64,000 nucleotides of DNA from Pseudomonas sp. ML2-2023-3 (GTDB lineage Bacteria > Pseudomonadota > Gammaproteobacteria > Pseudomonadales > Pseudomonadaceae), in contig NZ_CP146343.1 in NCBI RefSeq assembly GCF_037055275.1, forward strand, positions 1,460,501 through 1,524,500, written 5' to 3'. The notes under the pieces are model-generated. The model had not been told where the DNA came from and ran no database searches. It was given only the letters and a program-made list of their open reading frames with translations. The position numbers and the translations under genes were made by a program. The number at the start of each line of letters is the position of its first letter. The stretch's first letter is position 1. Of this stretch, positions 1 to 64,000 are shown piece by piece.

Positions 1-290
1 GTGAGCAGACCCGCTGCGACCACAAGGGCCCTGGTATCAAGGTCTATGTGCTGGAGCGCGGTTACGGCGGCCAGCCGAATGTCACGCTCGATGGCCAGGA
101 AGTGGACGGTGTGCGGGCTGCGGTCTGTAACCAGGGCGAGGGGCTGGTGGCCTGCAACGGTGCGGGCACCACGGTGGGGCACGTGTATACCTTTGACCTG
201 GGCAACAAGGACGGTGGCTGGTTCGAGTTCAGCAACACCTCGCTGGTGCCGCCGCACAACCGGCTGGGTGTGCGGCTATATATAAAGTGA
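1..290 (+). CDS. C-terminal part of a small secreted-type protein (possibly DUF4879-like)
   Basis: Only the last 95 or so residues are present; the reading frame is open from base 3 and the start lies outside the window. The visible part is rich in Gly, Val and Thr, contains KVYVLERGYGG near its beginning, two cysteines (in AVCNQ and LVACN), and ends in RLGVRLYIK. The pattern of a compact beta-rich domain with a YVLE-GYG motif resembles my memory of DUF4879 (YolA-like) exported proteins, but I cannot confirm this without a profile search. No function can be given. A REP-like hairpin follows directly and separates it from the convergent MFS gene. Confidence 0.6.
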   Translation, partial: EQTRCDHKGPGIKVYVLERGYGGQPNVTLDGQEVDGVRAAVCNQGEGLVACNGAGTTVGHVYTFDLGNKDGGWFEFSNTSLVPPHNRLGVRLYIK

Positions 291-299
291 GATCCTCAC

Positions 300-400
300 C
301 TGTAGTCGCTGCCGCAGGTTGCGATCGGGCCCGCAGGAGCCGCTCTTTTTAAAGAACGAAGGTCCTTCGGCCCTTATCGCAGCCTGCGGCAGCACTACAG
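300..400. repeat. REP-like inverted repeat (CTGTAGTCGCTGCCGCAGG type)
   Basis: The left arm starts CTGTAGTCGCTGCCGCAGGTT at 300 and the right arm ends AGCCTGCGGCAGCACTACAG at 400, nearly complementary over about 25 bases around a loop of about 50 bases. This is a different family from the TGTGGGAGC repeats elsewhere in the window. It lies between two convergent genes, where it may act as a bidirectional terminator. Confidence 0.7.
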
Positions 401-1624
401 GGTTTTGTGCTCTTCCACCATCCGGTCCCGGTTGGCCAGCCCCGGGAACAGTTTTATCCACAGCCCGGTGACGACCAGCGTGCCAACCCCGCCCAACACC
501 ACGGCGGGCACTGTGCCCAGCCAGTGGGCCGTCACTCCGGATTCGAATTCCCCCAGCTGGTTGGACGCGCCGATAAACAATCCGTTGACCGCGCTCACCC
601 GGCCACGCATTTCATCCGGGGTCTCCAGTTGCACGAACGAGGCGCGGATCACCATGCTGATCATGTCCGCCGCGCCAAGAACCACCAGCACTGCCATTGA
701 AAACCAGAACGAGGTCGACAGGCCGAACGCGATGGTGGCGACCCCGAATATCCCCACCGCGGTAAACATGACGCGCCCCACCTTGCGCTCCACCGCGAAT
801 CTGGCCAGCCACAATGACATCAGCAGGGCGCCGACCGCCGGTGCCGAGCGCAGCATGCCCAGGCCCCAGGGGCCGGTCAGCAAAATATCCTTGGCAAACA
901 CAGGCAGCAGCGCCGTGGCCCCGCCCAGCAGGACGGCAAACAGATCCAGGGAGATGGCGCCGAGGACGTCAGGGCGACTGCGAATGAAGCGAATGCCCGC
1001 GAGCAGGGAGTCCAGCGTGGCCTTGGCTTTGTTCAGCGGCAACTGGCGGGCGGGGAGGTTACTCATCAGCAGTGCCGCAATCAGATACAGCGCAACGCTC
1101 GGGCCATACACCCAGACGCTGCCAAACGCATACAACAAGCCCCCAAACGCTGGCGCGACAATGGTGGCCGATTGTTGCGCCGCTTGTGCCGCCGCCACTG
1201 CGCGCGGAAACAGCTCAACCGGCACGATCGAAGGCAGCAGCGCCTGGGTGGCGGGCATTTCGAAGGAGCGGGCGGCACCCAGCAAAAACGCCAGGATAAA
1301 GATCATTTCCCGGGTGATGTGATCGCCTGCGCTGCTGATGGCCAATGTCAGGGCGATCATTGCCTGTAGCGACTGGCACAGGGCCGCCACTCTGCGACGA
1401 TCATAGCGGTCGGCCACATGCCCGGTGTGCAGCATAAACAGCAGGCGCGGCGCGAACTCGATCAAGCCCACCCATCCCAGGTCCATCACGTTGCCAGTCA
1501 GTTGGTAGAGGTTCCAGCCGATGGCCACGGTGAGCATTTGAAATGCACTGGCGGTGAAGATACGGGCAAACCAGAAGGCCACAAATGGCCGGTGATGGCG
1601 GAGCAGAAGGGGCTGGCTGGTCAT
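395..1624 (-). CDS. MFS transporter (EntS-type drug/siderophore exporter family)
   Basis: A 409-residue inner-membrane protein with the hydrophobic profile of a 12-helix major facilitator. The MFS loop 2-3 signature is visible as GHVADRYDRRRV around residues 68-79, followed by the helices. Sequence and length fit the EntS/MFS_3 branch, whose members export siderophores or small toxic compounds by proton antiport; the substrate here is unknown. It stands alone, convergent with the partial gene to its left and divergent from cioA. The 3' end overlaps the edge of the REP-like hairpin. No neighbouring regulator or biosynthetic gene hints at a substrate. Confidence 0.8.
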   Translation of the reverse strand: MTSQPLLLRHHRPFVAFWFARIFTASAFQMLTVAIGWNLYQLTGNVMDLGWVGLIEFAPRLLFMLHTGHVADRYDRRRVAALCQSLQAMIALTLAISSAGDHITREMIFILAFLLGAARSFEMPATQALLPSIVPVELFPRAVAAAQAAQQSATIVAPAFGGLLYAFGSVWVYGPSVALYLIAALLMSNLPARQLPLNKAKATLDSLLAGIRFIRSRPDVLGAISLDLFAVLLGGATALLPVFAKDILLTGPWGLGMLRSAPAVGALLMSLWLARFAVERKVGRVMFTAVGIFGVATIAFGLSTSFWFSMAVLVVLGAADMISMVIRASFVQLETPDEMRGRVSAVNGLFIGASNQLGEFESGVTAHWLGTVPAVVLGGVGTLVVTGLWIKLFPGLANRDRMVEEHKTL

Positions 1625-2030
1625 TTAAAAGAGGTCGTGGCCGAGGGTGGGGGGACGTTGAGATTATCATTGTCTTGTAACAAATAATGACTCGAAATAT
1701 CACATATCCCCAGCGCCCCACGTTGGGTCAAACAGGGCTTTTGCGCGATTCCTTGTGGTTCTTGCAACGGTCTATATCAAGGCCTGAGGCATCGTGTCAC
1801 GCGACAACAAACCACATTAGCCGTGTGTCAGGAATGGACTACTCTTTCATCCATGCTTGATCCAGATCAAAGCCTTTGGGTTTTTGTCTGAGTGGCCAGC
1901 CGGCCAGATCCCTTGGTGTTGTGGTTTTGAAAGCGAGCAGCGATTCGCGGTGGCCACGGCGTGCAGGGTAGTTGGATTCAGGCGCGAAGTCTGGGTCCTC
2001 AACGACCTGATACCTGATAGAGGAAGACTT
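1625..2030. other. Intergenic region between the MFS gene and cioA, with an ANR box
   Basis: About 400 bases separate two divergent genes. The only site I can support strongly is the ANR/FNR palindrome at 1857-1870. The segment before it is comparatively AT-rich (1660-1710), and the segment after it forms a leader of about 160 bases before cioA with no recognisable gene. The ribosome binding site GAGGAAG lies at about 2020-2026. Confidence 0.6.
1857..1870. promoter_or_regulatory. ANR/FNR box upstream of cioA
   Basis: The sequence TTGATCCAGATCAA matches the FNR/ANR consensus TTGAT-N4-ATCAA perfectly. It sits 160 bases upstream of the cioA start codon. In P. aeruginosa the anaerobic regulator ANR is known to repress cioAB when oxygen is scarce, so a repressor role is the simplest reading here; that is inferred from the site and the known system. 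Confidence 0.85.
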
Positions 2031-3470
2031 ATGTTCGGTTTGGATGCTCTCGAGCTCGCCCGAATTCAGTTCGCGTTTACCATATCGTTCCACATCATTT
2101 TTCCCGCCATTACCATCGGTCTCGCCAGTTATTTGATGGTGCTCGAAGGCATGTGGCTGAAAACCCGTGACGATACCTACCGCGACCTGTACCACTTTTG
2201 GTCGAAGATTTTCGCCGTCAACTTCGGCATGGGCGTTGTATCGGGCCTGGTCATGGCCTACCAGTTCGGCACGAACTGGTCGAGGTTCTCGGATTTTGCC
2301 GGTGCTGTTACCGGGCCGCTGCTGACCTATGAAGTACTGACTGCATTCTTCCTTGAAGCGGGTTTTCTGGGCGTCATGCTGTTTGGCTGGAATCGCGTGG
2401 GCCGGGGGATGCACTTCTTCTCGACCGCGATGGTGGCCCTGGGAACGCTGGTCTCTACCTTCTGGATCCTGGCCTCCAACAGCTGGATGCAAACCCCGCA
2501 AGGCTTCGAAATCATCGATGGTCGAGTGATTCCGGTGGACTGGCTGGCGGTCATTTTCAACCCTTCGTTCCCTTACCGTCTGGCGCATATGGCCACGGCC
2601 GCCTTTGTCGCCACGGCATTTTTCGTCGGCGCGTCAGCGGCCTGGCATCTGTTGCGCGGTCGTAACACGCCGGCCATTCGCCGCATGTTCTCGATGGCCA
2701 TGTGGATGGCCCTGGTGGTTGCGCCGGTACAGGCGCTGATCGGTGATGCCCACGGTTTGAATACCCTCAAGTATCAGCCAGCAAAAATCGCGGCCATGGA
2801 AGGTCACTGGGAAAACAAACCCGGTGAGCCAACGCCGCTGATTCTGTTTGGTATCCCGAACATGAAGACCGAAACCACGGACTACAAGATTCAGATCCCG
2901 TACCTGGGCAGCCTGATTCTGACGCACAGCCTGGACAAGCAAATCCCTGCGTTGAAGGAGTTCCCGCCAGAGGATCGCCCCAACTCGACCATCGTGTTCT
3001 TTAGCTTCCGCATCATGGTGGCGCTGGGCATGTTGATGATCTTCGTCGGGCTTTGGAGCGTATGGCTGCGCAGGCGCGGCACCCTGTACGAGAACCGCTG
3101 GTTCCTGCGTATGGTGCTGTGGATGGGACCATCGGGCCTGATCGCGATCCTTGCGGGTTGGTTCACCACCGAGATCGGTCGCCAGCCGTGGGTGGTTTAC
3201 GGGCTGATGCGCACTTCGGATGCGTCGTCCAACCACAGCGTCATGCAAATGAGCGTCACGCTGGTCATGTTTGTCGTGGTGTATTTCGCGCTGTTTGGTG
3301 CGGGTCTGGGTTACATGATGCGTCTGGTACGCAAAGGTCCGATTACCCACGAAGGCGAAGAAGACACCCACGGTGGCCCAGGCCAGCAACGCACGCCTGC
3401 CCGTCCTCTGTCTGCGGCCCATGAGGGTACAGATGAAGGCCACAGCGACAGCCTGACTAAGGGGAATTGA
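2031..3470 (+). CDS. cioA: Cyanide-insensitive quinol oxidase subunit I (CioA, bd-type)
   Basis: A 479-residue, polytopic inner-membrane subunit of a bd-family terminal oxidase that oxidises ubiquinol and reduces oxygen to water without pumping protons. The haem ligand His is at residue 21 (SFHIIF), the paired acidic residues E101 and E109 lie in YEVLTAFFLEAGF, and the family motif GRQPW is near residue 383. The short quinol-binding loop and overall length fit the CioA (CIO) branch rather than the long-loop E. coli CydA. The ATG at 2031 is chosen because GAGGAAG lies 5-11 bases upstream and the protein then begins FGLDALELARIQFAF as in the family. First gene of cioAB; the perfect ANR box upstream suggests oxygen control. 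Confidence 0.95.
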   Translation: MFGLDALELARIQFAFTISFHIIFPAITIGLASYLMVLEGMWLKTRDDTYRDLYHFWSKIFAVNFGMGVVSGLVMAYQFGTNWSRFSDFAGAVTGPLLTYEVLTAFFLEAGFLGVMLFGWNRVGRGMHFFSTAMVALGTLVSTFWILASNSWMQTPQGFEIIDGRVIPVDWLAVIFNPSFPYRLAHMATAAFVATAFFVGASAAWHLLRGRNTPAIRRMFSMAMWMALVVAPVQALIGDAHGLNTLKYQPAKIAAMEGHWENKPGEPTPLILFGIPNMKTETTDYKIQIPYLGSLILTHSLDKQIPALKEFPPEDRPNSTIVFFSFRIMVALGMLMIFVGLWSVWLRRRGTLYENRWFLRMVLWMGPSGLIAILAGWFTTEIGRQPWVVYGLMRTSDASSNHSVMQMSVTLVMFVVVYFALFGAGLGYMMRLVRKGPITHEGEEDTHGGPGQQRTPARPLSAAHEGTDEGHSDSLTKGN

Positions 3471-3473
3471 GTC

Positions 3474-4481
3474 ATGGGTATTGATCTGCCACTTATCTGG
3501 GCAATCATCATCATCTTCGGGATCATGATGTATGTGGTCATGGATGGTTTCGATCTCGGGATCGGCATCCTCTTTCCCTTTATCAAGGGCGAGAGCGACC
3601 GCGATGTGATGATGAATACGGTCGCCCCTGTCTGGGACGGTAACGAAACCTGGTTGGTACTGGGCGGCGCGGCATTGTTTGGTGCCTTCCCGCTGGCCTA
3701 CTCGGTCGTGTTGTCGGCACTGTACCTGCCACTGATGCTGATGCTGATGGGGTTGATCTTTCGGGGCGTCGCCTTTGAGTTCCGCTTCAAGGCACGGCCA
3801 GAAAAACGCCATCTCTGGGACAAGTCCTTTATTGGCGGCTCGCTGGTGGCAACCTTCTTCCAGGGGGTGGCGCTGGGGGCCTTCATTGATGGGATTCCGG
3901 TGGTTAACCGTCAGTATGCGGGGGGCGGGCTGGACTGGCTTTCACCGTTCACTGTGTTCTGCGGGATTGCCCTGATCGTGGCCTATGCATTGCTTGGCTG
4001 CACCTGGCTGATCATGAAAACCGAAGGCCACTTGCAGGAGCGCATGCACAAGCTGGGTCGCCCGCTGGCGTTGGCCGTACTGGTGCTGATGGGCATCGTC
4101 AGCCTGTGGACGCCACTGGCGCACACTGACATTGCTGCACGCTGGTTCACACTGCCGAACCTGTTCTGGTTCTTGCCGGTGCCGATCCTGGTCTTGGTGA
4201 CGATGTATGGTCTGCTCAAGGCGATAGCGCGCAAGGCTCACTACACGCCGTTTCTGTTGACCCTGGTGTTGATCTTCCTGGGTTACAGCGGTCTGGGTAT
4301 CAGCTTGTGGCCGAACATCATCCCGCCTTCGATCTCGATCTGGGATGCAGCGGCACCACCCCAAAGCCAGGGCTTCATGCTGGTAGGCACCTTGTTTATC
4401 ATCCCGTTTATTCTCGGTTACACCTTCTGGAGCTACTACGTGTTCCGCGGCAAGGTGACTCACGAAGACGGTTATCACTAG
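3474..4481 (+). CDS. cioB: Cyanide-insensitive quinol oxidase subunit II (CioB)
   Basis: A 335-residue membrane protein of the CydB/CioB family, the structural partner of CioA. The N-terminal GFDLGIGILFPF helix and the following NTVAPVWDGNETWLVLGGAA segment are the hallmark of subunit II. It begins three bases after cioA ends, so the two are co-transcribed and probably translationally coupled. The C-terminal helices end in FWSYYVFRGKV, as usual in this family. No oddities in length or composition. Confidence 0.95.
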   Translation: MGIDLPLIWAIIIIFGIMMYVVMDGFDLGIGILFPFIKGESDRDVMMNTVAPVWDGNETWLVLGGAALFGAFPLAYSVVLSALYLPLMLMLMGLIFRGVAFEFRFKARPEKRHLWDKSFIGGSLVATFFQGVALGAFIDGIPVVNRQYAGGGLDWLSPFTVFCGIALIVAYALLGCTWLIMKTEGHLQERMHKLGRPLALAVLVLMGIVSLWTPLAHTDIAARWFTLPNLFWFLPVPILVLVTMYGLLKAIARKAHYTPFLLTLVLIFLGYSGLGISLWPNIIPPSISIWDAAAPPQSQGFMLVGTLFIIPFILGYTFWSYYVFRGKVTHEDGYH

Positions 4482-4538
4482 TCGTACATGCCGCTGTGGC
4501 CTGAGGGCCACAGCCTTTTCCCCAGAGGAGGCCCGAAC

Positions 4539-4706
4539 ATGGCCGGCAAGGATTATCTAAACGACGTTCAAGAGTGCGAAAAAAAGCCCTTGTGGCAACG
4601 CATTGGCTGGTTGCTGGTGATCTGGACCGCCAGTGTGGCGAGCCTGGCAGTATTTGCCTGGCTGATCCGCCTGTTCATGACCGCCGCAGGCATGAAGAGC
4701 CACTGA
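4539..4706 (+). CDS. DUF2474 small membrane subunit of the CIO oxidase
   Basis: A 55-residue protein with one transmembrane helix (about residues 21-43: RIGWLLVIWTASVASLAVFAWLIRLF). Small single-helix DUF2474 proteins are encoded directly after cioB/cydB and are thought to be accessory subunits comparable to CydX. The ATG at 4539 follows AGAGGAGG by a good distance; an earlier in-frame start would add an unlikely proline-rich stretch. It is the third gene of the cio operon and is followed by two stacked hairpins that end the transcript. Confidence 0.85.
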   Translation: MAGKDYLNDVQECEKKPLWQRIGWLLVIWTASVASLAVFAWLIRLFMTAAGMKSH

Positions 4707-4715
4707 CTTCCCATC

Positions 4716-4765
4716 CCGTAGCCTTGCGGCTACGGTTTTATGACCCGCCCAGGCGGGTTTTTTTA
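4716..4765 (+). terminator. Tandem hairpins ending the cio operon
   Basis: A first hairpin CCGTAGCCTTGCGGCTACGG (4716-4735) is followed by a second, ACCCGCCCAGGCGGGT, and a run of seven T (4743-4765). The second is a classic intrinsic terminator. It may also serve rlmG, which converges from the right and stops at 4766. Confidence 0.85.
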
Positions 4766-5890
4766 TTACTTGCGCGCCTTGAGGATCACAAACTTGGGAG
4801 TGGCGGCCACTTGTTCGACGCCCCGAAACAGTTTGGCCAGCTTGCTGTGATAGCCCAGATGACGGTTGCCGACGATGTACAGCGCACCCCCCACTACCAG
4901 CGCCTCACGGGCCTGCTGGAACATGCGCCAGGCCAGAAAGTCTCCCACCACTTGTTGCTGATGGAACGGCGGATTGCACAGCACTACGTCCAGTGAGTCC
5001 GGTGCCTGGCTCGCCAAACCGTCGTCAGCCCGCACAATGACCTCGCGATCACCCAATGCGGCTTGCCAGTTCTCGCGGGCAGACTGCACGGCCATGAACG
5101 ACTCATCGACCAGCGTGTACTGCGCTTGCGGGTTATTCAGCGCGCTGGCAATGGCCAGTACACCATTGCCGCAGCCCAGGTCGGCAACCCGTGCAGTGCC
5201 CAGGTTTTTTGGCAGGTGGGGCAGGAATGCCCGAGTGCCGATATCGAGGTCTTCGCGGCAGAACACGTTGGCGTGGTTGAGCAGCTCGATGGCCGGCCTT
5301 TCCAGTCGATAGCGCGTGGGGTACGGCGATGTAAATGGCCCCAGGGCCTGGGACGTGGACACCAGCAAACGGGCTTTTTTGACCGCCAGCGAGGCCTGTA
5401 CCGGGCCAATGTAGCGCTCCAGCAGATCGCCTGCGGCGCGGGGCAAGTGTTTGACCATCGCGCCTGCGATGACCTGTGCTCCGGGTGCCAATTGGCCTTG
5501 CAGGCGGATCAGTTGCTCTTCAAGCAGCGCCAGGGTCTTGGGAACACGCACCAGTACACAGTCGAAAGGCCCGACCAGAGGCTGGCTGGCAGGGATGATC
5601 GATACCGCATCGTAAGCATGGCCATTGCGCACCAGATTCTTTTCCAGCGCCTGAATGGCGAGAAAGGAGTCGCTGCTGCTGGTGACATGCAGGGTGTTGA
5701 CCAGACTGACCGCCAGGGCACCAAAACTGTCATTGAGCACCAGCACCCGGCTGTTTGCGGGCAACGCCTGCTCAGCCAGGTGATTAAGCAAATACTCATC
5801 TGCCGCATCAAAGGCCTGCAAGGGCTCGTTTTGCTGCTCGGGTTGGCGGATCAGGCGAAGTTGGGCGAAGGGGCTTTCTAGCACAGGCAT
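4766..5890 (-). CDS. rlmG: 23S rRNA (guanine-1835-N2)-methyltransferase RlmG
   Basis: A 374-residue SAM-dependent methyltransferase of the RsmC/RlmG family. The N-terminal half (to about residue 190) is the degenerate methyltransferase-like domain; the C-terminal half carries the SAM-binding VADLGCGNGVLAI motif (about 237-249) and the catalytic NPPFH motif (about 309-313) typical of base-N2 methylation. The N-terminal sequence and length match RlmG better than RsmC. It acts on 23S rRNA in the cytoplasm. It stands alone, convergent with the cio operon. Confidence 0.88.
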   Translation of the reverse strand: MPVLESPFAQLRLIRQPEQQNEPLQAFDAADEYLLNHLAEQALPANSRVLVLNDSFGALAVSLVNTLHVTSSSDSFLAIQALEKNLVRNGHAYDAVSIIPASQPLVGPFDCVLVRVPKTLALLEEQLIRLQGQLAPGAQVIAGAMVKHLPRAAGDLLERYIGPVQASLAVKKARLLVSTSQALGPFTSPYPTRYRLERPAIELLNHANVFCREDLDIGTRAFLPHLPKNLGTARVADLGCGNGVLAIASALNNPQAQYTLVDESFMAVQSARENWQAALGDREVIVRADDGLASQAPDSLDVVLCNPPFHQQQVVGDFLAWRMFQQAREALVVGGALYIVGNRHLGYHSKLAKLFRGVEQVAATPKFVILKARK

Positions 5891-6044
5891 TTATACAAAC
5901 TCTGAGGAATCGACAACTGCATGTCTTGCCCCTGAGGGGGAGGCTGGCAAACAGAGGAGTCCGTGGTTTTACAGGTAGGCGTGATTTTACTTTTTTTTGC
6001 CGCAGATTGCCTGACGGGTTTATCCACTTTAGCGCAGTGTCCGT

Positions 6045-6758
6045 TTACAGCAGGCCAAACCTGGCCGCCATGACCACGGCCGAGGTTTTGTTGCTGGCCC
6101 CCAGTTTTTTCATTGCACCACTGATATGGAAGTTCACGGTGCGGGTGCTCAGGCTCAGAATCATGGCAATGTCGGAAGCGATTTTGCCTTCGGCAGTCCA
6201 CTTGAGGACTTCCAACTCACGTTCGGACAAACGCATGATGTTGATCGTCAGCCTATGGCGCAGGTGGAAGCGTTCGAGCATGGCGCTGTGTAACTGATTG
6301 CACAGCCACAGCACGCTGGCAGCTTTGCCCGAAAACTCGTCCTGCGACACAGGAGGGTCTTTTCTGGCAAGGCTCAACATGCTCACTGCGCCATTGGGGT
6401 CATGCACCGACTGCGACCAGCCATAGGTCAGCCCGCAGGTTTGGGTGGCTTTCCACTGGTCGGGAGCATCACGAAAAACATCGGCGCTCCAAATAATGGG
6501 CAGGATCGATAGTTGGCAGTGAGTCATGAGTGGATTTTTTTGCGTAAGAGGCCCTTTTTCATACCGCTCGACATAATCATTTGGATAGTTTGTTAATACT
6601 TTACTATTCGTTATTACATTGCCATGTCGAGGGATCGTGCGAAAGAAGAAATAATTAAAGCCGTACTCTTCTATTCGTTTGAGTGTGTCGGAACCCAATT
6701 CAGCTTCGCTTCTGCAGGCGAAGTGTTGGTTCTGGTTGATTAAATGATGTGCGGTCAT
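6045..6758 (-). CDS. LuxR-family solo regulator with AHL-binding-like domain
   Basis: A 237-residue regulator with an N-terminal autoinducer-binding-like domain (about 20-165) and a C-terminal LuxR helix-turn-helix (about 174-237: LSERELEVLKWTAEGK and TVNFHI). No luxI-type synthase is nearby, so it is a solo. Aligned to LasR by the segment NYP...W..HY...DP, the usual pocket residues become Y62 (LasR W60), Y66 (Y64), N75 (D73), P76 and W90 (W88). The Asp that hydrogen-bonds the AHL amide is therefore Asn. It is transcribed divergently from fpr across a 368-base AT-rich spacer, so it may regulate itself or fpr; that is inference. Confidence 0.85.
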   Translation of the reverse strand: MTAHHLINQNQHFACRSEAELGSDTLKRIEEYGFNYFFFRTIPRHGNVITNSKVLTNYPNDYVERYEKGPLTQKNPLMTHCQLSILPIIWSADVFRDAPDQWKATQTCGLTYGWSQSVHDPNGAVSMLSLARKDPPVSQDEFSGKAASVLWLCNQLHSAMLERFHLRHRLTINIMRLSERELEVLKWTAEGKIASDIAMILSLSTRTVNFHISGAMKKLGASNKTSAVVMAARFGLL

Positions 6759-7126
6759 AAGGCGCTCCGGCGGCCCGACAGTAAGTGGGTGGCAATAGGC
6801 GGTGTGTTACTAAGTTTATTCTAGATGGTGTTTGAAATGTTGTTGTTGGTTACAAAATATAAATAGGGGGTGGGTAGTATGGCGTGTTTATAGATGCGGG
6901 TGATAATTTAAACAGTGAGTTTAATTATGCTTTTTCGGGTTTATATATATAGCTGTGTGTTGCTTTAGATAAATTGGATCCGGGCACTGTGTGAGTTAAT
7001 TAATACGAACCTTGTCGGCGACCCCTTGTTTGCCCCTGGAAGGCTGTCTCAAAGCCATCACAAACCATCGGTGTTTCTCCAGGCGTCTTTAGGCGACACT
7101 AGAGGCATTCGTCAATGGAGTGCCCC
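6759..7126. other. AT-rich intergenic region between the LuxR solo and fpr
   Basis: This 368-base divergent spacer is visibly richer in A and T than the flanking genes, with TATATATA-like stretches around 6943-6950 and a TTAATTAA palindrome at 6996-7003. I found no lux-box-like 20-bp palindrome, no clear paired -35/-10 elements and no gene. It presumably carries the promoters of both flanking genes. Confidence 0.5.
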
Positions 7127-7903
7127 ATGACTGCCAGCGCAGAAAAATTTACCCAGCAGACGCTTCTCGATGTCACACCGCTGACCCCCAGCCTGTTCAC
7201 ATTGCGTACCACTCGCGACCCGGGCTTTCGCTTTACCGCAGGCCAGTTTGCAAGGCTTGGCGTGACCAAGGCGGATGGCAGTACGGTTTGGCGCGCCTAT
7301 TCCATGGTCTCTTCACCCCATGACGAGTTCTTGGAGTTCTTTTCGATTGTGGTACCGGGGGGAGAGTTCACCAGTGAGCTCAGTCGTCTTGAAGTGGGTG
7401 ACACCTTGCTGGTGGAGCGCCAGGCATTTGGTTTTTTGACCCTGGATCGTTTTGTTGACGGGCGTGATCTGTGGTTGCTGGCAACGGGGACCGGCATTGC
7501 ACCGTTCCTGTCGATCCTCCAGGATTTTGAAGTATGGGAAAAATTCGAGCGCATTGTGCTGGTTTACAGTGCCCGCGAAGCGCGCGAACTGGCCTATCAG
7601 GATCTCATCGCAGGCTTATTTTCCCGTGATTACCTTGCTGAGTATGCACACAAGTTTGTGTATGTTCCGATCGTCACCCGTGAGCGAGTGCCCGGTGCAT
7701 TGAACGGGCGAATGACCACCTTGATCGAAAACGGTGAACTTGAGCAGGCGGCGGGTGTTGATCTGACCCGCGAACATTCGCGGGTGATGTTATGTGGCAA
7801 TCCGCAAATGATTGATGACACACGCAAGTTGTTGAAGGCCCGTGACATGCAGTTGAGCCTGAGTCGTCGGCCCGGACAAGTTGCTGTTGAGAACTACTGG
7901 TAG
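7127..7903 (+). CDS. fpr: Ferredoxin/flavodoxin-NADP(+) reductase
   Basis: A 258-residue FAD enzyme that moves electrons between NADPH and ferredoxin or flavodoxin. The FAD motif R56-A-Y-S59 (in WRAYSM), the VPGGEFTS loop, and the NADP-binding GTGIAPFLS motif are present. The protein ends in AVENYW, a terminal aromatic stacking on FAD, like E. coli Fpr and unlike the Azotobacter-type enzyme that ends in a longer AFVEK tail. The ATG at 7127 is preferred over one at 7115 because GGAG lies 6 bases ahead of it. It is divergent from the LuxR solo and convergent with mscL. Confidence 0.9.
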   Translation: MTASAEKFTQQTLLDVTPLTPSLFTLRTTRDPGFRFTAGQFARLGVTKADGSTVWRAYSMVSSPHDEFLEFFSIVVPGGEFTSELSRLEVGDTLLVERQAFGFLTLDRFVDGRDLWLLATGTGIAPFLSILQDFEVWEKFERIVLVYSAREARELAYQDLIAGLFSRDYLAEYAHKFVYVPIVTRERVPGALNGRMTTLIENGELEQAAGVDLTREHSRVMLCGNPQMIDDTRKLLKARDMQLSLSRRPGQVAVENYW

Positions 7904-7935
7904 TGTAAGTTTTATATGTCGAGCAGCATGAAATA

Positions 7936-7963
7936 AATAACGGCGCCCTGGGGCGCCGTTATT
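7936..7963. terminator. Bidirectional terminator between fpr and mscL
   Basis: A perfect stem AATAACGGCGCC / GGCGCCGTTATT around a short loop lies in the middle of the fpr-mscL convergent gap, with A/T-rich flanks on both sides. It can end both transcripts. Confidence 0.8.
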
Positions 7964-7975
7964 CATGTTGGGCAG

Positions 7976-8389
7976 TTAAGGTCGGTTGTTTTGAACTTTA
8001 AGCAGGTCACGAATTTCGCCCAGCAGTTCTTCTTCTTTAGAAGGAAGAGGCGGGGCGCTTGGCGCGACTGCCTCTTCGCGCTTCAGGCGGTTGATTGCCT
8101 TTACACCCATAAAGATGGCAAACGCGACGATGATAAAGTCGATCACGCTCTGGATGAATTTGCCATATGCCACGACCACGGCCGGGGCATCGCCAACGGC
8201 CGCTTTCAGCGTAATGGCCAGGTCACTGAAGTCCACACCGCCAATCAACAGGCCCAGCGGTGGCATGACCACGTCACCCACGAAGGACGAAACGATTTTG
8301 CCAAATGCCGCGCCGATGATGATACCGACGGCCATATCGACCACGTTCCCTTTGACCGCGAAGGCCTTGAACTCACTTATCACGCTCAT
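7976..8389 (-). CDS. mscL: Large-conductance mechanosensitive channel MscL
   Basis: A 137-residue protein, the usual MscL length, that forms a homopentameric pore relieving hypo-osmotic pressure in the inner membrane. The signature [21 protein letters not shown] covers the first transmembrane helix, the second helix is [15 protein letters not shown], and the charged C-terminal bundle [13 protein letters not shown] follows. The ATG at 8389 follows AAGGAAT on the minus strand; the upstream in-frame codons are not MscL-like. It is divergent from radA. Confidence 0.95.
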
Positions 8390-8511
8390 TGGATATTCCT
8401 TGTTACAGATGAAGTTGGTGGGTGCAGTGTAATTCAGCATGGCAGATCATGCCCGCGCCGCACTGATCAAAGCTCAGTGGGCTATCATCGCGTTTTTTCC
8501 CTGGAGTTCAG

Positions 8512-9879
8512 ATGGCCAAGCCCAAGCGCATTTACGGCTGCACAGAGTGCGGCGCAACCTTTCCCAAGTGGGCAGGGCAGTGCGGCGAGTGCGGCGTCTG
8601 GAACACCCTGGTCGAGACCATTGTAGAAAGCGGCGGCGCCGCGCCGCCCAGTGGCCGTACCGGCTGGACAGGGCAACAGGCCCAGATCAAAACCCTGGCC
8701 GAAGTCAGCATTGCAGAAATCCCGCGCTTCTCCACCGCTTCCGGTGAGCTGGATCGGGTGCTCGGGGGCGGTCTGGTCGATGGTTCGGTGGTGTTGATCG
8801 GCGGTGACCCGGGTATCGGCAAGTCCACTATCTTGCTGCAAACCTTGTGTCAGATGGCTACGCGCATGCCTGCGCTGTATGTCACTGGCGAAGAGTCCCA
8901 GCAGCAAGTGGCCATGCGCGCCCGACGCCTGGGGCTGCCCCAGGATCAGCTCAAGGTGATGACCGAAACCTGTATCGAAAACATCATCGCCACCGCCAAG
9001 CTCGAAAAACCCAAGGTCATGGTGATCGACTCAATCCAGACCATCTTCACCGAGCAACTGCAGTCGGCGCCGGGCGGTGTGTCCCAGGTGCGAGAAAGTG
9101 CGGCATTGCTGGTGCGTTATGCCAAGTCGAGCGGCACGGCCATTTTCCTGGTGGGCCACGTGACCAAAGAGGGTGCGCTGGCCGGACCGCGGGTGCTGGA
9201 GCATATGGTCGACACCGTGCTGTATTTCGAGGGTGAGTCTGACGGTCGCTTGCGTCTGTTGCGCGCAGTGAAAAATCGGTTTGGCGCGGTCAACGAGCTG
9301 GGTGTGTTCGGCATGACCGACAAAGGCCTGAAAGAAGTCTCCAACCCGTCAGCTATTTTTCTTACCCGTGCTCAGGAAGAAGTGCCGGGCAGCGTCGTCA
9401 TGGCCACCTGGGAGGGCACCCGTCCCATGCTGGTGGAAGTGCAGGCACTGGTGGACGACAGCCATATGTCCAACCCGCGCCGTGTGACCCTGGGTCTGGA
9501 TCAGAATCGACTGGCCATGCTGCTGGCTGTCCTGCATCGCCACGGCGGTATTCCCACTCATGATCAGGATGTATTCCTTAACGTGGTGGGCGGGGTCAAG
9601 GTGCTGGAAACCGCGTCCGACCTGGCGCTGATGGCGGCGGTGATGTCCAGTCTGCGCAATCGACCGCTGCCCCATGATCTGCTGGTGTTTGGTGAGGTTG
9701 GCTTGTCCGGCGAAGTGCGCCCGGTACCCAGCGGTCAGGAGCGGCTTAAAGAAGCGGCCAAGCACGGTTTCAAGCGTGCCATCGTGCCCAAGGGCAACGC
9801 CCCCAAAGAGTCTCCGCCGGGCTTGAAGGTCATCGGTGTGACCCGCCTTGAGCAGGCACTGGATGCGTTGTTTGAATAG
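8512..9879 (+). CDS. radA: DNA repair protein RadA
   Basis: A 455-residue RecA-like branch-migration helicase that helps process recombination intermediates. In order: a C4 zinc finger (C10, C13, C24, C27), Walker A GDPGIGKST beginning at residue 98, the RadA-specific K254NRFG motif, and a C-terminal Lon-protease-like domain without a catalytic dyad. Length is standard. The ATG at 8512 follows TGGAGTT. It is divergent from mscL and followed by an independent promoter for fic. Confidence 0.97.
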   Translation: MAKPKRIYGCTECGATFPKWAGQCGECGVWNTLVETIVESGGAAPPSGRTGWTGQQAQIKTLAEVSIAEIPRFSTASGELDRVLGGGLVDGSVVLIGGDPGIGKSTILLQTLCQMATRMPALYVTGEESQQQVAMRARRLGLPQDQLKVMTETCIENIIATAKLEKPKVMVIDSIQTIFTEQLQSAPGGVSQVRESAALLVRYAKSSGTAIFLVGHVTKEGALAGPRVLEHMVDTVLYFEGESDGRLRLLRAVKNRFGAVNELGVFGMTDKGLKEVSNPSAIFLTRAQEEVPGSVVMATWEGTRPMLVEVQALVDDSHMSNPRRVTLGLDQNRLAMLLAVLHRHGGIPTHDQDVFLNVVGGVKVLETASDLALMAAVMSSLRNRPLPHDLLVFGEVGLSGEVRPVPSGQERLKEAAKHGFKRAIVPKGNAPKESPPGLKVIGVTRLEQALDALFE

Positions 9880-9948
9880 GGTTTCATATCTGTAAAAAAA
9901 TCTGCAATAGTCAGGTTTTTAGTTGTCTGTTAATGTCGGTTTTGGCCT

Positions 9949-9976
9949 GTATTTATAGGCTTTAGTCTATAAATAC
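9949..9976. promoter_or_regulatory. Perfect inverted repeat in the fic promoter (putative operator)
   Basis: GTATTTATAG at 9949-9958 is the exact reverse complement of CTATAAATAC at 9967-9976, with 8 bases between. It lies 32 bases ahead of the fic start codon in an AT-rich spacer, so a bound protein could overlap the promoter. A near-repeat AAATCTGCAA occurs on both sides (about 9898 and 9989). The binding factor is unknown; the winged-helix-like end of the Fic protein itself is one candidate. Confidence 0.7.
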
Positions 9977-10008
9977 GATGTGCTAATAAATCTGCAAAAG
10001 AGTCCGCC

Positions 10009-11205
10009 ATGACTGAGCTTTACGACACCGTTAGCTGGCTTGAACCTCTGTTATTCGACCCGATTCCGGCTGATATGGTCGAGATGGCGGATCAGATGCT
10101 GACATTAAAAGGCCGCCTTGAAGGTCTTTACCCTGGCGAGACCGCTGAACGTATTGGTCAACTGTTACAGCTGACCAACAGCTTTTATTCGAACCTTATC
10201 GAAGGGCAGTACACCGAGCCCAAGGTGATAGAGCAAAAGGCTCGTATCAAGCGCTCAGCCAAGCAGTTGACTGAAATCGCAACTTCCCATGTCCATGTTC
10301 AGCGAGCACTTGAGCGAATCATTGACAGGGACGGTGGTCCAGACTGGCGGAATCTGTTTTCGGTGAGTTTTGTTTCCCTTGTTCATCGCGGACTCTTTCG
10401 TGATGCGAGTGAGCAAGAACTTCGGATCCAGGGTCTGGATACACCCATGGTGCCCGGACAACTCAGAGATATTGCCCAACTCAACGTCTCGGTCGGTCAG
10501 CACGATGCGCCTGCTTATCAAGCTATACGTCTCATGCTTGAGCGGATGCAAGTCGTTTATGGGCGGGTTGCAGATCCGCGTTATCGCTTGATTGCAGCAC
10601 TGGGCTATCACCATCGTCTGGCTTGGGTTCAACCTTTTCCAGATGGCAATGGTCGGGTGGTGAGGATGATCACTCATCTGCAGTTATTGAAGCTGGGACT
10701 CGCGTCACCGTTATGGTCTTTATCCAGAGGGTTGGCCCGTAATCATGAGGCCTATTACCAGCATTTGGCCATGGCGGATCAACATCGTCAGGGCGATCTG
10801 GACGGCCGTGGGCAATTGTCCTTGAAGGCCTTGCAAGCATTTGTGCGCTTTATGCTGCGCACTTGTATCGACCAAATGACCTATATGCTGGACGCACTGG
10901 ATCGCGATGCACTGCGTTCTCGTCTTGAGCGTGCCGTGGTCTTCGATGAACGTTTTATCGCTGCGGGCATCAAGCCAGAAACCGCCCGCGCACTGCATAT
11001 CCTTATTACCCAGGGCGCGGTGCTGCGTAACGACTTCAAGGTCTATATGGGCTTGGGTGAAAGAACGGCAATCAACCAGTTGAAACTGTTGGTGCACTTG
11101 GGTGTGGTAGACAGCCCCTCACCAAAGTCGCGGCTTATCCATCCGGGGTTTCCGGTGTGGTTTGCGCAACTTGTATTCCCTGATTTACATAAGCGGTTTA
11201 TCTGA
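10009..11205 (+). CDS. Class II Fic-fold protein with Gln in place of the catalytic His
   Basis: A 398-residue Fic-family protein. Fic enzymes usually transfer AMP to target Ser, Thr or Tyr residues using the motif HPFx(D/E)GNGRxxR. Here the motif reads Q208-PFPDGNGRVVR219, so the catalytic His is Gln (codon CAA at 10630-10632), while the ATP-binding Asn, Gly and both Arg are kept. An N-terminal inhibitory helix motif of the S/T-xxx-E-G type is present as S61-NLI-E65-G66. The last 90 residues look like a winged helix (ITQGAVLRNDFKVYMGL..AINQLKLLVHLGVV). The gene stands alone behind its own palindromic promoter. Either it is inactive for AMPylation and acts as a regulator, or it uses other chemistry. 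Confidence 0.85.
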   Translation: MTELYDTVSWLEPLLFDPIPADMVEMADQMLTLKGRLEGLYPGETAERIGQLLQLTNSFYSNLIEGQYTEPKVIEQKARIKRSAKQLTEIATSHVHVQRALERIIDRDGGPDWRNLFSVSFVSLVHRGLFRDASEQELRIQGLDTPMVPGQLRDIAQLNVSVGQHDAPAYQAIRLMLERMQVVYGRVADPRYRLIAALGYHHRLAWVQPFPDGNGRVVRMITHLQLLKLGLASPLWSLSRGLARNHEAYYQHLAMADQHRQGDLDGRGQLSLKALQAFVRFMLRTCIDQMTYMLDALDRDALRSRLERAVVFDERFIAAGIKPETARALHILITQGAVLRNDFKVYMGLGERTAINQLKLLVHLGVVDSPSPKSRLIHPGFPVWFAQLVFPDLHKRFI

Positions 11206-11234
11206 GCGTCAGGCAAGACAAACCCACAAAAGAA

Positions 11235-11271
11235 GGCTCTAGACCAACGTTAGGGGCTGGTCTTTAGAGCC
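11235..11271 (+). terminator. Hairpin between fic and cstA
   Basis: GGCTCTAGACCA pairs with TGGTCTTTAGAGCC (one bulge) around a 10-base loop. No T-run follows, so it is either a weak terminator for fic or a structured part of the cstA leader. Confidence 0.4.
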
Positions 11272-11326
11272 AAGAGCGCTAAACTCCGGGGGCAGTCTTT
11301 CTTGTCCAACTGGCCGGAATTAAAAA

Positions 11327-13393
11327 ATGAATAATAAAAATAGCCTGCTACGCCACATTCCGTGGCTGGTGCTGGCAATTGTAGGAGCCTGCGCCCTTGG
11401 CGTAGTTGCGTTACGCCGGGGCGAGGCGATCAACGCCTTGTGGATCGTAGTGGCAGCGGTTGCCATTTATCTGGTTGCTTACCGTTATTACAGCCTGTTT
11501 ATTGCCACCAAGGTGATGCAGCTCGACCCCAGTCGCGCTACGCCTGCAGTGCTCAACAACGATGGTCTGGACTATGTGCCGACCAACAAGCACATTCTTT
11601 TTGGTCACCACTTCGCCGCCATCGCTGGCGCCGGACCGTTGGTGGGGCCGGTTTTGGCCGCGCAAATGGGCTATCTGCCGGGCACGCTCTGGCTGATCGC
11701 CGGTGTTGTTCTGGCCGGTGCGGTGCAGGACTTCATGGTCCTGTTCATGTCCACTCGCCGCAACGGTCGCTCTTTGGGCGACATGGTGCGTGAGGAAATG
11801 GGCAAGATCCCGGGCACCATCGCGCTGTTTGGTTGCTTCCTGATCATGATCATCATCCTGGCGGTGCTGGCGCTGATCGTGGTCAAGGCCCTGGCCGAAA
11901 GCCCGTGGGGCATGTTCACCGTGATGGCGACCATCCCGATTGCGATGTTCATGGGCATTTACATGCGCTACATCCGCCCGGGCCGCATCGGTGAGATCTC
12001 CATTGTCGGTGTGCTGCTGTTGCTCGGCTCGATCTGGCTGGGGGGCCAGATTGCGGCAAGCCCTGAATGGGCTCCGGTGTTTACCTTCACCGGTACGCAG
12101 ATCACCTGGATGCTGATCGGTTATGGTTTTGTTGCAGCCGTGCTGCCGGTTTGGCTGGTTCTGGCACCGCGTGACTACCTGTCGACCTTCCTTAAAATCG
12201 GCACCATCGTGGCACTGGCCATCGGCATTCTGGTCACCATGCCTGAGCTGAAAATGCCAGCATTGACCCAGTTTACCGACGGTACTGGCCCAGTCTGGAA
12301 AGGCGGTCTGTTCCCGTTCCTGTTCATCACCATTGCCTGCGGTGCGGTATCGGGTTTCCACGCACTGATTTCTTCGGGTACTACACCCAAGTTGCTGGAT
12401 AACGAATGCAACTCCCGGTACATCGGCTACGGCGCGATGTTGATGGAGTCCTTCGTGGCCATCATGGCCATGGTTGCCGCTTCGGTCATCGAGCCGGGCG
12501 TGTACTTCGCCATGAACAGCCCGGCGGCCATCGTCGGCGGTGATGTGGTGACTGTTGCGCAAACCGTTAGCAGCTGGGGCTTTGCAATTACCCCGGATGC
12601 ACTGACCGCACTGGCCAAGGATATTGGTGAAACCACCGTTCTGGCCCGTGCCGGCGGCGCACCGACACTGGCTGTGGGTATCGCTCAGATCCTGCATAAC
12701 GTGTTGCCGGGCGAAAACACAATGGCGTTCTGGTATCACTTCGCCATTTTGTTTGAAGCCCTGTTTATCTTGACGGCGGTTGACGCCGGTACCCGTGCCG
12801 GTCGCTTTATGCTGCAAGACTTGCTGGGCAGCTTTGTGCCTGCACTCAAGCGCACCGAGTCCTGGGGCGCCAACATGCTGGCAACAGGCCTTTGTGTAGC
12901 GATGTGGGGTTACCTGCTTTATCAGGGCGTGATCGATCCATTGGGCGGCATCAACACCCTGTGGCCGCTGTTCGGTATCTCTAACCAGATGCTGGCGGGT
13001 ATCGCGCTGATGCTGGCAACCGTTGTGCTGATCAAAATGAAGCGTCAACGCTACATTTGGGTGACCATGCTGCCAGCGATCTGGCTGCTGATCTGCACCA
13101 CCGTTGCAGGTTTTATCAAGCTGTTCGACGCCAACCCTGCGGTCGGCTTCCTGGCCCTGGCCAACAAGTACAGCACTGCGCTGGAAGCGGGCCAAGTCAT
13201 TGCCCCGGCGAAAAACATCGACCAGATGCAGCACGTGATCATCAACGCCTACACCAACGCCGGTCTGACCGTGCTGTTCCTGTTCGTGGTGTTCAGCATT
13301 CTGTTCTTTGCGATCAAGGTGGGCGTGGCAGCATGGGGCAGTAAAGTACGTACGGATAAAGAGTCGCCGTACCAAGTCATGCCGGATGCATAA
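11327..13393 (+). CDS. cstA: Carbon starvation protein CstA / BtsT-type pyruvate or peptide transporter
   Basis: A 688-residue membrane protein with about 16-18 helices, covering the CstA domain with the early NDGLDYVPTNKHILFGHHFAAIAGAGPLVGP region and GTTPKLLDNE in mid-protein. The family includes E. coli CstA (peptide uptake) and BtsT/YjiY (pyruvate uptake). The following yjiX and yjiA genes give the same order as the E. coli btsT operon, which favours a pyruvate or small-carboxylate role; the substrate is not settled by sequence. The start codon is embedded in A-rich sequence with AATAATAA at codons 2-4, a possible Hfq/Crc target. Confidence 0.92.
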   Translation: MNNKNSLLRHIPWLVLAIVGACALGVVALRRGEAINALWIVVAAVAIYLVAYRYYSLFIATKVMQLDPSRATPAVLNNDGLDYVPTNKHILFGHHFAAIAGAGPLVGPVLAAQMGYLPGTLWLIAGVVLAGAVQDFMVLFMSTRRNGRSLGDMVREEMGKIPGTIALFGCFLIMIIILAVLALIVVKALAESPWGMFTVMATIPIAMFMGIYMRYIRPGRIGEISIVGVLLLLGSIWLGGQIAASPEWAPVFTFTGTQITWMLIGYGFVAAVLPVWLVLAPRDYLSTFLKIGTIVALAIGILVTMPELKMPALTQFTDGTGPVWKGGLFPFLFITIACGAVSGFHALISSGTTPKLLDNECNSRYIGYGAMLMESFVAIMAMVAASVIEPGVYFAMNSPAAIVGGDVVTVAQTVSSWGFAITPDALTALAKDIGETTVLARAGGAPTLAVGIAQILHNVLPGENTMAFWYHFAILFEALFILTAVDAGTRAGRFMLQDLLGSFVPALKRTESWGANMLATGLCVAMWGYLLYQGVIDPLGGINTLWPLFGISNQMLAGIALMLATVVLIKMKRQRYIWVTMLPAIWLLICTTVAGFIKLFDANPAVGFLALANKYSTALEAGQVIAPAKNIDQMQHVIINAYTNAGLTVLFLFVVFSILFFAIKVGVAAWGSKVRTDKESPYQVMPDA
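11330..11337 (+). promoter_or_regulatory. Possible Hfq/Crc catabolite-activity motif at the cstA start
   Basis: AATAATAA matches the AAnAAnAA motif bound by Hfq with Crc in Pseudomonas carbon catabolite repression and directly follows the start codon. CstA-type genes are expected to be shut down on preferred carbon sources. The motif is short, so chance occurrence is possible. Confidence 0.45.
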
Positions 13394-13408
13394 CAGAGGG
13401 TTGCAATC

Positions 13409-13606
13409 ATGTTCAATGACCTGAGTCGCCTCGGTAAATACCTCGGTCAGGCCGCGCGCCTGATGGTCGGCATGCCCGACTACGACAACTACGTCGAGCA
13501 TATGCAAACCAAGCACCCGGACAAGCCTGTCATGAGCTACGAGGCGTTCTTCCGCGAACGCCAGGAAGCCCGTTACGGCGGCAAGGGTGGGCCCAAGTGC
13601 TGCTAG
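13409..13606 (+). CDS. yjiX: YbdD/YjiX family small protein
   Basis: A 65-residue DUF466 protein (YbdD/YjiX) with the typical [20 protein letters not shown] core and a C-terminal GGKGGPKCC. It always follows cstA or btsT in proteobacteria, and here it starts 15 bases after cstA. Members are thought to be needed for activity of the paired transporter, but the mechanism is not established. No membrane segment is visible. Confidence 0.93.
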
Positions 13607-13632
13607 CCCCTCAGGGCTAAGTTGCATCTGAC

Positions 13633-13727
13633 TGTGGGAGCGGGCTTGCTCGCGATGAGTGCTCTGCGGTGTATCCGTTACACCGCGCTGCTTGAGTCGC
13701 GGGCAAGCACGCTCCCACTTTTTTTTG
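13633..13727. repeat. REP pair (TGTGGGAGC family) with T-run
   Basis: TGTGGGAGCGGGCTTGCTCG (13633) and its inverse ending GCTCCCAC (13718) flank a loop of about 40 bases, followed by a run of T. It lies between yjiX and yjiA and may end the cstA-yjiX transcript. Confidence 0.85.
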
Positions 13728-13749
13728 CGTCATTTCAAGGAGACTGTGC

Positions 13750-14724
13750 ATGTCCTCTCCAATCCCCGTCACCATCCTCAGTGGCTTTTTGGGTGCCGGT
13801 AAAACCACCTTGTTGCGTTACCTGCTCAAGGCCGAACATGGCCTGAAAATCGCCGTGATCGAGAACGAATTCAGCGATGCCGGGATCGATACCCAGTTGT
13901 TGGGTGATGAGCCCGTGCAAGTCATGACACTGGCCAATGGCTGTGTGTGCTGCACCATTCACACCGACCTGACCAAGGCGCTGTACCTGCTGCTGGAGCG
14001 TCTGGACAGTGGCGAAATAGCGTTCGACCGCCTGGTGATCGAATGCACCGGCCTGGCCGACCCGGCACCGGTGGCGCAAACCTTTTTCATAGACGAAGAA
14101 CTGCGCGAGCGTTACCTGCTGGACGGCATCATCACCCTGGTGGACGCCGCGCACGCCGATGTACACCTGAGCCAAACCATCGCCCAGGCACAAATCGGTT
14201 TTGCTGACCGCCTGTTGGTGAGCAAGCGCGACCTGGTGGATGACGCCACCTTTGATGCCTTAAGCGAACGCTTGACCCGTATCAACCGCCGGGCGCCGAT
14301 TCGTGTGGTTGAGCACGGCAAGATAGATCTGGCCGAGTTGCTGGATGTCCGAGGGTTCAATCTCAATGCAGACTTGGGCGGTGGCCTGAATTTGCGTCCG
14401 GTGCAGCCTGCGTCATCTATCGACCGCATCTCAAGCCTTGTGCTGCGCACCGAAACACCGCTGGATATCGACAGCCTCAGCGCGTTCATGAACGAACTGC
14501 TGGAAGATCACGGCAAGCAATTGCTGCGTTACAAAGGCGTGCTGAGCATTGCCGGTGAAGATCGACGGCTGGTGTTTCAGGGCGTGCTCAAGCTCTATGG
14601 CTTCGACTGGGACACTGAGTGGGCGGAGGGTGAGGTGCGCGACAGCGTGATGGTATTTATTGCCGATGACTTGCCTGAAGCCAAGATTCGCGAGGGGTTT
14701 GATGTTCTAGCCTCACGAAAATAG
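13750..14724 (+). CDS. yjiA: G3E-family GTPase YjiA (CobW/COG0523)
   Basis: A 324-residue metal-binding GTPase of the G3E family. Walker A is G12-FLGAGKTT, the COG0523 metal motif C65-VCC68 lies in LANGCVCCTIH, the Walker B-like ECTGLADPAPV follows, and the base-specific motif is SKRD. A C-terminal CobW_C domain (about 225-315) closes the protein. YjiA-type proteins bind zinc, nickel or cobalt and may insert metal into partners. It is third in the cstA-yjiX-yjiA group, but a REP element and its own ribosome binding site AAGGAGA set it apart. Confidence 0.92.
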   Translation: MSSPIPVTILSGFLGAGKTTLLRYLLKAEHGLKIAVIENEFSDAGIDTQLLGDEPVQVMTLANGCVCCTIHTDLTKALYLLLERLDSGEIAFDRLVIECTGLADPAPVAQTFFIDEELRERYLLDGIITLVDAAHADVHLSQTIAQAQIGFADRLLVSKRDLVDDATFDALSERLTRINRRAPIRVVEHGKIDLAELLDVRGFNLNADLGGGLNLRPVQPASSIDRISSLVLRTETPLDIDSLSAFMNELLEDHGKQLLRYKGVLSIAGEDRRLVFQGVLKLYGFDWDTEWAEGEVRDSVMVFIADDLPEAKIREGFDVLASRK

Positions 14725-14843
14725 CGGGTTTTTCGCACCGCTTTGCCAATGGCTGCGACGCTGTTGCTTCGCGCCGGTAGTGACCTGCTGAACGTATTGG
14801 GCTGGCGTTTGCTACCCGAATAAAAACGTCACGTACTACATTG

Positions 14844-14930
14844 TGTGGGAGCGGGCTTGCTCGCGATGATATCGACACGGTTTGTCTGAAAGACCGCATT
14901 GCCTGAATCGCGAGCAAGCCCGCTCCCACA
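14844..14930. repeat. REP pair (TGTGGGAGC family)
   Basis: TGTGGGAGCGGGCTTGCTCG at the left and its perfect inverse ending CGCTCCCACA at 14930 flank a spacer of about 40 bases. It lies between yjiA and the convergent orphan gene. Confidence 0.9.
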
Positions 14931-14950
14931 TAAAGATGAACCGGTGTGGG

Positions 14951-15505
14951 TTAATAAGCCCCGTTTCTTTCTATCACACTTAAAAGAAATACCATTTTGT
15001 GGCTTTCAGCGGTTTCCCCCAAGTATGAGTGAGGCGAGCCCTTGGCTCTTTTTACCCCTATATATTTATTGTTGTGAGTTTTTAGAGTGATCAGCGTATG
15101 AGCTTGACTTAAGTTGTCCGCTGTAACGGCCGTATTGTTTTCATCTAGCAACGTGAAGGTAAGTGGGTGTTTTAGTGTCGGACTTCTCGCATAGAGTATA
15201 TCCATATGGTTTTTGGCCAGCCGATGCCGATCATATTGGCCGGCGTGTTTGATATGTATTTCATACCCTTTTACGGTATGCCGGAAATATAGTTTGAGTA
15301 CCGTCTTGACCCCGCCTGTGGCGTGGGCCTGAATCCCCACGGCTGCGGAGTCGTCTCTGGTCTGCGGCCGGCCGGTGAAGAAACCGCCGCTGGCAAATAC
15401 GTCAGTGACTGTTACAGGCTGGCCGTGAAGCGTCCCTAATAGATGAAGGTTATGGTTCGGTACTTGTAAGGTGGCGATGAATGATTGTTGTGTATCGTTA
15501 GTCAT
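14951..15505 (-). CDS. Orphan protein of unknown function
   Basis: A 184-residue protein counted from ATG 15505; a start at 15535 would add 10 residues, and neither has a strong ribosome binding site. I do not recognise a family. It has no signal peptide or membrane helix, is rich in His, Thr and Leu, and its end (ITLKTHNNKYIGVKRAKGS...SHKMVFLLSVI) has the periodicity of a beta-trefoil/fascin-like repeat, with a short hydrophobic strand, HNxKYIGV and a Lys-rich turn. That is only an impression. Codon and base use look less GC-biased than the neighbours, it has REP and terminator borders, and it lies between genes usually found together, so recent acquisition is plausible. Confidence 0.6.
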   Translation of the reverse strand: MTNDTQQSFIATLQVPNHNLHLLGTLHGQPVTVTDVFASGGFFTGRPQTRDDSAAVGIQAHATGGVKTVLKLYFRHTVKGYEIHIKHAGQYDRHRLAKNHMDILYARSPTLKHPLTFTLLDENNTAVTADNLSQAHTLITLKTHNNKYIGVKRAKGSPHSYLGETAESHKMVFLLSVIERNGAY

Positions 15506-15602
15506 TGTCTGAACTCTGTTGTTGGTGAAAAGCATAAAGTTCAGATTAGGTCGTTATCACCCATGGACATATGGCGATATGTTTCAAAATAACTGGGGCA
15601 AT

Positions 15603-15632
15603 AAAAAGCCCGGCTCAAGAGTCGGGCTTTTT
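15603..15632 (-). terminator. glyA terminator
   Basis: AAAAAGCCCGGCTC pairs with GAGTCGGGCTTTTT; on the minus strand this is a GC stem followed by a T-run 17 bases after the glyA stop codon. The flanking A and T runs make it usable in both directions. Confidence 0.9.
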
Positions 15633-15648
15633 ATTCAGCTATTTACAC

Positions 15649-16902
15649 TTAGTTGCCGTATACCGGCAGCTTGGCGCAGATGGCTTTGACTTTTTCGCGA
15701 ACGGCGTCGATAACGGCTTCGTTGTTGATATCAGCCAGGATGTCGCAGATCCAGTTAGCCAGTTCACGGCACTCTTCTACTTTGAAGCCGCGAGTGGTAA
15801 CAGCCGGAGTACCGAAACGCAGACCCGAGGTCACGAACGGGGAGCGTGGATCGTTCGGCACGGAGTTTTTGTTCACGGTGATGAACGCTTTGCCCAGTGC
15901 GGCGTCAGCGTCTTTGCCGGAGATTTCCTGCTTGATCAGCGACAGCAGGAACAGGTGGTTTTCAGTACCGCCCGATACCACGTCAAAGCCGCGCTCGATA
16001 AACACCGATGCCATGGCTTGGGCGTTTTTCACGACTTGTTGCTGGTAAGCCTTGAACTCTGGTTGCAGAGCTTCTTTGAAGCACACGGCCTTGGCGGCGA
16101 TGACGTGCTCCAGTGGGCCGCCTTGCGAACCCGGGAAGACAGCCGAGTTCAGCTTCTTCTCGATGTCGGCGTTGGCCTTGGCCAGGATCAGGCCGCCACG
16201 TGGACCGCGCAGGGTTTTGTGAGTGGTGGTGGTGACCACGTCAGCAAACGGAACCGGGTTAGGGTAAACGCCAGCCGCTACCAGACCGGCTACGTGAGCC
16301 ATGTCGACGAACAGGTAGGCGCCAACCTTGTCAGCGATAGCGCGGAAACGCGGGAAGTCCAGGATCTGCGAGTAGGCAGAGAAACCGGCCACGATCATTT
16401 TTGGCTTGTGCTCAACGGCCAGACGCTCTACTTCGTCGTAGTCGATCAGGCCGTTGGCGTCGATGCCGTACTGGATGGCGTTGTACAGCTTGCCCGAGGA
16501 CGAAACGCTGGCGCCGTGGGTCAGGTGACCGCCGTGTGCCAGGCTCATGCCCAGGATGGTGTCGCCAGCCGACAACAGGGCCAGGTAGACAGCGCTGTTG
16601 GCCTGGGAACCGGCGTGTGGCTGAACGTTGGCGTAATCGGCGCCGAACAGCTCTTTTGCACGGTCGATAGCCAGTTGCTCAACGACGTCGACGTATTCGC
16701 AGCCGCCGTAGTAGCGCTTACCCGGGTAGCCTTCGGCGTATTTGTTGGTCAGAACCGAGCCTTGAGCTTCCATGACCGCTGGGCTGGTGTAGTTTTCCGA
16801 AGCGATCAGCTCAATATGTTCTTCCTGGCGCTGAGCTTCTTGCTCCATGGCGGCAAAAAGGTCGGCGTCGAACTTGGCAAGTGTCAAATCACGGCTGAAC
16901 AT
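15649..16902 (-). CDS. glyA: Serine hydroxymethyltransferase
   Basis: A 417-residue PLP enzyme that interconverts serine and glycine with tetrahydrofolate, feeding one-carbon metabolism. The PLP-lysine motif [14 protein letters not shown], the N-terminal [10 protein letters not shown] segment and the YPGKRYYGG loop are intact, and the length is exactly that of the family. It begins 98 bases after morA on the same strand and has GAGGACC ahead of the ATG. Pseudomonas genomes usually have two or more glyA copies; this is the one next to morA. Confidence 0.97.
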
Positions 16903-17000
16903 GGCGGTCCTCAGGGATCGGGGGCAGAAAAGGAGGGCATTCTAACTCAATGGGTTTTATCTGGCATATGAATGCGATTCACGGTGATGAGAGGCAGGAT

Positions 17001-20000
17001 TCACATGTGCAGTTCATCACTGGCCGCTTGCAGTTGCTTGACCAGTAGATGTGCTGGCATCGGGCGACCAAACAGATAGCCTTGCACTTCATCGCACCCA
17101 TGCTCGCGCAAGAAATCCAACTGCTCCTGGGTCTCCACGCCTTCGGCGATGACGGCCAGGTTTAGGCTATGGGCCATTGCAATGATTGCGCGGGCAATCT
17201 GCGCGTCCTGTTCGCCTGAGGGCAGGCCATCGACAAAGGTACGGTCGATTTTCAAGACATCGATCGGGAATTGCTTGAGGTAGTTGAGCGATGAATAACC
17301 GGTGCCAAAGTCGTCCACGGCAATGCTGAGGCCGAGGTTTTTCAGACTGGCCAGAATGTGCAGGGCTTCGCTGACTTCGCGCATCAGGATACTTTCGGTC
17401 AGCTCAAGCTCCAGGCAGGCAGGGGACAGGCCGGTCTCCTTGAGGATCGTGGCGATGCGCGTGCCCAGTTGGCCATCGGAAAACTGGCGCGCCGAGATGT
17501 TGACCGAGACTTTGGGCACGCGCACTTTGGCCTGGTGCCAGAGCTTGAGCTGGCGACAGGCCTCGGCCAGCACCCAGTCACCCACTTCGACCACCAGGCC
17601 CAGCTCTTCGAGTACCGGGATAAAGTCACCGGGCGGCACCAGTCCGCGCCTGGAGTGGTTCCAGCGCAGCAATGCTTCAACCCCGGTCAGCCGTTTGCCG
17701 TCGCCGCTGAATTGCGGCTGGTAAAAAAGGATGAACTCTTGCTGTTCAAGGGCGTGGCGCAGGTCGCTCTCAAGTTCCAGGCGCTCAAGGGCGCTGGCGT
17801 TCATGTCTGCCTGATAGAACTGGAAGTTGTTTTTGCCGCGCTCTTTGGCGTGGTACATCGCGGTGTCGGCGTTCTTCATCAACTGGCTGAGTTCGTTGCC
17901 GTCTTGCGGGCTCAAGGCAATGCCAATACTGGCGGTTACAAAGAACTCGCGACTTTCCAGTACAAAGGGTTTTACCAGGCTGGCAAGGATTTGCTCGGCC
18001 ACGCTGATGGCCCGGTTCAAGGCCAGTTGACGGGTGGCTCGTGGTTGCAGGAGCAGGGTGAATTCGTCACCGCCCATACGCGCCACGGTGTCGTCGTCAC
18101 CGACGCAGGCCAGCAAGCGGATGGCCATGTCCTTGAGCATTCGATCGCCTGCGGCGTGGCCCAGGGAATCGTTGATCGGCTTGAAACGGTCGAGGTCGAG
18201 GAACATCAGCACAACCCACGACTTGTTGCGTTCGGCCTGTTGCAACGCAGTGTGCAGGCGATCCTGAAACAGCGTCCGGTTAGGCAGGTGCGTCAGGGCG
18301 TCGTAGTAAGCCAGGCGGTGAATTCGCTGTTCACTGGCTTTGCGCTCGCTGATGTCACTGAAGAAGCACACGTAGCTGGCCAGATCACCCTCGTCATCGA
18401 GCACGGCAGTGATGCCGACCCACGCCGGGTAGTGTTCGCCGTTGAGACGCTTGAGCCAGACTTCGCCCTCCCATGTGCCATTGACATGCAGTTGCTTGAG
18501 CACATAGGTCAGGTGCGCGCGTTGTTGGGCATCAACGGTCAACATGCTCGGCAATTGGTCGAGCACCTGGGCCACGGCGTAGCCGCTGACCCGGCTAAAG
18601 GCTTCGTTGGCCTGCACGATATAACCGGCGGGGTCGGTAATCAGGATAGCCGAGGTGGAGTGCTCAAACACCGTAGCGGCCATGCGCAGGTCTTTTTCAG
18701 CACGACGTTGCTGACTGATATCACGGCCAACGCCCAGAATGCCTTCGAAACCATCGTTTTCATCCCACACCAGTACCAGCCGCAGCTCGATGGGGACTTT
18801 ATGCCCGTCGGCGCGCAAGCAGTCGAACAGGAACAACTGGGTTTGCACCTGGGCGCGCAGGGCCGAGAGTTGTCGAGGTGTGTGCAGGGCGGCGCGGATA
18901 CGTTCGATCAGGCTGTAGATACCCTCCAGTTGTTGCGGGGTCGCGATAATTGACTGCCAGCCATTGTCGAACACCCATTGTGCGTCGTACCCCAGCACGG
19001 TCTGGATGGAGGGGCTGAGGTAGTTCATGCGCAACGTGCTGTCGGTGGAGAAAATCACGTCGCTGATGCTTTCGGCCAGCATCCGGTAGCGCTGCTCGCT
19101 GTCACGCAGTGACTCACTGGCTTCGATCTGGTCGGTGATGTCTTTGGCCACCCCGACAATGCGCGTGACTTGATCCCCGGTGTCACGGGCAAAGGCCTGC
19201 TCACGGATGTCAAAGCGCCGCCAGGTGCCTTGCTGATGACGAAAGCGCAACTGGCACTGCATCAAGTGCTTATAGCCATCTTCCCGTTGCTGCTGGCGCA
19301 GCTGGTGATAACGTTCGGCGTCATCCGGGTGCAGCAACAGTTCCCAGAAATATGCGCCCATTTCCTGAAGTTCGATGGCGCTGTAGCCCAGGGTCTGCCC
19401 AAGGTGATGGTTGCTGAATATGATCCGCTGGCTGATTACATTTTGCACATAGAGGTGGTCAGGTACGGTACGCACGACATCCGACCAGAAACTTTCGCGC
19501 TCTTGCAGGGACAATTCGATCAGCTTGCGGCTTGTGATGTCGCTGATGCTCAGGATGACCGCGTGATAGTCCTGAGGGTCTTCAGGCAGGCGCAGCACCA
19601 GCCACACATGTTGATCCCGGCCGCTGGCATCGCTCAGCTTTACTTCCAGTTCAAGTTGCTGCTGTTGATCCAGTACGGTTTCGACGATTTGATAGCCAAT
19701 GGCCGAACTGGTTTGGGGGCAGCCGTTAATCAGCTTTAGCCAGGCACCGTCCCCGGATTCGACCTCCAGCAGCTGCATGGCGACCTGATTGACTTCAGTG
19801 ATGCGCAGTTGCGCAAATAATTGACTACGAAGCTGGGGGTGGTCGCTTAGCCATTGCTTGAGGTCACTGCTGTCGTGGAGTTTTTCGCGCTCAAGAAACC
19901 CCGGCAAGCTGGACAGATCGAGCACGCACAGGGCAACCCCGGTGCCTTCGAAAATATCGTGATAACGGCGGCGGCCTTCATGCAGTTGGCGTTGGCGGCG

Positions 20001-20861
20001 GCGCATGTTGAGCAGCGCAATGATCGGCAGCAACGAAAAGAGCAAGCCGAGCAGGCATTTGACGATCAGTCCGGGCAGCAGTCGTTCAACCGCCTGGCCT
20101 TCATTGAACAGCCCGCGTAACTGCCAGTCGCTGTGATTGATGGGGCTCAGTTGTACGGTGTCGCTTTCATCCTGCTGGCTCAGGGTTGAGGCTGGCGAAA
20201 TGGGGCTGTAGGCACGCTTCAGGACCTTGCGGGTTTTCACGTTTTCAATCAGCCATTGTGGCCGACTGCTGCTGGCGTTCTGGTGTGTCATGTTTTGCAG
20301 CAGTTCCGGGCTCATGCGCAGCAGCCAGTAACCACCGATATCGCCTGCGGGCTGGCGCAGCAACAAATAGAACATGCTGGCGTCAGCGTTATTGCTGAAG
20401 TAATAGCCGTCGGTACGTTTTCGCGAGGGGATCAGGCTTGCCCATTCAGCCAGGAATGCAGCGTCGGGGGTGGTGCCAGCGCTGTCGAACACGACCTGCC
20501 CGGCAGTGCTGAGCAAGACCAGGCTCTGGAGCGAGGGTACGTATTGATGCAGTTGATTGACCAGTGCCTGCTGTTGGCGCAGGGTTTTCGGCAGCGTATC
20601 GACAGGAAGCAGATTAAGGGCGGTTTCGGCCCGTACTTCCATGCTCAGGCTGATGTGGTCGGCCAGATCGGCACTGTAGTTGATGCTGTTTTGACGCTCT
20701 TGCTGGAGCGTTTCCTGGAACTGCTCAATCAACAACCAGAACAACATCGCCAGCAGCAACAGAACCAGAGTGGCCAATGCACTTTTCAACGTTCCGCGCA
20801 CAGGCGTCCCAAGAAGTGGGTTGGACGCTTTATTCAGAGTGGGCGGCGTGACATTGGGCAA
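17001..20861 (-). CDS. morA: MorA-type membrane c-di-GMP sensor (PAS-GGDEF-EAL)
   Basis: A 1286-residue inner-membrane regulator of cyclic di-GMP. Order: TM1 (about 25-46), a periplasmic sensor region (about 47-258), TM2 (about 259-282), a chain of about four PAS/PAC modules (about 290-860), GGDEF at 930-934 (MGGDEF, intact), and EAL at 1062-1064 (EALLRW, with LELTES and [10 protein letters not shown], intact). MorA in Pseudomonas controls motility, biofilm and protease output. No ATG exists before TM1 except one 54 codons upstream in a proline/arginine-rich stretch; the TTG at 20861 has AGGA 8 bases ahead and gives a family-like N-terminus, so I chose it. The location next to glyA and ettA matches PAO1 morA as I recall it. 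Confidence 0.88.
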
Positions 20862-21128
20862 CGTGTGATCCTGCAATTTGGCGGCATTGGCGCCAGGCCC
20901 CCTAAAGACGCCCAGAGGGCGCCTAGCATGCCTTGGGTTGTGGCAAAGTGCCAGCCCTCTGGTCTGCACTGGTTTGCCCTGTTCAGCGCATTCAGGTAGA
21001 TTCGGGCGTCTACATTTATGCATTTTCTGCGAGCAGGCATTGATTTCGATCAGTCCCTGACTTTCTGCTATGGCCTGATCCGGGCATTGCTCGCACCTTA
21101 TTCACTCGTCTCTGACCCTAGGTTCTCC

Positions 21129-22796
21129 ATGGCTCAATACGTTTTCACCATGCATCGGCTGAGCAAAGTTGTTCCGCCGAAGCGGGAAATCCTGAAAAAC
21201 ATCTCCCTGTCGTTTTTCCCTGGCGCCAAGATTGGCGTACTCGGCTTGAACGGTTCGGGTAAATCCACCCTGTTGAAAATCATGGCGGGTGTCGATACCG
21301 AGTTCGACGGCGAAGCCCGTCCGATGCCCGACCTGAACATCGGTTACCTGCCGCAGGAACCGCAGCTGGATCCGAGCAAAACCGTGCGCGAAGTGGTTGA
21401 AGAAGCCGTGAGCGTCATCAAGGACGCTCAAGCGCGCCTGGATCAGGTTTACGCCGAATACGCAGACCCGGATGCCGATTTTGACAAGCTGGCTGCTGAA
21501 CAGGCCAAGCTTGAGTCGATCCTGCAAGCGAGCGACGGTCACAACCTGGAGCGCCAGCTGGAAGTCGCTGCCGACGCCCTGCGTTTGCCAGCCTGGGATG
21601 CCAAGGTTGAGCACCTGTCGGGTGGTGAGAAGCGCCGTGTGGCCTTGTGCCGCCTGCTGCTGTCGGCCCCGGACATGCTGCTGCTCGACGAACCAACCAA
21701 CCACCTGGATGCCGACTCTGTAGCCTGGCTTGAGCACTTCCTGCACGACTTCCCGGGTACCGTGGTTGCGATTACGCACGACCGTTACTTCCTGGATAAC
21801 GTGGCGGGCTGGATCCTTGAGCTTGACCGTGGCGCGGGCATTCCTTACGAGGGCAACTATTCGGGTTGGCTTGAAGCCAAGTCCGATCGTCTGGCTGCCG
21901 AATCCAAGCAGCAGTCGGCCCATGAAAAGGCCATGAAAGACGAGCTGGAATGGGTCCGTAAAGGTGCCAAGGCGCGTCAGTCGAAGTCCAAGGCTCGTCT
22001 GCAGCGTTTCGAGGAACTGCAATCGCAGGAATTCCAGAAGCGCAGCGAGACCAACGAAATCTACATCCCGGCTGGTCCGCGCCTGGGTGACAAGGTTATC
22101 GAGTTCAAGAACGTGTCCAAGGGTTACGGCGATCGCGTGTTGATCGACAACCTGTCGTTCGCGATGCCTAAAGGCGCCATCGTTGGCGTGATCGGCGGTA
22201 ACGGTGCCGGTAAGTCGACCTTGTTCCGCATGCTGATGGGCAAGGAACAGCCGGATTCGGGCAGCATCGAAGTCGGTGAAACCGTGCAACTGGCGTGCGT
22301 GGACCAGAGCCGTGACGATCTGGACGGCAGCAAGACTGTGTTCCAGGCGATTTCTGACGGTTCTGATGTGATACGCATCGGTAACTATGAAATCCCGTCG
22401 CGTACCTATGTAGGTCGTTTCAACTTCAAAGGTGGCGATCAGCAGAAGTTCGTCAAGGACCTGTCCGGTGGTGAGCGTGGTCGCCTGCACCTGGCCCTGA
22501 CCTTGAAAGAGGGCGCCAACGTGCTGCTGCTCGACGAACCGTCCAACGACCTTGACGTTGAGACGCTGCGTTCGCTCGAAGAAGCGCTGCTGGACTTCCC
22601 TGGCGCCGCCATTGTGATCTCTCACGATCGGTGGTTCCTTGACCGCGTTGCGACTCATATCCTGGCGTACGAAGACGACTCGCAAGCAATCTTCTTTGAA
22701 GGTAACTACACCGAGTACGAAGCTGATCGTAAAAAGCGCCTCGGCGAAGCGGCCACTCAGCCGCACCGTGTGCGTCACAAAAAACTGGCCCAGTAA
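21129..22796 (+). CDS. ettA: Energy-dependent translational throttle protein EttA
   Basis: A 555-residue ABC-F protein with two nucleotide-binding domains (Walker A GLNGSGKST near residue 40 and GGNGAGKST near 357; signatures LSGGEKRR and LSGGERGR) and the linker arm rich in charged residues (about 245-310). EttA binds the ribosomal E site and gates entry into elongation according to the ADP/ATP ratio. The length equals E. coli EttA. The start at ATG 21129 gives MAQYVFTMHRL, the conserved beginning. It is divergent from morA across 267 bases. Confidence 0.97.
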   Translation: MAQYVFTMHRLSKVVPPKREILKNISLSFFPGAKIGVLGLNGSGKSTLLKIMAGVDTEFDGEARPMPDLNIGYLPQEPQLDPSKTVREVVEEAVSVIKDAQARLDQVYAEYADPDADFDKLAAEQAKLESILQASDGHNLERQLEVAADALRLPAWDAKVEHLSGGEKRRVALCRLLLSAPDMLLLDEPTNHLDADSVAWLEHFLHDFPGTVVAITHDRYFLDNVAGWILELDRGAGIPYEGNYSGWLEAKSDRLAAESKQQSAHEKAMKDELEWVRKGAKARQSKSKARLQRFEELQSQEFQKRSETNEIYIPAGPRLGDKVIEFKNVSKGYGDRVLIDNLSFAMPKGAIVGVIGGNGAGKSTLFRMLMGKEQPDSGSIEVGETVQLACVDQSRDDLDGSKTVFQAISDGSDVIRIGNYEIPSRTYVGRFNFKGGDQQKFVKDLSGGERGRLHLALTLKEGANVLLLDEPSNDLDVETLRSLEEALLDFPGAAIVISHDRWFLDRVATHILAYEDDSQAIFFEGNYTEYEADRKKRLGEAATQPHRVRHKKLAQ

Positions 22797-22815
22797 GGCC
22801 GGTTTGCAAGAAAAG

Positions 22816-22842
22816 ACGGAGCCCCTCGGGGCTCCGTTTTTT
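22816..22842 (+). terminator. ettA terminator
   Basis: ACGGAGCCCC pairs with GGGGCTCCGT across a three-base loop and is followed by seven or more T, 20 bases after the ettA stop codon. Confidence 0.93.
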
Positions 22843-23055
22843 TTGCAGAGCAATACTGACCCTGTGGGAACAGAAGGTGGGTTTTTAGTGGTGCAAAAGT
22901 GAGTACAAGAAGCTTTTTTTTGGTGCGCAAAAGCCCGTGAAATCGGTTTAATTTATATAAATGCACCATTTAAATTCAGAACTGCGACATTTTGCGCTGT
23001 CGCGGTGCCACATGAATTGATAAAGTTCCGGTCAATCTCTGTTTAACGACAATAA

Positions 23056-24411
<1,356 letters not shown>

Positions 24412-24427
24412 GCCGGTTCCGTTCTTC

Positions 24428-24514
24428 TGTGGGAGCGGGCTTGCTCGCGATGCAAGCGACGCGGTGTATCTGTTGCATCACGTCGATCCAATCGCGAGCA
24501 AGCCCGCTCCCACA
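24428..24514. repeat. REP pair (TGTGGGAGC family)
   Basis: TGTGGGAGCGGGCTTGCTCG at 24428 and its inverse ending CCGCTCCCACA at 24514. It separates gdhA from the convergent chorismate mutase gene and probably acts as transcription end for both. Confidence 0.9.
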
Positions 24515-24524
24515 CGGTCTCTAT

Positions 24525-24818
24525 CTAGTTGGCAAGCGCCTTGTGCTCAGCCAGTTCTTGCTCGATAAAGGCTGCAATCATGGCGCGGTAAACTTCTTCG
24601 GTGACGTTCGGGTTAGCACCCAGTTCTGAGGCCAGCGCCCGGACTTTTGCAATCACCTGCTCAACCCGTTGCGGCGCCCTGACCGCATCGCTGTCTTTTT
24701 TGAACAGCGCCGCTTGCGATACGCAGGCACCCCGTTCGGCGATCAAGCCGACAATCTGGCGATCCAGCCCGTCGATTTTCTCGCGTACCTGTTCAAGGGA
24801 ATCGTAGTTAACAGCCAT
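24525..24818 (-). CDS. Monofunctional chorismate mutase (AroQ class) or PchB-like lyase
   Basis: A 97-residue all-helical protein of the AroQ fold, about the size of PchB. Helix 1 VREKIDGLDRQIVGLIAERG holds the first active-site Arg, FKKDSDAVRAPQRVEQVI carries the Lys and second Arg, and the last helix ends in FIEQELAEHKAL. It could rearrange chorismate to prephenate or act as isochorismate lyase; with no pch genes nearby, chorismate mutase is likelier. The ribosome binding site AGGAGG lies in the 16 bases between the stop of the DUF4105 gene and this ATG, so the two form one transcript. Confidence 0.83.
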   Translation of the reverse strand: MAVNYDSLEQVREKIDGLDRQIVGLIAERGACVSQAALFKKDSDAVRAPQRVEQVIAKVRALASELGANPNVTEEVYRAMIAAFIEQELAEHKALAN

Positions 24819-24834
24819 GTCTTAAAACCTCCTT

Positions 24835-26688
24835 TCAGTAGTGATACCACTTCAACTCCAGCATCACTTCGTTGACGGGTGAGGTCAGCTTGCTGAACTC
24901 ACGTTGTGCACTCAGTCGCAGGCCCAGATTGCGCGAAACTTCCCATTGCTGGTTCAGGCTGAGGCTGCGGCGGACTTCACCGTTGGTGAAGTAATCACCT
25001 TTGGCTTCAAGACTCAGGTTGCCCACCGGATTGCGCCAGAGAAGCCCTGTGTTAAACCCCGCTGCCGGTGAAACAAAGGCGGCGAAATCGTTGTTGTGCT
25101 CCACGCGCAGGGTGCCGAGGGCAAAGCCCAGCAGGTTTTCGCCCAACTGCCAGGTGCCGCCCGCGCCCCCATTGACGTGGCTGACCAGGCTTTCATCGCC
25201 ATGCTTGCCCAGCACCCGTTCCAGCCCGCCGCCCACTTGCCAGGACCAGGGTTGCAGCAAGTCGTTACGCGGGGTCAGGGAGCGAATGTTGGCCAGGTCC
25301 AGTTGCTGAACTTGCCACTTGTTACCTTCGTACTGGCGCAGCTTGAGTTGCAGGATTTCAATCTGCGCGCCCAGCGGAAAGCCGGGCGCGTTGTCGTTCA
25401 AGTCGTGGTAAGCCATGCGCAGGCCGTACTCGGCAAAGGCCTTGTCGTCACGGCTACCGGCCCCCAGTTGCCAGGTGCGCGATTCGTGGCCGTTTTCGGG
25501 CAACTCGGGTTGTTCAACCTGCAGTTCAGGAGCTGGATTCTGGTTGATGGCACGCAGCAGTTCGAAGCTGCGCTGGGAGCGCGCCGGGTCACGTTCGAGA
25601 CCGTTTGCCCGGTAGCGTTCAAGACGATAAGCGGCGTCGATAATCAGCGCCTGGCGTTCTTTTGGCAGCGCCTTGAAGGTCGGGTTTTGCAACTGGGCCT
25701 GATCGGCGCTGATCTGCAGCACCCATTGCTGTTCCTCAGGATCGAGGATTTTGGCTCGATCCAGCAGTTCACGTTCCCGGGAAGGGCGGTATTCGATACT
25801 TTCAACCAAGCCCGCTTCCTTGACCGCTTTCACGGTGTCGGTGGGGATCGCGGTCAGCGGGAACTGGGTGGTCAGTTGCAAGCCGGGACGTGCCACTTGC
25901 AACAACTCCAGCAGGCGATACGAGCAGTTTTCGTCAAAGAAGAAATAGTCGAACTGGATCTGTTTGAGCTCCCACACATGCTCGACCATGCGCTGGGTTT
26001 CTTCGGGAGTCAGATTGAGTCGGTATTCCCACAGGTCACGGTTTTCGAGGCTGCGGTACTCGGAGAGCTTTTCCTGGTAGGGCACCAGCGCGAACAGGCC
26101 GGGATAGCCACCGGCCAACCCCTTCCAGGCATACAAAATGCTGTTGTCGGAACCCTCAATGTAGGCGCCGAAATTGATCGCGTAGCTGAGCAGGGCGGTC
26201 TTGTTGTTCTGCACATCGGCCTGGTCGATACGCAACAAGGTGTGGCCGAACATCGAGGACGGGCTGTTCAGGTAGGCCGCCGGGAAAATCATCACCGTGC
26301 TGTGCGGTGCAACGTCCTTGAACCATTGCGTGAACTCTGCGCATTCGGCCTTGGGCAGGTCGGTCAGGTTCAACTGGGCCTTGAGCCAGCGGGTGCGGGC
26401 CGGGTACACGCACTGCGGGTGTTTGTCCCCCAGGCTCAAGGGCGAATACAAGGCCTGGACGGTGGCACGCAGTTCGGCGTCCGGGTGATGGGCGCCGTCG
26501 GGGGCCAGAAAGAATTTGTCGTCGCTGACATAGCTGCGCCAGCCGCTCAACTTGCCGGCTTCATAGTGTCCCAGAGAGATCCAGAACGGGTCGTTGGCCA
26601 ACTGCTGAACACGTTGATCGTCGATATGGGGTGCGGCATACAGCGGGGCGCAGGCACAGAGCGCCAGATAGGCAAGGCGTTTGAGCAT
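24835..26688 (-). CDS. DUF4105 (Lnb periplasmic domain) envelope protein
   Basis: A 617-residue exported protein with a signal peptide MLKRLAYLALCACAPLYA. The region of about 110-300 is the DUF4105/Lnb N-terminal-like domain, with SSMFGHTLLRID (conserved His) and DENCSYRLLELL (conserved Asn-Cys). The C-terminal 200 residues look like antiparallel beta strands with aromatic ends (DYFTNGEVRRSLSLNQQW and the final LELKWYHY), which suggests an outer-membrane barrel-like part. Related Lnb-type domains are cysteine-peptidase-like (NlpC/P60-like), so a hydrolase at the cell surface is possible. ATG 26688 is chosen because it begins the signal peptide. The function is not established. Confidence 0.8.
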   Translation of the reverse strand: MLKRLAYLALCACAPLYAAPHIDDQRVQQLANDPFWISLGHYEAGKLSGWRSYVSDDKFFLAPDGAHHPDAELRATVQALYSPLSLGDKHPQCVYPARTRWLKAQLNLTDLPKAECAEFTQWFKDVAPHSTVMIFPAAYLNSPSSMFGHTLLRIDQADVQNNKTALLSYAINFGAYIEGSDNSILYAWKGLAGGYPGLFALVPYQEKLSEYRSLENRDLWEYRLNLTPEETQRMVEHVWELKQIQFDYFFFDENCSYRLLELLQVARPGLQLTTQFPLTAIPTDTVKAVKEAGLVESIEYRPSRERELLDRAKILDPEEQQWVLQISADQAQLQNPTFKALPKERQALIIDAAYRLERYRANGLERDPARSQRSFELLRAINQNPAPELQVEQPELPENGHESRTWQLGAGSRDDKAFAEYGLRMAYHDLNDNAPGFPLGAQIEILQLKLRQYEGNKWQVQQLDLANIRSLTPRNDLLQPWSWQVGGGLERVLGKHGDESLVSHVNGGAGGTWQLGENLLGFALGTLRVEHNNDFAAFVSPAAGFNTGLLWRNPVGNLSLEAKGDYFTNGEVRRSLSLNQQWEVSRNLGLRLSAQREFSKLTSPVNEVMLELKWYHY

Positions 26689-26766
26689 GTTCGGCAACTG
26701 TTGTCAGACGAAGAGGGGTGACGCAGGAGAATACCCGCTCCCGGAGGAGCGGGCAGATCTCATTTA

Positions 26767-27255
26767 CTACGCAGCAGTGGCGTATTTGGCCAGGCGGGCA
26801 TCGCCTTTGAGGATAGCCAGGGTGTTGTTGTGAACATCTTCAGCCGTTACATCGGCCTTGCTGAAGATTTGCTGGAAGTGCTCGTGGGTGACGGCGGCAA
26901 AATGCGCGCGATCTTCAGGGGCGACGCCCAGTACCACCGCGTAGGTGGTCAGTGCTTCGCCATTGCCTTTGGCCATGTCTTCGGACAGTTCGTTGATCAT
27001 GCCATTCATGGCAATCCACGATTTGCCGCCGTAGGTCAGGGCGTCCTTGGTCGTACAGCCGTTGGTGCCGGAGGTCATGCCGAAGGTGGCGTTACCGGAC
27101 GTGCCGTTGGTGGTGGATGCCAGGAAGTGAGCAGGGGTGCCGCGCTGACCTTCAAACAGCATGTTGCCCCAACCGCAGTTCGGACCGCCCGGGGCTTGCG
27201 CCATGGCATTGAGGGAAACAACTGTAAAGAGAGTACCGAGAAGAATCCGTTTCAT
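26767..27255 (-). CDS. DUF3015 exported protein
   Basis: A 162-residue protein with a signal peptide (MKRILLGTLFTVVSLNAMAQ) and the DUF3015 pattern: GPNCGWGNMLF, TSGTNGC and a helical C-terminus. Two cysteines (in PNCGW and NGCTT) could form a disulfide in the periplasm. The family has no settled function. It lies upstream of the DUF4105 gene on the same strand, with a small GC hairpin CCCGCTCC/GGAGCGGG (26734-26753) between them. Confidence 0.85.
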   Translation of the reverse strand: MKRILLGTLFTVVSLNAMAQAPGGPNCGWGNMLFEGQRGTPAHFLASTTNGTSGNATFGMTSGTNGCTTKDALTYGGKSWIAMNGMINELSEDMAKGNGEALTTYAVVLGVAPEDRAHFAAVTHEHFQQIFSKADVTAEDVHNNTLAILKGDARLAKYATAA

Positions 27256-27528
27256 AAGCTTTGTTCTCTATATGTGTGCAACCAATGGACAAGGGTTTCT
27301 GGCCCTGAAGCGCCAGTACGAGCCGGTTATGCCTTCCAGCCGCGTAACAGCTTGGAGTCTAGGCTCGATCGGCAGGTTCCGTGGTTTTTTGTAAAACAAT
27401 CTCTGTTGGCGCACATTTTTTGCCCGTAAACACGATGGGGTGAGCTTTACCGTGTTGTACGCCTTGCCAGTGATGTACAGCCAGCGCCAGAATGCTGCCA
27501 TCTGCCCCGCCCGATGTAAGGAAGCCCG

Positions 27529-29967
27529 ATGCCTGATTCTGTTGCCACCAGCTTGCGTCTAGCGCCTGATGCGCTAACCCGTCCTTTCTCTGCTGAACAG
27601 TTCAGCTTCTCGAATACCAATGATTTAGAACCTTTTCGCGGCATTCTCGGCCAGGAGCGTGCGGTCGAAGCCCTGCAGTTTGGCGTGGCCATGCCACGTC
27701 CGGGTTACAACGTTTTTGTGATGGGCGAGCCGGGTACGGGCCGCTTCTCATTCGTCAAACGCTACCTCAAGGCCGAGGGCAAGCGCCTGAAGTCCCCGAG
27801 CGATTGGGTGTACGTCAATAATTTTGACGAGCCCCGTGAGCCGCGTGCCCTGGAATTGCCTTCGAGCAGCGCGGGTGCATTTATTGCCGATATCAACCAC
27901 CTGATCGACAACCTGCTGGCGACCTTTCCGGCGGTGTTTGAGCATCCGACGTATCAACAGCGCAAGAGCGCGATCGATCGTGGCTTCAATCAGCGGTACG
28001 ACCGTGCGCTGGATGTGATCGAGCGGCTGGCGCTGGAAAAAGGCGTTGCGTTGTATCGCGACAGCAGCAACGTGGCCTTCACGCCGATGAGTGATGGCAA
28101 GGCCCTGGATGAGGCCGAGTTTTCGCAATTGCCTGAGGTTGAGCGAGAGCGCTTCCATGAGGATATTTCCGGACTGGAAGAGCGGCTGAACGAAGAACTG
28201 GCCAGCCTGCCGCAATGGAAGCGCGAGTCGAACAATCAGCTGCGCCAACTGAACGAAGAAACCATCACCCTGGCGTTGCAACCGTTGCTGTCGCCGTTGT
28301 CGCAGAAGTACGCCGAAAATGGTGCGGTCTGCGGTTATCTGCAAGCCATGCAGGTGTACTTGCTGAAAACCGTGGTCGAGCAATTGGTCGACGACAGCAA
28401 GACCGACGCCCAGGCCCGCAAGTTGCTCGAAGAGCAGTACCTGCCCAGCCTGGTGGTAGGCCAGCCGCTGAGCGGTGGTGCGCCGGTAGTGTTTGAGCCG
28501 CACCCCACGTATGACAATCTGTTCGGCCGTATTGAGTACAGCACCGACCAGGGCGCGCTTTACACCACGTACCGGCAGTTGCGGCCGGGCGCGCTGCATC
28601 GTGCCAACGGTGGGTTTTTGATTCTTGAAGCCGAGAAAATGCTCAGTGAGCCCTTTGTGTGGGATGCCCTGAAGCGTGCCCTGCAATCGCGCAAGTTGAA
28701 GATGGAGTCTCCGCTGGGCGAGATGGGCCGTCTGGCGACCGTCACCCTCAACCCGCAAGTCATTCCCTTGCAGGTCAAGGTCGTGATCATTGGTGCCCGC
28801 CAGCTGTATTACACGCTGCAGGACCTTGATCCGGACTTCCAGGAGATGTTCCGGGTGCTGGTGGACTTCGACGAAGACATTCCGATGGTCGATGAAAGCC
28901 TTGAGCAGTTCGCTCAGTTGCTGACCACCCGGACTTCAGAAGAAGGCATGGCGCCGCTGACCGCCGATGCGGTAGCGCGTCTGGCGACCTACAGCGCACG
29001 CCTGGCCGAGCATCAGGGGCGTTTGTCGGCGCGTATCGGTGATCTGTTCCAGCTGGTCAGCGAGGCGGATTTCATTCGTCACCTGGCGGGCGATGAGATG
29101 ACCGATGCCGGCCATATCGAGCGTGCGCTGAAGGCCAAGGCCACGCGTACCGGTCGAGTGTCGGCGCGCATTCTTGATGACATGCTGGCAGGGATCATTC
29201 TGATCGACACCGATGGCGCGGCCGTGGGCAAGTGCAACGGCCTGACCGTGCTGGAAGTCGGCGACTCGGCCTTTGGTGTACCTGCGCGGATATCCGCCAC
29301 GGTGTATCCGGGAGGCAGCGGTATCGTCGATATCGAGCGTGAAGTTAACCTGGGTCAGCCGATTCACTCCAAGGGCGTGATGATTTTAACCGGGTACCTG
29401 GGCAGCCGTTATGCACAGGAATTCCCGCTCGCGATTTCAGCCAGTATCGCGCTGGAACAGTCCTACGGTTATGTCGATGGCGACAGTGCCTCGTTGGGTG
29501 AGGCTTGTACGTTGATTTCGGCGCTGTCCAAAACGCCACTCAAACAGTGTTTTGCCATCACCGGTTCCATCAACCAGTTTGGTGAAGTGCAGGCGGTGGG
29601 CGGGGTCAACGAGAAGATCGAGGGCTTCTTCCGACTCTGTGAAGCGCGGGGGCTTACAGGCGAGCAGGGGGCAATTATCCCGCAGGCCAACGTGGCGACC
29701 CTGATGCTGGATGAGAAGGTGCTGCAGGCGGTGCGTGATGGCAAGTTCCACGTGTACGCGGTGCGTCAGGCCGATGAGGCGTTGAGCCTGTTGGTGGGTG
29801 AGCCTGCCGGTGAGCCGGATGAAGAGGGCCAGTTCCCTGAAGGCAGCGTCAATGCGCGCGTGGTAGAGCGGTTGCGTGTGATCGCTGAAATGATCAACGA
29901 CGACGACCTCAAGGAGGCCGAGAAGGAGTTGCTGGCTGAGGCCCTGGCAGCGAAGAAACCGGCCTGA
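27529..29967 (+). CDS. Lon-related ATP-dependent protease (LonB/YcbZ-like)
   Basis: An 812-residue cytoplasmic protease with an AAA-type N-terminal and middle region and a C-terminal Lon peptidase domain. The catalytic Ser is S653 (in DGDSAS) and the catalytic Lys is K696 (in GGVNEKIEGF), 43 residues apart as in E. coli Lon (679/722). The Walker A-like loop reads G66-EPGTG-R72-FS, with Arg in place of Lys, as often happens in this AAA_32/LonB-like family. A long helical insert (about 140-290) lies in the middle. It has its own promoter region and is followed by a short REP. Confidence 0.9.
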   Translation: MPDSVATSLRLAPDALTRPFSAEQFSFSNTNDLEPFRGILGQERAVEALQFGVAMPRPGYNVFVMGEPGTGRFSFVKRYLKAEGKRLKSPSDWVYVNNFDEPREPRALELPSSSAGAFIADINHLIDNLLATFPAVFEHPTYQQRKSAIDRGFNQRYDRALDVIERLALEKGVALYRDSSNVAFTPMSDGKALDEAEFSQLPEVERERFHEDISGLEERLNEELASLPQWKRESNNQLRQLNEETITLALQPLLSPLSQKYAENGAVCGYLQAMQVYLLKTVVEQLVDDSKTDAQARKLLEEQYLPSLVVGQPLSGGAPVVFEPHPTYDNLFGRIEYSTDQGALYTTYRQLRPGALHRANGGFLILEAEKMLSEPFVWDALKRALQSRKLKMESPLGEMGRLATVTLNPQVIPLQVKVVIIGARQLYYTLQDLDPDFQEMFRVLVDFDEDIPMVDESLEQFAQLLTTRTSEEGMAPLTADAVARLATYSARLAEHQGRLSARIGDLFQLVSEADFIRHLAGDEMTDAGHIERALKAKATRTGRVSARILDDMLAGIILIDTDGAAVGKCNGLTVLEVGDSAFGVPARISATVYPGGSGIVDIEREVNLGQPIHSKGVMILTGYLGSRYAQEFPLAISASIALEQSYGYVDGDSASLGEACTLISALSKTPLKQCFAITGSINQFGEVQAVGGVNEKIEGFFRLCEARGLTGEQGAIIPQANVATLMLDEKVLQAVRDGKFHVYAVRQADEALSLLVGEPAGEPDEEGQFPEGSVNARVVERLRVIAEMINDDDLKEAEKELLAEALAAKKPA

Positions 29968-29986
29968 CCCCCTGAAAGATGTCATG

Positions 29987-30037
29987 TGTGGGAGCGGGCT
30001 TGCTAGCGATCCGATTGCGAGTAAGCCCGCTCCCACA
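29987..30037. repeat. Short REP palindrome (TGTGGGAGC family)
   Basis: TGTGGGAGCGGGCTTGCTAG and its inverse ending CCCGCTCCCACA lie almost back to back, without the long loop seen in the other copies. Confidence 0.85.
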
Positions 30038-30190
30038 AATCACCGATACCCATCGAATAAGCCGTTGGTCATTGGAGACTTTTCTTATGCGCTTTTTCTT
30101 CTATTCTCAGGGCATGGACTCCACTGTCGTCACCGGACGATGCAGCCCGTAGTGTGCGGCTGAAGACAGGATCTATCGAGGGTCGCCGCC

Positions 30191-30508
30191 ATGTCGCGCA
30201 ACCTTTGCCTTACTCGCCAATGCTTGGGCCTGGTGACTCGTATTGAATGCAGCATTCGACCGCTGGCAGGCAATAACGGGATGTGGACGCTTCTCTTTGC
30301 TGCAGGTCTGGCAGGTGAGCAGCCCTCTACAATCAAGGCGCAAGGCCCGTTCCCAGGGCCTTTCGTGGCCGAAACCATTCTTGAATCAATCGTTGAAAGC
30401 CTGACGCTGCACGGTTATCGGCTCGCGGACGATCCGCAGATCTGGTGCCTGCATGTGCAGGCCCAGTTGCGTCAGATCAATGGCGGGCGCTGCAGCGCGT
30501 CCCACTAA
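30191..30508 (+). CDS. Conserved hypothetical protein (105 residues)
   Basis: A short protein with no signal peptide, membrane helix or familiar motif: a compact N-terminal part rich in Cys, Leu and Arg (MSRNLCLTRQCLG), then ETILESIVESLTLHGYRLADDPQIWCLHVQAQLRQING, which reads as two helices. PAO1 has a protein of similar size at the equivalent place (about PA4575), as far as I recall, which supports a real gene. It ends 10 bases before the convergent lipoprotein gene; the stop codons of both sit in one palindrome (30506-30521). Confidence 0.65.
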   Translation: MSRNLCLTRQCLGLVTRIECSIRPLAGNNGMWTLLFAAGLAGEQPSTIKAQGPFPGPFVAETILESIVESLTLHGYRLADDPQIWCLHVQAQLRQINGGRCSASH

Positions 30509-30518
30509 AACGGCGGTT

Positions 30519-32351
30519 TTATTGGGGGGTGCTGGCTGGCGCAGCTTTGTCGAGTTTGACTTCAAACCCATATTCGACAGGGTTCAGGGCTGTGCGTGCA
30601 TAGCTTTCAAGTTGAGTCGGCTGACCATAAAAGTAATGCACGTCGAACACTGGCGGGCCATCTGGCTCGGCGCTGTGGCTGACAGCTAGCACTTCCTTCA
30701 GGTAGTTACCCGTGCCGTCTTTTGCATAAAAGCGCCAGGCCTCTTCCGGGAACAATTTTTGATCAACGATCAGGGTATTGCCTTTGAGCTCAAGGCCTTT
30801 GGGCAGGTGGGCGACATCCAGTACCTGCTTGTCTATGTCTGCGACAAACAGCGGGATTGAGCCAACCGCATAGGCCGGTGTTTCGGGGAACAGGTTCAGG
30901 TCGTAGGTGATGACACCCGCGTTGGGGTCCACATCAAAGGCTTCGATGGGCAGTTCGAGCGGCTCGCTGCGGTTGCCAGTTTCATCTTCGGCAAAAAAGG
31001 TCACGGGTGCGTCGGATTTTTGCGGGAGCGCCCCGAGCATTTCGTCGTTGAAGGTGGCCGGGTGGCTGAACTCAAGGGTTGCCGCGCTGGCATCGTCCAC
31101 TGACTGGCTGATCACCACGCTCTTTTCCAGTTGCTCCGGGTCAAGGGTGGCGTTCTTGAGGTAGCTGGCGGCCTGGTCGTCATACACCACAACGTTGATC
31201 GGGAGTGCCTGAATCTCTTTACCCACCACGTTTTTGTCGAGCTTGAGCACCGGCAGATCGAGGGATTTGCGGGTGACATTGGCCGTGGAGAAATCGAGCA
31301 CGTTGATATCGACACTCTCTACCGTGCCGTTGAAGTACACCTTGCTGTAGTGGTGGGGGTGCTTCTGCTCAAAGGCTTGTTGCTCGTTATCCAGTTGCTG
31401 CTCAAAAGCCTCGCTCCAGGCGGTTTGCTTGAGCATTTCGGCCAGTTGCTGCTGATAAAAGGCCAGTTGTTCGGCGTTTTCGTTAATCGAACCCGAGCGT
31501 GACAGAAACTGTCCGGAGTGGTCGCGGGCCTGGATGATCAGCGGGTTGAGCGGGGTATCTCGTACCTGTTCTGCCAGCGGGGAGCTGTTGACGATATCCA
31601 CTTCGGCATAGTTTTGACCCAGCGTCAGCAGGGTCACGCTGATTGTGCCGTCGGTACGGGTTTTGCCCACATCCTTGGCATTCAGGTTGAAGTTGACCAC
31701 CTTGCCTGGCGCGATCACTTCCACTTTGCCATGCAGGATCAGGGGTTGGGGCTGTCGAGTGTTCTCGACCTCAAGCCCGTCAATGTAGGGGTAAGTGACG
31801 GTCAGGTCGTCCGGGTTGCTCAGGTTGGCGCTGGAGGGGCTTAGCTGGATGCCTGGGTCGGTTTCAGACCACTCGGGAGCAAAGGGCACCACCTGCTTGT
31901 TGCTCAGGGTCACGGACTGCCATTCCAGCGCGTGGGGAAACGGGAATTCGGACGCGCTATTGAGCGGGAACGGGAAGACGGGTTCCAGGTCCGTCAAGTA
32001 ATCGGAGCTGGAGTTTTTACGCAGCACAAACAGACCGTTGATATAGGTATCGCTTAACGCCTGGCTGCTGGGGTAGTGCTTGAGCAGTGCAAGGTCGTCC
32101 GTGGCGTATTCGGTCTCGATGGGTTTGTCTTGAAGCTTGAGGCGCGCACGCTCCAGCAACAGCAAAGAACCGCCCAGGTCGGCGATTGCATCTTTGAGCT
32201 GTTGATCCTTGATGGTGTCCAGGCTCTGTTCAAACGCAGCACTGCGTTCTTCCAGAGTGGCCTGCTGGTGTTCGTCGTCAGGCGAGCAGCCGGCAATGGC
32301 GAGCACAGCCATCGAAAACCCAAAACAGGCCAAGGGAAATCGCAGATCCAT
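30519..32351 (-). CDS. Large putative lipoprotein
   Basis: A 610-residue protein with a lipobox AIAGC at the end of a hydrophobic leader (Cys about residue 22); Ser at +2 predicts sorting to the outer membrane. The rest is soluble and beta-rich, with an early helical part (about 30-75). It has no enzyme motif I can recognise. An Ig-like or bacterial surface repeat character is suggested by ITYDLNLFPETPAYAVGSIPLFVADID. It is conserved in Pseudomonas at this location as far as I recall. Convergent with the 105-residue gene and divergent from yqhA. Confidence 0.75.
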   Translation of the reverse strand: MDLRFPLACFGFSMAVLAIAGCSPDDEHQQATLEERSAAFEQSLDTIKDQQLKDAIADLGGSLLLLERARLKLQDKPIETEYATDDLALLKHYPSSQALSDTYINGLFVLRKNSSSDYLTDLEPVFPFPLNSASEFPFPHALEWQSVTLSNKQVVPFAPEWSETDPGIQLSPSSANLSNPDDLTVTYPYIDGLEVENTRQPQPLILHGKVEVIAPGKVVNFNLNAKDVGKTRTDGTISVTLLTLGQNYAEVDIVNSSPLAEQVRDTPLNPLIIQARDHSGQFLSRSGSINENAEQLAFYQQQLAEMLKQTAWSEAFEQQLDNEQQAFEQKHPHHYSKVYFNGTVESVDINVLDFSTANVTRKSLDLPVLKLDKNVVGKEIQALPINVVVYDDQAASYLKNATLDPEQLEKSVVISQSVDDASAATLEFSHPATFNDEMLGALPQKSDAPVTFFAEDETGNRSEPLELPIEAFDVDPNAGVITYDLNLFPETPAYAVGSIPLFVADIDKQVLDVAHLPKGLELKGNTLIVDQKLFPEEAWRFYAKDGTGNYLKEVLAVSHSAEPDGPPVFDVHYFYGQPTQLESYARTALNPVEYGFEVKLDKAAPASTPQ

Positions 32352-32493
32352 GGTTCGGTTTTCCTGTCCGTAAACAATGCTTGAGAGGAGGACACTAGCA
32401 GAAAATGTTTTTACAGGCTGTTTCGAAGCCTTTAACTATGCGGTTTTCTCACTGATATACTCGCGCCCATTTTTTTAATTCCTGTGAGATTCA

Positions 32494-32982
32494 ATGGAAC
32501 GCTTTATCGAAAACGCAATGTACGCCTCGCGCTGGATTCTGGCGCCTATTTACTTCGGGCTCTCGCTGGGTCTGTTGGCTTTGGCGTTGAAGTTCTTTCA
32601 GGAAGTGTTTCACGTAATCCCCAACGTGTTTGCGTTAAGTGAGTCGGATTTGATCCTGGTCATTTTGTCGCTGATCGACATGGCGCTGGTGGGCGGCCTG
32701 TTGGTGATGGTGATGATTTCCGGCTACGAGAACTTCGTCTCGCAACTGGACATCGACGACCACAAGGAGAAACTCAGCTGGCTGGGCACCATGGACTCAA
32801 CCTCGCTGAAGATGAAAGTGGCAGCGTCGATCGTGGCGATCTCCTCGATTCACCTGCTACGAGTGTTCATGGATGCGCGCAATATCGAGACCGAGTACCT
32901 GATGTGGTACGTGATCATTCATATGACCTTTGTGGTATCGGCCTTTGCGATGGGCTATCTGGATAAATTGACCAAACACTGA
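32494..32982 (+). CDS. yqhA: YqhA/UPF0114 family inner-membrane protein
   Basis: A 162-residue protein of the TIGR00645 family with four predicted transmembrane helices (about 14-36, 52-75, 105-125, 137-156) and the conserved cytoplasmic loop [28 protein letters not shown]. Function is unknown. The spacer upstream has TATACT at about 32455-32460 as a likely -10 element. ATG 32494 follows a weak TGTGAG site. Confidence 0.92.
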
Positions 32983-33125
32983 CCCCAAGCCTGTGTGCGC
33001 ACACGAACCCGGGCTGCGAAGGCTTTGGGGGCTGTGGTAGTCTGCTGGCCCTTTTTTGGTTCCGGGTGTTCGGGGGCTGCGGTTAACGTGGCATTTTCCG
33101 GGCACCCCCACAGCGGAGCAGTGTT

Positions 33126-33743
33126 ATGTCCGAAGTAAATCTGTCGACCGACGAAACTCGTGTTAGCTATGGCATTGGCCGTCAGCTGGGCGACCAACTG
33201 CGCGACAACCCGCCACCGGGCATCAGCCTGGATGCAATCCTGGCTGGCCTGACTGACGCTTTCGCGGGCAAGGAAAGCCGTGTAGGTCAGGAAGAAATGT
33301 CGGCCAGCTTCAAAGTGATCCGCGAGATCATGCAAGCTGAAGCGGCTGCCAAGGCAGAAGCTGCTGCAGGCGAAGGCAAGGCATTCCTGGCTGAAAACGC
33401 CAAGAAAGACGGCATCACCACCCTGGCTTCCGGCTTGCAATTTGAAGTTGTGACTGCAGGTGAAGGCGCTAAGCCATCCCGTGAAGACACTGTACGTGTT
33501 CACTACCACGGCACCCTGATCGACGGCACTGTGTTTGACAGCTCCTACGATCGTGGTCAGCCAGCTGAGTTTCCGGTTGGCGGCGTGATTGCCGGCTGGA
33601 CTGAAGCCCTGCAACTGATGAACGCCGGCAGCAAATGGCGCATCTACGTGCCGAGCGAACTGGCTTACGGCGCCCAAGGCGTTGGCAGCATTGCTCCGCA
33701 CAGCGTGCTGGTATTCGACGTTGAGCTGCTGGACGTTCTGTAA
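33126..33743 (+). CDS. fklB: FKBP-type peptidyl-prolyl isomerase (FklB/FKBP22)
   Basis: A 205-residue MIP-type isomerase: an N-terminal dimerisation helix domain (about 1-75) joined by a long Ala/Glu-rich helix (about 62-98) to a C-terminal FKBP domain (about 100-205) with VHYHGTLIDGTVFDSSYDRG and the active-site W in AGWTEALQLM. It lacks a signal peptide, so it acts in the cytoplasm, unlike the FkpA type. A 13-bp perfect stem hairpin (33765-33792) lies downstream. Confidence 0.93.
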   Translation: MSEVNLSTDETRVSYGIGRQLGDQLRDNPPPGISLDAILAGLTDAFAGKESRVGQEEMSASFKVIREIMQAEAAAKAEAAAGEGKAFLAENAKKDGITTLASGLQFEVVTAGEGAKPSREDTVRVHYHGTLIDGTVFDSSYDRGQPAEFPVGGVIAGWTEALQLMNAGSKWRIYVPSELAYGAQGVGSIAPHSVLVFDVELLDVL

Positions 33744-33764
33744 GAACCCGGTGCTTTGACGTTG

Positions 33765-33792
33765 GCTGCGGGTTTGCTGGCAAACCCGCAGC
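33765..33792. terminator. Strong GC hairpin after fklB
   Basis: GCTGCGGGTTTGC and GCAAACCCGCAGC form a perfect 13-bp stem with a two-base centre. There is no T-run, so it may stabilise the 3' end or block read-through between the convergent fklB and the Fur-box gene. Confidence 0.55.
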
Positions 33793-33805
33793 TGCACCGG
33801 CCACG

Positions 33806-34078
33806 TCATATGTGTATTTTGGCGTGGTGCTGATGAGTGTCAGTCGTACCGCAAGGGCGCAATGCCCGGGCATAGCAAAATAGAAACAAATTGCGCACCA
33901 GCTCCTTGAGCACTACCGGTTCGCTTGAGTTGAGCCCGCTGAAATCCAGGTCGCCCTGGTCCTGCAGTTCGTTCAGCGCTTCTTCTTCCAGTACCGCACA
34001 GACTTCCCCGGTTTCCCGATGCAGGATTCGCAGATAGGGATGTGGACGGTCCAGCCAGGCATCAATTAAATAAGTCAT
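33806..34078 (-). CDS. Small protein under a Fur box (PA4570-like)
   Basis: A 90-residue soluble protein, MTYLIDAWLDRPHPYLRILHR..., with an acidic middle (EEEALNELQDQGDLD) and a C-terminal helix VVLKELVRNLFLFCYARALR. The ATG at 34078 is chosen because AAGGAG lies 9 bases ahead; earlier in-frame starts have none. A Fur box sits 28 bases upstream of the start codon, so it is probably induced by iron starvation. From memory it corresponds to PAO1 PA4570, an iron-responsive hypothetical. Function unknown. Confidence 0.82.
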   Translation of the reverse strand: MTYLIDAWLDRPHPYLRILHRETGEVCAVLEEEALNELQDQGDLDFSGLNSSEPVVLKELVRNLFLFCYARALRPCGTTDTHQHHAKIHI

Positions 34079-34105
34079 GGTCGTCATCTCCTTGATGAAT
34101 ACCAA

Positions 34106-34120
34106 TGAGAATAATTCTTA
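34106..34120. promoter_or_regulatory. Fur box
   Basis: TGAGAATAATTCTTA matches the Fur 7-1-7 consensus TGATAAT-N-ATTATCA at 11 of 14 positions, within a longer AT-rich palindromic segment. It lies 28-42 bases ahead of the start codon of the 90-residue gene, where iron-loaded Fur would block transcription. Confidence 0.8.
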
Positions 34121-34273
34121 TTCAATTAATAGCAAGTGCCTATTGGCGGATTTATCGTCTTTGTGCGTTAGAGCTGCTGCGGATCAAGGTTGATGGCTTT
34201 TTGATGTTGCGCGGGAGTGTTGCGAGGGAAATTGCACCTTCCTGCGCTAAACGCAGGAAGGAAAGCAACAGGA

Positions 34274-34615
34274 TCAGACTTTACGCACGAACTCGGATTT
34301 GAGTTTCATGGGGCCGATACCGTCGATCTTGCAATCGATATCGTGGTCGCCATCGCACAGGCGAATGTTTTTGACCTTGGTGCCCACTTTGACCACCAGG
34401 GACGTGCCCTTGATTTTCAGGTCCTTGATGACGGTGATGGTGTCGCCGTCGGTCAGTACAGTACCTGCGGAGTCCTTGTAGACTTTTTCATCGCTGGCTT
34501 CTTCCGCTACGCCATTGGCAGACCACTCATGGGCGCATTCCGGGCAGATCAGCTGGGCGCCGTCTTCGTAGGTGTATTCGGAATTGCATTTTGGGCAGGG
34601 CGGCAACGTGCTCAC
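34274..34615 (-). CDS. yjdM: YjdM/PhnA family zinc-ribbon protein
   Basis: A 113-residue cytoplasmic protein with an N-terminal zinc ribbon ([13 protein letters not shown]...ICPEC, four Cys) and a C-terminal SH3-like barrel ([31 protein letters not shown]). It is the YjdM (formerly PhnA) family, named for a historical link to the phosphonate operon; its function is uncertain, and it is not phosphonoacetate hydrolase. A hairpin CCTTCCTGCG/CGCAGGAAGG (34239-34262) follows its stop. Confidence 0.92.
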
Positions 34616-34703
34616 TAAAGCTCCTTAAGAGTCAGGATGGCTAAAAGGCGCGCATTATATAGGGTTTTAGTGCGGGGCGGGGAATGGCGGGGCAGATTGA
34701 CCG

Positions 34704-34776
34704 TGTGGGAGCGGGCTGCCCGCGATTGGAGCGCCGCGGTGGCGGCGCTTGCATCGCGAGCAAGCCCGCTCCCACA
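34704..34776. repeat. REP pair (TGTGGGAGC family)
   Basis: TGTGGGAGCGGGC at 34704 and its inverse ending GCCCGCTCCCACA at 34776, with a spacer rich in GCCGC. The left arm lacks two bases of the usual TTGCTCG core. It lies between the yjdM promoter side and the ispB stop. Confidence 0.85.
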
Positions 34777-34781
34777 GGCAG

Positions 34782-35750
34782 TTAGTGCGTGCGCGCTACT
34801 GCAAATTCGCTCAGCTCAACCAGTGCGTCGCGGTATTCGCTAGGCGGCAGGGCTTGAAGGCAAACAATTGCGCGGGCTACGTAGTCACGAGCCAGTTGAG
34901 CGGTGTACTCCAGCGAGCCGGAGGCCTCAACGGCGGCACGAATGCTCTCCAGGTCTTCAATGCCACCTTTCTGGATGGCCTTGCGCACCAAGGCTGCCTG
35001 TTCGGGCGTGCCTTCGCGCATGGTGTAGATCAGTGGCAGTGTCGGCTTGCCTTCGGCCAGATCGTCACCGACGTTCTTGCCCAGGGTTTCGGCGTCGCCG
35101 CGGTAGTCGAGCAGGTCATCCACCAACTGGAACGCTACGCCCAGGTGATCGCCAAAGGTTCGCAACGCTTCGCTTTGTTCTGGCGTGGCACCGGCCAGTG
35201 CTGCGGCACTGTGGGTCGAAGCCTCGAAGAGCATCGCGGTTTTGCCGCGAATGACTTCCATATAGGTTTCTTCAGTGGTGCTGGCATCGCGCACTTTGGA
35301 CAACTGCAACACTTCGCCTTCGGCAATGATGCGGGTGGCTTGCGACAGGATTTTCATCACTGGCATCGAGCCCAGCTCAACCATCATTTCGAAGGAGCGC
35401 GAATAGAGGAAGTCGCCAACCAGAACGCTGGGCGCGTTGCCCCACGTTGCATTGGCTGTTTTGCGTCCACGGCGCATGCCCGACATGTCGACCACGTCGT
35501 CGTGCAGCAGGGTGGCGGTGTGCAGGAACTCGATGGTCGCGGCCAGCAGGCGCATATCGTCGCCTTCGCGGCCAAGGGCCTTGCCGCACAGCAGCACTAA
35601 TAAAGGACGCAGGCGTTTGCCGCCGGCTGAAGTAATGTAGTCGCCGATTTTTGAGACCAGCGGTACGCGTGAAGTCAGCTGCTTCTTGATGATGCCATCG
35701 ACGGCGCTAAAATCGTCCGCCACCGCGCGGTAGAAAGCTTGGGGTTGCAT
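34782..35750 (-). CDS. ispB: Octaprenyl/polyprenyl diphosphate synthase
   Basis: A 322-residue trans-prenyltransferase that makes the long isoprenoid tail of ubiquinone. Both aspartate-rich motifs are present: [12 protein letters not shown] (first) and DDLLDYRGD (second), with the GGKRLRP motif near residue 49. The residues before the first motif are small (LLHDDV), compatible with a long product. It is divergent from rplU, the usual arrangement in gammaproteobacteria. Confidence 0.95.
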
Positions 35751-35829
35751 CAGCGACAGGTGCTCCAGAAGGGTTGCGCGGCATGCTAGGTCGGGGGGCT
35801 GGGCCTGTCAAGGCGCGATAGACGGCCCC

Positions 35830-35858
35830 TTGCAACCCCGGCATGGCTTGCGTACAAT
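35830..35858 (+). promoter_or_regulatory. Sigma-70 promoter of rplU-rpmA
   Basis: TTGCAA (35830-35835) and TACAAT (35853-35858) are separated by exactly 17 bases. Transcription from here gives a leader of about 125 bases before rplU, long enough for autoregulatory structure. Confidence 0.8.
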
Positions 35859-35991
35859 CGCGCACCCTGAACTTCCTGGGCAGCACCTGCCTTACGCAAT
35901 TGCACTTGGGCCGTTCCAGCCCCATGCAGCCATGCCAGCCAATACCTTTACCTATAAAGCGCTGGGTGAGCAGGATTATCGGAGAAATACC

Positions 35992-36306
35992 ATGTCGTAC
36001 GCAGTAATCGTTACTGGTGGCAAGCAATACAAAGTAGCTCCAGGTGAATACCTGAAGATCGAAAAACTGGAAATCGCTACCGGCGAATCCGTAACTTTTG
36101 ATCGCGTTCTGTTGGTCGCCAATGGCGATGACGTGAACATCGGCGCTCCAGTTGTTCCTGGCGCCACTGTTGTTGCTGAAGTGATCTCCCAAGGTCGTCA
36201 CGATAAAATCCGCATCATCAAGTTCCGTCGTCGTAAGCACCACATGAAGCGTATGGGCCACCGCCAGTGGTACACCGAGATCAAAATCACCGGTATTCAG
36301 GCTTAA
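35992..36306 (+). CDS. rplU: 50S ribosomal protein L21
   Basis: A 104-residue L21 with the usual start [15 protein letters not shown] and the basic C-terminal [26 protein letters not shown] that contacts 23S rRNA. ATG 35992 follows a ribosome binding site (TCGGAGAA). First gene of the rplU-rpmA pair, 34 bases ahead of rpmA. Confidence 0.98.
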
Positions 36307-36340
36307 TTTCAGCCTAATTCCTCACTAGGAGAATTGACTC

Positions 36341-36616
36341 ATGGCACACAAAAAAGCTGGTGGTAGTACCCGTAACGGTCGCGACTCAGAAGCCAAACGC
36401 CTTGGCGTGAAGATGTATGGCGGCCAGGCTATCATTCCGGGCAACATCATCGTGCGTCAGCGCGGCACCCAATTCCACGCTGGCTACGGCGTTGGTATGG
36501 GCAAAGATCACACCCTGTTCGCGAAAGTGGAAGGCGTGATCAAGTTCCAGGTTAAAGGCGCCTTCGGTCGTCGCTATGTAAGCATCGTTCCGAAGACTGC
36601 AGTCGTCGCGGCGTAA
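36341..36616 (+). CDS. rpmA: 50S ribosomal protein L27
   Basis: A 91-residue L27, whose N-terminus ([20 protein letters not shown]) reaches the peptidyl transferase centre. There is no N-terminal extension of the Firmicute type. AGGAG lies ahead of the ATG. A terminator follows directly, so obgE has a separate promoter or depends on read-through. Confidence 0.98.
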
Positions 36617-36633
36617 TAGCTTGGTAGCTGGAA

Positions 36634-36660
36634 GAGCCCTGTCTTGCGACGGGGCTTTTT
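36634..36660 (+). terminator. rplU-rpmA terminator
   Basis: AGCCCTGTC pairs with GACGGGGCT around TTGC and is followed by five T, about 17 bases after the rpmA stop. Confidence 0.9.
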
Positions 36661-36795
36661 CGTTTGTGGGGTGAGTCTCTTGCAAAACTGTTTGTATGGG
36701 CTGCTGGCGCTGGATTTTACGGTCGTTGATTGAGGTCGCTGCGCTCATTTTTGCAAGAGTCTTATGTCTTGGTTTTTATCGGCTCGTCCTGATGA

Positions 36796-38040
<1,245 letters not shown>

Positions 38041-38060
38041 TTCGTTGCAGTAAACTACAG

Positions 38061-38083
38061 CGCCGCTCAATGAGCGGCGTTTT
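38061..38083 (+). terminator. Weak terminator after obgE
   Basis: CGCCGCTC pairs with GAGCGGCG around AAT and is followed by four T, 20 bases past the obgE stop codon. Confidence 0.75.
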
Positions 38084-38163
38084 AGCATCTACGAGTTGGT
38101 AATCAAAAATAATTCCATGGGTAGCGCTCGGTCGCGCTGCTCTCAGGCATAGGTTGGATGATG

Positions 38164-39282
38164 ATGCGGAGCAAGGTGACGGGTGCGCAGCGCTGGGTGG
38201 TCAAGATCGGCAGCGCGTTGCTGACAGCGGATGGCAAAGGCCTGGATCGCGTAGCGATGGGGGTTTGGGTCGAGCAGATGGTGGCGTTGCACGAGGCTGG
38301 CGTTGAGCTGGTGCTGGTGTCTTCGGGTGCGGTTGCGGCCGGTATGAGTCGATTGGGCTGGACGGTGCGACCGAGTGCCATGCACGAACTGCAGGCGGCT
38401 GCGGCCATTGGTCAGATGGGTCTGGTGCAGGCCTGGGAGTCGAGCTTTGCAGAGCACTCCCGGCATACCGCACAAATCTTGCTGACCCATGACGATCTGT
38501 CTGATCGCAAGCGTTACCTCAACGCCCGCAGTACCTTGCGTGCGCTGGTGGAGTTGGGCGTGATCCCGGTCATCAATGAAAATGACACGGTGGTCACGGA
38601 CGAAATCCGCTTTGGCGACAACGATACGCTGGCGGCGCTGGTGGCCAATCTGGTCGAGGCGGACCTGTTGGTGATTCTGACCGATCGCGACGGCATGTTT
38701 GATGCCGATCCGCGCAATAACCCTGATGCAAAAATGATTTACGAAGCCCGTGCCGATGACCCTGCGCTGGATGCAGTGGCGGGCGGTACGGGTGGTGCGC
38801 TGGGTCGTGGCGGCATGCAGACAAAGTTGCGTGCAGCGCGTCTGGCGGCCCGTTCGGGTGCGCATACCATCATCGTGGGTGGGCGTCTGGAGCGTGTGCT
38901 GGATCGTCTGAAGGCTGGCGAGCGCCTGGGTACGTTGCTGTCTCCTGAGCGTGGTCTGCTGGCAGCGCGCAAGCAGTGGCTGGCCGGGCACTTGCAGACC
39001 CGCGGCACGCTGGTGCTGGATGAGGGGGCTGTCGCGGCCTTGTCCAAGGGCAATAAAAGCTTGTTGCCGGTAGGGGTCAAGGCGGTTCAGGGCGGTTTCC
39101 GTCGTGGAGAAATGGTGGTGTGTGTGGCGCCGGACGGGCGAGAAATTGCCCGTGGCCTGGCTAACTACAGCGCTGCGGAAGCGCAAAAAATTATTGGGCA
39201 GTCATCGGATGCGATTGTCGGCTTGCTGGGTTATATGGCGGAGCCAGAGCTGGTTCATCGCGATAACCTGATCCTGGTTTGA
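38164..39282 (+). CDS. proB: Glutamate 5-kinase
   Basis: A 372-residue enzyme for the first step of proline synthesis (glutamate to glutamyl-5-phosphate). An N-terminal amino-acid kinase domain ([42 protein letters not shown]) is followed by a C-terminal PUA domain (about 280-360). Three ATG codons occur in a row (38158, 38161, 38164); I chose the last, which gives the usual 372 residues and the start MRSKVTG. The start is not otherwise decided by a clear ribosome binding site. Confidence 0.96.
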
Positions 39283-39296
39283 ATGTGAGGTGTGGC

Positions 39297-39758
39297 ATGC
39301 GCTTGATTGGCGGTTTGTTGGGGTTGATGTTGGCGATGCCATTGCTGGCGTCGGCTGAAGAAATTGGCACGGTGTCGACGGTATTCAAATTTGTCGGGCC
39401 GAACGATCGCATTGTGGTCGAGGCGTTCGATGATCCGAAGGTCGATGGCGTGACTTGCTACTTGTCTCGTGCCAAGACGGGTGGGATGAAAGGCGGGCTG
39501 GGTTTGGCTGAGGATCGCGCTGAAGCCTCGATTGCGTGCCGTCAGACCGGTCCGATCAGCTTCAAGGGTGAGCTCAAGGATGGTGAAGAGGTGTTCAAGG
39601 AGCGCACTTCGCTGGTGTTCAAGACCATGCAGGTGGTGCGTTTCCTCGACAAGAAGCGCAATACGCTGGTGTATCTGGTGTACAGCGATCGCCTGATCGA
39701 AGGCAGCCCGCAGAACGCAGTGACGGCGATTCCTATCTTGCCGTGGGCGCACGAGTAA
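39297..39758 (+). CDS. creA: CreA family periplasmic protein
   Basis: A 153-residue protein with a signal peptide ([20 protein letters not shown]) followed by the CreA domain [39 protein letters not shown]. Two cysteines (in VTCYL and IACRQ) may pair in the periplasm. The role of CreA is unknown; it is not the CreB response regulator. It starts 14 bases after proB, so it is probably co-transcribed. An intrinsic terminator follows. Confidence 0.93.
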
Positions 39759-39775
39759 CGGGTCTCAATTAAAAG

Positions 39776-39800
39776 AGCTGCGGTTATCGCAGCTTTTTTT
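39776..39800 (+). terminator. proB-creA terminator
   Basis: AGCTGCG pairs with CGCAGCT around a GTTAT loop and is followed by a T-run, 17 bases after the creA stop. Confidence 0.9.
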
Positions 39801-39879
39801 TGCCCATTTTTTACTGTGTTGACGCTTTTGTAGTCGATGACGAGCGTTGTGTTCGGAAGGGGGCAAATCACAGGCAATA

Positions 39880-39906
39880 AAAAACCGACCCTGAGGTCGG
39901 TTTTTT
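39880..39906 (-). terminator. rpsT terminator
   Basis: AAAAACCGACC and GGTCGGTTTTTT pair around CTGA; on the minus strand the stem is followed by T residues just after the rpsT stop codon. It sits next to the creA terminator, so each convergent unit has its own. Confidence 0.9.
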
Positions 39907-39920
39907 AAAAAGCTTATCGC

Positions 39921-40199
39921 TTAAGCGGCGGTCGCAAGGTTCAAAGCCTTGACGTGGCCATTCAGGCGGCTCTTATGGCGAGCAGCTTTGTTCTTGTGGA
40001 TGATACCTTTATCGGCCATACGGTCGATAACAGGAACAGCCAGAACATAAGCAGCTTGCGCTTTAGCAGCGTCTTTTGCGTCGATGGCCTTAACTACATT
40101 CTTGATGTAGGTACGAACCATGGAACGCAGGCTGGCGTTGTGGCTGCGACGCTTCTCAGCCTGTTTTGCACGTTTTTTGGCGGAAGGTGTGTTGGCCAC
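39921..40199 (-). CDS. rpsT: 30S ribosomal protein S20 (GTG start)
   Basis: A 92-residue S20, [21 protein letters not shown]..., a three-helix basic protein that binds 16S rRNA. The start codon is GTG at 40199, with GAGGAG ahead on the minus strand; no ATG fits. A non-ATG start for rpsT is known in E. coli (UUG), where it takes part in autogenous control, so the choice is biologically reasonable. Confidence 0.96.
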
Positions 40200-40251
40200 C
40201 GTCGAGCTCCTCGAAAGACTTTTGGGAAATAACAAACAAAATAGGCCGCGA

Positions 40252-40280
40252 ATCATGCCGATGACGAGAACTCTTGTCAA
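40252..40280 (-). promoter_or_regulatory. Sigma-70 promoter of rpsT
   Basis: On the minus strand TTGACA (40280-40275) and CATGAT (40257-40252) are 17 bases apart, 53 bases or more upstream of the GTG start of rpsT. Confidence 0.7.
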
Positions 40281-40449
40281 GGGCGTTTGATGCGATCCGC
40301 TGAGTGGTGGATCGAGGCAGACGGGATATTTATTTCCGGCGCTTGACCTGTAAACTCGCGAGCTTGGCTCTGTGCTGTTGCGGCGCGCAGTATCGCATAA
40401 GTGGGCGCTTTGTTCGCCTGCTCTTTCTCTATAGGCAAAAACTCTTTCA

Positions 40450-41988
40450 ATGAACCTGCTCAAGTCGTTGGCTGCCGTCAGCTCAATCACCATGATTTCC
40501 AGGGTTCTGGGCTTCATTCGCGACACGATCATTGCGCGTGCCTTTGGTGCCGGGATGGCCACGGATGCGTTCTTTATTGCCTTCAAACTGCCTAATTTGC
40601 TGCGCAGGATTTTCGCCGAGGGTGCTTTTTCCCAGGCTTTTGTGCCGATTTTGGCGGAATACAAGAGCCAGAAAGGCGAGGAGGCGGCCCGTACATTTGT
40701 CGCGTATGTCGCCGGGCTTTTAACCTTGGCACTGGCCATTGTTACCGTGCTGGGCATGGTCGCTGCTCCCTGGGTCATCTGGGCAACCGCCCCGGGCTTT
40801 GCCACGACCCCGGAAAAATTCGAGCTGACCAGTGACATGCTACGGGTCACGTTCCCTTATATATTGCTGATCTCGCTGTCATCGCTGGCGGGGGCGATCC
40901 TCAATACCTGGAACCGATTTGCAGTGCCGGCCTTCGTGCCGACCCTGCTCAACGTCAGCATGATCATTTTTGCGCTGTTCCTGACGCCGTATTTCGATCC
41001 GCCGATCATGGCGCTGGGTTGGGCGGTGCTGGTCGGCGGCCTGGCCCAGCTGCTGTTCCAGCTGCCCCATCTGAAGAAAATCGGCATGCTGGTGCTGCCG
41101 CGCCTCAACCTGCGTGACACCGGCGTCTGGCGGGTGATGAAGCACATGGTGCCGGCCATTATCGGTGTCTCGGTCAGCCAGATTTCGCTGATCATCAATA
41201 CGATATTCGCGTCTTTCCTTGTTGCGGGCTCCGTGTCCTGGATGTACTACGCAGACCGCCTGATGGAGTTGCCGTCAGGAGTGCTGGGCGTGGCGCTCGG
41301 GACGATCCTGTTGCCGACCCTGTCCAAAACCTACGCCAATAAAGATCGCCAGGAATATTCGCGGATTCTCGACTGGGGATTGCGCCTGTGCTTTGTATTG
41401 GTGCTGCCGTGCTCGTTGGCGTTGGCCATTTTGTCCGAGCCACTCACCGTTTCGCTGTTCCAGTACGGTCAGTTCACCGCCTTTGATGCGGCCATGACCC
41501 AGCGTGCATTGATCGCGTATTCGCTTGGGTTGCTCGGGATTATCATGATCAAGGTCCTGGCACCGGGCTTTTATGCGCAACAAAACATTCGAACGCCGGT
41601 GAAAATTGCGATTTTTACCCTGGTAGTGACGCAGTTGCTCAACCTGGTATTTATTGGGCCTTTGCAGCACGCCGGTTTGGCGTTGGCCATTAGCGTGGGT
41701 GCCTGTATCAATGCCGGTTTGCTGTTCTGGCAGTTGCGTCGCCAAAAGTTGTTTGTCGCGCAACCGGGCTGGACCAAATACCTGTTCAAGCTGGTGTTGG
41801 CGGTGCTGGTGATGTCCGGGGTATTACTTGGCTTGATGCATCTGATGCCAGCCTGGGATCACGGCAATATGCTGGAACGGTTTATCCGTCTGGGCGGGTT
41901 GGTCATCGCGGGCGTGCTGGCTTATTTCGGCATGCTGCTGCTGTTGGGCCTGCGTTTGAAAGATTTCGCACGCAAGTCTCTTATGTAA
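40450..41988 (+). CDS. murJ: Lipid II flippase MurJ
   Basis: A 512-residue MOP-superfamily membrane protein with about 14 helices that flips lipid II for peptidoglycan synthesis. The start [24 protein letters not shown] and the loop [22 protein letters not shown], with arginines of the central cavity, are characteristic. Divergent from rpsT by 250 bases; followed by ribF, which has its own -10 element. Confidence 0.96.
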
Positions 41989-42072
41989 GGTAATTGCAGG
42001 TCAGACGTCGATTTTGTCGAATTGACCTGATTTGCCGTGCGCTGTTGCCTGTCGTACCGGGCTGGGTGTGGT

Positions 42073-42078
42073 TATAAT
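42073..42078 (+). promoter_or_regulatory. TATAAT -10 element ahead of ribF
   Basis: A perfect TATAAT lies 29 bases ahead of the ribF start codon. No good -35 stands at 17 bases (TTGCCT is 22 bases away). It probably drives the ribF-ileS-lspA-fkpB-ispH operon. Confidence 0.55.
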
Positions 42079-42106
42079 CGACCACTTTATGAGCAAGAAG
42101 CGCGTT

Positions 42107-43057
42107 ATGCAGCTGGTTCTAGGCCTTCACAATCTGCGGCCCCAGCATCGGGGCTGCGTCGCCACTATTGGCAACTTTGACGGTGTACACCGTGGTCACC
42201 AGGCTATCCTGGGTCGGCTGCGTGAGCGTGCGCTGGAGTTGGGCGTGCCCAGCTGCGTGGTGATTTTTGAGCCGCAGCCGCGCGAGTTCTTCAATCCAGA
42301 TACGGCTCCGGCACGTCTGGCCCGGTTGCGCGACAAGCTGCAACTGCTGGCCGACGCCGGGGTTGACCGGGTGCTGTGCCTGGCGTTTAACCAGCGTCTG
42401 TGCAAGCTCAGTGCTGCCGAGTTTGTCGATACCATTCTGGTCGATGGCCTGGGTGTGCAGCACCTGGAGGTCGGGGACGACTTTCGTTTTGGCTGCGACC
42501 GGGTTGGCGACTTCGACTTTTTGCAGCAGGCCGGCCAGATGCAGGGCTTTACCGTCGAGGCGGCGCAAACGGTCGAGCTCGATGGTGTGCGAATCAGCAG
42601 CACCAAGGTACGTGATGCCTTGGCTGATGCAGACTTCTCCCTCGCAGAACGTTTGCTGGGGCGCCCTTTTCAAATTACTGGCAGGGTATTGCACGGGCAA
42701 AAACTGGCGCGCCAATTGGGTACGCCGACCGCCAATATTCAGCTCAAGCGTCGCCGTGTTCCGTTGACCGGGGTTTACCTGGCCAGCGTCGACATCGATG
42801 GCAAGACCTGGCCCGGCGTCGCCAACATTGGCGTCAGGCCAACCGTAGCAGGGGATGGCAGCGCCCATCTTGAAGTACATCTATTGGATTATGCCGGTGA
42901 TTTGTATGGCCGGCGCCTGACCGTGGCATTCCACCACAAGCTGCGTGATGAGCAGCGTTTCGCCTCCCTGGAGGCGCTCAAGACGGCGATCAATGCGGAC
43001 GTCGCCGCCGCCCGAGCCTATTGGCTGGGTCAACCGCTTAAAAAGAGCCTGAAATGA
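42107..43057 (+). CDS. ribF: Bifunctional riboflavin kinase / FAD synthetase
   Basis: A 316-residue enzyme that makes FMN and FAD. The N-terminal nucleotidyl transferase part has [14 protein letters not shown] (HxGH-like) and the SSTKVRDAL motif; the C-terminal kinase part has [12 protein letters not shown] 42107 gives the family start [10 protein letters not shown]; an alternative ATG at 42089 would add six residues. It overlaps ileS by 4 bases (ATGA), so translation is coupled. Confidence 0.95.
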
Positions 43058-45885
43058 CCGACTACAAAGCCACGCTAAACCTCCCGGACACCGCCTTCCC
43101 AATGAAGGCCGGCCTGCCACAGCGCGAACCGCAAATTTTGCAGCGCTGGGACAGCATTGGCCTGTACGGGAAGTTGCGCGAGATTGGCAAGGATCGTCCG
43201 AAGTTCGTACTTCACGACGGTCCTCCATACGCCAACGGCACGATCCACATCGGTCATGCGCTGAACAAGATCCTGAAAGACATGATCATCCGCTCCAAGA
43301 CCCTGTCGGGTTTTGACGCACCGTACGTGCCGGGCTGGGACTGTCACGGTTTGCCGATTGAGCACAAGGTTGAAGTGACCCACGGTAAAAACCTGCCCGC
43401 GGATAAAACCCGCGAGCTGTGCCGTGCCTACGCGACCGAGCAGATCGAGGGCCAGAAAGCCGAGTTCATCCGCTTGGGTGTTCTGGGTGACTTCGCCAAC
43501 CCTTACAAAACTATGGACTTCAAAAACGAAGCCGGTGAAATCCGTGCCCTGGCCGAAATCGTCAAGGGCGGGTTCGTGTTCAAAGGCCTCAAGCCTGTGA
43601 ACTGGTGTTTTGATTGCGGTTCGGCCCTGGCTGAAGCGGAAGTCGAGTACCAGGACAAAAAGTCCTCGGCCATCGATGTTGCCTTCCCGGTTGCCGATGA
43701 AGCCAAGCTGGCCGAGGCCTTTGGCCTGGCAGCCCTGAGCAAGCCGACAGCGATCGTGATCTGGACCACCACCCCGTGGACCATTCCGGCCAACCAGGCG
43801 CTCAACGTACACCCGGAATTCACCTACGCGCTGGTCGACGTGGGCGACAAGCTGCTGGTACTGGCTGAAGAGCTGGTCGAGTCCTGCCTGGCGCGCTACA
43901 ACCTGCAAGGTTCGGTCATCGCGACCACAACCGGTGCAGCGCTGGAGCTGATCAACTTCCGTCACCCGTTCTATGATCGCCTGTCGCCAGTTTACCTGGC
44001 CGAGTACGTTGAACTGGGCGCTGGCACGGGCGTGGTTCACTCCGCCCCGGCTTACGGCGTAGACGACTTCGTGACCTGCAAAGCCTATGGCATGGTCAAC
44101 GATGACATCATCAACCCGGTTCAAAGCAACGGCGTGTATGTGCCATCGCTGGAGTTCTTTGGTGGCCAGTTCATCTGGAAGGCCAACCAGAACATCATCG
44201 ACAAGCTGATCGAAGCCGGTGCGCTGATGTTCACCGAAACCATCAGCCACAGCTACATGCACTGCTGGCGCCACAAGACTCCGCTGATCTACCGCGCGAC
44301 TGCGCAGTGGTTTATCGGTATGGACAAGCAGCCGACGACCGGCGACACCTTGCGTACCCGTGCGATCAAGGCCATCGAAGACACCCAGTTCGTTCCGGCA
44401 TGGGGTCAGGCTCGTCTGCACTCGATGATTGCCAACCGTCCTGACTGGTGCATCTCGCGTCAGCGCAACTGGGGCGTGCCGATCCCGTTCTTCCTGAACA
44501 AGGAAAGCGGTGAGCTGCACCCACGTACCGTCGAAATGATGGAAGAAGTGGCCAAGCGCGTTGAGCTCGAAGGCATCGAAGCCTGGTTCAAAATGGACGC
44601 TGCCGAGTTGCTGGGCGACGAAGCGCCGCTGTACGACAAAATCACCGATACGCTGGACGTGTGGTTCGACTCGGGCACTACGCATTGGCACGTTCTGCGC
44701 GGTTCGCACCCGATGGGTCACGAGACCGGCCCGCGTGCCGACTTGTACCTCGAAGGTTCCGACCAGCACCGTGGCTGGTTCCACTCCTCGTTGCTGACCG
44801 GTTGCGCCATCGACAACCACGCGCCGTACCGTGAACTGCTGACCCACGGCTTCACCGTGGACGAGGCTGGTCGCAAGATGTCCAAGTCCTTGGGCAACGT
44901 GATTGCACCGCAAAAGGTCAACGACACCCTGGGCGCCGACATCATGCGCCTGTGGGTTGCCTCGACAGATTACTCGGGTGAAATCGCGGTTTCCGACCAG
45001 ATCCTGCAGCGCAGTGCTGACGCCTACCGCCGTATCCGCAACACCGCACGCTTCCTGCTGTCGAACCTGACCGGCTTCAATCCGGCTACCGACATCCTGC
45101 CTGCCGAAGAAATGCTGGCACTGGACCGTTGGGCCGTGGACCGCGCGTTGCTGCTGCAGCGTGAGCTTGAGCTGCATTACGGCGAGTACCGCTTCTGGAA
45201 CGTCTACTCCAAAGTGCACAACTTCTGTGTGCAGGAGCTGGGTGGTTTCTACCTCGACATCATCAAGGACCGCCAGTACACCACGGGTGCCGACAGCAAG
45301 GCCCGTCGTTCGTGCCAGACCGCGCTGTTCCACATCTCCGAAGCGCTGGTGCGCTGGATCGCGCCGATCCTGTCGTTCACCGCAGACGAGCTGTGGCAAT
45401 ACCTGCCGGGCGAGCGTAACGAGTCCGTCATGCTCAACACCTGGTACGAAGGCCTGACTGAATTGCCGGAAGGCGCCGAGCTGGGCCGCGCTTACTGGGA
45501 ACGGATCATGGCGGTCAAGGTTGCGGTCAACAAGGAAATGGAAAACCTGCGTGCAGCCAAGGCCATTGGCGGCAACTTGCAGGCTGAAGTGACCTTGTTT
45601 GCCGAAGATGAGCTGGCAGCTGACTTGTCCAAGCTGAGCAACGAACTGCGCTTTGTACTGATCACTTCTACCGCCAGCGTTGCACCTTTTGTGCAGGCTC
45701 CAGCGGATGCCGTAGTGACCGAAGTCGCCGGTCTCAAACTCAAAGTGGTCAAGTCCGCCCACGCCAAGTGCGCCCGTTGCTGGCACTGCCGTGAAGACGT
45801 CGGCGTGAACCCGGAGCATCCGGAAATCTGCGGTCGTTGCGTCGACAACATCAGCGGCGCCGGCGAGGTACGTCACTATGCCTAA
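43054..45885 (+). CDS. ileS: Isoleucyl-tRNA synthetase
   Basis: A 943-residue class I aminoacyl-tRNA synthetase. The HIGH motif is in [16 protein letters not shown], the KMSKS motif in [10 protein letters not shown], and the C-terminal zinc ribbon has four Cys in [12 protein letters not shown]...CGRCV. The editing domain (CP1) with [12 protein letters not shown] is intact. This is the bacterial type (ileS1). It overlaps both neighbours (ribF by 4 bases, lspA by 8), typical of this operon. Confidence 0.98.
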
Positions 45886-46396
45886 TACCAGCACTACCGG
45901 GCGCTTCGGGCGCCTGGGCTGGCTCTGGTTGACCTTGTTGGTCCTGGTCATCGACCTGACCACCAAGGTCTACTTCGACAACTCGCTGCAGATGTATCAG
46001 CAGATTGTAGTGATCCCTGATCTCTTCAGCTGGACCCTGGCCTACAACACCGGCGCGGCCTTCAGCTTTCTGGCTGACAGTGCCGGCTGGCAGCGTTGGC
46101 TGTTTGCGCTGATTGCTGTCGTGGTCAGTGGCGTGCTGGTTGTCTGGCTCAAGCGTCTGGGGCGCAATGACACCTGGTTGGCCATTGCTCTTGCCCTGAT
46201 TCTGGGTGGCGCATTGGGTAACCTCTATGACCGGATTGTTTATGGTCATGTGGTCGATTTCATTCTGGTGCATTGGCAAAATCGCTGGTACTTCCCTGCG
46301 TTCAACTTCGCTGACAGTGCGATTTGCGTAGGTGCCGTGATGCTGGCGCTGGATATGTTCAAAAGTAAAAAGTCCGGAGAACCCGCTCATGACTGA
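45878..46396 (+). CDS. lspA: Lipoprotein signal peptidase (signal peptidase II)
   Basis: A 172-residue inner-membrane aspartyl protease with four helices that removes the signal peptide from prolipoproteins such as BamD and the 610-residue lipoprotein in this window. The catalytic Asp motifs are [15 protein letters not shown] and [17 protein letters not shown] is the conserved Asn-Thr-Gly region. Overlaps ileS and fkpB. Confidence 0.97.
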
Positions 46397-46826
46397 ACAG
46401 CGTATTGGTCAGAACACGCAGGTCACTCTGCATTTCGCATTGCGCCTGGAAACAGGCGACACCGTTGACAGCACCTTCGACAAAGCCCCGGCTACTTTCA
46501 AGGTGGGAGATGGCAGCCTGCTGCCTGGTTTTGAGGCCGCGTTGTTCGGTTTCAAGGCGGGTGACAAGCGCACGCTGGAAATCCTTCCGGAAAACGCTTT
46601 CGGCCAGCCCAACCCGCAAAATGTGCAGGTTATTCCACGTTCGCAGTTCAAGGACATGGAGCTGTCGGAAGGTTTGCTGGTGATTTTCAACGACGCGGCC
46701 AACACCGAGCTTCCGGGTGTGGTCAAAACCTTTGATGACGAGCAAGTCACCATCGATTTCAATCACCCGCTGGCAGGCAAGACCCTGACCTTCGACGTGG
46801 AAATCAAAGACGTCAAAGCGCTGTAA
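46389..46826 (+). CDS. fkpB: SlyD/SlpA-type FKBP peptidyl-prolyl isomerase
   Basis: A 145-residue FKBP with an inserted flap (IF) domain (about 68-120), the FkpB/SlpA type. It lacks the metal-binding His-rich tail of SlyD. It overlaps lspA by 8 bases and sits between lspA and ispH as in many gammaproteobacteria. A GC hairpin (46833-46850) follows without a T-run. Confidence 0.95.
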
Positions 46827-46891
46827 TTCAGTGCCCGGCTGCGGCCGGGCCTGATTGGCATTATTTTTCTGCGCGTCCCACGAGGCCTAGC

Positions 46892-47839
46892 ATGCATATC
46901 AAACTCGCCAACCCCCGTGGCTTCTGCGCTGGGGTGGACCGTGCGATTGAAATCGTCAATCGCGCACTGGAAGTATTCGGTCCGCCTATCTATGTTCGCC
47001 ACGAAGTGGTGCACAACAAATTTGTCGTCGAAGACCTGCGCTCCCGTGGCGCGATTTTCGTCGAAGAGCTGGACCAGGTGCCGGACAACGTCATCGTGAT
47101 CTTCAGTGCCCACGGGGTTTCCCAGGCCGTGCGAGCAGAGGCTGCGGGTCGTGGTCTGAAAGTATTCGATGCAACTTGCCCGCTGGTCACCAAGGTGCAC
47201 ATCGAGGTCGCGCGCTATAGCCGTGACGGTCGCGAATGCATCCTGATCGGCCACGCCGGTCACCCGGAAGTCGAAGGCACCATGGGTCAGTACGATGCCA
47301 TTAATGGCGGCGCGATCTATCTGGTCGAAGACGAAAAAGACGTCGCCAATCTGCAGGTCAGGAACCCGGAAAAGTTGGCGTTTGTGACCCAGACCACCTT
47401 GTCGATGGACGACACCAGTCGTGTGATCGATGCCCTTCGTGCGCGCTTCCCGGCCATTGGCGGGCCGCGCAAGGATGATATCTGCTACGCCACGCAAAAC
47501 CGTCAGGATGCGGTCAAGCAACTGGCCGATGAGTGTGATGTCGTATTGGTAGTGGGCAGCCCGAACAGCTCCAACTCCAACCGCTTGCGCGAACTGGCTG
47601 AACGCATGCAGACCCCGGCCTACCTGATCGACGGTGCCGAAGATCTGCAAAAAAGCTGGTTCGACGGCGTGCAAAGCATTGGTATTACCGCTGGTGCTTC
47701 TGCACCTGAAGTGCTGGTGCGTGGCGTGATCCAGCAGCTTCACGCCTGGGGCGCTACCGGTGCCGATGAGTTGGCTGGCCGCGAAGAGAATGTCACGTTC
47801 TCAATGCCCAAAGAACTGCGGGTTCGCGCCATTACCTGA
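46892..47839 (+). CDS. ispH: 4-hydroxy-3-methylbut-2-enyl diphosphate reductase
   Basis: A 315-residue iron-sulfur enzyme, the last step of the MEP isoprenoid pathway, giving IPP and DMAPP. The three cluster cysteines lie in [25 protein letters not shown] and a third in [14 protein letters not shown]; the catalytic [17 protein letters not shown] region ([12 protein letters not shown]) is intact. It feeds ispB and other prenyl enzymes. The last 100 bases overlap the antisense fimT-like reading frame. Confidence 0.97.
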
Positions 47840-48357
47840 TTCACCGCACACAACGCCTGTGCAGCCTGATCGCTGCGCAGGCTGATGCGCCCGCTTTTTG
47901 CCAGCACCACCTGATAGTGGCTCTGTGCAGTTCTTGCCTGACAAACATGCAGCGTTCCCGCCTGAAAAGCGCCTTTGCTCAGCAGTGGCTCCCCCAGCGG
48001 ACTAAATCGCACATAGTGTTTGACCGGCGTATTGCCCGCAATCGGTATGCGTCCACTGCCTTGTGTCTCGACCAGGACCGGGTTGCTCCTGTCGAGATGT
48101 CCCTGGCCACTCACGTCCAGAATGGTCCTCCAGCCTTGGCTCCAGTCCTCATTCACTGCATGAACCACCACATATTGATGGCGTAGCAATGCTTCAGTGC
48201 GAGCGTTGCGCAGGCTGCTGGCTAGCTGTTCGGCAGTGACCTGGCGACGCTGGCCCTCTGTGAGCGCGCTATAGGCCGGGCTGGCAAATCGGGCGGTGAT
48301 CGCCACGATCATCAGCGACAGCAGTAACGAGATCAGGCTCATACCGCGTTGATACAC
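47740..48357 (-). CDS. GspH/FimT-type minor pseudopilin
   Basis: A 205-residue prepilin-like protein. The GTG at 48357 is chosen because AAGGAGG lies 5 bases ahead; it yields leader MYQRG and cleavage before [15 protein letters not shown], a prepilin peptidase site followed by one hydrophobic helix. At position +5 of the mature protein there is Ser instead of the usual Glu. The GspH-like domain follows (residues about 30-170, [19 protein letters not shown]). After CAVNQ the frame continues another 27 residues into the 3' end of ispH on the opposite strand before stopping. It is divergent from pilV by 242 bases. Confidence 0.78.
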
Positions 48358-48397
48358 AGCGCCCTCCTTGAGTGGTTGTAGTGTGCTTTCTCGGTAT

Positions 48398-48416
48398 AGC
48401 TGATCCGGTATCAGCT
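48398..48416. promoter_or_regulatory. Palindrome in the fimT-pilV divergent spacer
   Basis: AGCTGAT and ATCAGCT are perfect inverses around CCGGT, lying between the two divergent pilin genes where an operator for both would be expected. The binding factor is unknown. Confidence 0.4.
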
Positions 48417-48599
48417 GATGCCCGGCAATGGTTTCATCATGTTTGCGGTTTTTGTATGGGCTATGGCTTACGAATTCAGGCGACAAAATCTGTCTGCCTT
48501 TCCAGATTGCGTCTTACCTGTAAGGCCCGAGAGTGAGGCTAGGCTTTTGTCTGGGCGGCACAGGGCGTGTCGTCGACCTCAACGACACGGAAGGCACAG

Positions 48600-48872
48600 A
48601 TGCCTCGGTTACATAAGAAACGCCAAGCCGGAATGACTTTGATCGAAGTGCTGATCGCATTGCTGGTTCTATTTATCAGCCTGCTTGGCAGCGCCGGTAT
48701 GCAACTCAATGCCCTGAAGCACACTGCCAGTGCGTTAGTGAGTACCCAGGAAAGTTTTATTGCTTACAGCAGGCTGGACCAGATCCGCGCTGAATCAGGC
48801 GCTGATTACCCGGTTTCGCGGCTGGATCAAATCAACCTGATTGTTGGCGATACGACCGCCGCAGCATCGTGA
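48600..48872 (+). CDS. pilV: Short PilV-like minor pilin
   Basis: A 90-residue prepilin with leader MPRLHKKRQAG and mature start MTLIEVLIALLVLFISLLG, including Glu at +5, then a helix up to TQESFIAYSRLDQIRAESG. PilV proteins are usually well over 130 residues; here the globular beta domain is nearly absent. The start follows GGAAGG. The stop overlaps the GTG of pilW by 4 bases (GTGA), so the short form is built into the operon and is not an obvious frameshift. Confidence 0.75.
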   Translation: MPRLHKKRQAGMTLIEVLIALLVLFISLLGSAGMQLNALKHTASALVSTQESFIAYSRLDQIRAESGADYPVSRLDQINLIVGDTTAAAS

Positions 48873-49591
48873 GCAGTACACGCTCGGGTTTTGGCCTGAT
48901 CGAACTGATGGTGGCGCTGGCGCTGGGCTTGATGGTGGCGCTGGCGCTGGGCTTGATGGTGGTGTTGGGGCTGACGCAGGTGTTCTTGAGTGCTCGTGAA
49001 ACTTACCTGACTCAGCGCTCATCGGCGCAGATGCAAGAAGATGCCCGTTATGTACTGAGCAAGCTGGCCCAGGAAATCCGTATGGCAGGCATGTTCGGTT
49101 GCCTTTCGACTGATCGCATTGTTGATGCTCCCTCGCAGTTTCAAACGCCTGTCACCTGGCAGGATGCGTCGCTTTCCATGATCAGCGCAGACATAGGGCT
49201 GCAGGCGGCCCGGCCGGACTGGACGGTGGTGTCTGACTGCACAACCACTGCTAAAGCCTACCCCGGTGCTCGATTATCTTTAGCTCCTGGCGAAACTGGA
49301 TTCCCTGTACGTGAGCTGTTTTACCGCTTTGACAATGGGCAGTTGAAGGTTGGGCCCAATAAAGCCGTGCTGCTCGACAATGTTGCTGCGTTTAACGTGA
49401 GTTTTGGCGTGGCCGGTTCGAAGGGCGCGCAGTCGGTGCCGCGCTATGAAGATCGTCCGAGTAAAACTTCCAGCATCCGCAGTGTGCGTATCGGGCTGAC
49501 ATTGCGTGACCCGGGTGGACGAGTCAGGGATCAGGCCTATCAACTGGTTGTCGCTTTGCGTAATCGGCTGGCTTGGGGCGGTTTCCCTTGA
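48869..49591 (+). CDS. pilW: PilW-like minor pilin with a duplicated helix segment
   Basis: A 240-residue minor pilin, starting at GTG and overlapping pilV. Cleavage is at SG/FGLIE with Glu at +5. The hydrophobic helix contains an exact repeat of MVALALGL because a 24-base unit is tandemly duplicated (48908-48931 and 48932-48955), lengthening the helix by 8 residues compared with the usual form ELMVALALGLMVVLGLTQ. The rest (about 50-240) is the PilW domain. Minor pilins prime type IV pilus assembly. The stop overlaps the proposed TTG start of pilX. Confidence 0.85.
   Translation: MSSTRSGFGLIELMVALALGLMVALALGLMVVLGLTQVFLSARETYLTQRSSAQMQEDARYVLSKLAQEIRMAGMFGCLSTDRIVDAPSQFQTPVTWQDASLSMISADIGLQAARPDWTVVSDCTTTAKAYPGARLSLAPGETGFPVRELFYRFDNGQLKVGPNKAVLLDNVAAFNVSFGVAGSKGAQSVPRYEDRPSKTSSIRSVRIGLTLRDPGGRVRDQAYQLVVALRNRLAWGGFP
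48908..48955 (+). repeat. Perfect 24-base tandem duplication in pilW
   Basis: Two identical 24-base copies lie head to tail (48908-48931, 48932-48955), each encoding MVALALGL; a degenerate third start (ATGGTGGTGTTG) follows. Such in-frame repeats are prone to slippage. Confidence 0.97.
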
Positions 49592-50106
49592 GCGCCCAGC
49601 GCGGCATGGCGCTTTTGGCCAGTCTGGTATTCATGTTGTTGCTTGGCGTAATCGGTATGGCCTCTATGGCCAGTGCGGCACGGCAGGAAAAAATGGCTGC
49701 AGGCGTCCAGCACGTCAATCACTCATTCCAGGCTGCGGAGGCGGCACTACGTAGCGGTGAATCCTGGCTTGATAGTGAATGGAGTGCCGTGTCGGGATGT
49801 GCTTCGCCAGTAACGTGCAGCCCGCCAATCGAGGCGCGGACTCAGGCTTTGCCTGCCGCCGATCCGGTGTCAGGGGTGCGCTGGGTAAGCGTTGCTGACG
49901 GGTTGTATGGTGTTCAGTACCTCGGGCAGAGCGTTGCACCAGCCCACCTTCCAGCCGCTACCGCCACCCATTTGTACCGAGTGACCGGAATTGGTTTGCG
50001 CGGGCAGTCGCGCACTGTACTGGAAAGTATTTATGCGCGTTATCAAGGCGCAGAAGAGGCGGCGCCCCATCGTTTTCGCAGGGTCATGTGGCGACAGCTG
50101 CAATAG
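49588..50106 (+). CDS. pilX: PilX-like minor pilin
   Basis: A 172-residue protein with leader MSAQRG and mature start [21 protein letters not shown]. It lacks Glu at +5, as expected for PilX/GspK-like tip pilins. The proposed start is TTG at 49588, overlapping the pilW stop (TTGA); an upstream TTG at 49573 is also possible. A PilX_N-type helix is followed by a mixed domain with two Cys ([11 protein letters not shown]). Confidence 0.75.
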
Positions 50107-50116
50107 GGAATTCGCA

Positions 50117-50518
50117 ATGCATGGACATGGAGCAGGTTTTACCCTGATCGAATTGATGATCGTAGTGGTGATCATCGGTATCCTTGGAGGGTTCGCTTAT
50201 CCGTTGTACAGCGACTATGTGAAGCGAGCGTATCGCTCCCAAATCATCGTCCTGCTGTCGGAGCAGGCCCAGCGTCTTGAACGTATTTATACAAAAAACG
50301 CGGTATACAGCGGCGGGCATGAACTCAGTTCAGGTAATCAGTACTACGACATTACGTCCGAACTCACAGATCACTCTTTCTTGCTGACGGCGACGCCAAA
50401 AAAAGGCTCGGCAATGGCAGGCGATCAATGTGGGCACTTTACGCTGGCCCACACCGGTCTTGCAGGGATTGCCCAGGCAGCCCCTGAGGTGAACTTGCAG
50501 CAGTGCTGGGGGCGTTAA
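50117..50518 (+). CDS. pilE: PilE-like minor pilin
   Basis: A 133-residue type IV pilin with leader MHGHGAG and mature start [22 protein letters not shown], including Glu at +5, followed by [12 protein letters not shown] and two Cys near the end (DQCGHF and LQQCWG) that would close the D-loop. It follows pilX by 10 bases with AGGGA ahead. In PAO1 pilY1 and pilY2 lie between pilX and pilE; here they are absent. Confidence 0.88.
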
Positions 50519-50551
50519 CGATTAATTATGAATGACGGGCTGGATCTCTAA

Positions 50552-51652
50552 ATGGCTAGGCAGCAACGGGTGGTGATTGTCGGGGGCGGAGTGATCGGCC
50601 TGCTGACTGCGTTTAATCTGGCCGCCGATGTAGAGCAGGTCATTGTGCTGGAGCGTGGCGATGTAGGGCAGGAATCATCATGGGCGGGCGGGGGTATTGT
50701 TTCGCCGCTTTATCCGTGGCGCTACAACGGTGCCGTCACGGCGCTGGCTCACTGGTCACAAGATTTTTACCCGCAACTGGCCAAGCGTCTGTTTGCCTCG
50801 ACGGGTATCGATCCCGAAGTGCATACCACCGGCCTGTATTGGCTGGATCTTGAGGATCAAGCCCAGGCGCTGGAATGGGCCCAGCGTGAGGGGCGGCCAC
50901 TTTCAGCTGTGGATATGTCGGCGGTTGACGACGCTGTACCGGTGCTTGGTGGCGGTTTTTCTCGCGCAATTTACATGTCAGATGTGGCCAATGTGCGTAA
51001 CCCGCGGCTGGTGAAGTCGCTCAAGGCTGCGTTGCAGGCAATGCCCAATGTCACGATCCATGAGCAATGCGAAGTGCTGGGGTTTATCCGCGAAGGCGAT
51101 AAAGTTGCGGGTGTGAACACGGCTCAGGGTGAGATTCGCGGTGATGAGCTGGTGTTGTCGGCGGGTGCATGGAGCGGTGAATTGTTGAGCGGGCTGGGGC
51201 TTGAACTGCCTGTAGAGCCGGTCAAGGGCCAGATGATCCTGTACAAGTGCGCGCCCGACTTTTTGTCGTGCATGGTGTTGGCAAAAGGGCGCTATGCCAT
51301 TCCGCGTCGCGACGGCCATATATTGATCGGTAGTACGCTGGAGCATGAGGGGTTTGATAAAACGCCTACGCAGACTGCTCTTGATAGCTTGAAAGCCTCG
51401 GCGGTCGAGCTTATTCCTGCACTGGCTGATGCCGAAGTAGTAGGGCATTGGGCGGGCTTGCGCCCGGGTTCGCCGGAAGGCATTCCCTATATTGGGCGTG
51501 TTTCGGGTTTTGACGGGTTGTGGCTCAACTGCGGGCATTATCGCAACGGGTTGGTTCTGGCTCCGGCTTCCTGCCAGTTATTTGCAGATTTGTTGCTGGG
51601 GCGTGAGCCGATCATCGATCCGGCACCCTATGCGCCAGAGGGGCGGATTTAA
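50552..51652 (+). CDS. thiO: Glycine oxidase ThiO (FAD-dependent)
   Basis: A 366-residue FAD-dependent amine oxidase of the DAO family with the N-terminal Rossmann motif VVIVGGGVIGLLTA and the C-terminal GHYRNGLVLAP. In thiamine synthesis ThiO oxidises glycine to the dehydroglycine used for the thiazole ring. No thi gene is adjacent, but this location next to the minor pilins is conserved in Pseudomonas as I recall. It could alternatively act on other D-amino acids. Confidence 0.88.
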   Translation: MARQQRVVIVGGGVIGLLTAFNLAADVEQVIVLERGDVGQESSWAGGGIVSPLYPWRYNGAVTALAHWSQDFYPQLAKRLFASTGIDPEVHTTGLYWLDLEDQAQALEWAQREGRPLSAVDMSAVDDAVPVLGGGFSRAIYMSDVANVRNPRLVKSLKAALQAMPNVTIHEQCEVLGFIREGDKVAGVNTAQGEIRGDELVLSAGAWSGELLSGLGLELPVEPVKGQMILYKCAPDFLSCMVLAKGRYAIPRRDGHILIGSTLEHEGFDKTPTQTALDSLKASAVELIPALADAEVVGHWAGLRPGSPEGIPYIGRVSGFDGLWLNCGHYRNGLVLAPASCQLFADLLLGREPIIDPAPYAPEGRI

Positions 51653-51675
51653 ACATCCCTGCCTGCAATCATATT

Positions 51676-51762
51676 TGTGGGAGGGGGCGTGCTCGCGATG
51701 GCGTCAGCGCGATACACATGACAATCCGGGCAATCAGCATCGCAGGCAAGCCAGCTCCTACA
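51676..51762. repeat. Degenerate REP pair (TGTGGGAGC family)
   Basis: TGTGGGAGGGGGCGTGCTCG at 51676 and an imperfect inverse ending CCAGCTCCTACA at 51762 differ at several positions from the other copies, so this is an older or decayed element. Confidence 0.7.
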
Positions 51763-51808
51763 AGAGCCAGCTAGTTGCTGGCACAGGTGCAGGGCGGCTT
51801 CTTGAAAA

Positions 51809-52039
51809 TCAACCGCGTGTTTTTGGCCCTTGCTCCAGGTGGTTCTGGGTGCAATACCATTCCTGCTGCTGGCTCAGTGCGCGATCCCGTGGCAGATGCA
51901 CGCCACAGTGGGCGCACCGCACCATAGGCAGGACGCCTGGATCGACCGGCTTTTTAGTCTCGGCCAGATTGGCTTTGTATTTGCGCCAGAGCCACACACC
52001 TGCAGCAATCAGAGCAGCCCAGATCAGTAAACGAAGCAT
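51809..52039 (-). CDS. Small membrane protein with zinc ribbon (PP0621-like)
   Basis: A 76-residue protein with one N-terminal transmembrane helix (LRLLIWAALIAAGVWLWRKY) and a C-terminal Cys motif VRCAHCGVHLPRD...WYCTQNH (CxxC and C-x3-H) that probably binds a metal. It corresponds to the PP0621 family in Pseudomonas by sequence impression. Function unknown. In PAO1 the sensor-regulator pair pilS-pilR occupies this interval; neither gene is present here. Confidence 0.78.
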   Translation of the reverse strand: MLRLLIWAALIAAGVWLWRKYKANLAETKKPVDPGVLPMVRCAHCGVHLPRDRALSQQQEWYCTQNHLEQGPKTRG

Positions 52040-52114
52040 GGTTATTCGCTATTCGAGAAAAGAGGCCTCAGTTTAGCCAAGGACTTGGCAGGCGCACAGC
52101 GCCAAATCGAACAT

Positions 52115-52145
52115 AAAAAAAGAGCCCCGAAGGGCTCTTTTTTTT
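52115..52145. terminator. bamD terminator (bidirectional)
   Basis: A7-GAGCCC and GGGCTC-T8 flank CGAA, a strong GNRA-type-loop hairpin with A/T runs on both sides. It lies 12 bases past the bamD stop and can also end rightward transcription. Confidence 0.93.
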
Positions 52146-52157
52146 GGCACCGAACAA

Positions 52158-53171
52158 TCAGTCGAACAGGCCAAGGGTCATGTAGCTGAACCACGAGCGG
52201 CTTTTACCTTCCGCTTCAGGCTCTGGTATTACTTCACCATCGGCATCTTTAGGCTTCAGTTCGGCCGGAATTGCATCCTTGGCGTCCTGATATTGCTTCT
52301 GGATGTCCATGTTTGCACGGGTTTCACCCGGTGGCAGCGGTGTGCTGGACTCGATCAGGCCCAGGGTTGCCTTGCTCAGCCAGGAGCGGCTGTCCGACTC
52401 GGAAGTCTGCGGCACAAACTGACCGTCAACCAGGCTTGGGTGATCAGGGTAGTTGGCTTTGAGCACTTCAAGGCTGGTGCTGGCCAGTTGGTCAAGGTGC
52501 ATGCGCTGGTAGGACTCGACCATCACCGCCAGGCCGTCACCGACCGAAGGGGTTTCCTGGAAGTTTTCGACCACGTAGCGACCACGGTTGGCTGAAGCTA
52601 CATAAGCCTGACGAGTCAGGTAGTAATCAGCTACGTGGATTTCATACGCTGCCAGAAGGTTGCGCAGGTAAATCATGCGCTGCTTGGCATCAGGTGCGTA
52701 ACGGCTGTTAGGGAAGCGGCTGGTTAGCTGTGCGAACTCATTGTAGGAGTCGCGCGCAGCGCCAGGATCGCGTTTGGTCATGTCCAGCGGCAGGAAGCGC
52801 GCCAGCAGGCCCACATCCTGGTCAAACGAGGTCAGGCCTTTAAGGTAATAGGCATAATCAACGTTGGGGTGCTGTGGATGCAGGCGGATAAAGCGTTCGG
52901 CAGCAGACTTGGCGGCTTCGGGCTCAGAGTTCTTGTAGTAGGCATAAATCAGTTCAAGCTGGGCCTGATCGGCGTAGCGCCCGAACGGGTAGCGTGACTC
53001 CAGGGCCTTGAGTTTGGCGGTAGCACTGGTATAGCTGTGGTTGTCCAGGTCGGCCTGTGCCTGCTGGTACAGCTCGACTTCGCTGAGGTTTTCGTCAACT
53101 ACTTCTTTAGTCGACGAGCAAGCGGCAGTCAGTGCGAGGATGGCGATCAGCAGCAGGTGTCTCACTTGCAT
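52158..53171 (-). CDS. bamD: Outer membrane protein assembly factor BamD
   Basis: A 337-residue lipoprotein of the BAM complex, with lipobox LTAAC after [13 protein letters not shown] and five TPR-like helical repeats (about 30-245). It inserts outer-membrane barrels together with BamA. The C-terminal extension carries the sequence SRSWxSxxTLGL twice (residues 261-272 and 324-335), separated by an acidic, Pro-rich linker. ATG 53171; the upstream in-frame stretch has no signal. Divergent from rluD. Confidence 0.95.
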
Positions 53172-53313
53172 GGCGGCTTGCGTCCCTATGACGGCCGCTG
53201 TCTTGGGCGGGTCCGTCCTGTTATGATGAGCGCCCCGTGAAAAGCCTCGGGGCAAAAGACGCCGTATTTAACCACAAGCGCGCAGCCGAAACCAAAGGCT
53301 TGGCGCGGTCCTG

Positions 53314-54282
53314 ATGAGCATGTCCGAGAAAATTCAACTTCGCGAAGAGGTGCCGTCCGAACTGGGTGGCCAACGCCTCGATCAAGTCGCCGCACAATTA
53401 TTCGCTGAGCACTCGCGCTCGCGCCTTTCCGCCTGGATCAAAGACGGCCGCCTTACTGTGGACGGAGCCGTCATACGCCCCCGTGACATTGTTCACGGCG
53501 GTTGCATCCTGGAGCTGACTGCAGAGCAGGAAGCACAGGGTGAGTGGATCGCTGAAGACATCCCCCTGGATATCGTCTACGAAGACGATGACATCCTGGT
53601 CATCAACAAGCCTGCGGGCCTGGTGGTGCACCCGGCTGCAGGGCATGCCAGTGGTACTTTGCTCAATGCCTTGCTGCATCACGTACCGGACATTATCAAT
53701 GTGCCGCGTGCGGGGATCGTGCATCGCCTGGACAAGGACACCACGGGTCTGATGGTGGTCGCCAAGACCATTCAGGCGCAGACGCAGTTGGTTACTCAGT
53801 TGCAGAGCCGCAGTGTCAGCCGGATCTATGAGTGCATTGTTATTGGTGTCGTTACTGCCGGGGGCAAGATCGATGCGCCCATCGGCCGTCACGGCCAGCA
53901 GCGCCAGCGCATGGCGGTAATGGAAGGTGGCAAGCAGGCGGTCAGTCATTACCGTGTGCTTGAGCGTTTCCGTTCCCACACCCATGTACGGGTCAAGCTG
54001 GAAACCGGGCGTACGCACCAGATTCGGGTGCATATGTCCCACATCAACTTCCCGTTGGTCGGAGATCCTGCCTACGGCGGTCGTTTCCGCATTCCGCCGT
54101 CGGCCAGTGTGACGATGGTTGAATCGCTCAAAACCTTCCCGCGTCAGGCGCTCCATGCCCGTTTCCTGGAGCTGGATCATCCGACGACCGGTAAGCGCAT
54201 GAGTTGGGAATCGCCACTGCCGGACGACTTTGTCTGGTTGTTGACGTTGCTCAAGCAAGACCGTGAGGCATTCGTCGGGTGA
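53314..54282 (+). CDS. rluD: 23S rRNA pseudouridine(1911/1915/1917) synthase RluD
   Basis: A 322-residue pseudouridine synthase with an N-terminal S4 domain (about 20-75) and the catalytic Asp in HRLDKDTTGL. RluD modifies helix 69 of 23S rRNA and is the one such enzyme with a marked growth role. A second ATG two codons in (53320) gives the family start MSEKIQL and is a valid alternative. Its TGA overlaps the GTG of pgeF, coupling the two. TATGAT at 53222-53227 is a plausible -10. Confidence 0.95.
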   Translation: MSMSEKIQLREEVPSELGGQRLDQVAAQLFAEHSRSRLSAWIKDGRLTVDGAVIRPRDIVHGGCILELTAEQEAQGEWIAEDIPLDIVYEDDDILVINKPAGLVVHPAAGHASGTLLNALLHHVPDIINVPRAGIVHRLDKDTTGLMVVAKTIQAQTQLVTQLQSRSVSRIYECIVIGVVTAGGKIDAPIGRHGQQRQRMAVMEGGKQAVSHYRVLERFRSHTHVRVKLETGRTHQIRVHMSHINFPLVGDPAYGGRFRIPPSASVTMVESLKTFPRQALHARFLELDHPTTGKRMSWESPLPDDFVWLLTLLKQDREAFVG

Positions 54283-55010
54283 ACACCTTCCTGATTCCTG
54301 ACTGGCCAGCGCCGGCGGGCATCAGGGCCTGTGTGACTACCCGCGCGGGCGGCGCCAGTCTGGCGCCGTTCGACAGCTTCAACCTGGGCGATCATGTTGG
54401 CGACGACCCTGTCGCCGTTGCGCATAACCGCCAGCGCCTTACCCATATTTTTGACGTACAGCCCGCTTGGCTTAGCCAGGTTCACGGGGTTGTGGTCGCA
54501 CCTGCAAACCCCGATCTGATTGTCGAGGCCGACGCGAGCTGGACGGCAACGCCCGGTATTGCCTGTACGGCGATGACGGCGGACTGCCTGCCTGCGCTGT
54601 TTTGCGATCGTGCCGGTACTCGCGTTGCGGCCGCCCATGCCGGTTGGCGCGGGTTGGCGGCAGGCGTGCTTGAAGCAGCGGCACAAAGCCTCAATGTTGA
54701 GCCGCAGGACATTCTTGTGTGGCTCGGGCCGGCCATTGGCCCCAAGGCATTCGAGGTGGGTGCAGAGGTGCGGGAAGTCTTTGTGAAAGACATGCTCCAT
54801 GCCGAGGCCGCCTTTGTACCCAGCGTCAATGACGGTCGCTACATGGCCGACATCTACGAGCTGGCCCGTTTGCGTTTGGCTCGCTTCGGCATCTCTGCTG
54901 TATACGGTGGCGGTTTTTGTACCGTGACCGACCCGCGTTTTTTCTCCTATCGGCGCAGTCCCAAAACTGGCCGCTTCGCCTCACTAGTCTGGATCGAAAA
55001 GACCGTCTAG
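54279..55010 (+). CDS. pgeF: Peptidoglycan editing factor / purine nucleoside phosphorylase (YfiH)
   Basis: A 243-residue DUF152 (multicopper polyphenol oxidase/laccase-like) protein. The motifs LSQVHG, TADCLPAL and AAHAGWRGL carry the Cys and His of the metal site. YfiH proteins have been described both as purine phosphorylases/adenosine deaminases and as removing wrongly placed residues from the peptidoglycan stem; the activity here is not determined by sequence. GTG start overlaps rluD. Confidence 0.93.
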   Translation: MNTFLIPDWPAPAGIRACVTTRAGGASLAPFDSFNLGDHVGDDPVAVAHNRQRLTHIFDVQPAWLSQVHGVVVAPANPDLIVEADASWTATPGIACTAMTADCLPALFCDRAGTRVAAAHAGWRGLAAGVLEAAAQSLNVEPQDILVWLGPAIGPKAFEVGAEVREVFVKDMLHAEAAFVPSVNDGRYMADIYELARLRLARFGISAVYGGGFCTVTDPRFFSYRRSPKTGRFASLVWIEKTV

Positions 55011-55034
55011 CTGACCTGCGTCATTTCTCTACGG

Positions 55035-55062
55035 CTTGAAACTCCCGTAATCGCCCGCATCT
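55035..55062 (+). promoter_or_regulatory. Sigma-32 heat-shock promoter of clpB
   Basis: CTTGAAA (55035-55041) and CCGCATCT (55055-55062) are separated by 13 bases and match the RpoH consensus CTTGAAA-N11-16-CCCCATnT at 14 of 15 positions counted with the n. It lies 72 bases ahead of the clpB start. Confidence 0.85.
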
Positions 55063-55134
55063 ACTATGGTATCTGGCAGGTTTCTTCATTCAGGAGTTTC
55101 CATCCCTCCGGCCTGCTCATAAGGAAGGTGACGA

Positions 55135-57702
55135 ATGCGTATAGATAGATTAACTAGCAAGTTGCAGTTGGCCTTGTCCGATGCTCAATCCTTGGCCGTT
55201 GGCCTTGATCATCCGGCCATAGAGCCTGCGCACTTGATGCAGGCATTGCTGGAACAGCAGGGCGGCTCGATCAAGCCATTGCTGATGCAAGTCGGTTTTG
55301 ATGTAAACAGCCTGCGCAAAGAGCTGACTAAAGAGCTCGATCAGCTGCCAAAAATCCAGAACCCTACTGGCGACGTGAATATGTCGCAGGATCTGGCGCG
55401 TCTGTTGAATCAGGCTGACCGTCTGGCGCAACAAAAAGGCGATCAGTACATCACCAGTGAAATGGTGTTGCTGGCTGCGATGGACGACAACAGCAAGCTG
55501 GGCAAATTGTTGCTGGGTCAGGGCGTGACCAAGAAGGCCCTGGAAAACGCCATCAACAACCTGCGTGGCGGCGAAGCGGTCAATGACCCGAACGTTGAAG
55601 AGTCGCGTCAGGCACTGGACAAGTACACCGTCGACCTGACCAAGCGTGCTGAAGACGGCAAGCTCGACCCGGTCATCGGCCGTGACGATGAAATTCGTCG
55701 CACCATTCAGGTCCTGCAGCGCCGTACCAAAAATAACCCGGTACTGATCGGTGAGCCTGGTGTAGGTAAAACCGCGATTGCCGAAGGGCTGGCACAACGC
55801 ATCATTAACGGCGAAGTGCCTGATGGCCTCAAAGGCAAACGCCTGCTGTCCCTGGATATCGGTGCGCTGATTGCCGGTGCCAAGTTCCGCGGTGAGTTCG
55901 AGGAGCGCCTCAAAGCGGTGCTGAACGAGCTGTCCAAACAGGAAGGCCAGGTCATTCTGTTTATTGACGAGCTGCACGTGATGGTCGGTGCCGGCAAGGG
56001 CGAGGGTGCAATGGACGCGGGCAACATGCTCAAGCCTGCGTTGGCCCGTGGTGAGTTGCACTGTGTAGGTGCCACCACGCTCAACGAGTACCGTCAATAC
56101 ATCGAGAAGGACGCAGCGCTTGAGCGTCGCTTCCAGAAAGTACTGGTGGACGAACCGAGCGAAGAAGACACCATTGCGATCCTGCGTGGCCTGAAAGAGC
56201 GTTATGAGGTTCACCACAAAGTGGCGATTACCGACGGCGCAATCATTGCCGCGGTCAAGCTCAGCCATCGCTACATCACGGATCGTCAGTTGCCTGACAA
56301 GGCCATTGACCTGATGGATGAGGCGGCCAGCCGTATCCGCATGGAGATCGACTCCAAGCCTGAGGTACTGGACCGTCTGGAGCGTCGCTTGATTCAGCTC
56401 AAGGTTGAAGCTCAGGCGCTGAAGAAAGAAGAAGACGAGGCGGCCAAAAAACGCCTCGAGAAATTGCAGGAAGAAATCGAGCGTCACGAGCGCGAGTATT
56501 CGGACCTGGAAGAAATCTGGACCTCGGAAAAAGCCGAAGTGCAGGGCTCTGCCCAGATCCAGCAGAAAATCGAGCAAGCGCGCCAGGAGCTTGAAGTGGC
56601 ACGGCGCAGCGGCAACCTCAACCGCATGGCTGAGTTGCAGTACGGGATCATTCCCGATCTGGAGCGCAGTCTGCAGATGGTCGACGAGCACAGCAGCAAA
56701 ACTGAAAACCAGTTGCTGCGCAGCAAAGTGACCGAAGAGGAAATCGCTGAAGTGGTCTCGAAGTGGACGGGTATCCCTGTCTCCAAGATGCTCGAAGGCG
56801 AACGCGACAAGCTGATGAAGATGGAAAGCTTGCTGCATGAACGTGTGATTGGTCAGGACGAGGCCGTTGTGGCGGTGTCCAACGCGGTACGCCGTTCCCG
56901 TGCAGGCTTGAGTGACCCGAACCGCCCAAGCGGCTCGTTCATGTTCCTTGGCCCGACCGGTGTGGGTAAAACCGAGTTGTGCAAGGCGCTGGCCGAGTTC
57001 CTCTTTGATACAGAAGAGGCAATGGTGCGGATCGACATGTCGGAGTTCATGGAGAAACATTCCGTGGCTCGACTGATTGGTGCACCACCAGGCTATGTGG
57101 GTTACGAAGAAGGCGGTTACTTGACCGAAGCCGTACGGCGCAAGCCTTACTCGGTGATCCTGCTGGACGAAGTCGAGAAGGCTCATCCGGACGTGTTCAA
57201 CGTGTTGCTGCAAGTGCTTGAAGACGGTCGTCTGACTGACAGTCATGGTCGCACCGTAGACTTCCGCAATACGGTGATCGTGATGACTTCCAACCTGGGC
57301 TCTGCACAGATCCAGGAACTGGTAGGCGATCGCGAAGCACAACGTGCTGCGGTGATGGATGCGGTAAGTACCCACTTCCGTCCTGAGTTTGTAAACCGGA
57401 TCGACGAAGTGGTGATCTTCGAGCCTCTGGCTCGTGATCAGATTGCCGGCATCGCTGATATCCAGTTGGGTCGTCTGCGTGGTCGTCTGGCCGAGCGCGA
57501 CCTGAGCCTTGAGTTGAATCAGGAGGCTCTGGATAAGCTGATTGCGGTAGGTTACGACCCTGTGTATGGCGCACGCCCTCTGAAACGTGCAATCCAGCGC
57601 TGGATCGAGAACCCTCTGGCACAGCTGATTCTTTCGGGTCAGTTCTTGCCGGGCACTACTGTGACAGCCAGCGTGAAGGACGACGAAATCGTCTTCGTAT
57701 AA
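55135..57702 (+). CDS. clpB: ATP-dependent disaggregase ClpB
   Basis: An 855-residue HSP100 chaperone that, with DnaK, pulls proteins from aggregates. Order: Clp N domain (about 1-145), AAA-1 with Walker A GEPGVGKT (about 206), a coiled-coil M domain (about 400-530, repeated [18 protein letters not shown]), and AAA-2 with GPTGVGKTE (about 605). No ClpP-binding IGF loop is seen. AAGGAAGG precedes the ATG. The heat-shock promoter upstream fits its role. Confidence 0.98.
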
Positions 57703-57726
57703 GGCTTGAAAGCAGTACTTTAAGGG

Positions 57727-57753
57727 AGGCCTCGCATTGCGAGGCCTTTTTTT
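57727..57753 (+). terminator. clpB terminator
   Basis: AGGCCTCGC pairs with GCGAGGCCT around ATT and is followed by a long T-run, 25 bases after the clpB stop. Confidence 0.93.
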
Positions 57754-58009
57754 ACTTAGGGTGTTGATCTGTAAGGAAAACGCTTGTAAGATGCGCCCCG
57801 CAGTAAGTCACCCGCAACGGCAACTTGGCCCAAACCAGGAAGCCCGCTAGAAGAGCTAAGTAATTGTCTTCTAACGAAAAATAAGGGTTGACAAGGGTTT
57901 TAAAGCTTGTAGAATAGCCGACCTCAGAGACGCCAACGCAGAGATGCGAAGAACTCGAAGAGTGTTGCAAAGCAGTACGGCAACAACGTTGTAGATTGAA
58001 ATATGTAGT
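57754..58009. other. Spacer between clpB and the tRNA cluster
   Basis: No gene is visible. The only clear element is the tRNA promoter at 57888-57915. From it to tRNA-Asn runs a leader of about 95 bases. Confidence 0.6.
57888..57915 (+). promoter_or_regulatory. Sigma-70 promoter of the tRNA cluster
   Basis: TTGACA (57888-57893, perfect) and TAGAAT (57910-57915) are 16 bases apart, followed by a GC-rich stretch (GCCGACC) like a stringent discriminator. Confidence 0.85.
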
Positions 58010-58085
58010 TCCGCGATAGCTCAGTTGGTAGAGCAAATGACTGTTAATCATTGGGTCCCTGGTTCGAGTCCAGGTCGTGGAGCCA
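58010..58085 (+). tRNA. tRNA-Asn (GTT)
   Basis: A 76-base cloverleaf TCCGCGATAGCTC...GTGGAGCCA, with anticodon GTT at 58043-58045 (CTGTTAAT), TTCGAGTC T-arm and encoded CCA. First gene of the cluster. Confidence 0.97.
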
Positions 58086-58094
58086 TTTTCAAGC

Positions 58095-58171
58095 CGGGGT
58101 ATAGCGCAGTCCGGTAGCGCGCCTGCTTTGGGAGCAGGATGTCAGGAGTTCGAATCCCCTTACCCCGACCA
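58095..58171 (+). tRNA. tRNA-Pro (TGG), copy 1
   Basis: A 77-base tRNA, CGGGGTATAGCGC...CCCCGACCA, with anticodon TGG in CTTTGGGAG, T-arm GTTCGAATC and encoded CCA. Identical to the copy at 58346. Confidence 0.97.
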
Positions 58172-58176
58172 TTTTT

Positions 58177-58252
58177 GGGTCGTTAGCTCAGTTGGTAGAG
58201 CAGTTGGCTTTTAACCAATTGGTCGTAGGTTCGAATCCCACACGACCCACCA
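58177..58252 (+). tRNA. tRNA-Lys (TTT)
   Basis: A 76-base tRNA, GGGTCGTTAGCTC...CGACCCACCA, with anticodon TTT in GCTTTTAAC and T-arm GTTCGAATC. Only five bases separate it from tRNA-Pro copy 1. Confidence 0.97.
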
Positions 58253-58314
58253 TTTTTGGCTCCAGTTCACTGGGGCTAGATCTTAAGATCAGAGGCCAAA
58301 AGCACTGATCGCAG

Positions 58315-58342
58315 AAGGCGACTCTAGAAGGTGCCTTTTTTT
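58315..58342 (+). terminator. Terminator between tRNA-Lys and tRNA-Pro copy 2
   Basis: AAGGCGAC...GGTGCCTT forms a stem around a short loop and is followed by a T-run just before the second tRNA-Pro, suggesting that the original cluster ended here. Confidence 0.8.
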
Positions 58343-58345
58343 TAC

Positions 58346-58422
58346 CGGGGTATAGCGCAGTCCGGTAGCGCGCCTGCTTTGGGAGCAGGATGTCAGGAGT
58401 TCGAATCCCCTTACCCCGACCA
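58346..58422 (+). tRNA. tRNA-Pro (TGG), copy 2
   Basis: Identical in all 77 bases to copy 1 (58095-58171); identity extends to CCATTTT on the 3' side. It lies behind a terminator and so may depend on read-through. Confidence 0.97.
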
Positions 58423-58460
58423 TTTTCTGCCCAGCAGTAATGGGTGTAGAAAATAAGGTA

Positions 58461-58518
58461 CTGATGCCAATCGCATCAGCGACCATAAAAAAAGCGTCCT
58501 TCGGGACGCTTTTTTTAT
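58461..58518. terminator. Terminators between tRNA-Pro copy 2 and the gad module
   Basis: CTGATGC/GCATCAG (58461-58479) is followed by a strong A7-GCGTCC/GGACGC-T7 hairpin (58485-58518) that can act in both directions, ending the tRNA transcript and the leftward permease transcript. Confidence 0.9.
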
Positions 58519-58536
58519 GCCTGTAGAAAACCTTCC

Positions 58537-60111
58537 TCAGGTTGCAGGTGCTGCGGATGCAGGAGGCGTGCTTGCACTTGCGCTTGCGGTAGCAGCCTTA
58601 TTGTCCGCGTCCTGAAGATCCTGCAAGGCTGCAGAATATTGATCAGATTCGGCCTTGGGCACCATCTGCCATGACGGTTTGCGCAACGCATAGAAGATAA
58701 ACGGCGGCACCCCGGCCACGACCAGTCCGAGCAACAGAATCCCCGCATACTCGAAAAACGGCATGCTGCTGAAATTATTGGGCGGAATAAAGCCGAAAAT
58801 CAGCGCCACGCAGGTCGAGAACAGCCCCAGGAAACACCAGCCATGCAGCCCCTTGAGCACATAGCCACGTTTTACGTTGGGCTGTGTCTTGCGCAGTTTC
58901 ATGGCCGCCATAAACATAAATACGTAAATGATCAGGTACATCAGCGCCGCCATCGCACTGATCATCCAGAACGCATCCGATACGTTGTCGAGAAAGATAT
59001 AGATAGTCGAGAGCAGCGTGACGATAACGGCCTGCAGGTACAGGATGTTTTTCTGCACGCCCTTGCTGTTCACTTTCTGCATCACGGGTGGAAGCATCCC
59101 GGCCTTGCCCACGAACAGCAGGCCGGTGGACGGTCCGGCAGTCCAGGCCAGGACCCCGCCCAGTGCTCCGATAATCAGCAAGATAGCCATGATCGGTGTT
59201 GCCCACGGCATGTTGAAGCCCGCAAAGAAGGCGGCATAAGCCTGGATAACACCTGCCGTGAGGCTGGTCGAGTCAGCAGGAACCACCAGTGAAATCGCCA
59301 CGGTCGGTGGGATAAACACCAGCAAGATCATAAAGAAGGCCAAAAGAATCGCCCGAGGCATTTCTTTTTGCGGGTTACGCAACTCGCGGGCGTGAATGGC
59401 GTTCATTTCGATACCCGCAAACGCCAGGAAGTTACTCACAATCAGAACCAGGCCAGTGATGGCGCCGGTAAATTCTCGCCATAAATCCGGGTGCAGATTG
59501 TGTGAGCCGGTTCTGACCGTGGAATGTGTATCGAAAATGGCCGGAATCAACGCATCCCAGGTGAGCGGCGTTGCGGATTTATGCCCCAGTACCAGCCAGG
59601 CTACGCCGAGCAGAACCAGCAATGCTGCAGGCAATGCGGTGCCCAACAACATGAACCATGACGTCAGTTTCGACAGTGTCGTCAGGCCATTGAGGGCGAC
59701 AAATGTCGATAACCAATACAGGACAATAATGACGGAGGCCGTGAATACCCCGCTTTTGGCCAGTTCCGGGTTGATCAGATACGCCATGGTACTGGCGCCA
59801 AATCCAAGCACGATCGGGTACCAGACAACCACTTGGACCCACATGAACCACATGATGAAAAAGCCTGGCCGATCGCCGTAGGCTTGTCTGACCCAGCCAT
59901 AAATCCCGCCGTTCCAGCCGGTTCCCAGCTCAGAAGCAACCAGCGATACGGGGATGAAAAACAGCAGTGCCGGAATGATGTAGAGAAAAACCGAGCCCAG
60001 GCCATACACGGCCATGCTGGGCAGTGAACGGATACTGGCAACCGCGGCAACCATCATGAAGCAGATGGTGAGCCATGACATGTAAGTTTTGGTTTTGCTG
60101 GCGGTAGTCAT
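58537..60111 (-). CDS. gadC: APC-family amino acid antiporter (GadC-like glutamate:GABA)
   Basis: A 524-residue inner-membrane permease with 12 predicted helices of the APC superfamily. The early ASIRSLPSMAVYGLGS and GTGWNGGIYGWVRQAYGDR segments are GadC/YjeM-like. The tail is Ala/Ser/Thr/Pro-rich (AATASASASTPPASAAPAT), different from the pore-plugging basic C-terminus of E. coli GadC. The ATG at 60111 follows GAGGAAGG. It begins 24 bases after glsA in the same direction; with gadB opposite, it probably exchanges glutamate or glutamine for GABA. Confidence 0.85.
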   Translation of the reverse strand: MTTASKTKTYMSWLTICFMMVAAVASIRSLPSMAVYGLGSVFLYIIPALLFFIPVSLVASELGTGWNGGIYGWVRQAYGDRPGFFIMWFMWVQVVVWYPIVLGFGASTMAYLINPELAKSGVFTASVIIVLYWLSTFVALNGLTTLSKLTSWFMLLGTALPAALLVLLGVAWLVLGHKSATPLTWDALIPAIFDTHSTVRTGSHNLHPDLWREFTGAITGLVLIVSNFLAFAGIEMNAIHARELRNPQKEMPRAILLAFFMILLVFIPPTVAISLVVPADSTSLTAGVIQAYAAFFAGFNMPWATPIMAILLIIGALGGVLAWTAGPSTGLLFVGKAGMLPPVMQKVNSKGVQKNILYLQAVIVTLLSTIYIFLDNVSDAFWMISAMAALMYLIIYVFMFMAAMKLRKTQPNVKRGYVLKGLHGWCFLGLFSTCVALIFGFIPPNNFSSMPFFEYAGILLLGLVVAGVPPFIFYALRKPSWQMVPKAESDQYSAALQDLQDADNKAATASASASTPPASAAPAT

Positions 60112-60135
60112 GAACGCCTTCCTCATTTTGCGTGA

Positions 60136-61080
60136 TTAGTGCAGCAAGCTCAGGTTGAGCGTGCGGCTGAGGTATTCGGCGGCCAGCTGGCCGCGAACGC
60201 TATTGCCTGCCACATCCAGTGGCGGAGCAAAGGCTGCGATGGCGCATACGCCAGGAACCACCGCGAGAATCCCGCCACCGACCCCGCTTTTACCCGGTAG
60301 ACCGACCTTGTAATACCAGTCGCCAGTGGTGTCATACAGACCATTCAAGGTCATCTCGGAGAGGATGGGTGCCACGTGTTTGGCTGCCACTACCTGTTTG
60401 CCAGTTATCGGGTTGACGCCGCCGTTGGCCAGGCTCGCGCCCATGGTCACCAGGTCATGACAGGTAATCGCTACCGAGCATTGGCGGGTGTATACGTCGC
60501 ACACTTGCATGGGGTCGGCGTACATATACCCGTAGCTTTGCAGCAGCCAGGCAATGCCGCGATTGTGCTGGTTGCTGCTGGCTTCGGATTGGTAAACCTC
60601 GTCGTTTACTGTCAGTTCGCGTCCGGCAAAAGCGTTGTAGGTCGCCTGTATCTGAGCCCAGCGAGTTTGCGCAGAATCGGCCTCAATCAGGCTGACTGTG
60701 GCCATCGCGCCTGCGTTCACAAAGGGGTTGAGCGGTCGGCCCTTATGCAGTTCCAGGGCAACCACCGAGTTGAATGGCTCGCCGGTCGGGTCGCAGCCGA
60801 TCTTGCTGCGCAAGGCCTGAGGCCCGACCTGATCGAGCACATGGGCGAGGGTAAATACCTTGGAAATCGACTCGATGGCGAAGGCGTAATCCGTGTCGCC
60901 TACCTCGGCATGGGTGCCATCACAGAACATGATGCTGATGCCGAACAGGTGGGAGGGCACTGAGGCCAAGTAAGGAATGTAGCTGGCATTCTTGCCGTGC
61001 TGATTACCTGAATACCGTTGCAATGCCTGCTCCAGCGCCTGTTTTACCGTGCTGTCTGCGGTCGTGGGTCTTTGCTTCAT
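60136..61080 (-). CDS. glsA: Glutaminase (glsA type)
   Basis: A 314-residue serine-dependent beta-lactamase-like glutaminase that releases ammonia from glutamine. The catalytic S71-x-x-K74 motif lies in ESISKVFTL, and NPFVNAGAMA and the lid GLPGKSGVGGGI are conserved. In acid resistance the ammonia consumes protons and the glutamate feeds GadB. First gene of a glsA-gadC transcript, divergent from gadB across 171 bases. Confidence 0.95.
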   Translation of the reverse strand: MKQRPTTADSTVKQALEQALQRYSGNQHGKNASYIPYLASVPSHLFGISIMFCDGTHAEVGDTDYAFAIESISKVFTLAHVLDQVGPQALRSKIGCDPTGEPFNSVVALELHKGRPLNPFVNAGAMATVSLIEADSAQTRWAQIQATYNAFAGRELTVNDEVYQSEASSNQHNRGIAWLLQSYGYMYADPMQVCDVYTRQCSVAITCHDLVTMGASLANGGVNPITGKQVVAAKHVAPILSEMTLNGLYDTTGDWYYKVGLPGKSGVGGGILAVVPGVCAIAAFAPPLDVAGNSVRGQLAAEYLSRTLNLSLLH

Positions 61081-61251
61081 CGTGCTCGCTCCGTGAGAAC
61101 TTTCAAGAAACGAAACTATAGATCGGAAAACTCACGGTGGTCGGAAATCGGACAGCAGACTCAAAATGCTTGTCTATGCTGCCTTGGCGAAGGCTGAGTC
61201 AGAGTGAATATGACTGGCCCGGTTAACGTTCATTACTCAAGGAGAGTTCTC

Positions 61252-62649
61252 ATGGCGCTGCACCGCATCAAGCACAACTCGGGCACCGATCCCGTTTTTG
61301 GTTCTTCAGAACTGGCTCACGCCGCTGCGACCAAGGGCTTCCCGGAGGCGGAGCAGTCGCCACGAGAGGTTTATCAGTTAGTCCACGATGAGCTGTACCT
61401 GGATGGCAACGCCCGCCAGAACCTCGCCACCTTCTGCCAGACATGGGAAGAGGATGAAGTCCACAAGCTGATGGATCTGTCGATCGACAAGAACATGATC
61501 GACAAGGACGAGTACCCGCAATCGGCGGAGCTGGAAAATCGTTGCATCCATATGCTGGCGGACCTATGGCATTCCCCGGCGGCGGCCACCACCCTCGGTA
61601 CTTCCACCGTGGGTTCCAGTGAGGCCTGCATGCTCAGTGGCCTGGCTGCGTTGTGGCGCTGGCGTGCGGTGCGCAAAGCGGCTGGCAAGCCTGCGTCCAC
61701 GCCGAATATGGTGTGCGGTCCGGTGCAAGTCTGTTGGCACAAATTTGCCCGTTACTGGGACATAGAAATTCGTGAAGTGCCGATGTCGGAAGGGCATTGG
61801 TTCATGACGCCAGAGGACATGCTGGAGCGGGTCGATGAAAACACCATCGTGGTGGTGCCGACCTTCGGGCAAACGTTTACCGGTCTGTATGAAACCGTAA
61901 AACCGCTGTCCGATGCCCTGGACGATCTGGAAAAAAGCACCGGCCTGAGTGTCGATCTTCACGTCGATGGTGCAAGTGGCGCCATGCTGGCGCCGTTCTG
62001 CGCGCCGGATATTCTGTGGGACTTCCGTGTGCCGCGGGTCAAATCCATCAGCACCTCCGGCCACAAGTTCGGCCTGGCACCGATAGGCGCGGGCTGGGTG
62101 GTTTGGCGCGATGCCAAGGAGTTGCCTGAAGGCCTGATCTTCCACGTGAACTACCTGGGCGGCGACATGCCGACTTTCGCCCTGAACTTTTCGCGTCCAG
62201 CCGGGCAGATCATTGCCCAGTACTACAACTTCTTGCGCCTGGGGCGTGAGGGGTATGAGCGTATTCATTCGGCGTGCTACGAAACGGCGCAGTTTCTGGC
62301 GCGAGAGCTGGTCAAGATCGGGCCGTTCGAGATGCTCTTCAACGGTGATCCGCAACTGGGGATTCCGGCGCTGACCTGGCGTTTGAAGCCGGGGGCGAAA
62401 ACCACCTACTCCCTGTATGACCTGGCGGATCGCCTGCGCATACGTGGCTGGCTGGTGCCCGCGTACAGCTTGCCTGCCAATGTAGAAAACGTGGTTGTGC
62501 AGCGGATTCTGGTGAAGCAGGGGATGTCGATCGACATGGCCAAACTGTTGCTGGCCGACTTTGTACGGGATATTAAATTCTTCGAAGAGCATCAGCCCCA
62601 CGGCTTTAAAGGCCGTGAAGCCGAGGCAGGAAACCACGCAGGGCGCTGA
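61252..62649 (+). CDS. gadB: Glutamate decarboxylase
   Basis: A 465-residue PLP enzyme, E. coli GadA/B-like in length, converting glutamate to GABA with uptake of one proton. The PLP lysine is K272 in [11 protein letters not shown], and the HVDGAS motif carries the conserved Asp. The start ATG 61252 follows AAGGAG; the upstream in-frame part has no such site. The end is [16 protein letters not shown], lacking the HHTAN-type tail typical of the pH-autoinhibited E. coli form, so its pH response may differ. Divergent from glsA. Confidence 0.95.
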
Positions 62650-62671
62650 TTAAAGCCACACCATCAACCTG

Positions 62672-62744
62672 TGTGGGAGCGGGCTTGCTCGCGATTCAGG
62701 CGTCTAAAGTACCGGCGCCATCGCGGGCAAGCCCGGCTCCCACA
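62672..62744. repeat. REP pair (TGTGGGAGC family)
   Basis: TGTGGGAGCGGGCTTGCTCG at 62672 and the inverse ending CCGGCTCCCACA at 62744, between the convergent gadB and ndh genes. Confidence 0.88.
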
Positions 62745-62760
62745 GGGTTTAGAGTGTTTG

Positions 62761-64000
62761 TCAGTGCAATTTCAGGCGCGGCTCGGTGCCGCGTCCGATC
62801 CTGCTGCCCAGCATCAGCATCAAGGTCCGGAAGGTGCCGTAAAGCGCCATTTGGTGCATGCGATACAGCGAGATATAAAACATCCGCGCCAACCAGCCTT
62901 CCAGCATGACAGTACCCATCAGGCTGCCCATCAAGTTACCCACAGCCGAAAAACTCGACAGTGAAATCAACGAGCCATAATCGCGGTACTTGTAATCCGG
63001 CAGTTGCGAGGTGCCTTCAATCCGCAGTTTCAGCGACTTGGCCAGCAGCGAGGCTTGCTGGTGAGCCGCCTGGGCGCGAGGCGGAACCATTTTGTCGGTG
63101 CCCGGCTGCGGGCAGGCCGCGCAATCACCAAAGGCAAAAATATTGTCATCGCGGGTGGTTTGCAGGGTAGGGCGCACCACCAGTTGATTGATGCGGTTGG
63201 TTTCCAGGCCTGCGATTTCCTGCAAAAAGCCCGGTGCACGAATCCCGGCAGCCCATACCTTGAGGCTTGCAGGAATCACCTGGCCGTCCTTGGTAATCAG
63301 GCTTTCGGCGGTGACTTCGCTCACCGCAGAGTTGGTCAGGACGGTCACGCCGAGTTTTTCCAGGGTTTTATGCACAGGCCCGCCAATACGATCCGGCAGT
63401 GCGGGCAATACCCGTGGGCCGGCTTCGATCAGGGTGATATGCATGTTTTCAGGCTTGATGCGATCCAGGCCATAAGCCGCCAGTTCGTGTGCGGCATTGT
63501 GCAATTCGGCAGCCAGTTCAACCCCGGTCGCGCCCGCGCCGACAATGGCGACGCTGATCTGCTCGAGTACATCACCTTGCCCGGCGTGAGCGCGCAGGTA
63601 GTGATTGAGCAATTGCTGATGAAAGCGCTCGGCCTGCTTGCGGGTGTCCAGGAACAGACAATGTTCGGCCGCACCCTTGGTGCCGAAATCATTGGTAGTG
63701 CTGCCAACTGCAATCACCAGCGTGTCGTAACTCAGGTCGCGAGCAGGCACCAGCTCCTGACCGTTTTCGTCGAGGGTTGCCGACAATGAGATCTTTTTCA
63801 GCTCACGATCCAGCCCGCTCATACGGCCCAGCTGAAATTGGAAGTGATTCCATTTGGCTTGAGCGACGTAGTTGAGTTCGTCTTCAGATGAGTTCAGTGA
63901 ACCGGCAGCGACTTCATGCAACAGCGGTTTCCAGATGTGGGTCAGGTTGGCATCGACCAGCGTGACGCTGGCCTTGCCGCGCTTGCCCAGAGTCTTGCCC
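62761..64000 (-). CDS. ndh: Type II NADH dehydrogenase (5' end outside the window)
   Basis: About 413 C-terminal residues of a single-subunit NADH:quinone oxidoreductase. The frame is open to the right edge of the window (GKTLGKRGKASVTLVDANLTHIWKPLLHEVAAG), so the FAD-binding start is missing. VAIVGAGATGVELAAEL is the second dinucleotide (NADH) motif and NIFAFGDCAACPQPG the FAD-contacting region. A hydrophobic/amphipathic C-terminus (MGSLMGTVMLEGWLARMFYISLYR) anchors it to the membrane. It feeds quinols to oxidases such as CioAB. Confidence 0.93.
   Translation of the reverse strand, partial: GKTLGKRGKASVTLVDANLTHIWKPLLHEVAAGSLNSSEDELNYVAQAKWNHFQFQLGRMSGLDRELKKISLSATLDENGQELVPARDLSYDTLVIAVGSTTNDFGTKGAAEHCLFLDTRKQAERFHQQLLNHYLRAHAGQGDVLEQISVAIVGAGATGVELAAELHNAAHELAAYGLDRIKPENMHITLIEAGPRVLPALPDRIGGPVHKTLEKLGVTVLTNSAVSEVTAESLITKDGQVIPASLKVWAAGIRAPGFLQEIAGLETNRINQLVVRPTLQTTRDDNIFAFGDCAACPQPGTDKMVPPRAQAAHQQASLLAKSLKLRIEGTSQLPDYKYRDYGSLISLSSFSAVGNLMGSLMGTVMLEGWLARMFYISLYRMHQMALYGTFRTLMLMLGSRIGRGTEPRLKLH

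What the first reader, a model, noticed from the sequence alone, without database searches (positions are those of the whole stretch)
10009..11205. Fic protein with catalytic His replaced by Gln
The Fic motif reads QPFPDGNGRVVR (Q208) where active Fic proteins have HPFx(D/E)GNGRxxR. Every other motif residue and the N-terminal inhibitory helix motif (S61...E65-G66) are kept, so the protein is not simply decaying. It may be an AMPylation-dead regulator, a sensor of ATP, or an enzyme with altered chemistry. One base (CAC to CAA) separates the two states, so it could be a recent change.
Basis: partly seen in the sequence, partly recalled or inferred. Interest (0 to 1): 0.7.

Follow-up and report, generated by a model that had tools for sequence, protein, structure and literature searches.

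The report
Dead Fic enzyme, intact self-regulator
A Pseudomonas protein built to attach AMP to other proteins has lost its key catalytic residue in this lineage, yet it keeps a DNA-reading domain that matches repeats in front of its own gene, so it probably lives on as a regulator of itself.

Summary
In detail: the 398-aa Fic protein at 10009-11205 has Gln (CAA, 10630-10632) where active Fic enzymes have the catalytic His. It is not conserved: of 231 other relatives listed by two searches, 229 have His, one Tyr, one Arg; the closest, P. psychrophila (97% identical), has His. By analogy with His-to-Ala mutants of other Fic enzymes, the protein should neither add nor remove AMP.

Residues about 320-380 form a winged helix. 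In front of this gene and of its relatives stand two tandem half-site repeats about 90 bp apart (best spacing 88-92 bp in 32 of 43 promoters, 20 of 219 flanking controls). In the 32 loci scored, recognition-helix residue 355 matches the majority base 3 of the half-site (Ile/T, Thr/C, Ser/G), better than any other column. The protein therefore most likely reads its own promoter, as shown for the Fic-HTH protein CccR, whose His mutant still represses. The window allele keeps this domain and all four half-sites unchanged from P. psychrophila. Binding is inferred, not measured; a very young random loss would look similar.

The parts
10009..11205 (+). Fic-winged-helix protein, 398 aa
10189..10206 (+). 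inhibitory motif S61-NLI-E65-G66 (class II, N-terminal)
   Evidence: E65 in 226 of 226 and S61 in 223 of 226 sequences that cover it
10630..10665 (+). Fic motif QPFPDGNGRVVR, residues 208-219
   Evidence: P209, D212-R216 and R219 invariant in 232 sequences, F210 in 229 of 232
10630..10632 (+). codon CAA = Q208 in place of the catalytic His
   Evidence: His in 229 of 231 other sequences
10966..11145 (+). C-terminal winged helix-turn-helix, about residues 320-379
   Evidence: model helices 325-335, 340-347, 351-364 and strand 376-379, block pLDDT 94-97; MarR_2 matches at 321-374 in relatives P0053 and P0077, both below the Pfam cut-off (22.9 and 23.6 against 27 bits) and none in P0001; covered by the 7XUX alignment
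11071..11073 (+). codon of I355, fifth residue of the recognition helix 351-364; matches base 3 of the operator half-site
9889..9906 (+). distal tandem operator TCTGTA-N6-TCTGCA (half-sites 9889-9894, 9901-9906)
   Evidence: no difference from P. psychrophila here; with a pattern written from this and the proximal copy, no other genome site has fewer than 2 mismatches
9979..9996 (+). proximal tandem operator TGTGCT-N6-TCTGCA (half-sites 9979-9984, 9991-9996), 90 bp from the distal one; its first half-site is the weakest of the four
   Evidence: it misses the strict pattern by one base
9949..9976 (+). perfect inverted repeat GTATTTATAG-N8-CTATAAATAC between the two operators; role unclear (promoter part or further operator)
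   Evidence: 10-bp arms in 3 of 1000 shuffles; same in L003, 9-bp arms in L004, not in the 23 other upstream stretches tested there; one place in the genome at up to 3 mismatches

Best explanation
The gene encodes a class II Fic protein with a C-terminal winged helix. (1) Shown by sequence: catalytic His replaced by Gln in this lineage, the rest of the motif kept. (2) Inferred from tested His-to-Ala mutants of other Fic enzymes: it can no longer activate the target hydroxyl (AMPylation) or protonate the leaving group (deAMPylation), while the ATP-binding loop stays. (3) Shown by comparison: genes of this family carry two tandem half-site repeats about 90 bp apart upstream, and recognition-helix residue 355 matches operator base 3. 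(4) Inferred: the protein binds those repeats through its winged helix and controls its own transcription, most likely as a repressor. (5) Inferred: the window allele keeps (4) without (2), that is, a recently inactivated AMP-transferase that is still an autoregulator.
For: Q208 absent from relatives: 229 of 231 have His; sister species has His at 97% protein identity in the same radA-fic-cstA order. Operators: best spacing 88-92 bp in 32 of 43 promoters versus 20 of 219 flanks; 27 of 43 scores above the best control. Code: I/T 13, T/C 16, S/G 3, none off, in the 32 in-phase loci; normalised mutual information 1.000, next column 0.561; leave-one-clade-out 8 of 9 clades, next best column 6.5; both traits need 4 changes on the tree. 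Genome: only these two places match the tandem with fewer than 2 mismatches. Winged helix with 355 in helix 351-364; fold closest to CccR, an autorepressor; a strain making its H192A mutant still repressed the cccR promoter reporter in recipient cells, one making a form without the HTH did not (PMC9755527, section 10 part 1). Catalysis: in FICD the His is called the essential general base of AMPylation and its loss eradicates deAMPylation (PMC8373988 passages); Campylobacter Fic2 and Fic3 lose their toxic effect without it (PMC5651007 passages). All 11 residue differences from P. psychrophila lie at or before 284.
Against: No binding or activity was measured. The independent-pairs test has only 3 supported contrasts (all 3 agree; p 0.25; fewer than 6 cannot reach 0.05). 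The 43 promoters include close kin (42 different core sequences). Of the 43, 11 were not scored for the code; read afterwards by eye, L006, L009, L015, L020, L028, L107 and L114 fit more or less well, L007 is ambiguous, and L115-L117 have a fourth residue, Arg. Single half-sites are less clean than majorities: Ser goes with G 6, A 3, C 3. Sequence kept after a recent mutation needs no selection, and dN/dS is higher to P. psychrophila (0.109) than over the deeper comparisons (0.031-0.039). Residual activity is possible: an in silico survey notes that His-to-Ala in IbpA did not abolish AMPylation fully (PMC4454073 passage).
Confidence: 0.66

Rival explanations
1. Plain loss of function: a random, very recent point mutation in a dispensable accessory gene; nothing in the protein is now under selection and it will decay.
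For: Found in one lineage. Accessory gene: 0 of the 29 best-matching radA loci fetched from other genomes show it within 1.5 kb; 33 of 398 genomes of the genus, own included, have a relative at E<=1e-60. In the census of 259 genomes, 3 of the 6 non-His sites kept lie in broken genes. A second change on this branch hits a fairly conserved residue (P175L).
Against: dN/dS to P. psychrophila is 0.109, still low; winged helix and operator half-sites unchanged. These do not exclude a mutation too young to show relaxation.
Confidence: 0.25
2. Gln takes part in a changed chemistry (weaker AMPylation, another nucleotide, or hydrolysis).
For: A Doc clade with His replaced by Gln, 45 sequences, was described and argued not to be dead (PMC4454073 passages).
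Against: Gln is not conserved in this family: one sequence of 232, with Tyr and Arg as the other exceptions; the rest of the motif is unchanged.
Confidence: 0.04
3. Sequencing or assembly error at one base.
For: Single base, single assembly, no reads on hand.
Against: The assembly has 4 contigs and 100% completeness; the frame is intact; His losses to Tyr and Arg exist in other records of the family.
Confidence: 0.05

Closest known systems
CccR of Yersinia pseudotuberculosis (PDB 7XUX; PMC9755527: abstract, section 9, section 10 part 1)
   Different: His kept in CccR; its operator is an inverted repeat with a 26-bp spacer, here two direct tandem repeats 90 bp apart; T6SS secretion of CccR not tested here; 20% identity.
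CbFic2 of Coxiella burnetii (PDB 8CIL; PMC10628234: abstract and passages)
   Same: Fic plus C-terminal winged helix; DNA binding proposed to switch it between AMPylation and deAMPylation.
SoFic of Shewanella oneidensis (PDB 3EQX, 3ZCN)
   Different: DNA binding not shown (statement in PMC10628234); P0001 scores 27.5 bits against a cut-off of 550 for the SoFic model.
Doc clade D2 with His-to-Gln (PMC4454073: passages)
   Same: Gln at the catalytic position.
   Different: Motif Qx[FY]x[DE][GV]NKR, usually single-domain, shared by a clade of 45; here NGR, with a winged helix, in one lineage.
BepC and other non-canonical Bartonella Bep Fic domains (PMC8401265: passages; PMC7842913: search listing only)
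   Same: Fic scaffold with a function but no AMP transfer found (BepC); the catalytic His is present in about 75% of 99 Beps.
   Different: Host-targeted effectors with a BID domain; no winged helix in the passages read; BepC itself is described there with a His.

Membership tests
Fic/Fido domain (PF02661) | Pfam profile above the curated cut-off; Fic fold | tested here: met
Active Fic AMP-transferase | catalytic His in HPFx(D/E)GNGRxxR | tested here: not met
   Gln 208
Active Fic AMP-transferase | remaining motif residues for nucleotide and metal binding | tested here: met
   PFPDGNGRVVR kept
Class II Fic proteins | N-terminal (S/T)xxxE(G/N) inhibitory helix | tested here: met
   S61-NLI-E65-G66 by sequence; in the model residues 61-70 average pLDDT 49, so its place is unsure
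Fic-winged-helix autoregulators (CccR type) | C-terminal winged helix | tested here: met
   model and 7XUX match
Fic-winged-helix autoregulators (CccR type) | repeat operator at own promoter | tested here: met
   by comparison only
Fic-winged-helix autoregulators (CccR type) | measured DNA binding and repression | not testable with these tools
   -
CccR-type T6SS effector | secretion by T6SS and killing of neighbours | not tested
   no secretion gene was sought; no claim made
Doc clade D2 (His to Gln) | Qx[FY]x[DE][GV]NKR motif | tested here: not met
   QPFPDGNGR

The most novel reading that the evidence does not exclude
Loss of the catalytic His is repeated (Gln, Tyr, Arg in three members of this one family, all full length with the winged helix kept) and is favoured, because it turns an autoregulated AMP-transferase into a catalysis-free transcription factor or a dominant-negative partner that can bind target and DNA but not modify; the recognition code (residue 355 to operator base 3) keeps such alleles tied to their own promoter.
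Probability: 0.15. Interest if true: 0.72.

Novelty: new variant of a known kind. Interest (0 to 1): 0.48.

Why it matters
The Gln itself is a rare, lineage-bound loss of catalysis and on its own ordinary. What matters is the family-wide operator. The Fic plus winged-helix layout is said to be shared by a variety of bacterial Fic enzymes (PMC10628234, passage), but in the papers seen here binding to the own promoter is shown for CccR only. A two-part operator with 90-bp spacing and a one-residue, one-base recognition match makes DNA binding by this Fic family testable at once, and natural His-less alleles offer a clean separation of the enzymatic from the regulatory role.

Tried and rejected
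Conserved pseudoenzyme family: rejected, Q208 is one of 232. Whether other strains of the same species share it is open: the 97% representative P0002 stands for 31 member sequences that I could not see. Compensating residue: H201 and H202, 6-7 residues earlier, are old family residues (232 and 229 of 232), so no stand-in is indicated; geometry was not measured. Relaxed selection: polarised changes were 8 synonymous and 4 nonsynonymous for the window, 16 and 5 for P. psychrophila, with 11 unresolved, H208Q among them; too few to decide. The inverted repeat 9949-9976 as family operator: not in the 23 other upstream stretches. Sites elsewhere: 4 further genome places, each with 2 mismatches, not followed up. 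Of the ten non-His census hits, L098, L099, L100 and L103 were dropped as wrong-frame: short frames without a Fic sequence around the motif; only L098 was also tested by tblastn, no match. The 413 His sites were not checked one by one; the census covered only codons one step from His plus Gln. Broken copies are under-sampled among the 232, as the protein search takes 0.55-1.75 times the query length. (398 genomes) shows no preceding codon and is not used in counts. L110 gave no whole gene and was dropped from 44 loci. Print: natural loss of the Fic His was sought (24 papers, 20 listed; 3; 5,036 papers, 10 listed, mostly unrelated); only the works cited bear on it. Operators of Fic-HTH proteins: 80 papers, 20 listed; 10; 0; 5; 6; among listed titles and abstract starts only CccR and CbFic2 are on point; a review, PMC12894286, was not opened. 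Only open-licence papers are searched. Foldseek itself was not run.

Full report
What is there. The window carries an open frame at 10009-11205 (+), 398 codons, between radA (8512-9879) and a cstA-like gene (11327-13393) (the names of the flanking genes are my reading of the sequence). Pfam gives Fic only. Codon 10630-10632 is CAA, Gln 208; the motif is QPFPDGNGRVVR; the N-terminal inhibitory motif S61-NLI-E65-G66 is present.

Is Q208 conserved? No. Two protein searches, each listing the best 120 of about 3,000 hits, gave 231 distinct further sequences. Aligned together (232 with the window, six lacking the N-terminal motif) the column has 229 His, one Gln (window), one Tyr (P0018, P. helleri) and one Arg (P0105). 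P209, D212, G213, N214, G215, R216 and R219 are invariant. The nearest named genome, P. psychrophila DSM 17535 (L003), is 97% identical in the protein and about 94% in the longest shared DNA stretch, has the gene in the same place and has His; P. helleri DSM 29165 (L004) likewise has the gene there and His. In 119 sequences of the first search (window included, two fragments left out), position 208 is the only one of 125 columns conserved at 95% or more at which the window departs; P0018 departs nowhere else, P0105 at one other column.

How common is loss of the His? In 259 genomes of the genus, the DNA pattern for HPFx[DE]GN with His has 413 matches in 191 genomes (summed). The alternatives searched gave Gln 2, Asn/Asp/Tyr 1 and Arg/Leu/Pro 7, 10 in all. 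Four of these I dropped as wrong-frame matches. Of the six left, three sit in broken or fragmentary genes (L095, L102, L104) and three in long open frames: the window, L097 (199 aa, Tyr) and L101 (501 aa, Arg). So about 6 of 419 sites, half of them in wrecks.

Catalytic consequence. In FICD the Fic-motif His is described as the essential general base for AMPylation; its change to Ala removes deAMPylation and leaves a long-lived enzyme-substrate complex (PMC8373988, passages). CbFic2's authors state that His-to-Ala makes Fic enzymes inactive (PMC10628234, passage). In Campylobacter fetus, Fic2 is toxic despite a degenerate motif, but not without its His (PMC5651007, passages). Against this, a survey notes residual activity for a His-to-Ala mutant of IbpA and describes a Doc clade of 45 sequences with His replaced by Gln (PMC4454073, passages). 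The best inference is a protein that still binds nucleotide but neither adds nor removes AMP.

The operator. Upstream of the window gene and of its relatives there are two tandem copies of a half-site with period 12. The relatives' genes stand elsewhere: in G019, G022, G025 and G039, where both were mapped, fic is not beside radA. With the pattern T[CG]NGN[AG]-N6-T[CG]NGN[AGC], 28 of 31 promoters have at least one match and 23 at least two, against 9 and 4 of 166 flanking stretches, and 268 and 12 of 6200 shuffles; the window's proximal copy misses this pattern by one base, and its second match there is out of phase. A search that names no bases, scoring only agreement among four 6-mers, was run on 43 promoters (44 loci, one without a whole gene; loci added): the best spacing is 88-92 bp in 32 of 43 against 20 of 219 flanks, and 27 of 43 scores exceed the best control. 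In the window the half-sites are TCTGTA, TCTGCA (from 9889, 9901) and TGTGCT, TCTGCA (from 9979, 9991), all unchanged from P. psychrophila, while six other bases of the 129-base intergenic stretch differ. In the whole genome only these two places match the tandem with fewer than two mismatches, with a pattern written from them.

The recognition code. For the 32 promoters with in-phase sites, the majority base at half-site position 3 was compared with the protein columns; the phase was set from positions 1, 2 and 4, not 3. Residue 355 gives a one-to-one map: Ile with T (13), Thr with C (16), Ser with G (3); normalised mutual information 1.000, next column 0.561. Predicting each of nine clades from the others, column 355 gets eight (the Ser clade has no other member to learn from); the next best of 398 columns gets 6.5. 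Single half-sites are less clean: Ile T 51, C 1; Thr C 60, T 3, G 1; Ser G 6, A 3, C 3. On a tree of residues 1-290 both traits need four changes among these rows, but only three supported independent contrasts exist, all in agreement, which cannot reach significance by sign test. No such single column stands out for positions 2 and 5. Residue 355 is the fifth residue of the model's third helix, the one that reads the major groove in winged helices (general knowledge). The eleven loci left out were read by eye afterwards: seven fit more or less, one is ambiguous, and three alphaproteobacterial plasmid genes have Arg with TCGGC repeats.

Synthesis. The family is best read as autoregulated Fic-winged-helix proteins. 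In the window lineage one substitution removed the catalytic residue. All 11 residue differences from P. psychrophila lie at or before residue 284, although 11 of 44 base differences fall in codons 291-398, so the regulator half is unchanged at the protein level. This favours a surviving autoregulator, but a very young random loss would look much the same; dN/dS is 0.109 to P. psychrophila against 0.031-0.039 in the comparisons with P. helleri. The gene is accessory: 0 of 29 radA loci fetched from other genomes show it within 1.5 kb (22 of them also reach cstA).

Standing. As a Fic-domain protein: member. As an active AMP-transferase: the defining His was tested and not met. As a CccR-like autoregulator: architecture and operator met by comparison, binding not measured. 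Loss of the His is a known sort of event. The operator and the code were not among the papers listed, which cover open-licence papers only.

Noticed in passing
L001 (G000:C1:1929198-1929518, minus strand): The genome's second fic gene (350 aa, HPFADGNGR intact) has a perfect 13-bp inverted repeat TAAATAGGGTAAT-N52-ATTACCCTATTTA just upstream, perhaps another self-operator.
   Followed up: partly
9949-9976: Perfect 10-bp inverted repeat with 8-bp spacer between the two tandem operators; seen in the window, P. psychrophila and (9 bp) P. helleri, not in 23 other upstream stretches; one place in the genome.
   Followed up: partly
8512-14724: Synonymous divergence from P. psychrophila is lower in fic (0.12) than in radA (0.38), cstA (0.21) and the cobW-like gene (0.42), which hints at local recombination.
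   Followed up: no
P0018 and P0105: Two other full-length members have lost the catalytic His, to Tyr and Arg, with the rest of the motif and the C-terminal domain kept; P0105 has Gly at position 355.
   Followed up: partly
L115-L117 upstream regions: Alphaproteobacterial plasmid relatives (32-34% identical) have Arg at position 355 and repeats of TCGGC(A/C) upstream.
   Followed up: no
L097: A short FicT-type gene (199 aa) in another Pseudomonas with Tyr in place of the catalytic His in an intact frame.
   Followed up: no
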